64,000 nt of DNA from Circinella minor (Eukaryota > Mucoromycota > Mucoromycetes > Mucorales > Lichtheimiaceae). The stretch spans positions 37,635 through 101,634 of the forward strand of contig JAEPRB010000149.1 of the NCBI GenBank assembly GCA_016758965.1, read 5' to 3'. Under the pieces are notes generated by a model, which made no database searches, had not been told where the DNA came from, and was given only the letters and a program-made list of their open reading frames with translations. A program made the position numbers and the translations under genes. This document shows, piece after piece, positions 1-64,000 of the stretch; position 1 is the stretch's first letter, and each line of letters opens with the position of its first letter.

Positions 1-2833
1 CATTTTTACCACGGTTAGTATTGATCTTGATTTTTTCATATTCAAAGGTAGAATAAGAAAGACCATAACCAAAAGCAAAGAGAGGCTCGATATCATTGGC
101 ATCAAAGTGACGGTAACCTAAGGCAAGCTTTTCAGTGTATTCAATATTGTATTCGGGAGAGATATGGGCAGCATAATCTTCTTCATTCTTGGCAATTGTA
201 TATGGAAGACGACCTGATGGGTTAACATCACCAAAAAGAACATCAGCGAGAGAATTACCAGTTTCTTGCCCAGGAAGACCAGGCCAAACAACAGCCTTGA
301 TGTTTTCATGATCAATCCAGGGCATAAGAACAGGACCAGTAGAATGAATAACAACAACTGTATTCTTATTAGCATCAGCAACAGCTTGGATCTAATATAT
401 GTTTGTATATATAAAAGGTTAAAAAATATTAAGATTCATATAATAAATAAAAGTGAATCATAGCAAAAAAAATGATTTACTAACCAGGTTATCACCATTG
501 TTCCATAAGGTCATATTCTTACGGTCGTTGTTACCATCAACCAATAAATATTCTTCACCAGCAGGAGCCTTGGAGAATACAAAAGCAATATCGGCATCTT
601 TTGCCAATTCTGCAGCAGCTTCTGTATCCCAATCATTGTAAGTGTGAACAACTTCAACTGACTCGCCAGCACGCTTACTAATACCTTCAGTAGGCTAAGG
701 AATGAAATAAATTTACGAGAATTAATAAGAACAAATAATTTAGCATTAATGATAATAGCGTATATGTTTACTTACTGTAACAATATATGGGAAATCAACA
801 CTTCCTGAACCCCAACCCTTTTAAATAAAATATCAATAAACATTTATGTTAGTAAGTATATATAAACAAATAGACATTATCAGCATATCATTCTATTTCT
901 TACCATAGCGTAGCTATTTGTTTCAAAATATATATATATATATAAAGAATAGTTAGATCGAAGAAAAAAAAACATTTTTTTCATCTATGGATTTTACATA
1001 ATAGATAATCATATATATGTAAAATAACTTACGTTCCATCGTTACAAGCCAAATCTGTACATTCTCCTTCACTAAGACTGCTAGTCAAAGGTACTGAAGG
1101 TGGTCCAGCATCTGAACCAATAATTGCAATTTTGTTAAGATTTTCTGAAGAAATGGGTAAAGTACCATCATTATTGGATAATAATACAAGAGAGGCAGCA
1201 CCGATATCACGAACAAATTTAATATGTTCATCAGAAGTGACAACCACTTCAGGCTCATTTGCACGATCGAAAGATTTGAGTGTAGTTTCAGGGAAGTCCT
1301 AATAACATTACAATTCATAGAATTTTTAAAATATAAGAAGTCTATTTCTCTCTCCTTTTTCTTTTTTCAATGTTTGAATTTTAACATAGAACATACCTTA
1401 TCTTGGCCAACCTTATAATGAGCTGCGGCAATACGTAAAGCCATATCAGTGACCTGAAAGCATACAATTATTATTAGAATTATTTTTTTTCTGTTTCTTT
1501 TATTTTATTTTGTTAAGAAGTAAATTCATTCTTACCCGTTCTTCAGAAACATCACCTCTTTCAACAGCGGCTGTCAAGTTTTTACCATAGTAGGAAAGAC
1601 CATCACCCATGACGATATCACCAGGCATTGTCATATCCAAACCACCATTAGCTGATGCAACAGTAGAATGAGTAGCACCCCTAAAAAGAATTATAGATAG
1701 CATTTTTAATATCGTTATTTGCATGATACGTCTATTTTTAGGTACTTACCAATCACTCATCACAAAGCCCTTGAAATCCAAGTCCTTCTTTAAGATTTGG
1801 TTCAATAATTTATCATTTTCGCAAGCATGAACATCTTCATACAAATTGTATGAACACATCACTGATGTAAGACCAGCTTCGATCATACGTGCATAAGGCC
1901 ATGCATAAATTTCATGAAGTGTACGGTCGTCAGCATCAGAATTCGACTATATTAAGATAATAATATACACAAAATAGAGAGCCATTGAGTACCAAGTTTA
2001 TTACTTTGAATATTTGAATAAAATCTTCATTATAAAAAAATAAAAGAGTATTCATTCTTACTGTAGTACGATTAATTTCTTGGTTATTTAAAAGAAAATG
2101 CTTAGCTGTAGCAATCTGTATCAAAAATGTCAAAACTTTTTTTTTCTCATTTGGTTGTAATATCAATCATTAATAAATAAATAGAAAAAGGATTACATAC
2201 CACATTTTGACTTTGGACACCTTTAACATATTCGGAAGCAGAGATACCTTGAAGGTATGGATCTTCACCAAATCCTTCCCATCCTAAATATTACACATTT
2301 TAAAAACGTTTTAATTGATATCGTTAAATTTTGATTGATTAAAACAGTAAAGCAAATATATGAAATTAAGGAAATAAAATAAGAGTTAAAACTTAAATCA
2401 TACCTCTTCCACCCGTAGGTGCCCGGAAAATATCTACAGAAGGTCCAAGTTGAGCATGGACACCTTTATCACGACTTTCTTTACCAATAATCTCAGCACG
2501 TTTATGCATTAACTGACGATCAAATGTGGCGGCAGCATTTATACCAGAAACACCAGCGGTACCATTGCTAGCATAGCGAGTACCCAATGGACCATCTTGA
2601 AGACACAATGAGGGGAAATCAGGACTTTTGGATTCAAAAGTTTGACCAACACATAGTGTATTTTCCCAACCCATACCAGTAGCAAGACCCACTTTTTGTT
2701 CAAGAGACATTTGGTTTATAACAGATTCTGCTTTGGCATAAGCTTCTTCCCAACTACGTTCATTACTAGTAGGTGCACCTTGAACTAGTGCAAGTGCACA
2801 GACAGCAATTGTTGTTAATGAAGTAAAAATCAT
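1..2833 (-). CDS. GH3 beta-glucosidase, copy 1 (3' end cut by window edge)
   Basis: Secreted family 3 beta-glucosidase expected to hydrolyse cellobiose and other beta-glucosides outside the cell. It starts at 2833 with a signal peptide (MIFTSLTTIAVCALALVQG). Minus-strand exons as I read them: 2833-2404, 2283-2201, 2115-2062, 1946-1750, 1680-1536, 1453-1397, 1298-1033, a 10-nt microexon 913-904, 817-776, 694-485 and 391 to the edge. Visible GH3 motifs are QDGPLGTR, the KHF pair in exon 3, the nucleophile Asp in MSDW split by the intron at 1749, and GEE(Y/F) with the acid/base Glu. The edge removes the end of the C-terminal fibronectin III-like domain. It is the first of four tandem paralogues and is closest to the gene at 5817-8975. 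Family call is firm; substrate is inferred. Confidence 0.93.
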
Positions 2834-5816
2834 GAATATGATAAATTAAATGTGGTAAAGAAAAAAGAAAGAAAAAGTAGTAGCGACAGAATTAATTAAA
2901 CAAATTTAATCATATCCTCTTCTTTTTATATATACTTTTTTTATTTCCTTTTTTACTATTTTGACAGCAATTTTTTTTTTTTTTGTTTATCGGTCAATTA
3001 CTTCCGCGGGAGTTCTTTACAGAAAAGCAAGAAAGATTAGTCTAGGTACGTGCGAACATTATTATATCAAGAATGATAGAAAGTGTTTTACATAAGGTTA
3101 TGATACATTTGTTTTCTATAAAATCGATTTTTCTGTGTGAGATTTTTTTTTTCTACATCAGCAAATCTTCCCACTTGAAGCTTCCCATGAACGACCCTAG
3201 TCTTCTTATGTAATTGTATACTATGATATCATTGGATCGCAAATAACTGCTCCCGTGCATATTCAATGGCGGTATGATGCGGGGTAGGCTATTACTTACA
3301 AGATTGTGGGGGGAGGTTAGATACGGCTTATGAAAGATGCTGAATCATCTTCAAAATTACATCCCGAATCGTTCCAGCAATTATATCATACTTTCTTATA
3401 TAACCATTATCACTAATGTCTATCACATATAGAACACTCATTTGATATCGCCATAAAAAAAACCAAAAATTACCAATTGTCCTTGAACAATTAAATAATA
3501 CTTTTATTACTATATTGTTTTCATTCCCAATTACTCTTATTCTATAGAGTATTCAAAACATATACAGAATAACAAAAACAGTAACATCATAACCCTATGA
3601 AACAAATAAAGTTTATTAATATGGAAATTCATCTGCAAAAAAAATTAAAAGTAAACAAAAAGGTTTCAAATTTTAGGCGGGAATTTAAAAACACTTGTTA
3701 ATAACTATACCAAATTTGTTTACAATGGCTGGAGTCAACAAAACTCTTTTTATGCGGGCAAAAACTCTCGGGTTTCTCCTTTTTTGACATGTAGATTTAT
3801 ATTGTCACTTTACAACTCTTTTTTTTTCTCTCTATCATAACCATTAATTAAAATAAAAAAAAAGATACACTTATATATCATTATGTACTTCTTTTTATAT
3901 ATACAATTACAACAATTACCCTAAAGATTCAAATGTTGTTTGTTCATGGATTTTTAATTAAAAAAAACTTTTGATTTTTCATTATCTCAGCATTAAATGA
4001 ACTGTGTGAAATTTGGTATAAACTTTACTTCTTCCCGTGTTTCACAACATTGCTTTTTTTTTTACCACATCTATGAATACGTTTAAAAAAAATGGCTTAC
4101 AAATAGAAAAACCAACATGTTTCTTTGATTTTTAACTTTTTCTCTGATATCACTATCCTCCGTGGATCATATTAAAGGTGGGGAAGTACATTTTTTATTC
4201 AATTCACTTAAAGATGAATCCTATAAAGTTTAGTGATGTTTTTATATGTTTAAATAATCTTTTTATATGATAAAATTGTATATTATTTAATACTATCTGA
4301 TATAAGATGTTTAACTTGTAATATTATTGGTACATTATACACTACAGATGTTAGTAGTTTTAGTATCTAACCCAACAAAACACAAGTAGAGTGTGTCAAA
4401 CTTTCCATTTTAATCTATATTCCAGGGTGAATTTATAGAATTGAAAAACAATTATCCAGTAACACGACTTTTTTTTTATTTTATTCATATTCTTTTTCTT
4501 AATCCAATAATTAATAATTTTGTCTTCATTGATATTTGTCTTTCATTTGTAAAATTTGTACTATATACGGTCAAACCTTGCTTTTTGCATAGGTAGGATT
4601 TGACTCGAAAGTAGTGCAAAAATGAAAGATGTCCAAAAAGTGGGGTCGAAATCATAGTATAAAGAGAGTGGGATCTCTGAATAAAAAGTGTGCAAAAAAA
4701 AACGGGGGGGGGGAGTTGCAATAAGTGAGTGTAAAAAAACGGAGTTTAACTGTAAATGCACATTTATTTGGAAAGATAAGTAGTAAGAATATTTTTTTTT
4801 TGTCTTTTGGGAAACCCTTTTGTACTACTAAATAATTGACATAAATATCTTGTTGGTTTTTTTTTTTTTTCAATTTGTCATTTTTGATCGGCATTACCCG
4901 TGTTATGATGTTGCATGTATTAATAACTTCTATTAAAAGATAATATCTTTGAGATATGAAAAATAAGCTGTAACAACTCGCTGTAAATAAAGTACAGGGA
5001 TTAAATGTTAAAAGAAGAAGAAATCATAATAAATCTATACATAAGAATTGATGATGCAAAGAAAAATAACATAAACTAGAGGCTGGTTTGTTCGGTATTT
5101 TTTTTTCTTACCATCCATGTACACATCATGATATAGCTATGAATAATTAGAAAAGATTCAAGCATATAATAAAAGAAAATTTATAAGGAAAATTCATTCT
5201 TCAAATTATTATTTTTTATACTTTTAATAACAAAATAGTAGTGTGAAGACATGACAGAGTCTTAAGCTATGAGCTCATGTTCCATACAATTACATTTCTA
5301 TTTCCAGTTTAATATATTATCTTCTATTTAATGTAACAGATAGCGATATTTTGTTCTTTTTCTAATACTCACACTTGTTCTATCATTTCAAACTATTCTG
5401 AAAAAACGCTGATCGACAAGACAACGATTGCTACCATAGATGATATTTTTAACATTTTTTCTGGTTGTAATTAATTCTTAATGTTATAAACGAAAAATAA
5501 CAAGAATAACACTACTGTTATGAATTGTTTTCTTGTTTAAATAGTCAGTAACACAAAAAAGCAAAAATTATAAAGTACTTCAATCGTTGTTGCAAATCAG
5601 CTGCTATGGAAATATGTGTTATGAACAAACAAGATATTAAAAAATAGAAAATATATCCTTTATTACTTGAGTGGATAAGTGATTTTTGTTAATGGTTTTA
5701 TTGATTCTTATAAACAAGATAAAAGATACGTGAATTTAAGTGGTTCAGTGTACGTATTAGTTGTTAAAATTTAGAATTTACATACGATAAGTTTTTTTTA
5801 AAAGAAAATGATATTT
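2834..5816. other. Intergenic DNA between GH3 copies 1 and 2
   Basis: About 3 kb without a convincing gene. The part next to copy 1 (about 2990-3420) and the part around 4880-5350 resemble the DNA upstream of copy 2 (9100-9600 and 10290-10870), so this is the duplicated upstream region. GC-richer words (GCGGGG, GTGGGG) at 3276-3316 are possible carbon-repressor sites. The rest is A/T runs, plus a G-run at 4705-4715. Short ORFs at 4485-4894 are low-complexity and not believed. Confidence 0.6.
2925..2935 (-). promoter_or_regulatory. TATA-box candidate of GH3 copy 1
   Basis: A TATATAAA-type element lies about 95 nt upstream of the start codon of GH3 copy 1. Comparable elements sit upstream of the other three copies, which supports a real core promoter. 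Transcription start not known. Confidence 0.4.
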
Positions 5817-8800
5817 TTACAACGAAAATGCTGCAGTTTGATGAATATCACGGCTGCTTGAACCAACATGAACAGTATATTCGCCTTCAGGAACGGTCCA
5901 GCCAGATTCCTCGGTCCAAATACTAAGATCAATCTTCTTGAATTCAAAAGTGACCTTGGTTTGTTGACCAGCCTTGATAAAAACTCGTTCAAAACCACGA
6001 AGAACCTTGGGTGGTTCTCCGGCAGACTCAGGGAATGAAATATAGGCTTGAGGTACTTCGGCACCATCAACATCACCTGTATTCTTGACAAAGGCTGTAA
6101 CAGTAGCCAAAACATCATTTTTACCACGGTTAGTATTGATCTTGATTTTTTTATATTCAAAGGTAGAATAAGAAAGACCATAACCAAAAGCAAAGAGAGG
6201 TTCGATATCATTGGCATCAAAGTGACGGTAACCCAAGGCAAGCTTTTCAGTGTATTCAATATTGTATTTGGGAGAGATATGGGCAGCATAATCTTCTTTA
6301 TTCTTGGCAATTGTATATGGAAGACGACCTGATGGGTTAACATCACCAAAAAGAACATCAGCGAGAGAATTACCAGTTTCTTGACCAGGAAGACCAGGCC
6401 AAACAACAGCCTTGATGTTTTCATGATCAATCCAGGGCATAAGAACAGGACCAGTAGAATGAATAACAACAACTGTATTTTTATTAGCATCAGCAACAGC
6501 TTGGATCTAATATATGTTTGTATATATAAAAGGTTTAAAAATATTAAGATTAATTTAATAAATAAAAGTGAATCATAGCAAAAAAATTGATTTACTAACC
6601 AGGTTATCACCATTGTTCCATAAGGTCATGTTCTTACGGTCGTTGTTGCCTTCAACTGTTATAAATTCTTCACCAGCAGGAGCCTTTGAGAACACAAAAG
6701 CAATATCAGCATCCTTTGCTAATTCTGCAGCCGCTTCTGTATCCCAATCGTTGTAAGTGTGAACAACTTCAACTGACTCGCCAGCACGCTTACTAATACC
6801 TTCAGTAGGCTAATTATATAGATCATAATAAACGAATGAGAATTAACAAGAACAAATATTTTAGATATATATATTAGCTATGACATACACACACACACAT
6901 ATATATACGTGGATATTTTACATGGTAGAGAAATAATAAAGTCATATGTTTTTACTTACAGTAACAATGTATGGAAAATCTACACTTCCTGAGCCCCAAC
7001 CCTTTAAAAAAAATAAAATGCATGTTAACTTAACGGATATGTATAATAAACTTGTTATTAATAATATAGTTCCAGTACTTACCATAGCATAACTATTTGT
7101 TTCAAAAAAAAAAAAAGGATTAAAAATAGTTAGACCAAAAAATGCTACTTTTTCATAGATGCATTTTATAAAATATACATGTTGTATCATGAACACTTAC
7201 GTTCCATCATTACAGGCCAAATATTCACATTCTTCTTCATTAAGATGGGTGGTCAAAGGTAGCAAAGGTGGTCCAGCATCGGAACCTACGATTGCGATCT
7301 TGTTGAGTCCTTCGGATGAGATGGGTAGAATATCATTGTTGGATAACAATACGACAGAAGCAGCACCAATATCACGTACAAATTTGGCATGTTCATCAGA
7401 AGTAACTGCTACTTCAGGTTCATTTTCACGATCAAAACTCTTGAGCGAAACTTCAGGAAAGCCCTAATTATGATTCGAAAATTTGTTATGGTTGTCATTT
7501 TTTGCTTCTTTTACAGATATGTAGTATACTATAGTACAAAAAAGAGAAGGATAGAATCTTGTCGCTAAATATTAATATAACATACCTTATCTTGTCCAAC
7601 CTTATAATGAGCTGCAGCAATACGTAAAGCCATATCAGTGACCTGGAAGTATAGAAATACGTATTAATAGAAGAAAGAATTTATTTATTATACAAATGTT
7701 TTCGTTTTCTTTATTTTTTGATTTTGTTAATAATTAAATTCATTCTTACCCGTCCTTCAGAAACATCACCCCTTTCGACAGCGGCTGTCAAGTTTTTACC
7801 ATAGTAGGAAAGACCATCGCCCATGTTCACATCACCAGGCATTGTCATATCCAAACCACCATTAGCGGATGCAACAGTAGAATGAGTAGCACCCCTGAAA
7901 AGAATTATAAATAACATTTTTAATATTGTTTTTTATTTGTTGCTATATGTCTATATTTTTGATTTTATTTTATGTTCTTACCAGTCACTCATCACAAATC
8001 CCTTAAAATCCATGTCTTTCTTTAAGATTTGATTCAATAATTTATCATTTTCACAACTATGCACGTCTTCATACAAATTGTATGAACACATTACTGCTGT
8101 AAGACCAGCATCAATCATACGTGCATAAGGCCATGCGTAAATTTCATGAATTGTGCGGTCGTCAACATCAGAATTCGACTATATAATGTTATTTATAAAC
8201 ATCAATATAGGAAGCAATAAGTAATAAATTAATTAGTTAATATTTTGAATAATATTATTAAGCCCGTATAATAATACATTTAAAGAATTCTTACTTTCAT
8301 TCGATTTGTTTCTTGGTTATTCAAAAGAAAATGTTTCGCTGTAGCAATCTATTATATCAGTATATAAAAAGACGGCAATAAGTCATTAACATTGTAAAAT
8401 GACTTTTTTTTTCTTGTTATTTTTTTTTCTACATGTATCAATTGAGACGAAAGTGTACATACCACGTTTTGACTTTGCACACCTTTAACATATTCGGAGC
8501 CAGCAACACCTTGAAGATACGGGTCTTCGCCGAATGCTTCCCATCCACGACCAGAGACAGCTGACCGGAAAATATCCACGGAAGGTCCAAGTTGTACATT
8601 GACACCTTTACCACGACTTTCAGTACCAATGATCTCAGCACGCTTATACATCAACTCGCGATCAAATGTGGCGGCAGCATTTATGCCAGATACACCAGCG
8701 GTAACATTGCTAGCTAATACAGTACCTAATGGACTATCCTGAAGGCACAACGAGGGAAAATATGGGCTTGTGGATTCATGAGTTTGACCAACACAAAGTG

Positions 8801-8975
8801 TCTTTTGCCAACCCATGCCAGTAGCAAGACCAATCTTTTGTTCAAGAGACATTTGGTTTACAACAGATTCTGCTTTGGCATAAGCTTCTTCCCAGCTACG
8901 TTCATTACTGGTAGGTGCACCTTGGACTAGTGCAAGTGCACAGACAGCAATTGTTGTTAATGAAGTAAAAATCAT
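5817..8975 (-). CDS. GH3 beta-glucosidase, copy 2 (complete)
   Basis: Complete secreted GH3 beta-glucosidase of 726 aa. Exons: 8975-8463, 8348-8295, 8178-7982, 7894-7750, 7642-7586, 7463-7201, microexon 7092-7083 (10 nt), 7001-6960, 6809-6600, 6506-5817. The lengths sum to whole codons. Signal peptide about residues 1-19, N-terminal barrel domain to about 300 with nucleophile Asp about 254 (MSDW), then the alpha/beta sandwich with the acid/base Glu about 474 (PAGEEF), and a C-terminal fibronectin III-like domain (about 640-715). Two oddities: the intron that splits the GGRG/WE region in copies 1, 3 and 4 is absent, and the glucose-pocket motif QDGPLG-x-R is QDSPLGTV here. The last exon and last intron are almost identical to those of copy 1, suggesting gene conversion. 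Confidence 0.95.
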
Positions 8976-11900
8976 GAAGTTAATAAAAAGAAAATAAGTA
9001 GAGAAATAGAGATGTAGTAAGAAAGTAAATTGACTGAATTTAAGTGAATTTAATCGGCAATACGCTCTTTATATATATATATTTTCTCGACTATATTTGA
9101 CTGCTGTCTTTTCCTCAGCTCTTAATATCTCAGCGGTATTTCTTATAGGCGGACAAAATGGATTTATGTTTTGGCCTTTGTACATGCGAATATTATTTTA
9201 TAAAATGGAGGAGAGTCTTTTACATGGAACGTTATTTTGGTTAACGTTTATCAGTAATATAAGAGAAACAGTATTAAAAGGTTACTTTCATAAAATAGGA
9301 TCCTTTCTAGTCTTTCTACTGGGAGAGTGTTTTGCATTATCAAATTTCCCACCTAACTGCTCTTTAGCGACCCTGTTCATGTTATGTAAATTCATACTCT
9401 CGTACTATTGGATCGGATCTGACCGCTCCCAGACATTTGAAGCGGTATACTGCGGGGTGCGATGCTGTGGGATGCGATATTGTGAGGTGAGAGACATTAC
9501 TTATAAGATTGCGAGGTGAGATCATACTGTAATTTACAAGATGCTGAATAATGATTGAACTTTATTCAAGGTACGTAAAGTGTCTTCTTATTCCGAATCG
9601 TCCCAGCAATTACACAATGGTCTCTTATATTTGTTCTATAGAAACTTACTTTTAGAGAATGCAAAATAAGAAAGGAAAGATTGACACTGTTTCTGGAACA
9701 CTAAGCTATTACTTTCTAAATGCTGCGTGCTATTTCAACTACCAATTACTATTATATGGCATCGAACAAGTGCTATATAATTTGTAAATTTAATATATTT
9801 TAGTATACTTATATATAGTGTATATTTAAAATTTTACTAGGAAGTCAAGCACCTACCACAAAAGTAAAATAAAGACCAAAATTCACACGTCCGTTAGGTC
9901 GGTTAGGATTTATGAACTGAAGAAAAAGGAAAGAGCGCTTTACTGATTAAATTTATCCCGGTGAATTTTTAACCACTGTCACGAATAATAGGTAATTTGA
10001 AACTTTTTTGGAAGGAATCATCGTATATTGTATCAATAAAAGCTAAAAGATGATATATGTCCTTTTTTTTTCTTTTTAATTGATAATATAATAGAAAGAG
10101 TGTTAGAAAATGAAATTTTGTCTATCAAAAGGAAAATTAAATGTACATCAAGTAGAATTCCCCGCATAAAAGTATTAGACATTCTATTAAACTCAATATA
10201 GTACATCTTCCTTTTTGCTTCTATGACTTTTGAATTAGGTTCTTCAGTGTTACACAGCAATAATTTCCAGATCTATGAACAGCTTTGCAATTGTCATTCT
10301 CGATCGGCACTACCCGTATTGTAGCGATCTGTAATTGTCCTAGAAAAGTGAATGACTAAGAACCGGGAAAATTTAACATTTAGACCAACAACGTTTAGAA
10401 ACAATTTTAGTTATTTGGGCCTCCCCCTTCATCCTTTTTTTTTTTTTGAGATTTTCTATTAAAGGATAATATCTTCGATCTGAACAATAAGCTGTTCTTC
10501 AAAACTATAGTGTCGAATCTTAAAAGAAAAAAAATGATATATATGCACGTAAGAATTGATGGTACTACAAAGAAAGATAAAATAAACTAGAGGCAGGTTT
10601 TAGTAAAAATTATAATCCATATACATTTTATAGTGAACAAATGAGTAATTGAAAAGAATTTAAGCATAATAAAAAAAAAGTTTTAACAAAAATCTATTCT
10701 TTAGGCAATTATTTTTCATACTTTCAATAATAAAATAGTCGGCATAAAATAGTCTAGCTATGATAAAGAAGGCTTTGACTGTTAACAAATCGAGATATAC
10801 ATTCGCTATTCTACTTTAATAAATTTGATAGATTTTATGAAACAGAAGATAGCGATAGCTCATCCCCTTCCCAAAAAAAAAAAATGAAAAGAATATTTCA
10901 ACAGACATGGTATAGCATTGCTCGATTATCGAATCAAAAGAAATATATTCTTTTGTCGCTAAAAGAATATACATTTTAAAAATACAATAACAGGATAAAT
11001 ACTAAACTACAAATATCATTTAATAGTTTCAAATGCACCGAGGTAATATGATCGCTAATATGTGATTGCACTTCACTACTTAAAGGTGTGGCTTCTTTAA
11101 GAAGAAATTAGGACAATAAAAGTAGCAAAAAATAAAATAATAGTAGTAAAAGTAAAAGTAATTTTTATAATAATAAAAGAACTAAATTGTAGGCAGGAAA
11201 TAAAGCTTGTTTGCGTTTACGCATGAGTATCGCTGTGTGGTTTAAGTATGATACTTCGTATAAAGATATAAAATAAAGAAGAAATAATACACTATGTTGT
11301 TGTGTTTCGATAATAAATGATATGAAAATGAATAAACATTTGGGTTGTGGGAGCTCTTAATATTCAGGAATACTACGTCTAAATCCACAAAAGAGAAATC
11401 TTTTAATGAGTTTAAGAGACTTTATTCTCAAAGAAAACTATTGTCAGGTCAATTATTTAATTTTTAAAAGACTAAAAGGTTTAAAGATTCAAAAGGTAAA
11501 GATAGAGCTAAAGAAAGGCTTTATTTGAAAATATTATACTATTATCAATGTCGGAAATGTGGCATTGCTTTCCCAGGAAAGTGGGATAGCGTGAGCCTAT
11601 AAGATCGCGTAGCAAAGCTATTTGTGACACTGTAATATTGATAGTGACAATAGTATGTAATAATGATGTTGATGATAATAGTCCTGGTATAAAGATGTTT
11701 TCAGTTTTTATAAGTTACAATACTATTATATTAAAAAGACCTTATAAATATACAATGATAATTCTTCATTGAATCATATTTATAATAATTTGGCTCAAAA
11801 AATATTTTGAAAAAAGATCTGCCAATATTAAGTTCAGCAGTTCAATACTTTTTTTTCCCGCTCTCTCAATATGGTATTGTCTGAGGCTGTATATAATAAA

Positions 11901-13635
11901 CTTCATGTTTTATATAGTCATCAATTATAACGATTTATTTTATCTATATAAAACACAGTCATCAAATGCTGGTTAAGCTTATTAAGATTATTAAGTTTCT
12001 CGACTTTGTAAATAAAAGTCCTCTTTTATTATACTACCACCGGTCACGTTTTCTACATTTGCAATGTTCCCATAACTAACGGGTGGGATGTTAGAACACG
12101 GCCTTTATCCCGATGACCGTGCAGGTACTAGAATTGCAAGTGCCGGTTTTACGTACTTGTCTGCGTAAATCTACGTATACAATATTTGAAATCAAGAAAT
12201 GAAGATCGCGCTAAGTATCCAAAAGAAGTTGGGCGCGCTTTCAACTATTAGTACGTACCCATAAAAGCAATATCCCTTTTTACAAACTTAATACTTATCG
12301 CTGAACTTGTACGTAGCCTAGGAGTCTGAAACAATTTTTCTATTTTTTTTTAGTGTTACTTCATTGTGTATATTCAATAAAAGTTCATTGTTAAATATCT
12401 AAAGTCATATTATTCCAATCACTAAAATGAACAAGCTTTATTCTCAATCCATATATTTCTTTTTAATGTTTTATGAATTATTACTTTTTTACGCATGCAA
12501 ATATAATTGCTTCCTAGTTTCTAAGCGCATATATGAAAACTGTTTAAACCGATCAAGAGGCTTAAATTACAGCTCTTCTTTCGACGACACTATTGCATTT
12601 TATTTTAGATATCCTGTACGTACTATATTTTGATTCTTCATCTCTCTCCGTCTCAAACAATATATCAATCCCTTTCTTTCTTTTTTTCTCATCCTCTCAT
12701 ATACCTTCTCCAAAGTATCCTTTTTTTATCTTTTTATTCAATTCTTAAGTCTTCTTTTTTTCAATATCACATACAATTGGTTTTATATACTTTCTTCTTT
12801 TCATATTGCTCCATATACCTGCTCTTACTCGGATCTCGATAGAATGCTATGTACGTATAGTGAAGAAAAAAAATCTTGAAAATTCTTTGGTTACATGACT
12901 TCAAGTGATAATATATCCCACATCATGCACATTCCAAAATTCTTATTTTAGTAAATACTTGTAAAACACTTGGTATATAAAGAGCTGTTTACTTTCAGCT
13001 GCTTATATTAATCAAAGAATTGATTCTTGTATGTCGCACATTTATGTACATCACACTCAAGGTTCAACACATACTATAAAACAAGATTTATTACGAAACA
13101 AGTCTTGCGCTAATTAAAAACATAGAAGTAATGAACGTATATTAATGGATATAATAGTTTGGAATTTTTTTTATAGTTGAGCTATTCAGGTCAGCCATAT
13201 ATATTTATACTGCCACAATATTAATTGTTATAAATCTTTGTCTAGAAAAGTATATACACCACTAACAAAAAGAAAAAAAAGGAGGGGAAAGACAAAATGA
13301 TGTTATCACATGATTTAGGGTAGTAACAAGACATTGATTATTTTTGCTCAAATTTATTTAATTAAAACAAAATGCTACGTGAGTATTACGTATTTTCCCA
13401 ATTATTAATAATAATAATAAGAGTAATTACTAATGGGTTTTAAAAAAATTGTGGAAAAGAAAAAAAAAGAAATTGAGAAGATAATAAACTATTCAACTAA
13501 GAATAATAAAGTAGTGAGAAATGTATAGAGACTAGCTCTATGAAGAAGAAAAATAATTTGTTTTACAATAGTAATAATAATAATAATATAGCTCATATTC
13601 TAAATGAAATGATTAACTGATTTTGGTTTCTTTGC
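8976..13635. other. Intergenic DNA between GH3 copies 2 and 3
   Basis: About 4.6 kb with no gene I can support. The portion to about 10900 matches the upstream DNA of copy 1 with indels (compare 5041-5090 with 10551-10600). GCGGGG and related words at 9450-9500 match the position of the cluster upstream of copy 1. ORFs of 140 aa at 9097 and about 70 aa at 12427-12842 have no recognisable features and the former is not conserved in the duplicate. From 10900 to 13635 I see only AT-rich sequence and simple repeats. Confidence 0.55.
9068..9083 (-). promoter_or_regulatory. TATA-box candidate of GH3 copy 2
   Basis: An alternating TA element about 95-105 nt upstream of the copy 2 start codon, at the same place as the element of copy 1. 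Confidence 0.4.
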
Positions 13636-16600
13636 TTACAAAGTAAAGGTAGCAGATTGGCGGATATCACGGCTGCTAGCGCCAACATGGACCTTAAATT
13701 CACCATTGGCCAAAACCCAAGATTCGGAATCTTCATCATAGTAACTAAGATCGATGGTAGTAAATTCAAATTTAACCTTGGTCTTCTTACCAGCCTTTAA
13801 AAAGACCTTTTCAAAACCACGAAGTTGCTTAGGAGGAGCACCAACATCCTTGGGGAATTCAAGATAGGCTTGTGCAACTTCAGCGCCATCAATTTCTCCA
13901 GTGTTTGTAATTTCAATGCGAGCAGAAGCAATACCCTTCTTACTTTTTGCCTTGACCTTAAGTTTGGAATATTCAAAGGTACTGTATGAAAGACCATGAC
14001 CAAATGCAAAGAGAGGTTCGATATCATGGGCATCAAAGTGCTTGTATCCAACTTCAAGTTTTTCGGTATAGTCAACCTATAATATTTCAATTATTAAATA
14101 AAAAAAATTTCAACAAATAAAGTTATTTCATTAAAGCTTACGTTGAATTCAGTGTCAATGGTAGCACCATAATCTTCTTCGTTCTTTGCAATAGTGAAAG
14201 GAAGACGACCAGATGGGTTGACATCACCAAAAAGAACATCAGCAAGAGCATTACCGGATTCTTGGCCAGCAAGTCCAGGCCAAACAACAGCCTTAATATT
14301 TTCATGATCAATCCAGGGCATGAGAACAGCGCCAACAGCGTTAATGACCACAATAACATTTTCATTCGCGTCAGCTACTGCTTGAATCTATTGTTTTTTT
14401 TTAAAAAAAAAAAAAATTGTAAGTAATTCAAAGGGTAATACTGTTGATTATTATTTCTTAAAAAAAATGGAAAGAGAAAAATTAAGAAAAATTACCAGAT
14501 TGTCACCATTATGCCAGAGACTCATATTCTTACGGTCACCGACGTTTCCATCAATTTCAATATACTCTTCACCAGAGTCAGCCATGGCGAAAACAATAGC
14601 AACATCCGCTTCAGTTGCAACTTGTTTGGCAGTGTCGAGATCCCAATCATTAAATGTAGTTGTCACTTCAACATCATCGCCAGCGCGGTCAGTAATGCCA
14701 TCTACAGGAGTGATAAGATATGGGAAGTCTGTTGTTCCTGAACCCCAGCCCTAAAAATATGTTAAGAATATTTAAGTTAAGCCGTTTAAACTAGTTATTT
14801 ACTTGTTATTTAGGAAAATTGGTTCTATATTTACCATAGCAACTATTGATTTATTTGACGTTGGAAAAAATTGTAGTTAGTATTATGAGCAATACATAAA
14901 TGTGCAGAGAAAAACAGTAGTAAATAGGAAAACTTACGATGACCCTCTGCACAACTTTGATCAGGGCACCCGTTAAGACCTTGAGGGATTGGTCCAGCAT
15001 CACTACCGATCAATGCAATCTTCTTTGCATCTTTTGTGAGAGGAAGAATACCATCGTTTTCTAAAACGATAACAGCTGCAGCGCCAATGTCACGAGTGAT
15101 TTTGGCGTGTTCGTCAAGAGTAGGTACAATAACTTCTGGAGCATTTTCACGGTCCCAACTTTTGATAGCAACTGGTGGGAAGTCCTTGTCTTGACCCATC
15201 TGATATTGTAAAAAAAAAAAAAGGAAATTGAGTTCACATGATGCAATGATAAAAGCCAGAATTTATAAAAAGCAGTTATAATCCAATTTACCTTGTAATA
15301 AGCAGCAGCAATACGTTGTGCCATGTCGTCAACCTATTACCATAGTATAATTATGATATTACTAAAAATGAGTTCCTTTTTTTTCTTTTCTTTTTTTCGC
15401 TAAAAATAAAATTATTTATTTTACTTACCCGTTCTTCAGAAACTTTACCATCTTTGACAGCCTCTGTCAAATTGGCGCCCCACCAGGAGTAGCCGTCACC
15501 CATGACAATATCACCAGGCATTGTCATATCTAGACCAGCATTAGCTGAAGGTTCATTGGACATTTGAGCTCCCCTATAATATAATATTGGTAATACAAAC
15601 GATTAATATAATAAATTATAATATCACGACCACGACCTTCCTAAATAAAATAAAATTTATGCCTACCAGTCAGTCATAACAAGACCTCGGAAATTAAGCT
15701 GTTCCTTGAGCACAGTATTTAAGACGTATTCATCTTCACATGCCCATGTACCATCGAGTTGATTATATGAGCACATTACACCGCCAAGACCAGCTTCAAT
15801 CATACGAGCATAGGGCCATACATAAACTTCATTTAATGTACGATGATCGGCATTTGAAGATGACTGAACAAAATTGTGATCGGCTTTTGCGTTAGGATGA
15901 TTTTTTAAGATATTACAACTATCGACACCCGTTATGATATATTAGTGCTTACATTTTTTCGGTTTGTTTCTTGATTGTTAAGAATATAATGCTTGGGGAC
16001 GGCAATCTTCAAAAACAATAACATTACAAATTAAAAAATTGAAAATTCAAAAGCCCCTAATCATAACATAGATTGTCAAAAAAAAAAAAGAAACATACCA
16101 CATTTTGATTTTGGATGGCTTCCACAGTGAGGGCACCAGCAACACCTTGGAGGTATGGATCTTCACCGAAGCCTTCCCATCCTAGAGATTATGTATTAAA
16201 ACGTTTGATTATAGTTAATTTTATTGATCAAGCGTTAAACAATACATGAAATTTAGAAATTGAACATGTTAAATAATAGCCGTACCTCTTCCACCACGTG
16301 GAGAACGCATAATATCAACACAAGGACCAAGTGCCATGTTAACACCCTTTGCTCTGTATTCAACGCCCATATACTCGCCGCGTTTATAGAGCAAATCTTT
16401 GTCCCATGAAGCAGCAGCAGTGATACCAGATACACCAGCAGTAACATTGTCTGCCCATCTGATACCCAAAGGACCATCTTGAAGACACAATGAGGGAAAA
16501 TCTGGGTTTTTAGACTCGAAGGTCTGACCAACGCAAAGTGTTTTCTCCCAACCCTGTCCAGTAGCTAATCCAACCTTTTGCTCGATAGACATTTGTGATA

Positions 16601-16718
16601 CGAGTGCATTAGCTTTTTCGTGTGCTTCATCCCAGCTAAGAAGTTTTCCGGGTCTAGGTGCAGCCATCGCCACACTCACCAGGAGAGCGGCAGATGCGGA
16701 GAGAGAGAGAAGATGCAT
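13636..16718 (-). CDS. GH3 beta-glucosidase, copy 3
   Basis: Complete secreted GH3 beta-glucosidase of 721 aa. Exons: 16718-16286, 16181-16099, 16006-15953, 15863-15667, 15573-15429, 15333-15292, 15199-14938, microexon 14842-14835 (8 nt), 14750-14496, 14387-14142, 14076-13636; the sum is in frame. Signal peptide [19 protein letters not shown]. Motifs: [12 protein letters not shown], the nucleophile Asp in VMTDW, acid/base Glu in DSGEEY, C-terminal fibronectin III-like domain. Compared with copies 1 and 2 it lacks the intron after the DFPYLIT stretch and has an extra one in the C-terminal third (14143-14075). Family sure; precise substrate inferred. Confidence 0.95.
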
Positions 16719-18693
16719 TTTTTTCGTTTTTCACGTTTGCAAAAGTAAAAGAAAATTAATACTGTTAACATAGAACTCTTTTATTCTTTATATATACTTT
16801 TTCTTTACTGTTAGTCGTTACACACTCTATCTCCAAAAAGAAGTATTTTGACCGAATGTGCTTAGACTTGTTTTTAAACTTATCATGTAAGACGTTTCCC
16901 CAGCTTTCTTTTTTTCTCCTCTCCCCACCACTACCAAAAAGAAAAAGTGGTTTCTTGTTGTGTGTGTGAATTATAAAGTAGTTCCTTTTTCCCGTCATTT
17001 CATCACTCGACATTATAATAAAAAAAAAAAGCTTCTTTTTTTAGTGATTTCGCTAACACAACTGCTGAACTCAGGGTCGCTCACATTAATGTGGGCCCTT
17101 TTCGATTACATCCCTAAAGCCTGGGGAAAATTACGTTAACTTATACCAGTTTCTTCCAGTTTACCCACAAGTATTATACTTTGTGTGATTCCACTACTTC
17201 TAACTGATAACCTTTGTGTTAAGAAAAAGTTTTAGTATATACTAATACAATTAGCCTGCTTACGTGATAATTCAGGGTGTGTAAATCGTCAAACTTTACA
17301 TATAAAGAAAAAACTAACCCGCGTTATCCCAACGAATGATTTGATTTGTCGCAAGGATATTTATGCAGGAAATTGTCGAAGACTGTGTCTTCCATAGGTA
17401 GTCTACAACTTTGTATTTTTTTTCTTCTCATGAGAAGGCGCAGTTTCTTTACCACAATGCCTTAATTAGTAATTGTTACAACTACATTGAGTACTGGGAA
17501 CTGCCTTTGGTGGGTATACTTCACATTTCTTCACTTGGGAGTTATCAGAATAATCTAGCTTAACTTATACCATCCCTATTTTTTTCCTGCAATCTGACTT
17601 ACTAGTCGTAGCACCTACAGCTATATTTGTATAGTTCCTTCATTCACTATATTACGAGTTGTAAAAAACTTAGATATTCATTTTCGATCTCTTCTTTGTT
17701 TCTTCTGACTGGAAGAGTTTTACCAATATAGTATTCATATATTCGCATGCACACAAAATATATAGGTCACTTATTCCTAAATAGTGTTTATAATTCAATC
17801 CCCTCCCTCCGGGTTTTATTGAGTACAAATGGACCGCATAATTTTCTATTAGCAAATTAGTATCCCTTCTCTCAGGTGATTCTAGAATTTGGAATAATGT
17901 CTGACAATTTCCGCGCTCTTCCAGTATTTCATTCATGCAATCGTTAATGTAATACTATTGACTATTTATTAATATCACTTCTTCTTTAGGGTCTATCCGT
18001 TCAAAAAAAAATTTCAATTTTATAAATCGTACCATTTTTTTTATTTTACTTAATTGTCACTTAAAAGACCCATTCCATTATGTTGCTACTCCCTACTTTA
18101 TTTCCGCTCATTACGACGAAAATGAAAAATATAAATAATAATAAAAAAGTTTCCCAAAAGCATGTGATACACTATGACAACACACTGTAATATCGGAAAT
18201 TATCGCTGCTTTTTTTTTTTGCGTAACTAGCGGTGGCTGCATGGTTACACTTATAAACGAAAACACAGAAAGAACTGGTATATCATGTACCATAGTAATT
18301 TGGCTTTGATGTTTTTTTTAGAGTTTTGTACTCGATCACAAAATAACCAAAAGGAACTTTTTAACAAGTAAAAAAGGAAAGAACTACAGATTTTTCACAG
18401 AAGAATCCTGATTATGTACGTATATTCTCCTTTTATACCCTATTCTGGGTAACGATTAGATAATCTAAATTAAAATGGCTAGGTCACACTTCATAAAACA
18501 GTGAACAATAAATGTAAACAAATACACAAATAATCCATTATTACGACAGCGCTACTTTACTTCAAAAATAAAATAGAAAGAGATAGAGAAAGTATAGCAT
18601 TGACTTTTAGTGCTGTAGATAAAAATAAATATTTATTGAAGTATAATATATGTGTTTAATTAAAAAGAAGAAAAAATTTATAAAAAAAAATTA
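16719..18693. other. Intergenic DNA between GH3 copies 3 and 4
   Basis: About 2 kb without a recognisable gene. The 88-aa ORF at 17670-17936 and other small ORFs show no domain and no gene-like splice context. The DNA proximal to copy 3 is taken as its promoter. Confidence 0.5.
16787..16797 (-). promoter_or_regulatory. TATA-box candidate of GH3 copy 3
   Basis: TATATAAAG-type element about 70-80 nt upstream of the copy 3 start codon. Confidence 0.35.
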
Positions 18694-21600
18694 TTATTCA
18701 AGAGTGAACGATACTGAGTCACGAATATCACGACTACTTGCACCAACATGAACGGCAAATTCACCAGAAGGAATTACCCACGCTTTGGAGTCAGTGTCCC
18801 AAATACTAAGTTCAGTTTTACCAAGCTCAAATGTAACCTTCTCCTTGTTACCTGCTTTGAGGTGAATCTTTTCGAAGCCACGCAACTGCTTGGGTGGCTC
18901 TCCAGCGGATTCAGGGAATGAAATATAGAGTTGAGGTACTTCAGCACCATCAACACCTCCAGAGTTTGTTATTTCAACTGAAGCGGAAACAGAGACTTCG
19001 TCACCATTACCCTCAGTATTAAACTCAACCTTGGAATAGTCAAACTTGGTATATGAAAGACCAAAACCGAATGCAAATAATGGTTCAATGTCATGAGCAT
19101 CAAAATATCTGTATCCAATTTCGAGTTTTTCGGTATATTCCAGCTAAATAAAATAATTGGACAAATATCAATATTTTTTTCTCACACTTTCTGAAATGGC
19201 ATAATTTTTTTTATGGTAAGCTTACAACAGTTGCGTTGACAACGCGCACGTTGTAATCTTCTTCGTTACGTGCAATTGTGTAAGGAAGACGACCAGATGG
19301 ATTGACATCACCGAAAAGAACGTCAGCAAGGGAATTACCAGTTTCTTGACCAGGTACACCAGGCCATAAGACAGCCTAATCAAGTGAAAATGTCATAAAG
19401 AGAACAATATTAGCTCAAATAATTATACTAAAAAATTACTACTAATACAAAGTTCCTATTCATGAGCTTATTTTTTATTACCCGAACATGTGGATGGTCA
19501 ATCCATGGCATGAGGACCGGTCCCACAGAATGAATAATAACTACGACATTTTCGTGCGCATCAGCAACCGCTTGAATCTAGTTTTTAAGAATAACACCAT
19601 TAGCAACCCATGTTGTAATTTCGTAAATTTTAGAGTAAAAAAAATTATTACAAGGTTGTCACCGTTGTGCCACAAAGAGATATTATTACGATCACCAACA
19701 TTGCCATCAACAATAATATGCTCTTCACCGGAGTCAGCATTGGAGAATACGAGTGCAATATCAGCTTGTCGTGCCGTTTCAGCGGCTGCCTCTACATCCC
19801 AGTCCCAAAAGTTAGTAACTATTTCAACTTTATCACCGACACGATCTTGAATTCCTTGGTGAGGCTATGAACATTTATTATACCGTGATTAGTGTTAACA
19901 ATGATTAAATTAAGTATTTATAAAATAATGTTAAGTAAGAATATATGTACCGTAATAAGGTAAGGGAAATCTGCTGTTCCTGATCCCCATGCCTACATGA
20001 ATATAATTGAAAAATCAGGTATTAGATCACTGAGTAAATAACAAGTTATGCAGCTAATCTATACTTACCATTGCTGTATAATATATATAATCGATATATG
20101 GTTTATATTTTTTAGAAAAGAAAAAGTTAGCAAATATTTTCGTATACTTCCATACATTTTATTGAATTTTTATATTTTTGATTTGAATGTATGGTACATT
20201 ACCCAATCTATTATTGAATAAATACAATCTTTCGTTAATAAAAAATACAAGTTTACGAAAAAAAAAAATCAAAAAGTAGCTTGTACTACACTTACGTTCC
20301 GTTACTACAACCGCGGCTCACGCAAGAGTTTGGACCACTAAAAAATATGTTTAAAACCCGTACGGCACAAATAATTAGTGCCATTATTGTATATCAAATT
20401 GATTTTGGTTACTCTTAAACTTACTTTGGATCATCGCTTGCATCACTTCCAATAAGTCCCAATGTACCGATATTGTCTGCGTTCAATGGCAATATTCCAT
20501 CGTTCTTGAGTAGCACAGACGCAGCACCACCCATTGAACGAACCAACTTGTGATGGTCAGCTTGAACAAGAACCTCGGGAGCTTCTGTACGATTCACCAT
20601 ATTAACTGTAACTTCGGGATAATCCTTCTCTTGATGCATCTGAAAAAAAATTCATTAGCTTTGTGAATCATATAATGGTTATAATTAGATACTATCAGTA
20701 ATATTCACATACCTTATAGTATGTTGCCACAATACGTGCTGCCATGTCGGTTACCTATAATTGCATTAATTTAAAATGATGTACCACTAAGAAATACTTG
20801 AAAAAAATTATTAAAAATAAACTCATACGTACCCGTTCTTCAGTAACTTCGCCATTATGAACAGCGTCTGTCAAATTTTGGCCAAAGTAAGTATAATCGT
20901 CACCCATGATAATGTCACCCTATAATAAAACAATTAGTTTTTTTTAAAAAAATTGCCCTGATAAATATAAAATTGATTAATAAGATACGTACAGGCATGG
21001 TCATGTCAAGGCCAGCATTGACAGCTGGAGCAGTTGAGTGAGTAGCACCCCTAATGAAACAAACAATTATTTTTTTTCTTATTAATTATTCAATATAAAT
21101 TAACAAGAGATATAGATATTTTTGCTACATACCAATCAGTCATAACATAACCTTGGAAGCCAAGTTCACCTTTCAAAACAGTATTCATTATATAATCGTT
21201 TTCACAAGCCCAAATAGACTCGATCTGATTATATGAACACATGATCGCGCCTTAAAGTAATTATCAAATTAAAATGGTAAAATGTAGAATTAATATGAGT
21301 GAATTTGACTGCCACTTTTAGTTTATTATAATTATACAATGAAACTTACCAACTCCGGCTTCAACCATACGAGCATAAGGCCAGAGATAAATTTCATGGA
21401 ATGTACGCTCATCAACAGTTGAGGTAGACTATAAAATATAATTATTACGTTAGGTTATATGTTAGAAAAAAATTAAAAAAAAAAAGCTCAAAGTAACAAT
21501 TATTTACAATGTATTTTGATCTTTAATCAAAAGAAAAAACTTACAGCTTTACGATTTGTTTCTTGATTATTAAAAATATAATGCTTTCCTGTGGCAACCT

Positions 21601-22407
21601 ATATATTGTATTAAAATAGATTTAAAATGGTCATTACTACTGTTTGAAGAATAGCATACACATTTATAAGAGCCAGCAATAATAACTTACCACGCCTTCT
21701 TCTTGAATACCTAATACAGTCTCGGCACCAGCAACGCCCTGTAAATATGGGTCTTCACCGAATGCTTCCCATACTAAATATTATCCATCAAAACGTTTAA
21801 GTATAATTAATTTTAGTGATCAAGCGTTGAGTAATACATAAAATTTAGAGATCAAACAAATTAAACATAATCGTACTTCTTCCTGCATCTGGTGCACGTA
21901 AAATGTCGACCGATGGACCGAGTTGGACATGAATTCCTTTGCCTATTTTTGAAAAGAAAAAAAAAAGTAAACGAAAGAGCGTTAATTTTTTTGTTGACAT
22001 CTCGTAATAACAAATAAATATATTAAAATCTTATTACCTTTGAATTCGCGACCCATGTACCTGCCACGATCACGAATAGCTTCCTTGTCCCACGAAGAAG
22101 CAGCAGTAATACCAGCAACACCAGCTGTGATATTATCAGCGAATCGAATACCCAATGGACCATCTTGGAGACAGAGAGATGGGAAATCAGGTTCAGTGAT
22201 GGCATACGTATTACCAACACACTTTGTTCGCCGCCACTTGGTACCAGTAGTAATGTTAACCTTTTGCTCAAGACTCATCTGGCCAACCAAAGCATTTGCC
22301 TTTTGGTAAGCGGCATCCCATGTCAATGGTTCACTAGTAGTTGGAGCAGCTAAGCTACTACCGAGAAAAACGCTTGCTGTTAGCAAAAGCGAAGCTACTA
22401 AACGCAT
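18694..22407 (-). CDS. GH3 beta-glucosidase, copy 4 (intron-rich; one doubtful splice)
   Basis: Secreted GH3 beta-glucosidase with about 17 exons: 22407-22038, 21942-21877, 21773-21691, 21598-21545, 21428-21350, 21250-21133, 21050-20993, 20919-20833, 20754-20713, 20639-20425, 20337-20296, a microexon near 20070-20082, 19992-19951, 19864-19652, 19577-19482, 19375-19226, 19143-18694. Signal peptide [32 protein letters not shown], nucleophile Asp in VMTDW, acid/base Glu in DSGEEH, fibronectin III-like C-terminus. It carries several introns the other copies lack. Without the microexon the exons sum to 3n+2. The only AG-bounded microexon is 5 nt and leaves the frame broken, so either splicing is non-canonical or the copy is damaged. 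All catalytic motifs are otherwise intact. Confidence 0.88.
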
Positions 22408-25123
22408 GTTTATTGTATCGAGTTTCTTTTTTCTTGCGTCGTAATTGATTTACATTCGAAAATAAGGGGGATATTTATATCTGAACGGTTTTTTTTTGTT
22501 ATCAAGCCCATGATGAATCCGGTTAGTCCATTAAACTATAATCTTCAATTTTTTTCTCTCATTATCCTAATAATATTTAATACTAAGCAAAAGGTCGAAT
22601 ACGCCGCATAAAAAACGCATATGCTCTCCTATCCCCACTCATAATGTAATATGTTACCATGCTTTCTTCTAATTACTATAATTTTATGAAAGTGTTCAAA
22701 GGCCAGCTATCCCACAATTCTTTTTCTCAGCCCCCAGCCTTGTGTCTGAGAATTTTTCCAAATAGGTACATTTGACCTTTATTTATTTTTCTGTGCATTC
22801 GACTTGTATAACCAAACCCCGGATTTGTCCAAAACAATCGACCCGCGGCTTTCCCAAAGAATTGAAGTAATTTTTTTTGCATTTCTGGCCCTGAGTTAAC
22901 CTTACGTAAGGTTTTCCAAAAAGGGTTTTTTTTTCTCCATTCTAACTATAACTTTTACCTTAACGAAATGGTCAGAGTGAATTGAGCTAAACTTGGACAC
23001 TACTTTTAATTACATTTTATATTACCTTATGTTTTTCGAGAAAAAAGGAACATGCTTTATTTTCTTTTAATTACAAGATAGAAATAATTTTTTGTATTAT
23101 AAAACTTGGCGCATGGCCATAATCCAATTCCAAGAATCAATGATTTGTTTATGTAATTAAGTCTTGGGGAGCATTCGGAAAATAAATTAAAATGTCCCGT
23201 TTTTTCCACCACCTATTAAAAAAGACCTACAGATGATGACAAATCCTGTTCATCAGGATAATAAAAATGGAGGAAAAGATATCCAAGATCTCGGTACTAA
23301 TGATTTCCCGTTGGGTTTTGGATGTAGTACTTTAATGTGGGAAACATTAAAGTGATATTTTTTATTTGTAAAAAGGCTAACAATACCATATCAGCATGTA
23401 CAAACTGCAATACAATAAATGAGTAACGAAACGCAAAGTAATAATAATAATATAATAATAATAATAATAGTTTCAAAACAAATGATGTAAAGCTTGTAAT
23501 TTTTTGTATATGATATTTGAGCTTTTATTAATTAATATAAATGAACTTAATGGCCGATTATTAATTTTAATTATCAGAAATCTGCAATGTTAAATGAATG
23601 GTAATTTTTCAACAGCTAATTTTATTATAGCTGTTGCAAAAAAATACTACTATTACTTAATATCAATATTTTATTTGAAAGACAACAGCCATATATAATG
23701 GATTTTTTCTTATCATATACATAGAGCATGAAATAAAGATACAGCGCGAAAAAAGAATACCAATAAAAAATACAATAAGCTATACCGCACTATTGTTAAA
23801 ATATGATAATATGGAAATATAAAAAAATGGATTAATAAACTAAAATTAATTTTAGGAATCTAAATATTTAGCAGAAGGTTTTATACCACTGGATACATAA
23901 ACATCAATATATAGTTTATTATACACCACTTACAGTATATGGAATTACACAGCAAGTGACATAACTATGATGTGCTTGATTATTCCAAGTTGTACAAAGA
24001 ACTTCCCTTATAATTTTTTATATCCGCATACGCAGCTTTGTGAATTTTGCAATAGTACCTACATAATGTATCATTTCTTGATATAAATCTTTATAATAAT
24101 GATAACACATACTAGATTTATTTTGAAGCCGTTTATATTTTCTACACTTGTATTTAAACAAGCTACTCATATAATAAATAAGTTAACTTTGAAACAATTG
24201 GCATATATCTTTTATGAAACGACCTATATAGTCTCGTTTTTTTAAGTGATGAACAGGTATGTATTATATTGCTTGATCGCTGTTGAACAAGTAGAGCAAA
24301 ATTAACTTAATCTATTACTCTTAAATTGCTACGACTATTAAATAAACTTACTAGGAACGCGGCCGTCATGCTATGTATTATTACCAACACAATGAACCTT
24401 TAATTACTAGCTAGTAATTGGGGGTTAATAAGAAAAAAGGGATGATGTCTTAATTTTGCAAATACTGGATATCTCAGCCTTTAAATAAATACACACTAAT
24501 GAGTTAAAAAGAACAAAAAAGAAGCTAATCGAAAACTGATATGGCAAATCGCTGTGAGTATTATTCTCTTTTATATTGGAAGATGACATCTGCATTGAGA
24601 AGCATAATATCGATAAACTAACCATTTTTCAGCAATTATCTTAAAAACTATATCAGAAAAGATTATCATTGAATTGTAAATCGATAATATTGATGATTAT
24701 CTTTTTTCTTTTCAAAGTATTCTACTATACCAGATTAGAGAAGATTCCTTAATGGCTGCATATTGTGGGGATTTATAAAGTGACTCAGCGATACTACTTT
24801 AATATGTATATATTTTTACCATCTCTGGATGTAGTATCAATAATGATAACATATCTATCGCATCATTATTATTTTAATAAAGTATCTTTTCGGGTAACTG
24901 TTTTTTAAGCGAACCTTCATTAAGTTAATAATGATACCTTTTGCAGCAATAACATAATAAGTAGTAAGATCAAGTATCATCAAAGAAACTAAACTATCTG
25001 AAACACATCGCTTTTTTTTCAATCTCCTTTTCTCCAAGTTGAACAATTATAAAGCGAACGGGATTTTTATCCAGTTCCAGCAATTTCCCAGTTTAATTTT
25101 TCTACTTTTTGAAAGAAAACAAC
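22408..25123. other. Intergenic DNA
   Basis: About 2.7 kb between the divergently transcribed GH3 copy 4 and the ARMT1-like gene. AT-rich, with (TAA)n-type simple repeats around 23440-23470. No gene, RNA or mobile element recognised; short ORFs at 24425-25046 are not supported. Confidence 0.5.
22471..22480 (-). promoter_or_regulatory. TATA-box candidate of GH3 copy 4
   Basis: ATATAAATAT element about 65-75 nt upstream of the copy 4 start codon. Confidence 0.35.
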
Positions 25124-26650
25124 ATGGCAGCTATTAGCCCCAATAACCCACCATTTCCTGCTTACAGAGGCTCTGACAAAGGAAGCTTTGCTTGGGATAG
25201 TACGGTTCGAAGATGGCCCATTATTCTTGACAATGTCATTATAGATCTTGAAAAGGCAGTTGAAAAGTCAACTGATGAAGCCGCGCGTAAAGAAGGCAAA
25301 GCCATTTTGAACGCGATTGTGGACTTGAAGAACGAAATGGCTGCCGACAAAGCCCTTAGGTATTTCTTTTTTGTATTTTTGAAAATGAAAAAATAAAATA
25401 CCCACAATTTCATAATTCTATGTTTACTGATCAATGATACCGGGGATTTACTTTGTGCATGGTCAAAACCAATAGACCTATTGCTGATAAGGAGGATGAC
25501 ACCGCCGATTGGAATAGACACTTGGCCAATTATTTTTCTGGTACTACTTGGTTTAGCGGTACTTGGCTATTTATCGAATGTTATATGTATCGACGTCTTC
25601 ATGAACTTTTCAGAAACACGACATGCTGGAGACAATATGATCCATTCAACGAACAAAAGCTATCCACTTTTAAAGGTTCGCATAATTCGGTCTTTGATTT
25701 AGCCCGCAAGATGCCTACTTTAATTCAACCCATGACTGAAGAACAACAGGAGATTGTCTATGACGAATTAATTCAAATCTGTCTCTGGGGTAATGCTACA
25801 GATTTGAGTTTGTTGACCAACATGACTGAAGAAGATATCAAGAAATTGCAAGCAATTGAGAAGGATAAATTGGCAGAACAAAAGAAACGAATTTTGGTAG
25901 ATGATATCGAAAAACTTTGGGAAAAAATCAAGTCATTAAAGGGCGGTCGAGTTGATTTCATACTTGATAATTCAGGTATATATAAATATTTAATAATATT
26001 TATATGTTCAAACATATTCATTTTTGTTCTGTTTTTTAGGCTTTGAGGTGTACGTCGATCTTGTTTTGGCTGACTGGCTTTTACAATCCGGTAAAGCATC
26101 CAAAGTAGTATTTAACTGCAAGACCATTCCTTGGTTTGTCAGTGATGTAATGCCAAAGGACTTACCTATTCTTTTTGATTCTTGTCTCGATCGTAAGTTT
26201 TTCCCTGGTCATGAAAATCGTTCCGAAGAAGATTTTGAAGCACTTGAGACCTTGACCAAACGATGGAAATCTTATGTTGATGATGGCAAACTTATTGTTC
26301 GTGAACACAAGTTTTGGTGCTATGGTTTACCATACTGGTATCTCAAGTCAGAAGCACCCGAATTATTCGACGAACTTCGACAATCTGACCTTCTTATTTT
26401 TAAGGGTGATTTGAACTTTAGAAAGCTTTTGTTTGATTGCGACTGGCCTGTTACTACACCTTTTAAGACAGCTATTGGAAAAGAAATGGGAACCGAGTTC
26501 ACCAACATTGTTTCACTTCGTACTAACAAGGCAGACACTATTGTTGGTTTACGAGCAGGATTAAAAGAGGAATTAGAAAAAACCGTGACACCACTGGAAT
26601 GGCGTTGTAGTGGCAAGTATGCTGTTGTTCAATACAATAGTTGCCCCTAA
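25124..26650 (+). CDS. ARMT1/DUF89-type metal-dependent phosphatase
   Basis: Predicted 448-aa cytosolic protein of the DUF89 (damage-control phosphatase, ARMT1-like subfamily III) family, which removes phosphate from reactive sugar phosphates. Exons 25124-25359, 25476-25975, 26040-26650; the joins restore ALRPIADKEDD and DNSGFEVYVDL and the sum is in frame. The N-terminal helical domain is followed by the metal-site signature DNSGFE (about residue 243) and by KGDLNFRKL, both hallmarks of the fold. The start is the first ATG before the conserved PPFPAYRGSDKGSFAW stretch. Convergent with the RlpA-like gene, stops about 210 nt apart. Family call is strong; the in vivo substrate is not known from sequence. 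Confidence 0.9.
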
Positions 26651-26863
26651 AATATATATTCTTTTATGGCAAATTATGATATAGAGGATTTTTAGAGATT
26701 TGAAGTGTCAAATTATATATTAAGTTTATTATAATTATTATTTAAAAGAAAAAAATTGTATATAATATTTGGTACGGGAGTGGATACTATCGAAGAAAGG
26801 GGAGTTGTAATATTATGGTATATATATAAATATCGCACTTTGGTGTTGCTGAATAATCTTTTT

Positions 26864-27935
26864 TTAACATGCTTCCCATGATACAGGGATCCTTCCATCA
26901 GTAAAATCACCAACTTTATCAAACACTGCAGGGGAAAGATCCAGGGATCCTATTTTATTTCAATCAAATCCACATTAGCATTTTCATTTCTTATGAGACA
27001 TTTTATTTTATTTTTCATCATGTTGCTATAATTACCTTGTCCACAACCAGGACACTGATTTCAAAACAATAAAAAGAGGGTTAGCGTTTGGTTTGAAAAA
27101 AAAAAGAAATCAAATTAAGTGTAAATATATATACCTTATCTTGGATGGTCGCTTTTGCAGAACCCAAAGGGCCTGTGACTTTGATGCATGCACCACAGAC
27201 AGGACTTTCATTCGGATTTGCATAATCACCATAATCGATATAATTCTACGTTTATTATTTAATCAATAATATTGAATTAACCGCTTTCTTTTTAAAATGA
27301 CATTAAGTATAAATTATATCTATATTTATATGACAATACTTACCAATGCCAACACCATATCTTGAGCTGTATAACTAGTTCCACATGAAAGAATACCAAC
27401 TCCTGGATCTTTAAAAGTACCAACCCCATTTCCTCACATGGTCAATAAATGTGCTCTATGCGGGGTCAAAAAGGAAAAGTATCTTACCATAATAAGTCCC
27501 ATCACCTTTGCCACCCATATCAAAATGTCCTTCTGCTGCTGTGCCCCAACTGTCACCGTCATATTTTGTTTTTCCAACTGATCCTAATCCCAATTCAGAT
27601 CTATACTTTCGATTTCGCAATACATCCAATGTACCGAGAACAATAAACATTACAGCAAAGATACCAAATAATCCGGCACCTACAACTAACCATTTACCAA
27701 AACGATAACGGTCGGCAATGCGCGTCCAAATGGTACTCGGTAGCAATGTTGGAAGTTCTTTTTCATTTTCTAGATTATGGTAAGCTTGCGTATGAGGAAT
27801 GCTACTGCTGGAACTGTCATTAACTGCTGCTGTTGATCCTGGCAATGGCGTTTCGCCTCTTCCGAGATAACTACTACGGCTAGTCATACGTGACGTTCGA
27901 GGATTATGCTCGAAATTAGGATCGAGCTCTGTCAT
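26864..27935 (-). CDS. Membrane-anchored RlpA-like double-psi beta-barrel protein
   Basis: Predicted 250-aa type II membrane protein. Exons 27935-27488, 27432-27344, 27245-27135, a 19-nt microexon 27054-27036, and 26949-26864; lengths sum to whole codons. The N-terminal about 80 residues are Ser/Thr-rich and cytosolic in this model, followed by one membrane segment (about 86-110, WLVVGAGLFGIFAVMFIVLG). The C-terminal part is a barwin/RlpA-like double-psi barrel: it begins GDGTYYGNGVGTF, has cysteine pairs in PVCGACIKV and CPGCGQG, and ends with the DLSPAVFDKV and RIPVSWEAC strands typical of expansin-like domains. Related fungal proteins are extracellular and often wall-associated; the topology suggests the domain faces the wall or secretory lumen. 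Catalytic activity is not implied. Confidence 0.85.
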
Positions 27936-29013
27936 TTTGTATAAAACAAAAAGTTAAAATAAAAACAAGACAAAAAAAAGTTATATGGATATATTATAAC
28001 ATGCCACACAAGTTTATTGTTTTCTCCTTAATTAGATACATTGAATGTAACACAATATTATTTGAGTGATAATATCCAAACAATTTGTTGTTATAATTGA
28101 TGCTAAATTATCATTTTGTCCTCCTCTTGTAGTTGTTTCCCCGCATGTTGCTATTACCAAAGATAGATTTTTTTGTTCTAAAACTACACTGTTATTTTTT
28201 ATTGCTATGGCAATAGATGCACAGACACTTTCTACTTTTGTTGTCAGTTTGGATTACACAATTTTCGCGTTAGGTTGTTTTCTTTTTTTAAGTTCGCACG
28301 TTTCGATTATGGCGCAATCCAAACCTTTTTTTTTGCTTTTTTATATATTCTCCACACAATAACAATTTAAACAATAAAAAAACCTATCTTTTCCCGCTGA
28401 ATTAGATGTACTGTGATTGGTTGCAGAACAGCAGAATCAAAATTTATAAATATGAAAAGGAACGGAAGAATAATTTTTTTAACTAGAACAAAAGAGAGCA
28501 CGAGAGCGCAGTTTCAAGAACAAAGGATGGTGAAATATGGTGAAATGAAACATCATTTTTTTTTCGTAAGCCTGTAAAATCGTTTGTTGGTCGATCTTAG
28601 TCAGGTTGGCTCTTTCATGATACTGGGTAGCATATTAAAAAAGATTTAGCGGATAGTTTGTAACTCGAAAGAGAGATGCGGAGGATTAAATTCCGACCAA
28701 TTAAACAAACAGAAGTTTGCGTGCTTAAACTCTTGATGGCGTTTCACCTAACTTTGCCCTTATTTCTTTTACCAGATGTAAAAACCCAGTGGCTGCTAAA
28801 TTTTGTCATTTTTGTAAACTTTCATCTTTTTTCTTTAACTTTTTTTTTTCCTTCGGCAAGTGTGTATTGCATATCTTCCATTTAGGCTTTGCTTGTTGGA
28901 TTAAAAAACAACCCCCCTTCTCTCTCTCTTCAAAGAAAAAACCCCCTCTCTTTTTTTCATAATACACATTTTTATCATTTGTAACATATATCCGCATAAA
29001 AAATATATATATC
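27936..29013. other. Divergent promoter region
   Basis: About 1.1 kb between the RlpA-like gene and the sulfite reductase gene, which point away from each other. Pyrimidine-rich stretch at about 28840-28970 just upstream of the sulfite reductase start. The ORF at 28066-28362 is low-complexity and not supported. Confidence 0.5.
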
Positions 29014-32000
29014 ATGACATCAGAAAACAATAACGACCTTAAATTGGACGTACGACACTTTTCGTCAAACTCACTTATTTCTGCTATTCCACAACTTTTC
29101 CAACTTGCTAGCAACCGATCACCTGCTGCTGTTCATGTCACTGCTAGTGTTGATCAGTCTGCAGACGCTATTGCCAAAGTGATGGCAGTAAGTCAAAGTG
29201 GTCTTGCTTTACTTGTTTCAACTTCAGAACAAGAAGCTCGGGATCTCGCTACCATTGCACACGCTGCTTCCATCAAGACTCGTACAGCATTCTTGCACTT
29301 TTATGATAATCAACAAAACCACGTCGAACCCGATACTACTTTGGTACAAAAGCTTGTAACAGAAGAAGATCTTGCAGAATACAATCAACAACAAGAAGAA
29401 TCATTATCAGCACCTCAACAAACAGCTTATCTCCGATACAAGTCTGCCAAACCGGAAGAATCCGTTGATGTTTTCGGATCATTGCAACAAGTATTAGAAC
29501 AATTTTCATCCGTTGTGGGTCGCTCGTATGCTCCATTTACCTATGTCGGTCATCCCGAAGCTGAACATGTGATCGTTTCTTTGGGTGCTGCAGCTGATGC
29601 AGCTGAAAAGCGTGTCAAGGAATTAAAGGATCAAAAAATTGGTGTACTTAAGATTCGTGTGTTCCGTCCATTCTCAGCTACAGAATTCTTCAATGCTATT
29701 CCCAAGTCCGTGAAACGTGTTGCTGTATTGGAACCCCAGGATTATACCGCTTCGTGGAACCCAGTCTTTTTAGAAGTCGCTGCTGCTTATCAAGTTGCTG
29801 GTGATAATGAAGTTGATATTGCCAGTGCTCAATATGCTTCTGCTGTTTCTGCCAAGGATATCGATGCAGTACTTGGTCAACTTGGCCAATCTACTTTGGA
29901 ACGTCGCTTTGTCATCGGTGAAAAACCTACTGGTTCTTCCCAAGTTGCTCATCATCAAATTCCTGTCGAAACTCCCTATGTCAAGTTATTGGATCAAGTC
30001 TTCCAAGACCGTCTTGAAATCGCCAACGCTGTCAATAGTGAATCTGTTTGGGCACCCGATTCTTCCAAGCCTGAAACTGCCACACCTGAATATGGTTACG
30101 GTAAATTGGTCAACAAGATTCAAGAACGTGCTCGTTATATTGATGCTATCGAAAAGGCCGTCAAGGATACCAAATTGTCAATCGAAGCACAAAAGGCTCT
30201 TTCTCACTGGCTTTTGTTGGCCAAGTCTGACAAGTATCAACCCGAAAAGACTGATGAAGCTGCTGAAGCCGTTGTCAAGACTCTTGAAGCTCAAGGTGCT
30301 AAGGATTTATTGGCTCAAAAAGATTTGTTACGTGAAAAGTCCAACTGGTTGATTGGATCGGATGCATGGGCTTATGATTTAGGTCAATCTGGTGTACATC
30401 ATGTTTTGACTTCTGGCGAAAACGTCAATATGTTGATTGTTGATACTACTCCTTATTCATCTGAAGTCGAACGTGAACAACGTAAGAAAGATATTGGTTT
30501 GTACTCGATGAACTATGGTGAAGCTTACGTCGCTTCCGTTGCTATTTATTCTTCATATACTGGTGTTTTACATGCTCTTCTCGAAGCTGATGCTTTCAAG
30601 GGTCCTTCTATTGTCTTGGCCTACTTGCCATTTGCTGAGGATCGTGATTCTCTTAAGACTCTCAAGGAAACCAAGGTCAGCGTTGATAATGGTTCATGGC
30701 CTTTGTATCGCTGGAACCCTGCTTTGGAAAAGCAAGAAAAGGAAGCTTTCACTTTGGATTCTCAACGTATCAAAAAGGATCTTGAAACTTTCCTCAAGCG
30801 TGAAAACCATTTAACTCAATTGGTCGCCCAAAACCCCGATATTTCCAACGCTCTTGTTAGCTCTCTTGAATCTGTAAGTATTTTTTTGTTTTGAATGTTT
30901 TTCTTTATTTGGGATCTGGGAGAAAGGGAAAAGAAACTGGGAACTTGTGGGGGATTTTGCGGAGAATGGAAATCTAATTAATATATTATTCATTTTAAAA
31001 AAATAGGATGTCAAGAAGCGTCACAATGCTTTGAAATCCAAAGCTCGTGATGATTATGCCAAATTACTCGCTGGTTTATCCGGTGGTGCCAACGGTCCTC
31101 CTCTTACTGTCTTGTTCGGTTCCGATAACGGTAATGCCGAAGCTTTGGCCAAGAAGGTTGCCACTCGTGCCAAGTCTCGTGGTTTGAAGGTCAAATTGAT
31201 GGCTATGGATGACTATGCTGATCTCTCAGAACTTGGTGGTGAAACCAACCTTGTTGTCATTATTTCTACTGCTGGTCAAGGTGAGATGCCATCCAACTCC
31301 CGTGAATTCTGGAAGGCTTTGAACGGCGCTCTTGTTGGTGACCTTAACTTAAGTGAACTCAATTATGCTGTCTTTGGTCTCGGTGATAGCCACTACTGGC
31401 CTCGTGAAGAAGATGCTATTTTCTACAATCGTCCTGGCAAGCAAATCGACGCCAAGTTGGAAATGCTTGGTGCTTCCCGTTTGACTGAAATTGGTTTGGG
31501 TGATGATCAAGATGCTGATGGTTTCGAAACTGGTTTCCAAGCTTGGCAACCTGAGTTATGGAAGGCATTGGGTGTCAAGGATATTGGTGCTGATGATGAA
31601 CCTCCTAAATTAACTGATGATCAAATGAAGATTGACTCCAACTATTTGCGTGGTACAATTGCTGAAGATCTTCGTGATGAATCGACTGGTGCTATTTCTG
31701 AAATCAACGGCAAATTGCTCAAGTTCCACGGCTCGTATGGTCAAGACGATCGTGATATTCGTGAAGAACGCAAGAAGCAAGGTTTGGAAAAGGCTTACAG
31801 TTTCATGATTCGTGTTCGTATGCCTGGTGGTGTCTCTTCCCCTGAACAATGGCTTGCTATGGATGAACTTGCTGAGAAGTATGCCAACGGTGCTATCAAG
31901 ATGACCACTCGTCAAGCTTTCCAATTACACGGTATTCTCAAGCGCAACTTACGTTCCACTATCCGTGGAATTAACCATGCTTTGTTGAGTACTTTGGCTG

Positions 32001-33289
32001 CTTGTGGTGACGTCAACCGTAACATTATGGTTACTCCAGTTACCGAAATTCCTGAAGTTCATGCTCAAGTGCAAAAGTTTGCTCATGAAGAACTCATGCC
32101 TCATCTTGCTCCCAGAACAACTGCTTACCACGAGATCTGGCTTGCTGACGAAATGGTTGCTGGTCATGCCGTTCAAGACTTTGAACCTATCTATGGTCCT
32201 ACCTACTTACCACGTAAATTCAAAATTGTTGTTGCTGTACCTCCTAACAACGATGTTGATATCTATGCTCACGATCTTGGTTTCATTGCCATTGTCGAAG
32301 ATAAGAAGGTCATTGGTTATAACGTTACTATTGGTGGTGGTATGGGTCAAACTCACGGTAACAAGAAGACCTATCCTCGTCCTGCCTCTATGCTCGGTTA
32401 TGTCGCCGCCAAGGATGCTTTGAATGTTGCCGAAGCTGTCATGACTACACAACGTGATTATGGTTGCCGTACCAACCGTAAGCATGCTCGTTTCAAGTAC
32501 ACCATCGATGATCACGGTTTGGACTTCATCAAATCTGAAATTGAAAAGCGTAGTGGTGTCACTTTTGAACCTGAAGCACCATTCGTATTCCGTGATAATG
32601 CTGATCACTATGGTTGGGTTAAGGGTGTTGAAGACAAGTGGCACTTTGGTATGTTCATTGAAAACGGTAAGGTCAAGGACTGGCCCGATTTCCCTTGCAA
32701 GACTGGTTTGAGAGAATTGGCCAAGTGGCATAAGGGTGAATTCCGCTTGACTCCCAACCAACATTTAGTCATTGCTGATGTTCCTGAAGCTGATTTGGAA
32801 AAGACAAAACAACATTTGGCCAAGTACAAGATGGATAACATTCAATTCACCGGTTTGCGATTGAACGCTATGGCTTGTGTTGCTTTACCCACTTGTGGTT
32901 TGGCCATGGCTGAATCTGAACGTTACTTACCTACTTTGGTTGGTTACTTGGAATCCGCTGTTGAAGAAGCTGGTTTGCGTGATGATGCTATCACTATTCG
33001 TATGACAGGTTGTCCCAACGGTTGTGCTCGTCCATACTTGGCTGAATTGGCCTTTGTTGGTAAGGCTCCTGGTGCATACAATGTATACTTGGGTGGTGGT
33101 CACAAGGGTGAACGTTTGAACAAATTATGGAAAGAATCTTTACGCGAAGAAGAAATCTTGGCCGAGATCAAACCTATTATTAAACAATATGCTTTGGAAC
33201 GAAACCAAGGTGAACCTTTTGGTGATTGGGTCATTCGTGCTGGATACGTCAAGAAGACCATCACCGGTTTAGATTTCCATGATTTGTGA
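29014..33289 (+). CDS. MET5: Sulfite reductase [NADPH], hemoprotein beta subunit (Met5-like)
   Basis: Large 1380-aa siroheme/4Fe-4S subunit of assimilatory sulfite reductase, which reduces sulfite to sulfide for cysteine and methionine synthesis. Exons 29014-30873 and 31007-33289, with a single 133-nt intron. Order of domains: N-terminal region related to 2-oxoacid:ferredoxin oxidoreductases (about 1-620), flavodoxin-like domain (about 645-790, LFGSDNGNAEALAKK, STAGQGEMPSNSREF), then the two nitrite/sulfite reductase repeats. The cluster ligands are visible as C-x5-C in CVALPTC and C-x3-C in TGCPNGCARP. Length is close to yeast Met5 (1442 aa). It has only one intron, far fewer than its neighbours, and a codon pattern rich in GGT/GCT/AAG, which fits strong expression (inference). 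Confidence 0.96.
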
Positions 33290-33822
33290 ATAGAATAAAT
33301 ACCAAAGATGGCATTTATAATATTTTTTTTGTATTTCCCTTCCCATCCTTCACCATCTTTTTTTTACTACAACCCTTCTCCTTCTATTATATAAACATTT
33401 TCTTTTTTAGTTCGCCTCATGTATGCATATCACATTTATTTCTCTCTCTTACATCCTTTATTATTTTATTAAAAAGCTATTGATTTGATCCTTTTAATTA
33501 ATTATTTAATGTTAACAACAATCTTTGTATTATTCATTTTGCTCTATTGGAGAAAATCCGTGTGTTTTTCATGATAATATCTTTTTGATTTAAAATTTGT
33601 TGTCAGGCGCAAAAAAAAAGTTGCCGCAGTAATTTGCATGAATTTCGGCGCTTATACAATTCCTGGGGAATAAAATGAGGGAAGGGGAAAAATATAAGTG
33701 CTCTTAAATGGTCCATGCATAACAGTGGATGTCTGACTTGCACCTATGATAAATCAATATATAACAGTTAAATTATTTGATAAGATTTCTGGTTTACTTT
33801 ATACACATGCTCATCACATTGG
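33290..33822. other. Shared 3' region of two convergent genes
   Basis: About 530 nt between the sulfite reductase stop and the stop of the Fanzor-like gene. T-rich, with no gene. If the Fanzor-like gene belongs to a mobile unit, its guide RNA and one end could lie here, but I cannot see a defined end. Confidence 0.4.
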
Positions 33823-36800
33823 TTACTTAATATACATACCATACGAACGGAGTGATGGCGAAACCAAACTAAATTTTTCATCCAGTTGGAATTTACTGGT
33901 TGTAGTTGATGATGTTGTTGTGGTGGGGGAAGGGTTATATGGCGGTAATGGTATACTGTCGGGTGATAATAGAGTTGTTGTACCTGCCAATCCAATACCG
34001 GTTGCACCAACCGAATCACGATTAAAAGTGGTATAGCCAGCTTTCACTGCGGGACAGTCAGGGTTCGTGCAGATGAGGGCGCCGTGTGATGTTTTCTTCT
34101 TTTTCCCATTCTTGACAATATTTGACGGTAACAATTCTAAGGGTGAGAAACAAAAAGCGCATGTTTGACTAGATCTGTGTTCGTTCTGTAAACCAACAGC
34201 CGTCGAATGGTAATGTGCACCTCGAAACTTCTTCCCACCTCTTCTTGGTCGTCCTTTAAGAAAAGTGTTGAAACCCATTCCTGCAAGTCCAATCCTATCA
34301 ATACAAAAAAAGAATACATCCATGTCAATTTCTTAATCTCATAACAGTATTACATAAAAATGATATAATGAACAAAATATTAAAAGTAAACTTACAGCAT
34401 CATGACGGTAACTTCTTTTTTCTTCAAATACAATTTATCGGCCGCCACCTTTTTCACGTAACGATGTTCAGCACGAGCCAGTTTAAAATAAACAAGTTTA
34501 TTTTTAACTGTCTGGTGTCGCCTTTCATTCATAGCAGATGGAGAATAATAGAAATCACGGAGTGTATTCTTAACAGACAATCGATTCTAATATATCAACG
34601 ATGTGAGCAACTAACCATTATCCAAAAGAAATAAATAAATATAACACATAATTCATTTACCTTTTGTCTTTTTAGTATTTCACTTGGTTCCATAATGCCA
34701 TTGAACGAGTTCTTATTCAGCAATTCTTCAGCAGCAACAACCTTCTTGTTTTTCTTCGACTATTTTAGAAAAAAAAGTGATAAGTAACTGACTTGCGTGT
34801 TATGATGTGTTGAAGGAAACTCACTCTTTTACGCCTTACTCGTCTCCTATTAAACTTCCTGTTAAATGACTCCTCATCCACTTGTTCATGTGTGATTGAG
34901 AAAGGTTTTGACAGTTTTAAATCATCAATAGAATATTCTTTTTTGGTGAATTTTATTTCATTGGTAAGTTTGTTACGCAATTGCTCGATTTGTTGATTCG
35001 ATAAAGGTTGATCAGTTAAACGTATCGAGTCATGATCAGTACAAGTTTGGATAACCCAGAAACAATGACGGTCACTTTGTTCTCGTTGTTGTAAGGTCTG
35101 GTCTGTTTCTTCAAGTTGGTGCTTTTGCAGTTGTTCCTGTACGTTATTGTTGTTGTTATTATCAGACTCTTGTTGTTGTTGCAGTTGACTTGAAAAAAAA
35201 TCGACTTCTTGCTTCTCTTCACTATCACCAATAAATTCCGCCTTTTCAAGATTAACCAAGTCTTCAATTTGTTCAAGTTGCTGTTGTTCGTACTCTTGTT
35301 GTTGGTTGTACAAATGAACGTGGAACTGAACATCATCATTTGTCAAGGGAATTGTTTGAGCTAATACAACATGACCGTAATCGGTGGCCCCATATGCAAC
35401 CTTCTTGAGATGCAACCCTGAAATATCAATATTAGCTGTAACATCCTCATGTTGCATGCGTTCTGGAGTTGGTTTGGTAGGTGGTACATCAACAGACAAA
35501 TCACCAATAGTGCCGTGGTTTTCAATGGCCTAAAAATTTAATATTTAATAAAAGACGAACTTCACACAAAAAGAGGAAAGGAAAAAAAGAAGACAAATAA
35601 AAAGTTGCTTACCTTATTAAGGTTATATTTGGAACTTCTCCAATCTTTGATATATCTTTGAACTAGTTTGAGCAAATGACTTTTTTTCCGTTTGGCGTAG
35701 ACTTGGCCTTTAAGTTTCTGGCTTAACAAACGCTTAATGGAACCACGACTCTTTAAACGTTCAGTTTTAGTTCTATTACATTCTTCGTTAGTCTCCCTAA
35801 ATTGCGTCTTCAATATATCTCTAGCTGCAGTCATCTTGTTGATCATGTCTTCAATGTGATCCAATTGTTGTTGTAATTCTTGCAATGACTTTCCAATATG
35901 CTCCTTGGCGACATAAGCACCTTTACGTTTCTTCTTTTTCTTCTTTTTACAATTCTTCTTTTGCCTTGTCTCATATTCGGACACTACAGGAACATGATCA
36001 TCCTTAATCAATCCCAATATAGAAACCGTCTTGTCAGGTCTAACAACCATCCGGTTGGCAAATAATAGTTTGTGTCGATTGCATAAAGAGATAACCTTCT
36101 CTTTATCGAAAAAAGACCACCACATGGGGTCACCGTTCTTGCGGGCGGCATAGCTTGAAGTGATTGCCTTATCTGTACCAACAGGTGTTACCTCGAAGGG
36201 TCCTTGGGGAATACCATCCTTGTGTGGTGTTAAAGTCTCGTACATAATGGCAGGATTGATGGGTATTGTATGAATCTTGTGAGGAGCAACGATTGGTGAT
36301 ATCTCTTGTACGTGATCATGATAACCGACAGCAATCAGGATTGAGTTGGCGAGAAGAATAAATGGCAATTGGGTTAAAAGACACATCGAGTCTGAGTGAG
36401 GAGCGTAGGGTAGTAGCTGGTCGGTAATGAGCTTTACAACAACGATTTCATCAGATTTAAGAGACTTGTCATGGGAAGCTTTTAAGACCTCGTTATCAGA
36501 TACACTTCCAGTTCGAGCGATTTTTGGATTGCGAAGTAATGCCTTGATCAAACCTAAAAGATCGAACGGGATATTCAACATTTACTTCTTCAACACTGTC
36601 TTTGCCAAACAAAATAACTCATTCAAAAGTATATACATATATATATCAACCAAAGAAAAAAATTATAATATATAGATACCTTCAAGTTTTCTGATACGAG
36701 TAGCACTCGCTTCTTTCACCTTTTCTTCTGGTGTTGGAGCTACTGATTTCCCTTTGGAACGACTGCCTCGTCCGGCTGAAGATATAATATTCGTACTGGT

Positions 36801-38528
36801 TGTACCTTTTTCCATCACATTTTGTCCTTCTTCTTCTTCCTCCTCTTCTTCAATCTCGCCTTCCCACATTTCTACTAAATCACCAGGGCCAAGGTTGGTT
36901 GCAACACGTTCAATGTCCTATATTTATATGAGAACAAAAAGAATAATACGCGTCAATGCTTTGATTTGACGTAACTCAACAATTTATTTTTATATTTCTC
37001 CATTCTTACCTTGTCTTTTTCAGCCTTGGTACCAATACCCGATTTTCCCTGTTGTGGAATTATTATTAAATACATTCATAAATGAATAATAAACACCAAA
37101 AGTAATAATAAAAGTGAATCATACGTACCTCTTCAAGATCTTTTAGAATGGAAGCCAATTTATCCAATCGTTTGATACAGGATTGGACACGCATTGCGTA
37201 TTTATGTTCATCATCTTCGTGAAGTTTTCCATGCCGTATATGCTTTGCCATTTGATGACATTCATGCTGAATCTTGGACTTGATTTGTTTTCTTGATATT
37301 TGTTGAGGTTGTGATGTTGAAGACTGCTCTTGTTTTTCCTCCTTTGTTTTCTGAATAATTGCCTTGGCACGTTCGATTGTCCTTTGTTCACGTTCAGGAG
37401 CCAAATGTATTCGAAGCAAAATACGAATCAAGTAACGTTGGGCTTTTGCGTAAATATTGGTTTCAGACCACTTATTTTGGAAATTTGTATTAAATTCTTT
37501 AATTGCTGTTGCTGTTGTGATGCTCAAACCGTCTGCTGTTGAAGGTCGCACTTTTTGAAAACAAGATCACCCCATAACGGATGGATGGTGTCGTTGTTAT
37601 TATCTTTTTTATTTCCAAGATGATGTGATTGTATAAATTGTAAGTGGACGTTGGTGTATAGTTCTTGTAGATCTTTTGCTCTGGTGTTGGGCTTATATAA
37701 TTTATCAAGTTGTTCCTTCAGAGAAAGATTTGGGGGAGCAACCATAATCTTGTTTATGTTGTCCAAGGGTTCTCTGTTACGAATAGCAAATGATTTTGGT
37801 AGAATTTTCGTAATATCAAAGCCAGATTTTTCTTTTTTAAGCTGAACGTCGTCCCTTTCGATAATTGATATATTGTGGTGAGCCAGTGATAATAATGTCA
37901 TTCGAACAAGAGCACTAACATTTGATACTGCTGTAGTTGCGTCCATTGCTGCTTGCTTTAGTGAGTTGTAAACCAAGTCATTGGGAATATCATCACGCAG
38001 TACACTGACAATTGCAACGAGTGAAGTCATTCGTAATCTGTCTTCGTCGTCGCCAATTGAATTTGCTTCATTCTCGTTATTTTCAGGTGGTTGTTGTTCC
38101 TCTTGTTGTTGTTGTTGTTGTGACAAAGCTTTATTCTTATGTTCCTTGTATAAACGCTTGGAATGGTCCTTTTTAACCTGTTCCCATAATTGTTTAGTGC
38201 CACCTAAACTTGCTAACCCATTGCTTATTTGCTTTGGAGTTGGATGAATATTATGATTTGTTTTGGCAAGGTTACTGACCATTTCTAGTGATCCTTGAGG
38301 GCAAGTCTTCTTTGTTTCAAGAAACACCACCATTTCTTCTTCGTTGTACTTTTTAATGTTGTCACTGATGATATTTGATAATTTTTGTTGCAAAACTTCT
38401 TTGACTAAATTACGTAAAATTTCTTTGTCATCTTTCGACGTTGTTTGTCTTTTACGTTTTCCTAAACTAACTGAACCTTCTTCAATTATGATGGCTGCTG
38501 GTTGCTTTTGTGTTGTTGATGATGACAT
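33823..38528 (-). pseudogene. Fanzor-like (eukaryotic TnpB-like) RuvC nuclease gene, one frameshift
   Basis: Eight exons: 38528-37129, 37048-37010, 36917-36680, 36553-35613, 35529-34825, 34759-34661, 34586-34396, 34294-33823. All joins are GT-AG and phase-consistent except inside exon 1, where the frame changes at 37524-37551. With one base restored the product would be about 1360 aa. The C-terminal third has the TnpB/Fanzor plan: a RuvC-I strand with Asp in YGATDYG (codon 35382-35380), basic and helical linkers, then NEHRSSQTC with a CAFC...CTNPDC zinc ribbon, and RuvC-III Asp in FNRDSVGA. The N-terminal half is Gln/Lys-rich and includes a long Lys run likely to act in nuclear import or nucleic-acid binding. 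Fanzors are RNA-guided DNA nucleases related to bacterial TnpB and carried by mobile elements. Whether this copy is active is open. Classed as pseudogene only because of the frameshift, which could also be a sequencing error. Confidence 0.72.
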
Positions 38529-38565
38529 TTTGATATATGATTCATAATATGTAAAGATGAGTGTG

Positions 38566-38664
38566 TCAAAAAAAAAGAAAGAGAAAAAAAAGAAAGAGAA
38601 AAGAAAGAAAGAGAAAAGAAAGAAAGAGAAAAGAAAGAAAAAGAAAAAGAAAGAAAAAAAAAAG
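38566..38664. repeat. Purine-only microsatellite (GAAA/AAAGA)n
   Basis: About 100 nt of almost pure A/G on the plus strand, built of AAAGAAAG-type units, just upstream of the Fanzor-like gene start. It creates a spurious Phe/Leu/Ser reading frame on the minus strand. May lie in the 5' leader or promoter. Confidence 0.75.
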
Positions 38665-38806
38665 TGTCGCGTGCGCGAGATGACGCGTTCCAAATATTTA
38701 TACAGCCAGTTACTGCCCTTTTTTTCTTGTTTACAATAAACTGTTCCATAATTGGTTGAGCTATTTTTTTTGTTATTATTCAGCTTCAAAGCTTTGATTC
38801 ACAACC

Positions 38807-39262
38807 ATGACTAGTCTTTATCCAGCTTACAAGTGTAACAAAGAAGACTGGCTCAAGAAGGCTATTGATAATACTACATATAATTCAAGATTTAATGAAA
38901 GTATTGATAAAGCTTTTAATGAAAAAACCAAGAACAAAGCATTTTGTAAAGATAAAGCACAAGCATGTTTGGATCGTTTGCGTGAATATGAAATAGTTGA
39001 AAATCAAACAAGAGATAGTATTTCACGTCAAGTTACTAATGTTCTTGAAGGAGATAATGAAGTGAAATATATCTTTGATTTACCAAACAATTCATCTTTT
39101 CCTATCACGCAGCATCACCTCTTGCTTGAATTTATCGTTGATCATTACAAAGAACTTTCTGTTTATCTCTTTTCTAGTCGATCAGCAACAGTAAGAATTG
39201 GAAATGGATCAATTGTTGTCGCTATATTTCATCATATCCCAAAGCGACAAGGTAAAGGTTGA
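38807..39262 (+). CDS. Small protein of unknown function, divergent from the Fanzor-like gene
   Basis: Uninterrupted 151-aa ORF starting 278 nt from the Fanzor-like gene start and pointing away from it. I do not recognise it. It is charged and probably soluble, with a helical N-terminal half rich in Lys/Asp/Glu (KEDWLKKAIDNTTY, KDKAQACLDRLREYE) and a beta-rich C-terminal half (VRIGNGSIVVAIFHH). No signal peptide or membrane segment. Near the end, AAGGTAAAGG could be a splice donor, so the last residues are uncertain. Codon use and lack of stops look gene-like. It could be a host gene or cargo of the neighbouring element. Confidence 0.5.
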   Translation: MTSLYPAYKCNKEDWLKKAIDNTTYNSRFNESIDKAFNEKTKNKAFCKDKAQACLDRLREYEIVENQTRDSISRQVTNVLEGDNEVKYIFDLPNNSSFPITQHHLLLEFIVDHYKELSVYLFSSRSATVRIGNGSIVVAIFHHIPKRQGKG

Positions 39263-39672
39263 CATTTTCTATATAAAAAAAAATCAGTTTACATACGTAG
39301 TGCTGACACAATGTACATTTTTATATCATATGTATATGGGTACAAAAAGTTTTCTTCCTTTGTGTTCATTCAAACATTAAATACTTGCGTTTAACAATCT
39401 TTATAGCTTCAATGGCATAATAGTGCTATAAGTTTTCAATTTCCATGTAATAATATTAATATATCTTATAATTCACTGGCTTTCATTATATATATTATTA
39501 TATGTTATCGCTTAAAATACAACATACTATCTATCGGTAGCTTAGCTAGGCTTCTCAAAGCTAATCAGATATCTGGTCCAACAATAGTATTATATATTCA
39601 TCGTCCACATCAATTACTGCCTTTTTAATGACATTTATATAAATAACAATAAAAAAATATATATCTCGAACA

Positions 39673-39731
39673 GTTAAGTTGTGATTTCATTAGCTCAATT
39701 AATAGCTGCTTAACTCACCCAATAGTTGGCC
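39673..39731 (+). repeat. Direct repeat, left copy
   Basis: About 58 nt beginning GTTAAGTTGTGATTTCATTA and ending in TTGGCC. It recurs in the same orientation at 40009-40065 with an estimated 75-80% identity by eye. The pair encloses an AT-hook mini-ORF. Confidence 0.6.
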
Positions 39732-39778
39732 ACAAATTTCCTTTTTTCAATTCAAGAACCACAACTTAAAGCTCTATT

Positions 39779-39877
39779 CTAGGCAGGAAGACGTTTTTTA
39801 CATTTTGGCTTATTTTTACTACCGAACGGTCTACCAAGACCGCGTTTCTCTGGCGAAGACACGTCGTCGTTATCCAT
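39779..39877 (-). CDS. Mini-ORF with AT-hook motif
   Basis: A 32-codon ORF (ATG at 39877, stop at 39779) with the motif GLGRPFGSKNKPK, a good match to an AT-hook (core GRP in a basic context) that binds the minor groove of AT-rich DNA. It is followed by further basic residues. It is too short for a full regulator; it may be the first exon or a remnant of an AT-hook-bearing transposase or chromatin protein. Confidence in the motif is better than in the gene. Confidence 0.35.
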   Translation of the reverse strand: MDNDDVSSPEKRGLGRPFGSKNKPKCKKRLPA

Positions 39878-40008
39878 ATTATAACAAGAGGGAAAACCTG
39901 TGTTGTATAAAAAAAAATTTCAAACAAAACAAAAACGGAAATTCCATACGCGATTCGCACGAGCATAAACGATCTTAGTACACATAAGATTTTTAGGTCG
40001 CACATAGG

Positions 40009-40065
40009 CGTTAAATCGTGATTTCATTGGCTGAAGTTGTTGCTTAACTTATAAAATGATTGGCC
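40009..40065 (+). repeat. Direct repeat, right copy
   Basis: Second copy of the repeat at 39673-39731, starting GTTAAATCGTGATTTCATTG. It lies about 140 nt upstream of the GNL1-like start codon, so it may overlap that promoter. Confidence 0.6.
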
Positions 40066-40206
40066 CCAGGTACTTTAACACCGCATGAATTTCTGTGTCG
40101 CGAAAAGAAAAAAAAAGTTTCCTTTTCATTCATAACAAAAAAAAAGAACGTTTCCCGATCAACCGACGACGAAAAAAGACTTTTTTTTTTCTTAATTACT
40201 CACAAA

Positions 40207-42891
40207 ATGACAGGACGTCGTAAAAAACCTTTTAGTGGTAAAGCTAAGAAAGTTCAATTACAAGCAAAAAAGTTACGTAAAGCAGCTCAAGAAGAACGTG
40301 AACAAGAACGTGAATTACAAAGAGAACAACAACGACAACGGAATGGTAAATCAAAATAATGATTGTTTTTGTAGCAATGAAAGCAGTAGTATTTGATTAA
40401 AGATTGAATGCCGAAGATCTATATTCATGAAACGTAACTAACGGACCTTCATGTTTCTAAAAAAAAATAAAAGAAATAACGGATCAATCTACACCATTAT
40501 CACAATCATTTGTCAAAGCATCTATTCCAGCTTTACCAACAGCTTATTCTTTGGATGGTCGACGTGGTGGTAATAATAGCAATGGACCGAGAAAGTAAAA
40601 CAATTTCGTTTGTAAATAACAATATCTATTACTAAATAAATAATACTAATAATAAGATTCTGGTAAATATAGACTTGTATCCATGTTTGAAAAATTATCA
40701 AGTGACGAAATCGAACGTAGTCGATTACGAAGTATGAAACCTTTTGAACGATTGCCACAGGTAAATAAGTATATATATATATTAAAAAGAGGATGATGAC
40801 TAATTACATAAAATGGGATCATATATACTAAATGAAAACTATATATATTAGACTGCATTGGAAGTTGGTGTTGACTCGTTTTCGGAATCCATTGACTTTC
40901 CTAAACGACCTACATGGAGTTATGGTATGAATAAAGAAGAAGTTGAAGCTCGAGAAAATCAATATTTTGAAAAATGGGTCAAGGATATTTATGAACGTTA
41001 TGGAAATGATGAACGTGGACAATTAAGTTGGTTTGAACATAATCTTGAAGTCTGGCGACAATTGTAAGTCCTTTTTGATATTTAATCATGAAAATACAAA
41101 TAATATGTATGCTGTATATATAACTAGAACATCGCTTAAAACGGTACTATAATTAGATGGCGTGTATTGGAAATCAGCGATGTCGTACTTGTTGTAATGG
41201 ATATTCGACACCCACTTTTACATTTTCCAAGAGCCTTATATGAGTATGTTACTCGAGATTTGAAACGCAAAATTGTTGGGATTTTTAACAAGGTGGATTT
41301 GGTATCTGAATTTACTGTGTTTGCATGGACAAAATATTTTGAAGAACAATTTCCTGAATTACATATCGCTTCTTTCAGTTGCTATCCTCGTGATGAAAAA
41401 TTGATTGATGATACCAAAACATGTAAGATAATAAGAAAGTAGGTCTTAGTTATATAGAATGATAAACTAAGGAAAACGCGAATGGATATATTATTATTAA
41501 TAGATACTCTCAAAATGCGTGTTAAAAGACCTCGCAACCGATATTACCATGCTCATGGTGTACGTGCTATACTTGAAGCATGTAAAGATGTCAAATTGGA
41601 AAAAAAGGGTGTTCATGTAGATTGGGCAGGATTAATGGCTCGATATAAGAATGATGATGATGCATCAGCTGAGTCGGCTGTGGATGAAGAACGTAATTCG
41701 TATGATGATGACGAAAGTGATACCAATAGTATGGATGGGTTGGGTAAGTAATCACATATATATACCGTAATTAGTGACAGCAAATACTTGATAGGAGGAA
41801 TGTGAGTTGATTAATTGTAAATATACATTATCTTTGTACTAGATGACGAATTTAGTCGAATTATGGATATATCAACTGAACAAGTAACTCCACATAGTGA
41901 ATACGTCACATTGGGTCTTGTGGGACATCCTAATGTTGGAAAAAGTAGTTTAATAAACAGTATTATGCAACGGACGGTAGTAAGTGCAAGTCGAACACCA
42001 GGTATGGGTTTTTTTATATATGGAACAACATTCATTTTGATATAAAATATTTATTATTTTTGTATATTTATGACAGGTCATACAAAACATTTTCAAACAA
42101 TCCATTTATGTGAAAACCTTCGATTATGTGATTCACCGGGTCTTGTTTTCCCAACTTTACTTCCTCGCGCACTTCAGGTAAAAAAAAAAGTGAATTTTAG
42201 TTTGTTATTGTTATTTTTTATATTATGTCTATTATGTTTATATTCATAAAACGCTCTTTTCTTCTTAATTTATATAAATATGTACAGATTTTATCAGGCA
42301 TGTACCCTATTGCCCAAGTTCAAGAACCGTATAGTGTTGTACAATATCTTGCCGAACGTGTGCCCGTGGAAAAAATTCTTTCATTAACACCACCTGATTT
42401 AGATAATGCATTATCATTTAAATGGACAGCATGGGCTATATGTGAAGGTAAATAAGATGAAGAAGGGAAAAAATGGTTGGGGATAGAAATGAATAAGGGG
42501 ACTAGGAGAAAGAAAGATATAATATTTCCCACAATAACAGAGAAAAAACTTATATATAATGATAGCATATGCAATACAGCGAGGGTTTTTCACCGCACAA
42601 GCTGCTAGACCTGATGTATATCGAGCAGCGAATACAATTCTTCGGTTTACGAATGATGGACGAATTCTCATGTCATTTAAACCAATTGGATTCTTTACAA
42701 GTAGTAAATATGAACAATTACGTGTAAAAGAATCAACAAAAAAGCAACAGGATAAACGTTACCATAGTGATAGTAATATAGATAATAGTCAGTCAGAAAC
42801 TGATGATAGTGATGAAGATGAAGAAGAGGGTGGTAGAATTGATATCCAAGGGGGGGGTTTCGCTCTTTTAGCTGATCAATCAGATGTGTAA
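40207..42891 (+). CDS. Circularly permuted GTPase, GNL1-like
   Basis: Predicted 600-aa GTPase of the YlqF/YawG family (GNL1 type), usually involved in ribosome biogenesis. Ten exons: 40207-40345, 40474-40569, 40657-40760, 40852-41063, 41157-41422, 41504-41743, 41843-42001, 42077-42177, 42288-42447, 42566-42891; sum in frame. The G motifs occur in permuted order: G4 NKVDL (exon 5), then G1 GHPNVGKSS (exon 7), G2-like RTPGHTKH, and G3 DSPG (exon 8). The N-terminus MTGRRKKPFSGKAKK is the basic tail typical of GNL1. There is an Asp/Glu-rich insert (exon 6 and the C-terminal tail of exon 10) as in other eukaryotic members. Exon 1 and 2 joins are the least certain. Confidence 0.92.
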
Positions 42892-43184
42892 ATAATTATT
42901 TTTTATTCATCATGACATATAAAAAAGAGATGACACTGTTTTTTATGATGTATATATGAAATCATGTAAAAAAAAAAGTGATCTATAAACAAGTAATATT
43001 TTATATCTGGTGATTGAATTTGCATAAAAGAAAAAAGAAAAATCATGCCACTTGAAAACCAGAAAAAAAGTCTCCGAGTTTCTTTTTCTTCGCTCACTTT
43101 TTTTTTCCGTTCAACTCCTTTTTTTTACCTTTCTTTTCTCTCTTTATGTCATCAAGGTAAACAATAACCTTTTTATATCAAACA

Positions 43185-44063
43185 ATGCCAAAACTGCCCC
43201 GTCAGTTGTAATATTTTAAATCTAAAATTCTAACATTCAAATATGAACGTACGTCGTAAAACTGCACATATAACTTCATATGATATAAAGTTTTCGTATT
43301 GTTGTAGCTGCTGATGATACATTAGCATCCCATAATGCAGTGGCCTTCGCTATTGATTTATCAAAAAGAATTCAAAATAGTGTATTACAAGTAATTCATG
43401 CTGTTGGATTAAATCCACCGGGTACATCTTTATTGTATGTTATAGTATTTAATTATGATAGCAAAAGTATTATTATCAATTAATCCAGAATAGGGGTGGT
43501 GGATGAAATTTGAATGAACGAATCGAAATAAAAATTTATATTATCATTATTATAGAGGATCATTGGATCGAACAAGCAATATTGAGATTCAAAAAGATGG
43601 ACAAGCAACTGAACGTAGCTTACGTCAAATTCTTCCAGAAGGGACAGTAAGAATAATAATAATAATAATATAAAGATGGAACCAACCAAATAATTAATCA
43701 ATAGTAAAAATAATAATAACAGGAATTTATCTTAAAAGAAGCATATGAACCTGTTCAAAACATCATTTCCGAATTTATAAATGAAAACCCACCTGATATG
43801 GTAGTTATTGGCTCTTCAAATCGAACAGGTTTAGAAAGGTAATATGCGGAAATGTTATTATTATTTATGAAAAATTGGGCATTTGATCAAAAAAGGTTAA
43901 AAATAACTTGTATATTTTATTTATTCTCAAAAAAAAACCAACAATAACAAAAAAAAAAAAAAGATTGGTATTAGGATCTGTAAGCGACCATTGTTTACAT
44001 CATTGCCATTGTCCGGTTACACGAATTGTTTTGGATATACAACAACAAGCAAAAACTCAATAA
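43185..44063 (+). CDS. Universal stress protein (UspA) family
   Basis: Predicted 157-aa single-domain UspA-like protein. Exons 43185-43207, 43291-43434, 43556-43646, 43723-43838, 43964-44063; sum in frame. The first strand FRIVVAADDTLAS carries the Asp that contacts nucleotide in the family, and the C-terminal GSSNRTGLERLVLGSVSDHC matches the ATP-binding G-2x-G-9x-G-(S/T) motif with small changes. The role is probably stress-related nucleotide binding. The first exon (MPKLPRQ) is chosen because it is the only upstream ATG whose donor gives the needed phase. The stop codon abuts the stop codon of the convergent gene on the other strand. Confidence 0.85.
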
Positions 44064-45728
44064 TTATGAAGTGGTTTCATATTCTCGAGCAAAATAACTT
44101 GATGCAGCTTGTTCTGCTGTTTTTGATATTTCAGGGTCATTGTTGTTAAATAGTTTCTTTAGTTCGGCTACCTAAAAAAAGAAAATATGTATAAATATAT
44201 ATAATGCTAAAACAGTAATTGGAATGTAGCAAAATTAAAATGGGAAAGAAAGGGAGAGAGAGAAAAGAGAAGCTTACTTGTTGTAGTACCAATTGCTGAA
44301 TTGAGTCTCTTGCTTGAGGGGTCACGATGGGTTGATTTTTATCCTTTTGCTCTAAAAGATAGCGTCGGATACCCTATAGTATTTTTATTATTATTAATTA
44401 TTTTCTTCCTTCAAAATCAAGCTAGTAAAAACAACACCTGGTAAAGTTCAATTTGTGTTTTTGTTTATTTTACCTCAAAAGCGGCGGCACCTGCTATTTG
44501 TTTTCCTGAAAAAGGTGTATTGTTGTTAATATTTCCAGTACTATGCTCAAGATACACTTGTCGATGATAATCACAAAGGTCTTCAGGCTGAGGAAAATCA
44601 GTCAGGTGCTTTTGCACTAAAAATAAAAATATAAAACTCCTATTAGCCCTTTTGCAAACACTTTTATACATATAAAAACAAAAAACAAATGTATAGAGAG
44701 AGCTAAAAAAAACTTTACACGGCGGAGGTCGCAGCAAAGCAAGATCCTGTTTTGACCTTGCATCTTCAAATGGTTGTATCAGCCACTGTTGAGTTGTGCT
44801 ACCAGCAATTTTCGTATTCAAAAAGATAGATGCTGCGTCTTTCAATTCACCACCACGAACATCCAGCACTAAATTAGGAGCAGAAGCAGGAAAGATATAA
44901 CCCTCTTGATATCTCCATCGTTGATTTTGAGCTAATCCTGGCTTACGTGCATATTGAATAATAGTTTTGTCCTTTTTTATATCACCTAGAATATAATAAG
45001 GAGTATAGGAATGTTGTTATTGTCGTTATTAATAATTATTATATGATAAAGCAGTGGCAAAAAGATGAAATTTACCTCCACGGATATCAAGTACTGTTTT
45101 TTATTTTTAATTATTATTAATAATATTAGTTTATCATTTATAAACAATAAGAAGGAATGTCGTGTTTTTATACAATCAATTGAAAAAAAAAAGTAGTTTT
45201 TTATATAACTTTTTTTACCTAAACCTGACTTGCGATTAATCAAAAACCCATCTTCATGCATCCATAACTAAATATTTATTACACAAAATAATAACCCGCT
45301 AAGCCCAATGATTACAATATTCACTACTTTTTTAGTTTCTTTTATCACCATAGTTACCTGATTAATACTATCTACCATTTTCTAAATAATAATATTTTTG
45401 TTATTGTTTCAATCAGTTAAAATATATTCATTCATTAATAATAAATAATAATAAAATATTATAAGAACTTACTTGTGGCCAAATAATGATATTATAATCA
45501 TTCTTTTTGTTTTATTTTAAAATAAGGATTAATACTCAATATATCCATACTTAGTTTACGAGTTATTGCATAAATAACAATAATAATGGAAATATATAAA
45601 AAAAAAAAAAAGGAGAAAAGTCATGTAAAACATACCAACATTCCACCTTCATTGACATCCATAGCCTTTTCAACTGCTTTACAACGAATGAAAAAGAATC
45701 CTTCAGGGAAATTCTCAACAAATGACAT
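44064..45728 (-). CDS. Ricin-type beta-trefoil lectin fused to CipC-like (DUF3759) domain
   Basis: Predicted 275-aa intracellular protein. Exons 45728-45636, 45502-45473, 45381-45358, 45267-45219, microexon 45093-45076 (18 nt), 44985-44719, 44616-44474, 44373-44278, 44171-44064; sum in frame. The N-terminal about 160 residues form a ricin B-like beta-trefoil with repeated LDIRGG/LDVRGG strands and Q-x-W boxes (NQRW, TQQW), suggesting carbohydrate binding. The C-terminal about 100 residues (SGKQIAGAAAFEVKGIRRYL to the end) resemble the small fungal CipC/DUF3759 proteins of unknown role. No signal peptide. This is a lectin-like fold, not the catalytic ricin chain. The lectin half is confident, the CipC relation moderate. 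Confidence 0.8.
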
Positions 45729-46328
45729 TATGTTATAATTCTTGTTGAATACCAGTTACAAGCTATTGTTATTACTTTTATTGTTGTTATTGTTGTTATG
45801 CTACTATTCTTGTCTGGACCGTCTTCACCTTTGTCGTTGGTTCAAATATATGTGTAAAAAAAAAAGGCCGTTCTCTGTTATTCTTATCAATATTAAGGAG
45901 GCGAATGTGATAAAAAAAAAAAGTGTCTAATGCGCGCTCGCGTTTCGATGTAACTGTGCCCGGTCCAACCATTTTTAGAGTGAGGCGGGGTTTATGAAAA
46001 GAGGAAAAAAAAAAAAACTATAAAAAAACCTAAAGTTACACAAACGAACGGATGATGACCCGTCTCCCATTTTCTTTTTATAGTCTTTTTTTTTTTTCAC
46101 TGCCACTTACCAAGCCGATTGTTAGAAAAAAAACTTTGTATATAAAAAGGAAGCCTTTTCTTCCTTCCGTTTCATTTTCTTTTTTTCTTACTTTTTTTTT
46201 TCTCCCCGTTCTATATTTTTCTCCATTTTTTTTGCAGCATTTATCATTACATATTTATTACTATTATACATATAATCATATACATCTAAACATATTTAAT
46301 ATATCTAATATATATACATTAAATCAAA

Positions 46329-47620
46329 ATGGGTAGTCCAGTACAATTACCAACAACATCCACGCAAACAAATACTATAAAATCTTCATATTCTTCCAAA
46401 AAAAGAATTGCCATGCAGTTAGCTCTTGGCTGTGCTTTTGGTTTTCTTTTAATTTGTTCATTAGGAATTGATACTGTATTAAAAAAAGACTGTAAGTATT
46501 TTTATTTTTATTTTTTACACATAAAAAAGAGAATTATTTGAATGAAACAACTAAATAATTATTTTTCTTAACAGTTTCTTCTGCTGCGAGCTGTGCTTCC
46601 GACTTGCAGTTATGTGAAGTTCCGCCTGTAACTGTACCAGAAACAATCATTATCAGCACCTCCGACGAAGAAGTTACAAAACCTTTCACAATAGATAACA
46701 ACAACAAAAAAATCAAAAAAGATTTCCCATACACCATCGTCACAGCCAGCAGTGCTAATCACTTATGTTCTCTCGAAAACTTTTTATATTCTCTTGATGA
46801 ATTACGTGATCAAGTCGAATCATTTCCACGTATTGTTGTTTATAACATTGGCATGAATCGTACTCAATTACCTGTCCTTGATCAATTGGTCGACAATGGT
46901 TTAATTGATGACTTACATACATTTGATTATTTCAAATATCCACGTTTCTGGGATGTTGCTATCAATGCTGGTGAATATGCATGGAAGACCGGCATTGTTG
47001 CTGAAGCCGCTGAAAAATATGATGGTGTTCTTGTTTGGCTTGATGCTGGTAACATGGTTACTGCTGACTTTTTAACTAACGCTCCTAATCTTGTCAAAGA
47101 CCATGGTGGATTCTGGTCTCCACGTAGCTCTTATCGTATGTCCCGATGGACTCATCCTGGTATGTTAGATTATTTTGGCGAATCTATGGATGAATATGGT
47201 AAATATGCCAATTGTAATGGTGCAGCTGTTGGCTTTGATGTTGCCAATGCTACTATCAAGGCAAATATTGTTGATGAATGGCTTGAATGTGGTCTTCGAA
47301 AGAGATGTATTGCTCCTCCTGGTTCTTCTCGTTTAAATCATCGTCAAGATCAAGCCGTATTAACTTATTTGGCTTACAAGAATGGATTCAAATGTACTCG
47401 TAACCCATCAAAATATTATGGATTACAAATTCATCGCGACGTTTCTTGTGCTGCCAACCTTTTAGAATTAGAAGTTCAGAATAAATTACATCATCCTTCT
47501 GCTGTAGATTATACTAAATGGCAACGAAGTGATACTTTGGAATTATATAATCATCCTGAATGGCGTTATCCAGAAGATCAAGTTCCTGAACATCTTGTAC
47601 AATTGATGCAATCTCGATAA
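46329..47620 (+). CDS. Type II membrane glycosyltransferase-like protein (DUF1647 type)
   Basis: Predicted 402-aa protein from exons 46329-46491 and 46575-47620. A short cytosolic tail is followed by one membrane anchor (about residues 27-50, AMQLALGCAFGFLLICSLG), a Ser/Thr-rich stem, and a lumenal domain. The domain begins YTIVTASSANHLCSLENFLYSL, a DUF1647-like nucleotide-sugar transferase motif, and has VWLDAGNMV, which resembles the metal-binding D-x-D/D-A-G strand of GT-A folds. Probably a Golgi enzyme modifying glycans; donor and acceptor are unknown. Divergent from the ricin-CipC gene, 600 nt apart, with a T-rich leader. Confidence 0.75.
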
Positions 47621-49710
47621 TTTTTCATATTTTAATTCTTTCCTCGCCCTCCTCTTTTTTTTTTTTTGCAATTATATTAATCTCAAATTTACTCTATCGC
47701 CCTCCCTCTCTTCCTATTACATTCGATAACAAGACAAATTTTGCATCCTTTTAATTCCTAAAACCTTTATACATAACTTTTTTTTGCACACACACCCATT
47801 CATTTCATTTTATTCATTTGTACATCAAAAAATCAAGCACATACAAACCCCATCCCATTCATTTCTCACGCACATAATTTTTTACACACTATTTACACAA
47901 ACTCAACTCTATCATATTTTTGGAGAAAAAAACCTTTATTTTTGTATATATCTATTTCGCATTCTTTTTTTCCTCCCTTTTTTTTTTCTTTATAAATAAC
48001 AATATAATAATATAAATATACATTTTAAAAAAGAAAAAAAAAAGTTGTTTAATTCAAAAGTTTTGTTTATTTGTTTTACAGTCGGCTAAAATGTTTTTCG
48101 TAAAAAAAACTGCGCCTTCTTGTATCGATGTTTTATAGCATAAGAGCTTATTTTAGTTTATACTACTACTATCTTTATCGGGCTGAGCAAACTCTCTTTT
48201 TTTTGTGAGAGCTTTTTCTTAAAAAAAAAAAAAGAGCCATGTGTAACAGTTTCACCATAGAAACAAAAGAGTGCTTTATACTCTTTCACATCTTTCACAT
48301 CATCAAAATAATTAAAATAGCTCTTATGTATTTATTTTTCCATATCAATAACAGTCATGTAAAGTAATTATTAAAAAATCCAATAACATTACCAAATGCA
48401 TAATAACCAATTGGACATATTTGAAGCAAAAAGGGAATTCGAAGGAAATTGAATAAGTAAAAAAGTGTGGCTATATATAGTTTTCTGTTGTTGAAGATAA
48501 ACAATTTTATACCGAAAAAAAAATGTGGAAAAATGAATAACCCTCATCTCAATTCTTTTTTTTAGATGTGTATAACCTACCAAAGTAAGAAAGATAACTA
48601 ACTAATAATAATCATAGAGAGAAAGTGAGAAGATGTGGCTATTATTATAACATTTCAAAACAACAATCACAAAAAAAAAAAAGGGATTTCGCCTCACGAT
48701 TAATGTTTTTATTTATTTTTCAAACAATCATGCACATTTTTACATGATGCATTTTCTACAGAAATTTAAAGCTACTAGTAATAAAATATAAATCAAGCAG
48801 ATCCTAATGTAATCCCATAATTATCCGGGCAAAATGTTTTTTCTATTTTGGTAGTCTAGCTAGTTCAGTTTTATGAAATAATTATATATCACACCAACAT
48901 TTTGTTATTGCTAGTTTCTTTTTCTGCTAACAAACCAAATATTAGTAATTACTATGTTAACATTAGCTGTAACAATTTATAATTTCTTTTTTCACTTTTC
49001 ATTGCAAAAGTAATAGTAGCGACAGTCTTTATAGCCAAAATAATAAGAAAGTAAATTATCAATAGGACAACGAAGGAGGATTTGGAAGAACTCAAAGAAA
49101 TATTTTCCATTTATTTCGACTTCTCGTGTTGATATAGAATTAGGATTAATCTTTATAACTACTGAAAAAAAAACTAATGATGGCTGTTAACGATTCTATT
49201 AATCACTATGATACTGAACAACAATAATAAATATGTGAACACATTGTGAGAAATGTGGTCAGTTAAAAAAAGCAAATGAGTATATACATTCACTACGTAA
49301 ATATATATATAGTAACCAAGTGATTTTTGGTTAATGATCTAACGAGATATCTGTGGGAGGAAGGGAGAAGTCCAACAAATGTTTTCTTTTCTTATATTTG
49401 CTTAATTCCCAACAAAATTTTAAAGGTGGATAAAATAGAAAAGAGAAAAGGTTTTTTTTTGTTTAACTAATAATACTACATTACATAGACCTTTTTTAAA
49501 TGTGGTTTTAATATTTTCATTTTATAATAGGGAATAGAGATAATAATTCATACTTTTTTTATTACTATTATTATTTATTATTGTTAGCTTTGTGATTTTT
49601 TTTAAAAATTATAATCACGCACAAAAGAAAAAAGAAAAAGACAAGAAGTTGAGGGGAAAAAAAGGCGGTATATATATACAGCCATTGTAATTATAATAAT
49701 AATAGAGATT
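47621..49710. other. Intergenic DNA between convergent genes
   Basis: About 2.1 kb with no recognisable gene. T-rich directly after the glycosyltransferase-like gene (probable 3' UTR), then AT-rich with many A and T runs. Confidence 0.5.
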
Positions 49711-51736
49711 TTACGTACAACTTCCACAAGTCAAACTTGTAAGTAAAGATTGCCACCATGCTTTTTTACGTGGATATTCTCTCTGATTATTATTATTTTT
49801 ATAAAGATGACTATTTTGTTGTTCTGGTTGAACTAATGGAGTTTTATGTTGTTGTTGAACTGGTTGTTGTTGCTGTTGTGATGGTGGTAATTGAGTGGAT
49901 GAATTTTGTAGTTGAGTAGAGTCACGAAGTGCTTGCTTTGAATGTCGTGCTTTTGTTGTATCATGACCGTGTCTAGAGTGTCGAGCATCCGAACGATATC
50001 GTCCGCGATGCTTCATAGGATAATAATAATCATTTTTGTTAATATAATTCTACACCTTGTTTTTTTTCCTAATCATGAATAATCAAAATGGTTTATGATT
50101 TATTTTTTTACCTCCCAACCCTTGCCATCATTTAAAAGCATCCAATCGTAAACGCCATCATCTTCTTCATTTATATTACTAAGAGTTTTGGCAAATAAAT
50201 CTCTTAAAAAGTCATAATCAGGCTGTTCTTCGAATCCCAGTTTACGAACATACCTATAAGATATTAAAATTAAAACTTTTGTTTTCTATTTAAATTGTAA
50301 TTTGTTTTTACTGTTATAATAGATCTACGTACTGCAAATAAATTCCAAATTCCTCTACCAAAAAAAATATATATTATAATGAGAAAACAATAGAAGTATA
50401 TAAAAGAAATCATATTTCATTTCATTCATCCTCTTCTGCTACAATTACTACTACAACAACAACTCTTATTATTACCTGGATAACCTGAACATAAATCTTT
50501 AATCATAGTGGATTGTTTTTTTTCACCAATTTTTTCATATTTTTGCTTATTGGTAGCAGCTTTCAAACCTTGCCAGGGCAATGATCCTCTTAAGAAATAC
50601 ATAAAAACATGACCCAAGGATTCAAGATCATCCCTTCTTGATTGTTCTATTATATATAAGTTAATAATCCACCCTCTCTTATTATTATTATTATTATGCA
50701 TATTCATAAAATAATATATATATATATACCTCTACCAAGATGAGTATTAATACTCATATAACGTGCTGTTCCAGACAAACTCTTTCGTTCACGATAGGGT
50801 ATATGTTGTTTTGTCTTTGGATCACGATATTGTTTTGCCATACCAAAATCAATCATGTAAACGGAGTTTGCATGCTCTGTTCCTGGTTTACCAATCAAGA
50901 AATTGTCTGGCTTAATATCTCGATAAATCAAACTTCGATCATGTATAGTTTGTGCTCGAGTGATCTAAATAAATAATAATAACAATAACCTTTTTTTAAT
51001 TACTTGATCCTCTTATTTATGATGAAAATTGCATTTTTTGATTTTTTTTACTCGTTACCATATGTCTAGCAAGCATAGCAACAGTCTTGATACTAAATTT
51101 TCGATTACACATGTCAAATAAATCTTCAAGACTTGGTCCAAGCATATCCAATACTAATACATTATGTGATCCTTCTTGACCAAAGTAATAAGCCGATGGT
51201 ACACCCGCTATGGAACAATAGACATTATAATTATTAATATCAATATTATTATTTGTTGTTATTTTGTCCTCCTTGTTTAGGATACAACTTGGGAACAAAA
51301 GAAAAATAAAGATATTATTTGATTTACTGCTAATGATAGTTAAAAAAAATAAAAGAGAAGCTTACATGAACCAGCCAAGATTTTATATGTTCGATATTCA
51401 TCACGTAGTTGAGGTGCTTCTGATTTTCGAGATTCGAATTTTATTGCTACTTGTTGGTTATTGATGAGATTGGTACCTGTAAAAAAAAAAAGAAAAAAGT
51501 CAATGCAAAGTCGGGGGAGGGGGATAAGAATGGGGGAGAAAAAGAGCAAAAGTTATTTAAAAAAAAGAATGGTAATAAAAACAAAAAGGGAGAACAGAAA
51601 AAAAAATAAACAAACCTTCATATATAATACCGAAGCTACCTTCACCAATTTTATGACCTACTTTATAATGCATTCCGACGACATTATGAGAAGATGCCGA
51701 TGAAGAACTTGATTTACTATGAGATAAACGAGCCAT
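49711..51736 (-). CDS. Casein kinase I (Yck/Cki1 type)
   Basis: Predicted 416-aa Ser/Thr kinase. Exons 51736-51616, 51476-51366, 51207-51059, 50964-50730, 50646-50476, a 22-nt microexon 50354-50333, 50253-50112, 50010-49711; sum in frame. Kinase motifs: glycine loop GEGSFG, VAIKFE lysine, catalytic [11 protein letters not shown] (MIDFGMAK), and the CK1 signature in place of APE ([24 protein letters not shown], given in two joined exons). The tail after about residue 315 is Gln/His/Arg-rich and ends LTCGSCT. Yeast Yck1/2 are membrane-anchored by C-terminal palmitoylated cysteines, so the two tail cysteines may act similarly (inference). Likely roles are nutrient signalling, endocytosis and morphogenesis. 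Confidence 0.94.
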
Positions 51737-52967
51737 ATATAAGTAGAAACAAAGGTAAAAGTATTCCAATAGTAATAGTAATAATAATAGTAATAAAAAC
51801 GGAGGACAGGGAGGGAGAAAAAAAGGGGACCTTCGCAAAGAGAAAAGAAGGAGGGGGGGAAGCGGAAAAAAAACAGGTGAGAGAAAGAGAAAAAGAAGAA
51901 AAAGTGAGAGAGTCCACTACTACTTGTAAATCCCCATCACTACCTCGAGTATATACACCCATTATTTCATGAGCTTAAAGAGGAGTCCTAAATCAATAAC
52001 CAAATTAGGTTATTTTACTCGCATGAACACACTAGATCAATGTGTTTTGTGTTCATATTTCACCTTTTGTGCAGGGTCCTCTTTTTTTGCTTTGTTTTTT
52101 TTATATTTTTCACTTCACATATACATATACATATACATACACCCCATTCCCTCTATATGCCTCTCTCTTTATTAATACTATTATTATGGCAGCTTATATA
52201 GATAATAACTTAATTTATTATAGTCAATGATTACAAATGGCATGATATTCATTTTTAAGTTTGATAATAATTCACATCCTTTTTCTTTTCCCTTTTTATT
52301 TTTGCATATTTTTTCTAAGCTTTAATTGTTAATGATAAACGTAAAGTGAGTAGAAGATTAGCTTTTTGAATCACTTGGATATCAGTAAACACACTTCTGA
52401 TGATTTGAATAATATTACATAGAGTCAATCACAAACATAGCATAAACTTATAAATACAAGCGTATTGTACTAGATACAAAGCAACTTTTTTTGCTTTAGC
52501 ATCTTGAATCACATCACTTATATATCCACATATAGTATTAGTATTATTATTATTTGTTACTGTTGTCGATATTTCGTTTTACAATAAATCGTGATGCTCC
52601 AGGTTTAATAAATACCATAACAGTATGTGGTTAACTTTACTGTGATTATAAAATAAGCATGTATTTCAATGAAATGCAAGCATATCCCTGCACGTCATGG
52701 TACTTGAATTATTATGGTTGCATAAAATAGCATCGGAGCTACATCTACCTAAATTACACTCTTACTATTTTTGAGATGAAATGCTCTTTTTTATATTGAT
52801 TGAATAATAATAATAGTATTCACCAGTAAAACAATTATATCACTATTTATGTAATACATTCCCCAAATGAACTCTCCCCTCTTTAGGTAAATGAGCAAAA
52901 AAAATTGACAATTTGGTTTTTATACAATAATAAAATTGGGGATATTGAATGAGCGGGGGAAAAAAGT
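51737..52967. other. Intergenic DNA upstream of casein kinase
   Basis: About 1.2 kb. Immediately upstream of the kinase start the DNA is A/G-rich (51740-51920). A short (ATATAC)n run sits at about 52116-52142. No gene seen. Confidence 0.5.
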
Positions 52968-54972
52968 TTATTCAGGCTTTGCAGCAGCAATTTCGTACAA
53001 ATAAGTACCAAGCAACTTGGTACCTTCAACATAGTTGGAACGATCCAATTTTTCATTGATAGAATGAGCACCCTGTATAGAATTTAAAAAAAATGTTATT
53101 AATATATCTTATGTACACCCATTGTTCTTTTTTCTTACTCCTTAACCAGATAAAAAAAAAGAAACTTACATCATCACCACGACCCATAGGTAACAATAAG
53201 ACATTACGCTTCAAGGCATCTTGGAAGGTCAAAGTAATAGGAATAGAACCACCTTCACGAGTCAAATCAGGCTTAACCTTATATACACGTTCAACAGCCT
53301 TGGCAGCCGCAACTAAAATCATAAAAATTATCATTATTATTATCATGCAATTTCATATAATTATCTTTCACTTTTTGCAAATATATATAATTATTACCAT
53401 AGCTCCAATGTTCAGGACTAGCCAACCAGTGGTTACCAGCATGAGAGCATACAATCTTCATTGTGTTCTTGCTATTCAGTTTTTTGAATTCGTCATTAAC
53501 GTATTTTGTTACTAATTCGGTAACCTTGTCTAATTCCATATCAGGGACGGTACGGATAGAAAACTTGCCGACCACGCGTGCAGGAACAACAGTCTTATCA
53601 CCAGGGTTATAGAAAGCACCTTCAACACCGTGTAAGGAAAGAGAAGGGTGACGCCAGCGGTGTTGCAAAACATGACGTACGGAATCATGAATGTTGATTG
53701 CGCTACCAACAGCATCGTGCAATTCATGCATTTCGAAGGCCAAGTTATCATAAGTCTTTTCCTCAGTATCTATAATTTATTATTGTTCAGTCCCCAAATC
53801 AAAAAAAAAAAAAAGTATCCCATCATACCATTAATAAATAAGAATCAATCTATTTTTCCATACACACACACATACATGTGCACGCGCGCGCTTTTATGTT
53901 CCATACAATATTATTATTATTTACCTGTCAAAGGACGAACTTGATCATAAATACCAGGAACGAGAATCTTTCCATCAGGAGTTACTAATTTACTCATCAA
54001 AGCAAACAAATCAGTCATTGGCTCATGAACGGTACCACCAAAGACACCCGAGTGCAAATCACGCGCAGGACCTTGAACAGTCAGGTGGAAATAAGAAACA
54101 CCTCTCAAACCGTAAGTCAAGCAAGGTTTGGTTGTACCCAACCAATAGTTATCAGAAATACAGACTGAATCAACATCCTTAAAGTATTTATCAGCTTCTT
54201 CATGAATAATAGGCTCTAAACCTTCTGAACCAGATTCTTCCATGCCTTCCAAACAGAATTTCAAATTGACAGGCATTTCAAGACCCAATGATTTATGTGC
54301 TTCAACAACATTAATCCAACCCAATACAGGACCCTTATCATCAGAACTACCACGACCTAAAAGTCGATGTTGTTCATCTTCAACTAAAGTAAAAGGATCA
54401 GTATCCCATCCATCTTCCATCAACGCCTAAAAGTATATTTAATTCAGTAACGTTTATATATACTACCATTTATCCTGCTCTACCCCACCTTTGTTCTAGG
54501 CTTCATTCCTCCTTCCCCACTCCACAACATATCATGAAAGAAAGAAAGAAAACTTACGGGTTGAACATCATAATGACCATAGACAAGAATAGTCTTTTTA
54601 GCAGGGTCGTTACCAACAGTTGCCAAGACAATAGGTGGTAAAGGTAATGGAGTACCATGGAAATCTTGCTGACCGGGATCGCGTGTTTCAACATTAATAG
54701 CATCAAGTGCCTTTAATTCATCAATAAGAAATTCGGACATGCGGAACACGTCTTGACGACGGTTGGGATCACTACTCACACTACGTGTTTGTTTATATAT
54801 TATCAAGTTAATAAACAATAAGAGTTGGGAGAAAAGAAGAAACGAATTTAAGAAAAAAAAACAAAAGAACCAAAACTTATTATTTTTACCTAGGAATAGC
54901 GACAGCCTTACGCAAACGTTCAATAAAGTCATTTTGATGTTTTTCAACGTATTCAAGGAATTGGTCAACCAT
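52968..54972 (-). CDS. DUG1: Cys-Gly metallodipeptidase, M20 family (DUG1/CNDP2-like)
   Basis: Predicted 475-aa cytosolic zinc dipeptidase. Exons 54972-54890, 54780-54558, 54426-53925, 53769-53398, 53312-53170, 53072-52968; sum in frame. M20 metal ligands are visible: His in VYGHYDVQP, Asp in [10 protein letters not shown], Glu-Glu in [11 protein letters not shown], Asp in CISDNYW, and the final His in DGAHSINEK. The dimerisation domain spans about residues 205-390. In yeast Dug1 cleaves Cys-Gly from glutathione turnover, linking it to sulfur economy. Length matches the family (475-480 aa). Confidence 0.95.
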
Positions 54973-55275
54973 GATTATAAATGGAGTTGAAAAAAAAAGT
55001 AAGAAGAAAAGAAGAAGAAAAAAATAGAAACTGGAAGAGTCGGGTTAAGGGGGAACGCGCGGCCTTCTAATAAGGTCAAAAGTTTCGCACGGTAACCCTG
55101 AGCATTCACACCCGCGTTCTCGGTGCATGAAAACTCTACTGTATATATTTTTTTTCCACGACCGAGTTTGTTAACTTGTTCCATAAAAAGAATAAAATAA
55201 AAGATCGGAAGAGAAAAAAAGAAATGACCCGCTAATTATAAAAAAAAAAGAATGTCAGTTTTCTTTTTATTATTA

Positions 55276-57237
55276 AGAGTTAGTCTTCATTCTGTATTTG
55301 ATAATAAGTACAAGCAATCCACATAATGCATAGCCTAATCCGGCTATTATTTTATAATAAGAATAAGGTTTTTCTTCATTCGTATTCAAAGAATCCAAAT
55401 AAGTAGCTGGTAGAAACAGTCCAAATATACTAAAAGGGTTTGCAAGAGTTCGAAAACCCAATGTCTTTTTTTTGGAGATATATAAAAGTATAAATATCAT
55501 TGAGATATTATATAAATAATGTTATATTCAAAATTAATGAACGAACTTACTTAATACTAAGTAACCGCAGGATATTTATCCAGTCCTTCAACTATACTTA
55601 CTAATGCTGACGTTCTTGCTATCATATTGAAAAGAAAGATAAAGAAATGATTAAAAAAATCATGATTTTCTCTTTCTTCTTTTTCTTTTTCTTCTTCCTC
55701 TTGATGTTCATTATTTTTGAAAAGATATATATAAAAAAAGAATCGCGATTACTGACTGTTTCAACTTACATACTGTATAATAACTTTGATACATCGATCC
55801 ATAAAGAATTGAAAATAACAAAAAGGTGACTAAATTATAACCAAACATACAAACCAAAAGCACTGTCATGAAAGCAACTGTCATATAAATAATAAAGGTA
55901 TTGAGGGTATCAAATTTATCCGCTGCTATACTGTATTTTATACATTTTTTTTAAAAAAAAAGTAGCGTATCTCTTTTTTTAACCTACAATAACAATATAT
56001 AAAATTAACCATAAACTATTCATAATTAAGATGTAGCTTACCCACTAGTTATAGAGCCAATAACGGTTGTTGCAGAAATAAGTGTAATAGCAAGAGCTCC
56101 TTGTACGTTGTTGGGTAATCCAATAGCAGTAGCAGATGCTAATATATATATATCAGTTAGCTAGTTTTTAATAATAAGTTGAGATAACTTAGAACCGTCC
56201 TTATATTACATGAATAAAAGCAAGTACAATAACATGGAATATAAATGAAGTAAAAATCCAACAAGACCCCACATGACAAATTTTGCGTTTTTCAACAACT
56301 TAAAATCAAACATATCTAAAATTCGCTGATATTCTTTTTTACTGCTGTTGGTGTTTTTGTTATTGATCATTGATATACCCTCTCTGTATGGCTTATTGAT
56401 AAGAGAAAATGCAACAAGTGCACTTGTTAGAAACATAACACCAAGCACTCGGTAAGTACGAAATTAGTAGTAATTTTAACAGAAAATTTAGTTTACATGT
56501 CTGTGTAGACGAGAGTAAAAGATTTGGTAGATAATAATTAATAAAAAAAGATTGGCGTACAACTATTGCTACTAATATAAAGAAAAGTATCGGTAATAAA
56601 AAGAATGGAGCCTGAAAAACACTATTATTATTACCATGATGTGATGGTCCAACATCATTTTTCAACTTGCTTATAAGTAGAGAAAGTAAGGAAACCTGAC
56701 ATGGAGAAGCACAAAGTTGAAAACCAGTTGCCGTACTGCGATAGTTTATAATCCATATTGGTATAAAACGATAGGATATCTTGGGATATTTAGATATATA
56801 AGGTTATTCATATAACATTATTAGATTTCATATATATTTATTTATTGTTATCAGTTAAGTTCTAAAATAAATATATTTACCGCATAGCTAAATGCATCTC
56901 CAATCCCACACATAAGTCCAAATGAAAAATAAAGCTTCCATATCTGTAAAAAAAGAGACATTTAAAGAAAAGGAAGGAAAAAGAGATTTTACTGTATACT
57001 CACGGAGTTCACAAGTAATGAAAGTAACAATTCAGTTGCACAAAGAACAATTCCAATGATTGAAGTAATTTGAGTCCAACTGTTGGATATAAAACATTTC
57101 CAATAAATGTACACGCTGTAAAGGGTATACAATCCTATTAGTAAATCTGGTCCAGAAAATGTTTGATTTCTAAGATAATAATCTTGCATGACACGTAAAA
57201 TAAGAAATGTGTGGGATAATCTATAATAAAAATACAA
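55276..57237 (-). pseudogene. MFS monocarboxylate-transporter-like gene, probably decayed
   Basis: Pieces in the right order encode a 12-helix MCT-type transporter: MQDYYLRNQTFSGPDLLIGL to 57004, IWKLYFSFGLMCGIGDAF (56943-56881), PIWIINYRSTATGF (56779-56696), APFFLLPILFFI, RTYRVLGVMFLTSALV with FKLLKNAKFVMWGLVGF (about 56206-56460), GLPNNVQGALAITLISATTV (about 56043-56140), DKFDTLNTFIIYM (about 55800-55930), a short exon near 55560-55625 and the C-terminal exon ending at 55276. The first membrane helix with the usual DGG(Y/F)GW motif is missing, the exon with RTYRV has no AG acceptor at the expected place, and a donor after the penultimate exon is weak. Probably non-functional; a complex gene model is the alternative. 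Confidence 0.6.
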
Positions 57238-58383
57238 TAACCTCTATTCTTAGAGCAATAAATAACATTATTCTGTTTTTTTTATAGTAATTATTGCTGG
57301 GGGTTGTTGTAGCCAACATATAACTTTTAATATTCATAATTCTTCTTCTTGAAAATAATAAAAATGATACGCAGCGTTATTATTTTTTTATTGATCTAAA
57401 GAAAGAGCGAAAAAAAAATCTATAGTTTTCTTTTTTCAAAACATTGACTAGTAATAAACAAAATGGCGGGGGGGGGGGTTTCATAATAATGCGGAAACAC
57501 TTGACTAATATTTCAGCCGATAAAAGTAAATAAAAATATATTTATACTTTAATAGCACAACAACAAAAGAAGTAGTATATTTTATCCTACTGTTACTAAA
57601 ATGTATATTATTTTTACTATTATTTATTATATCTAATCTAGCTTTTTTTTTGCCAACTTCTTTTATCTTATATTTAAAAAAATTTCAGATTATTGTTTGT
57701 TATAACTGAGGTGTATGACAAAACAATAATTTAATTCAATAATAAAAATAAATAGATAAAACGATGAGTCCTTTGAAACAGTATTTTTTCTCGAAAATAG
57801 GATAAAGATTATTATTCTATGTATGAGTTGGTCTATTTATGTGAATTGCTTTTTATTATGATGGTTTTGAAGTATTTATGAGTATGATTTAACAGGAAAA
57901 TAAGGTAAGAATAAAAAATGATAACAGAATAAGTCTTGTAAGAATCTTTCAGATGTTTTATTATATGAAAAATAATATGATGATCAAAAGATCAAAATAT
58001 ATTAGAATGATTCTTATTTCTATTACAAGTAAGTTTTATATATATATATATATATATGTTTTAGATGTATATTTTCTTGTATTTGTAGATGATGTTATAG
58101 TACGATAAATTATATATTATATGATTATGCATAAGTAAATTATGCTTGATTATTATTATGTTTGTATTATAAGGAGGTGTCATTATGGTAGAATTATTAT
58201 TTGTGTATTTAGAAAGCAACCGATGTGAAATTATTTTAGTGTTTTATATATAGTTTATATCTGAATTATCTGAGATGAAGAATTGACGTGTGCCATACGA
58301 CAATAATAACCAATTTCTTCTTTATTCCTAAGATATAGTAGTTTTATAGTTATTATTCTCTATATAAAGATAAAAAGAAAGTA
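57238..58383. other. Intergenic AT-rich DNA
   Basis: About 1.1 kb with no gene. Contains a G11 run at about 57469 and a (TA)n run at about 58038-58060. The missing 5' part of the transporter-like gene was searched for here and not found. Confidence 0.5.
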
Positions 58384-58722
58384 CAGTGCTCACGGCACCA
58401 ATTTGCGTAAATTTTAAATAATTTTGCGCACTTCTAAATATCAAAATTGCGTAAAAATAAAAATCAATTTGTATGGTTATTCACTAAGTCTGCATTGTTT
58501 ATTTTTTTGTAGTTTATATAGGAATGTCATTTAGACAATCTTCAAATACTTTAACTGAATGCTATACAAAATTACGTAGATGATTTCTGGGAACTTGTTC
58601 GCATGCTTCAGTAATTCTTGTTTTAAGATCTTCTGTATTTCCGAACTGGCTACGTCTTACTTTTCCTTTTACAATTGCCCAAAAATGTTCAATAGGATTA
58701 AGCTCAGGGGATAAGGAGGAAG
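58384..58722 (-). repeat. Left inverted repeat with Tc1/mariner transposase C-terminus
   Basis: On the minus strand it encodes SPELNPIEHFWAIVKGKV, SQFGNTEDLKTRI and NHLRNFVKHSVKVFEDCLN, ending in a stop at about 58527. Farther 5' (to about 59060) only scraps of the N-terminal half remain with stops (for example FKKEHSIAIQLIYRLSLLKR), so the catalytic core is mostly deleted. Confidence 0.75.
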
Positions 58723-59699
58723 GTAAACACATTTCCTGCAGGCTCCAATTAAACCTTTTTAGTAGTGAAAGTCTATAAATCAGCTGTATAGCGATAGAGT
58801 GTTCTTTTTTGAAATGCTCAAGTCCATAAAGCTACTAGACATCTGATCCATCAACTGATAGATAGTGGTAGTGGGATATTTGTAATAGAAGTCAGATACT
58901 TAACGTTTGGTTGCCTCTGCTAATTCTCCTTCAGGTTCAATAATTCCTAAGTGGCTGATAGTCTTGAATAATGAGTCTGGGTCCTCTTTCTAAGTCCTAC
59001 ACTATCTCTGTAAAGTTTTAGGCCCAACTAGAGCTCTAAGGCCACAGCTCTTGCAATGTTCCTAGGATGAATATCTGAGATAAATACGAAATAGAAAGAT
59101 GGGACTAAAGTAAATATAGTTGAGAATCTGTTTATTCCTGAAATAAAATAACTACTCTTTTATATCTTTTCTAAATTATGTAACTATCTTATTTTATCCG
59201 ATCATGGCTAAACTATGTTTTATATGAATGGATGAGAGGACCTATTATATTTGTTCTATTATAAATCTTAATAATTCTAGATCATTCTCTGAGAATTGAT
59301 CATCAACAATATGATCATCACCTATCCACCAATTCCATCTTTGATTAAAAGAATAATATCTAAATTTGTCAAGTTCAAGCCACTTTAATGATAAGGGTTT
59401 CTAACTTATAATAACTTTAGTGGTTTAGTGATAAGTTGAATAAAGTTCTGATCAGGTAAATCATTAGATAATATATGTACATGTTATACTAATCCACTAT
59501 AATCATACTAATTTCCACTATATCCACCAAATACACCAATATATTAATAAATTTTTATGACCGATCCTCTCTGAAACCGTTTATGACAGTTATTACTAAT
59601 CTCATTCTTTCTTTGATGTTCCTTTATTATCTGGATTAATAATAAGAACAAATCAAAATAAATAATAGTGTTTAATTGGTTATATCTTTTATCCTTGAT

Positions 59700-60245
59700 G
59701 GAATGATGTTTGACCGATTATTCATAAATGGATGGAATATATGGGTTATTATGGTGGTTCACCACAATATCAACTAAGTGAGCAGCATGAGCATATAAAA
59801 GGAATTGTTAAGTTTGGAAAGGATGATTTAGCGATAGTTTGAGGTTGTTTCTAGGTTGGTGGTTTGGACCCTCTTGTGGTGTTGGAGGAGTCGATAAATC
59901 AGGCCACTTATGTCCAACTTCTGGCTGACTACTGTCTTCTCTAATTGGAAGAATTAACTAGTCATAAAGGTAAAGACTTCACCTTCTAGGAAGATGGTAT
60001 CTAATATTATACTAGCTCTTACAGCACTTGGTACAAGGACAAGTGCCATATAACACAATTTGACTACTAGCTAGCCTAAAGTCCCGATTTGAACCCAATT
60101 GAACACCTTTAGGTTTATTTGAGGAACCTAAGGCATGACTTATAGAAGAATTGTACTGAAATGATGTCAATTTACTTTTAGTGCTTGCACTCAGTATGCC
60201 CTGCCAATGCCAAGCTGTAATCTATAAAAAGGGAACTTATACAAA
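59700..60245 (+). pseudogene. Decayed Tc1-like transposase
   Basis: Plus-strand fragments in one order: LVVLEESINQATYVQLLADY, then DFTF-stop-EDG, STWYKDK, then SPDLNPIEHL-stop-VYLRN, which is the DDE core and D-x-x-N-P-I-E-H signature of Tc1-like elements. Many in-frame stops; not functional. A different subfamily from the inverted repeats (SPDLNP against SPELNP). Confidence 0.65.
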
Positions 60246-60429
60246 ATGCTAGTTTTTTTATATAATATTTTATAATTGTATTTTTATATCCTAAAATTTC
60301 ATAAGATTAACATTTTACTATACCACTTTTTTACTTGAAGATAAAGCACAAATGAAAAAAAAAAGCATTCATTCATCCTTATCTTTGTACTCTTCTTGGT
60401 ACTCTTCTTGCTCTTCATCTTAAATTTCA

Positions 60430-61860
60430 GATTTAGCTCTTCTTCAGTGAGATTGAGTAGGCGTCAAGTAAACATTAGGTGAGGTAGTATTGCCATCAGT
60501 AGTGGTAGTGGTAGAGGAGCCAAGCACAGAGTAATAAAAACCTCTCTTTTTCGTGTTTAGAAAAAGCTTCAAGAACAATATCCTTGATAAGAACATGATA
60601 ATTATGTCATGAGTAAAGATGGTCAAGAATATCAATAAAAGAAGGTAGTTCATCAATATATGTGGGTATAGTGAGTGTATAAAGTGTTCTAGTGACAAAG
60701 ATATCATCAAGTAGCTTGATAGCAAATATGTACCCCATAGTACCCATCTAATCCATACTAACTGTCATCATCATCCTGTTCTTGTCAGTTTCAGAGATCG
60801 GAAGGTCCAAAAAGTATCTCAAGATTGCCTTGTTGATTCTGATGTTCTTCGCCTGTTGTTGTAGATATTTGGCAGCAGGAGACTTCTTCCTTTTCCACTC
60901 GCTTATAGACAACTCTATATCTTTCATTGTAAGAATTAAGTCGATTCTTCTTCCAAAGCCATTGTTCAAAGGAATATTTGCATTATATATTTTTTCTAGA
61001 TTTTTGGCCACAGTCTTGGAAGCTTTAGATACTCTTTCTCCATCCAGAATATCTAACATGGTGTTATCTAAAATTTCATTGAGTACCTTTGCAAATTTGT
61101 GATAGCATGCCAGTTCACTTGCATCGTCATCAGAACGAATGCTATGGTCAGTAAGGCAATGCTTGGTGATTACGTCAAGTATATCCAAGATTTGTAAGCA
61201 TTCTGTCTGGTCAGACTTCACCATTGATAGCTTTTCTTCAGCAATTGGAATTTGTACCTTCTTCTTATCGATTTTATCATTTACAGTGCCTCTTGTCAGT
61301 ATTTCTTGTTATAATTGCTTAGCAATAGCTGACATTCCTTTATTTATATTCATATCTATATCATTTAACCTCTCCCAAAGCTGATTGTTCAAATGTTGAC
61401 GGAATATAGATGTAACACCATCATTGACTGTGTCAATAATATAGGACAATGATAACTTCAAGGCATTGACTTGCATAATGTTGCTTAGATCGATTGCCAT
61501 CACCAACTTCACTGACATTATGTCTAGCTGTTCACCAAGTGTTGTTGGGTTAAATGCTTTAATAAGATTTTCCACATTAAAAGCATTCGTCACATAGAAT
61601 GTTTTAGTTTTAGACAACTATAAAATCATTAAAAAAAAGTCAATAAATCAACATCTAGCTTTTTCTTCTGAAACTTATGGCTTTAGATCCATAAATATAC
61701 ACTAAACTTCAGAATTCAGAAGGAGATAATGATGGTACAGGGGTTGAAAGAGGGTTTTTAAAGAGACTGTCTAGGGAATCAGAGTCGTCAGGTAGTACAG
61801 GGATCTGTAGTTCACTACTTTCTTCAATCTTGATAGCTTTTCTCTTTCCTTTGTTTTAAG
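60430..61860 (-). pseudogene. Decayed gene of an unknown repeated fungal family
   Basis: Minus-strand pieces: KGKRKAIKIEESSELQIPVL (about 61850-61790), MSKTKTFYVTNAFNVENLIK from 61617, MVKSDQTECLQILDILDVIT from 61224, and MGTMGYIFAIKLLDDIFVTR below 60750, followed by decayed sequence. The pieces are separated by single stops where Trp or Gln is likely (TAG at about 60748, TGA near 60610, TAA near 61310). The product has the NIELSISEWK-like motif here written DIELSISEWKRKKSPAAK, seen in amplified uncharacterised proteins of Mucoromycota as far as I remember. No enzymatic domain recognised. Confidence 0.6.
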
Positions 61861-62269
61861 CTGGCTGTTATATCAATCGAAATTAATAAAATAAAAGAGA
61901 CAGTAATAAGTCAACGAGACCCAAAAGAACAATAATTGAACTGAAGTTTATTATAATAAAATATTATCACTATTTATATTAAATTCTAATCAATGGACGG
62001 GTATATCAATATGCGTGTATGAAACAATGATAGTCTTCCGATTTGTTAATGACGATGAATAATGACAATGGTATATGTGAACATTATATCCTATACGTTT
62101 TGCCATTGATAAAATAATATATCAATGCAGCTGTCAAATAGTATCAATAAAGAAGACGGACTTCTTTAATATTAAGTGTCATTGAAACATACCGTAAAAT
62201 ACCAAAATGTCAGTGAAACATATTTGAAGTATGCTGTATTTAAATATATATTATTAAATGACTGTTATT

Positions 62270-62425
62270 ATGAAGCCATTATACGTTGGATACAACACTG
62301 GCATTTTGCTTTGTGCAGCTGTATTTTCTGATCTATTTAAACTACTTGAATCTGAATTCTCGTTTGACGCTAGTGAATTAAGAACAAGGCTTGCATTTCC
62401 TGAGGAGTTCAATACAGCACATTAA
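62270..62425 (+). other. 51-codon ORF inside the transposon cluster
   Basis: Starts MKPLYVGYNTGILLCAAVFS and runs to a stop at 62423. Not recognised; may be a fragment of the unknown repeated family or chance. Confidence 0.2.
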
Positions 62426-62961
62426 GAGTATTTGTTTCTAATTCTAACTTGAGCAATTTCTTTGGGTTTGGAAGTTTTCATCTGAATAAGGGGATGATTT
62501 TGTTAGCGAATATGTAAATATAAGTTTTTATTAATTCCATGCATTTACTTTTGGTATAATTGAATTTAGTAAGCACTTAACATCACTAGGAGTTTCATTA
62601 CTATTTTTGATAGTTTTGTGCATGTTGTAGAATTATTCTGAGGATTTTTCAGCCTTTTTCACACAAGAGCTTTCAAGTTGTATGTATAGCGCATAATCAT
62701 GAACACTCTATCTGCTTATTAGTGGCATAGATTTAAATTAAGAGGGGCATTTAATAGTAGAACTTTCTGGCACTTAATAGTTCAGAGTGTTGTTATTCAT
62801 GATCAGCTTTTGAAATTATAGAAAAGATTATTTAGATAACACGAACACTGATGATGCAGATAAAATAAGTATTATAAGGGCACTTTGGGCAGTCTGGGAT
62901 GAGCTTTTAAATTTAGAAAAAGTAATAGTTGTAAAAAATAGTAGTCTCAGGTATGTTATAG

Positions 62962-63338
62962 TCCTTATTCCCCTGAGCTTAATCCTATTAAATAATTTTA
63001 GGCAATTGTAAAAGGAAAAGTAAGACATAGCCAGTTCGGAAATATGGAAGATCTTAAAATAAGAATTACTAAAGCATGTGAATAAGTTCCTAGAAATCAT
63101 CTATATAATTTTGCACAGTACTTAGTTAAAGTATTTGAAGACTATCTAAATGACAGTCCTATATAAACTACAAAAAAATAAACAATGCAGATTTAGTGAA
63201 TAACCACATAAATTGATTTTATTTTTGTATAATTTGGTTTTTGAGCTGACACAAATTAGCTAATTACATTTACATAAATTGATATTTAGAAGTATGCAAA
63301 ATTAATTAAATTTATACAAATTGGTGCTGTGAGCATTG
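62962..63338 (+). repeat. Right inverted repeat with Tc1/mariner transposase C-terminus
   Basis: On the plus strand it encodes SPELNPIK then stops where EHFW stands in the left copy, then AIVKGKVRHSQFGNMEDLKI. Differences from the left repeat are overwhelmingly transitions, often at CpG. Ends at 63338 next to TA. Confidence 0.75.
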
Positions 63339-63742
63339 TATCTTTAATATTTATGTAATCACTGTAACTACTACTTTTATATTATTTTTTCCCAAGTGTT
63401 GTTGTATAGCTCACTTTGTGGTCACTATATAATTTTATATATTTATACTTATAGAAGTCCTCCTAGTTTTTATTATTATAGAATTATAGTATAAAATAAA
63501 AAAAATTATAAATTAATTAAATTAAAGAAAACTTACTTTAAAATAGAAAATACTAATTATATATATAATAAAAATTATATAGAAAAATATCGATTATTTT
63601 TCCAAGTATATTTTATAACTTGAATTGATATAGTAATACTTAATATATAATAAAAAAACAATAAAAAGTCTTTTAAATAATATAAAATTTCATTATAAAC
63701 TATTGGATAATCATTTGAAAACTTTATGAACACACAACAAGA

Positions 63743-63824
63743 GTCACTTTGGCGGAGTGGTTAACGCGGTGGCCTGCTAAGCCATTGTCCTTTGGACGCG
63801 CAGGTTCGAATCCTGCAGGTGACG
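63743..63824 (+). tRNA. tRNA-Ser(GCT)
   Basis: Class II tRNA. Acceptor stem GTCACTT pairs with AGGTGAC (one G-T), followed by discriminator G. A-box TGGCGGAGTGG, anticodon loop CTGCTAA with anticodon GCT closed by TGGC/GCCA, a long variable arm, and B-box GGTTCGAATCC. No intron. T-runs follow within 20 nt as a likely Pol III terminator. Reads AGC/AGT serine codons. Confidence 0.96.
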
Positions 63825-64000
63825 TTTCATTTTTGCATTTTTTCAAAAAGAAAAAAAAATTTTTTTTTTTTTTTTGTCGTAGCCAAAATAATTAGTTTAC
63901 TATTCATGTCGTAATTATTAATCGGTTATTTTTAATACCGATTATACTTCTTTTACTGCGGCTTCTTTTCTCATTTCTTACTATATCCGCAGTAACATTA
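63825..64000. other. Window tail
   Basis: T/A runs after the tRNA gene, including the probable Pol III terminator; nothing else recognised. Confidence 0.4.

Follow-up and report, generated by a model that had tools for sequence, protein, structure and literature searches.

A decaying DNA transposon of Circinella minor with a probable large, divergent nuclease gene of the Fanzor1 lineage

Introduction

Most Fanzor1 proteins are 600–700 aa long (PMC11423790). An alternative Glu located six residues ahead of the zinc-ribbon CxxC is described as a Fanzor trait, and the RuvC-I motif of Fanzors as near exclusively DPG (PMC10711439). The closest described relative of the gene studied here, being the best PDB match of our profile, is SpuFz1 from Spizellomyces punctatus (PDB ID 8gkh). 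The two have in common the Glu six residues before the CxxC, the C-T-N-P-x-C end of the zinc ribbon and the NRD motif of RuvC-III. The SpuFz1 gene also resides within a transposon with terminal inverted repeats (TIRs), SPu-1, for which a putative TA target site duplication (TSD) is described (PMC3627910). However, SpuFz1 has 633 aa in a single ORF, compared to about 1,360 residues in eight exons here; its Asp383 and Glu541 are 158 residues apart instead of 320; our gene has DYG; and the SpuFz1 target-adjacent motif (TAM) is given as CATA (PMC10432273), compared to the predicted ARAAATT. PpFz1 from Parasitella parasitica (PDB ID 9cf0), the second-best PDB match, also comes from a Mucorales host and has an insertion inside RuvC, the FRI domain of about 100 aa (PMC11423790). 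The insertion in our gene is larger and Gln-rich, and is set beside FRI by description only. The TAM described for PpFz1, ATN, differs from the predicted ARAAATT as well.

Fanzor1 genes of other Mucorales DNA transposons are known from the MCi-2 and MuDr-like elements of Mucor, Rhizopus and Phycomyces (Bao and Jurka 2013; PMC3627910). According to the section of that paper on these elements, the MuDr-like ones are devoid of a MuDR transposase gene, and the TSDs of MCi-2 follow the pattern ATAATTNNNN(N), with a fixed first half like AAATT in our case. In contrast to our element, MCi-2 is described there as lacking recognisable TIRs, with a partial Crypton transposase in one subfamily, and MuDr-like elements as having 9-bp TSDs; the section names no DUF6729/exonuclease partner for either.

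Here we describe a Fanzor-like locus in a stretch of 64,000 nucleotides from Circinella minor, further referred to as the window. It is probably a DNA transposon copy in decay that bears a large, divergent Fanzor1-lineage nuclease gene; a partner element would have moved it and, when intact, an RNA-guided rescue scheme would have maintained it. To our knowledge, the role of Fanzors for their host transposons is an open question.

Results

Gene structure

The gene occupies positions 38528–33823 on the minus strand of the window and consists of eight exons separated by seven GT...AG introns of 65–126 nt. Exon 1 (37129..38528) begins with the ATG at 38528. It is followed by exon 2 (37010..37048), exon 3 (36680..36917) with an acidic stretch, exon 4 (35613..36553) with the pre-RuvC region and a Lys-rich stretch, exon 5 (34825..35529) with RuvC-I and the Gln-rich insertion, exons 6 (34661..34759) and 7 (34396..34586), and exon 8 (33823..34294) with the alternative Glu, the zinc ribbon, RuvC-III and the stop codon. 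A multi-exon gene had been proposed in the sequence-only reading. Exons 2–8 join into a single 894-residue frame without a stop; exon 1 is not a single open frame, given that a small indel absent from the seven other copies aligned there breaks it near 37525–37566. Hence, the full protein of about 1,360 residues cannot be produced from the window copy in its present state. An intron as the cause of the break was rejected, as the other copies retain the sequence and the NCBI model for one of them reads straight across.

That model, P0001 (INT45_013529, 1280 aa), describes the copy on contig C72 with exons largely as in the window. Its splicing departs from ours in exon 1, where exon 5 ends and at the C-terminus, so that the stop in C72's own exon 1 is bypassed. 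When the exon borders were transferred to seven other copies, the readable intron ends were mostly GT...AG, the exceptions being C41, with a GC donor, and C94, with GG at the border of exon 1; many introns are deleted in the copies on C69, C55 and C94. Extensive parts of the protein are found again on six further contigs (C72, C93, C69, C24, C41, C55) with identity of at most 96%, which excludes chance. When the window was compared with seven copies, substitutions at the first, second and third codon positions numbered 343/224/409 in exons 2–8, 161/90/230 in the 5' part of exon 1 and 83/68/104 in its 3' part. This excess at third positions indicates that the frame was formerly under selection.

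About 920 residues precede RuvC-I, in agreement with the roughly 900 claimed from the sequence. It is very unlikely that this N-terminus and the Gln-rich insertion are products of decay or of mis-joined exons in a degenerate TnpB/Fanzor rather than protein. Poly-Gln, poly-Lys and poly-Glu tracts of low complexity, frame breaks in every copy read, and PDB matches confined to the C-terminal Glu, zinc ribbon and RuvC-III do point that way. They are opposed by the recurrence of most exon borders in other copies, the long N-terminus of P0001, the third-position excess reaching into exon 1, and a diverged paralogue on C141, whose 572-residue ORF resembles the region before RuvC-I (E=5e-10). Exon 4 alone yielded a poor AlphaFold model (pLDDT 49.7) with a long helix.

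Catalytic motifs and homology

All motifs named in the sequence-only reading were found on the minus strand: the Asp of YGATDYG (RuvC-I, codon 35382–35380), the Glu of NEHRSSQTC (codon 34182–34180) followed by the CAFC...CTNPDC zinc ribbon, and the Asp of FNRDSVGA (RuvC-III, codon 34017–34015). The Glu precedes the CxxC by six residues (E-HRSSQT-C), as in Fanzor1, and lies 320 residues from RuvC-I. Instead of DPG, the RuvC-I motif of the window and of P0001 is GATDYG, that of the protein P0002 GTTDYG and that of P0004 GAADYD. The RuvC-I Asp aligns with the DPG Asp of all three same-genome paralogues examined. Given DYG in place of DPG, we consider the gene a variant, untypical member of the Fanzor1 lineage.

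A profile was built from six sequences, namely the window C-terminus and five ORFs chosen from eight diverged ones detected in the same genome; the window C-terminus matches the ORF at C5:242871 with 43% identity over 95 aa (E=7e-18). Among 177,635 PDB sequences, the two top matches of the profile were SpuFz1 (E=1.1e-6) and PpFz1 (E=3.4e-4), and omission of the window row changed the values to 6.5e-6 and 5.1e-3, respectively. These matches span only the C-terminal region from the Glu to RuvC-III; the RuvC-I strand gave no alignment to SpuFz1 in the profile comparison. The Pfam model PF07282 stayed below the cut-off (E=0.14 for the window row, E≤1 for five of the six rows, 0.00055 at best). The match to Fanzors expected from a profile search was thus obtained with the paralogue profile only: single-sequence searches of PDB, Pfam and NCBIfam with the spliced C-terminal part and P0001 yielded nothing significant and no Fanzor. 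Two protein-database searches found matches in Circinella only (four proteins and one protein, respectively). Candidates there were restricted to proteins of similar length, the first search to the 7,991 sharing most words (probably low-complexity ones), while the second scored 429, so the absence of matches outside Circinella is weak evidence. Taken as sequence evidence, the motifs and the profile matches support assignment to the Fanzor1 lineage as a large and divergent variant.

Transposon ends and copies

The transposon covers positions 33647..40085 (6,439 bp, minus strand), as delimited by sharp ends of similarity in other copies and by reading of the termini. Its TIRs are imperfect: the left one starts with GCGGTGTTAAAGTACCTGGGG and the complement of the right one with GGCGCTTATACAATTCCTGGGG. 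The TSD is 8 bp long; the right-hand copy (33639..33646) is TGAATTTC on the plus strand and GAAATTCA in the gene orientation, the left-hand copy (40086..40093) is also TGAATTTC on the plus strand, and the direct repeat reaches 11 bp. A right end at 33641 was rejected, as TSD bases shared between copies had lengthened the alignments. The same right end occurs at ten places in the genome, the window and nine more. Direct repeats around the Fanzor copies range from seven of eight bases identical to 11 bp identical; no TSD was seen for the copy on C54, and the copy on C41 lacks its left end. A search for an unoccupied counterpart of the window insertion site was negative. The eight copies read through (the window and seven others) all contain lesions, and internally deleted derivatives are present. 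The sequence-only reading, which held that the locus is or was a Fanzor system, had missed the broken state of the copy, its being transposon cargo and the left end discussed below.

Given this distribution, it is most improbable that we deal with a single-copy, host-domesticated Fanzor-derived gene with a cellular role. The long coding region, the seven introns and the third-position excess would suit such a gene; the TIRs and TSD, the nine additional places sharing the right end, the damage in every copy read through and the internally deleted derivatives would not. Residence in a multicopy element with TIRs and TSDs, as for Fanzor1, together with the profile matches to two solved Fanzor1 structures and the position of the Glu, bears out a Fanzor system, for which "was" fits better than "is" in view of the lesions.

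The left end (39783..40085, minus strand) is shared, with 88–91% DNA identity, with elements on C456, C596 and C6 that belong to a transposon with genes for DUF6729 and a 3'-5' exonuclease. It contains a 32-codon ORF (39782..39877, minus strand) matching the start of the DUF6729 gene of this partner; the ORF includes GRPFGSKNKPK, which we take to be AT-hook-like. Three of the eight partner ORF pieces scanned with Pfam had significant matches, two to DUF6729 (PF20499, E=1e-7 and 6e-12) and one to DNA_pol_A_exo1 (PF01612, E=5.5e-10); no transposase model, MULE-type or other, matched any of the eight. The word DUF6729 did not occur in the literature searched. Partner TSDs are exactly 8 bp long (GATAAAAC on C596 and AAATATTT on C456). 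The right termini of the partner and Fanzor elements differ, which leaves mobilisation of the latter by the former unproven, and the DUF6729/exonuclease transposon is a candidate helper. A MuDr-type (Mutator) Fanzor1 element as reported for Rhizopus, Phycomyces and Mucor appears unlikely. The Mucorales host, the TIRs, the want of an own transposase and the TSD of nearly 9 bp agree with the published description (PMC3627910), whereas the element sharing the left end, with its 8-bp TSD, its DUF6729 and exonuclease genes and no Pfam transposase match among the eight pieces scanned, does not.

Noncoding right end and divergent ORF

The 3' noncoding right end (33647..33822, minus strand), which includes the right TIR, is a candidate omega-RNA scaffold; the guide would lie beyond 33647. 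It is 92–98% identical to seven copies. This conservation is unexceptional, as a divergent ORF (38807..39262, plus strand; 151 aa to a possible splice donor) is conserved equally or better (95–98% in six copies). The terminal stretch contains a hairpin. The folding energy over 187 nt is unremarkable (z=−0.95), no covariation was found in the right-end RNA, and Rfam at the gathering threshold gave one tRNA and nothing else in the whole window.

At E≤0.001 the divergent ORF was found only in copies of the Fanzor element within the C. minor genome. In one hhalign comparison (probability 74%, E=2.9e-5) it was similar to an ORF located upstream of three further Fanzor-like genes in this genome. We considered a conserved companion gene but do not claim one: tblastn missed the counterparts, and substitutions by codon position (52/29/32) have no third-position excess.

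Insertion sites

The right flank begins with (R)AAATT at nine of ten Fanzor-type ends and at none of seven partner-type ends. In each of the seven copies with a TSD, RAAATT is preceded by an additional A that lies outside the TSD. The flank motif suggests, without proof, the TAM of the nuclease. When other Fanzor-like families of the genome were inspected for TSDs, one copy alone, on C117, had a clean direct repeat (CAAGTTCCTG), so we keep the motif idea to the Fanzor-type element family.

DDE transposases can show target preferences. Chances are about even that AAATT is the preference of an unseen transposase alone and that the Fanzor has no role in site choice: the right termini of the two element types differ, partner-type sites are mostly A/T-rich too (with AAATATTT on both C456 and C135), and knowledge of both ends is restricted to two of the seven partner-type cases. 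On the other hand, a transposase with two similar ends to act on would be expected to prefer palindromes like AAATATTT, while the motif is one-sided, of fixed orientation, accompanied by the conserved outer A on the left and absent from the partner-type right ends. Our tentative proposal is that the insertion-site motif is set by the nuclease instead of the transposase, that ARAAATT is the TAM of the nuclease, and that insertions without a TAM are lost.

Discussion

In our main reading, the Fanzor element would have no transposase of its own and would have been moved in trans by the DUF6729/exonuclease partner or a relative. An intact nuclease would bind an RNA transcribed from the right end, the right TIR and the fixed start of the TSD serving as the scaffold and the bases beyond as the guide. 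It would cut a matching empty site beside a TAM, and repair from the occupied copy would restore the transposon. Under the more tentative proposal that ARAAATT is this TAM, AAATT, which lies in the TSD, would double as the scaffold's 3' end, and insertions without a TAM, receiving no homing-type rescue, would disappear. The outer A is present at the left flank only, with C in its place at the right junction, and the element would thereby escape its own guide.

The window protein widens the size range of Fanzors, and the locus connects a Fanzor, as cargo, with a transposon of the DUF6729/exonuclease kind. Moreover, Fanzor-type and partner-type insertions can be compared within one genome: they have a common left end and an 8-bp duplication and differ in an orientation-locked flank motif. 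This contrast predicts both the TAM ARAAATT and a specific way in which the element avoids self-cutting. If true, the TAM proposal would constitute genomic evidence for selection by a eukaryotic Fanzor, through which a cut-and-paste transposon survives where a TAM flanks it.

The transposon and its passenger gene

The Fanzor-like gene lies within a transposon occupying positions 33647–40085 (6,439 bp), the ends of which agree across a DNA comparison of the window with eight further copies in the same assembly (46.6 Mb, 619 contigs). The imperfect terminal inverted repeats have CCTGGGG in common, and the direct repeat TGAATTTC is found just outside the element. It is bordered by a sulfite/nitrite reductase gene (PF01077) on one side and by what is likely the start of a gene, at 40207, on the other. 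A search with the right end retrieved, besides the window, ten places (eleven in all): nine where the match covers 120 bp or more, and contig C135, where only the terminal 46 bp match and no match to the family was found in the 4.9 kb inward of them. Several copies (contigs C69, C55, C94 and C54) have internal deletions. The left and right pieces of the C54 copy are separated by an ORF group (L025, 564–2612) that weakly matches DDE_3 (E=0.0018, under the cut-off), perhaps another transposon inserted there.

The gene runs on the minus strand from the ATG at 38528 to 33823 in eight exons, separated by seven GT...AG introns of 65–126 nt. Joined exons 2–8 give a single frame of 894 residues, referred to below as the C-part. 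In exon 1 the frame is broken near 37525–37566 by a small indel that is absent from all seven other copies aligned there. The NCBI protein model of the C72 copy (P0001, INT45_013529, 1280 aa) is uninterrupted across this place and has largely the same exon set. Its splicing departs from our model in three places, and thus C72's own exon 1 stop is left out. With exon borders transferred by alignment, stops or frame breaks were present in all seven other copies followed through (C72, C93, C24, C41, C69, C55 and C94). Exon identity to the window ranges from 90.6 to 95.4% among copies. Substitutions at the first, second and third codon positions, summed over seven non-independent comparisons, number 343/224/409 in exons 2–8, 161/90/230 in the 5' part of exon 1 and 83/68/104 in its 3' part. 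Given this third-position excess, the frame was once under selection. The window gene is a broken passenger of the transposon; the sequence-only reading, a multi-exon Fanzor-like nuclease gene at 33823–38528, was right in kind and overlooked both the broken state and the passenger status.

A small divergent ORF (38807–39262, plus strand) is 95–98% identical to the window in six copies. It resembles ORFs upstream of three other Fanzor-like genes (L027, 8991–9320, minus; L030, 523–768, plus; L032, 814–1050, plus) in hhalign comparison (74%, E=2.9e-5); tblastn did not recover this likeness, and codon positions show no constraint within the window family.

Homology to Fanzor1

Single-sequence searches with the C-part or P0001 gave no Fanzor match. 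In the same genome, the window C-terminus matched eight diverged ORFs (BLAST E 7e-18 to 2e-8), at L027 (C5:238000-247999), L028 (C5:220000-229999), L029 (C117), L030 (C141), L031 (C16), L032 (C252), L033 (C147) and L034 (C204); these Fanzor1-like ORFs group into about three families when compared as DNA or protein. When five of them were combined with the window in a profile, SpuFz1 (1.1e-6) and PpFz1 (3.4e-4) were its top two PDB matches, so that the proposed Fanzor homology was borne out once paralogues were included. Removal of the window row weakened the matches (6.5e-6 and 5.1e-3, respectively). The match spans the Glu, the zinc ribbon and RuvC-III; no alignment of RuvC-I to SpuFz1 was obtained. 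Pfam PF07282 matched under its cut-off. P0003 of Circinella umbellata (BDC45DRAFT_530444; 72% identical along 30% of the query's length) belongs to the family of the window protein, which therefore is not confined to C. minor.

The ends of the C117 copy are flanked by the 10-bp direct repeat CAAGTTCCTG. At L035 (C441; 906–1112, minus), a separate ORF passes the curated PF07282 threshold (E=2.9e-9) and is a more canonical TnpB/Fanzor-like gene.

Catalytic motifs and protein size

The acidic residues, all encoded on the minus strand, are the RuvC-I Asp in GATDYG (codon 35382–35380, residue 456 of the C-part), the Glu in NEHRSSQTC (34182–34180, residue 776) and the RuvC-III Asp in FNRDSVGA (34017–34015, residue 831). 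The Glu is six residues ahead of CxxC, which is the Fanzor-type alternative position. The spacings are 320 and 55 residues, compared to 158 and 65 in SpuFz1 (D383, E541, D606; PMC10432273). The RuvC-I motif is DYG; the aligned position is DPG in all three paralogues examined, and DPG is described as "near exclusive" among Fanzors (PMC10711439).

About 920 residues precede RuvC-I in the exon model; SpuFz1 has 382. Fanzor1 proteins are mostly 600–700 aa, and PpFz1 carries an insertion of about 100 aa (PMC11423790). A 572-residue ORF of the diverged paralogue on C141 resembles the pre-RuvC-I region (E=5e-10). The structure model of exon 4 by itself was poor.

The DUF6729 partner element

At its left end and in a 32-codon ORF, the Fanzor element is 88–91% identical to elements on C456, C596 and C6. 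The C456 element (L040 and L049, C456:5766-13120; terminal sequence CCCCAGGTATATTACTAGGGCC) encodes DUF6729 (PF20499, E=1e-7 and 6e-12) and a 3'-5' exonuclease (PF01612 DNA_pol_A_exo1, E=5.5e-10), and is flanked by the 8-bp target-site duplication (TSD) AAATATTT; the C596 TSD is GATAAAAC. No publication naming DUF6729 was found in the paper library searched. The partner may move the Fanzor element; the two have different right termini.

The landing site and a proposed right-end RNA

The right flanks of Fanzor-type copies are GAAATTCA (window), AAAATTAC (C72), GAAATTTT (both C93 and C69), AAATTGTG (C24), AAAATTTG (C41), AAATTGTT (C55), AAATTATA (C94), GAAATTAA (C292) and AAATAAAC (C54). AAATT directly follows the right end, at offset 0 or 1, in 9 of 10 copies and in none of seven partner-type flanks (AAATATTT, GATAAAAC, CAACTTTA, AAAAAAAA, CCGATTTT, TCAATTTG, TGAAAACT; Fisher p=4e-4). 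The partner-type right ends include four exact ones and three with 2–3 mismatches to the partner's; both ends are known for C456 and C596 only, and genes were followed to the right end in C456 only. With AAATT counted anywhere on either strand, the numbers are 9/10 vs 1/7 (p=0.004). Both p-values are descriptive, since these copies are also where the motif was first spotted. The flank of the C135 fragment is AAATATTT.

Seven copies have a TSD (window, C72, C93, C24, C69, C55 and C94), identical over 8 to 11 bp in six and at 7 of 8 positions in C93. C54 has mismatched flanks with the motif absent on both sides, and C41 lacks the left end. Outside the TSD, the left flank has A two places ahead of AAATT in all seven, with G (six copies) or A (one) in between; the same place at the right junction is an element-derived C in the nine AAATT copies.

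Small RNAs of viral Fanzor1 extend about 15 nt beyond the TSD, which is proposed to become scaffold (PMC10711439). A TSD inside the target-adjacent motif (TAM) has precedent, since SPu-1 has a putative TA TSD (PMC3627910) and the SpuFz1 TAM is CATA (PMC10432273; in one sentence of PMC11423790 the TAMs of SpuFz1 and GtFz1 are interchanged). In Mucor, MCi-2 TSDs have the form ATAATTNNNN(N) (PMC3627910). Given these precedents, the most likely reading is that the right end would give rise to an RNA running from 33822 past 33647, its scaffold terminating in AAATT with the guide next, and that the nuclease would cut empty sites flanked by ARAAATT. In seven copies the right end matches that of the window at 92–98% identity, but the divergent ORF is equally or better conserved. 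Compared with shuffled sequences, folding was better for the terminal 95 nt, 11 of which lie outside the element (z=-2.4), but not for 187 nt of the right end (z=-0.95), and no covariation was found in the right-end RNA.

The protein size with the DYG variant and the link of the Fanzor element to a DUF6729 partner are new here. The asymmetry of the landing site is also new, and it is the finding that merits testing.
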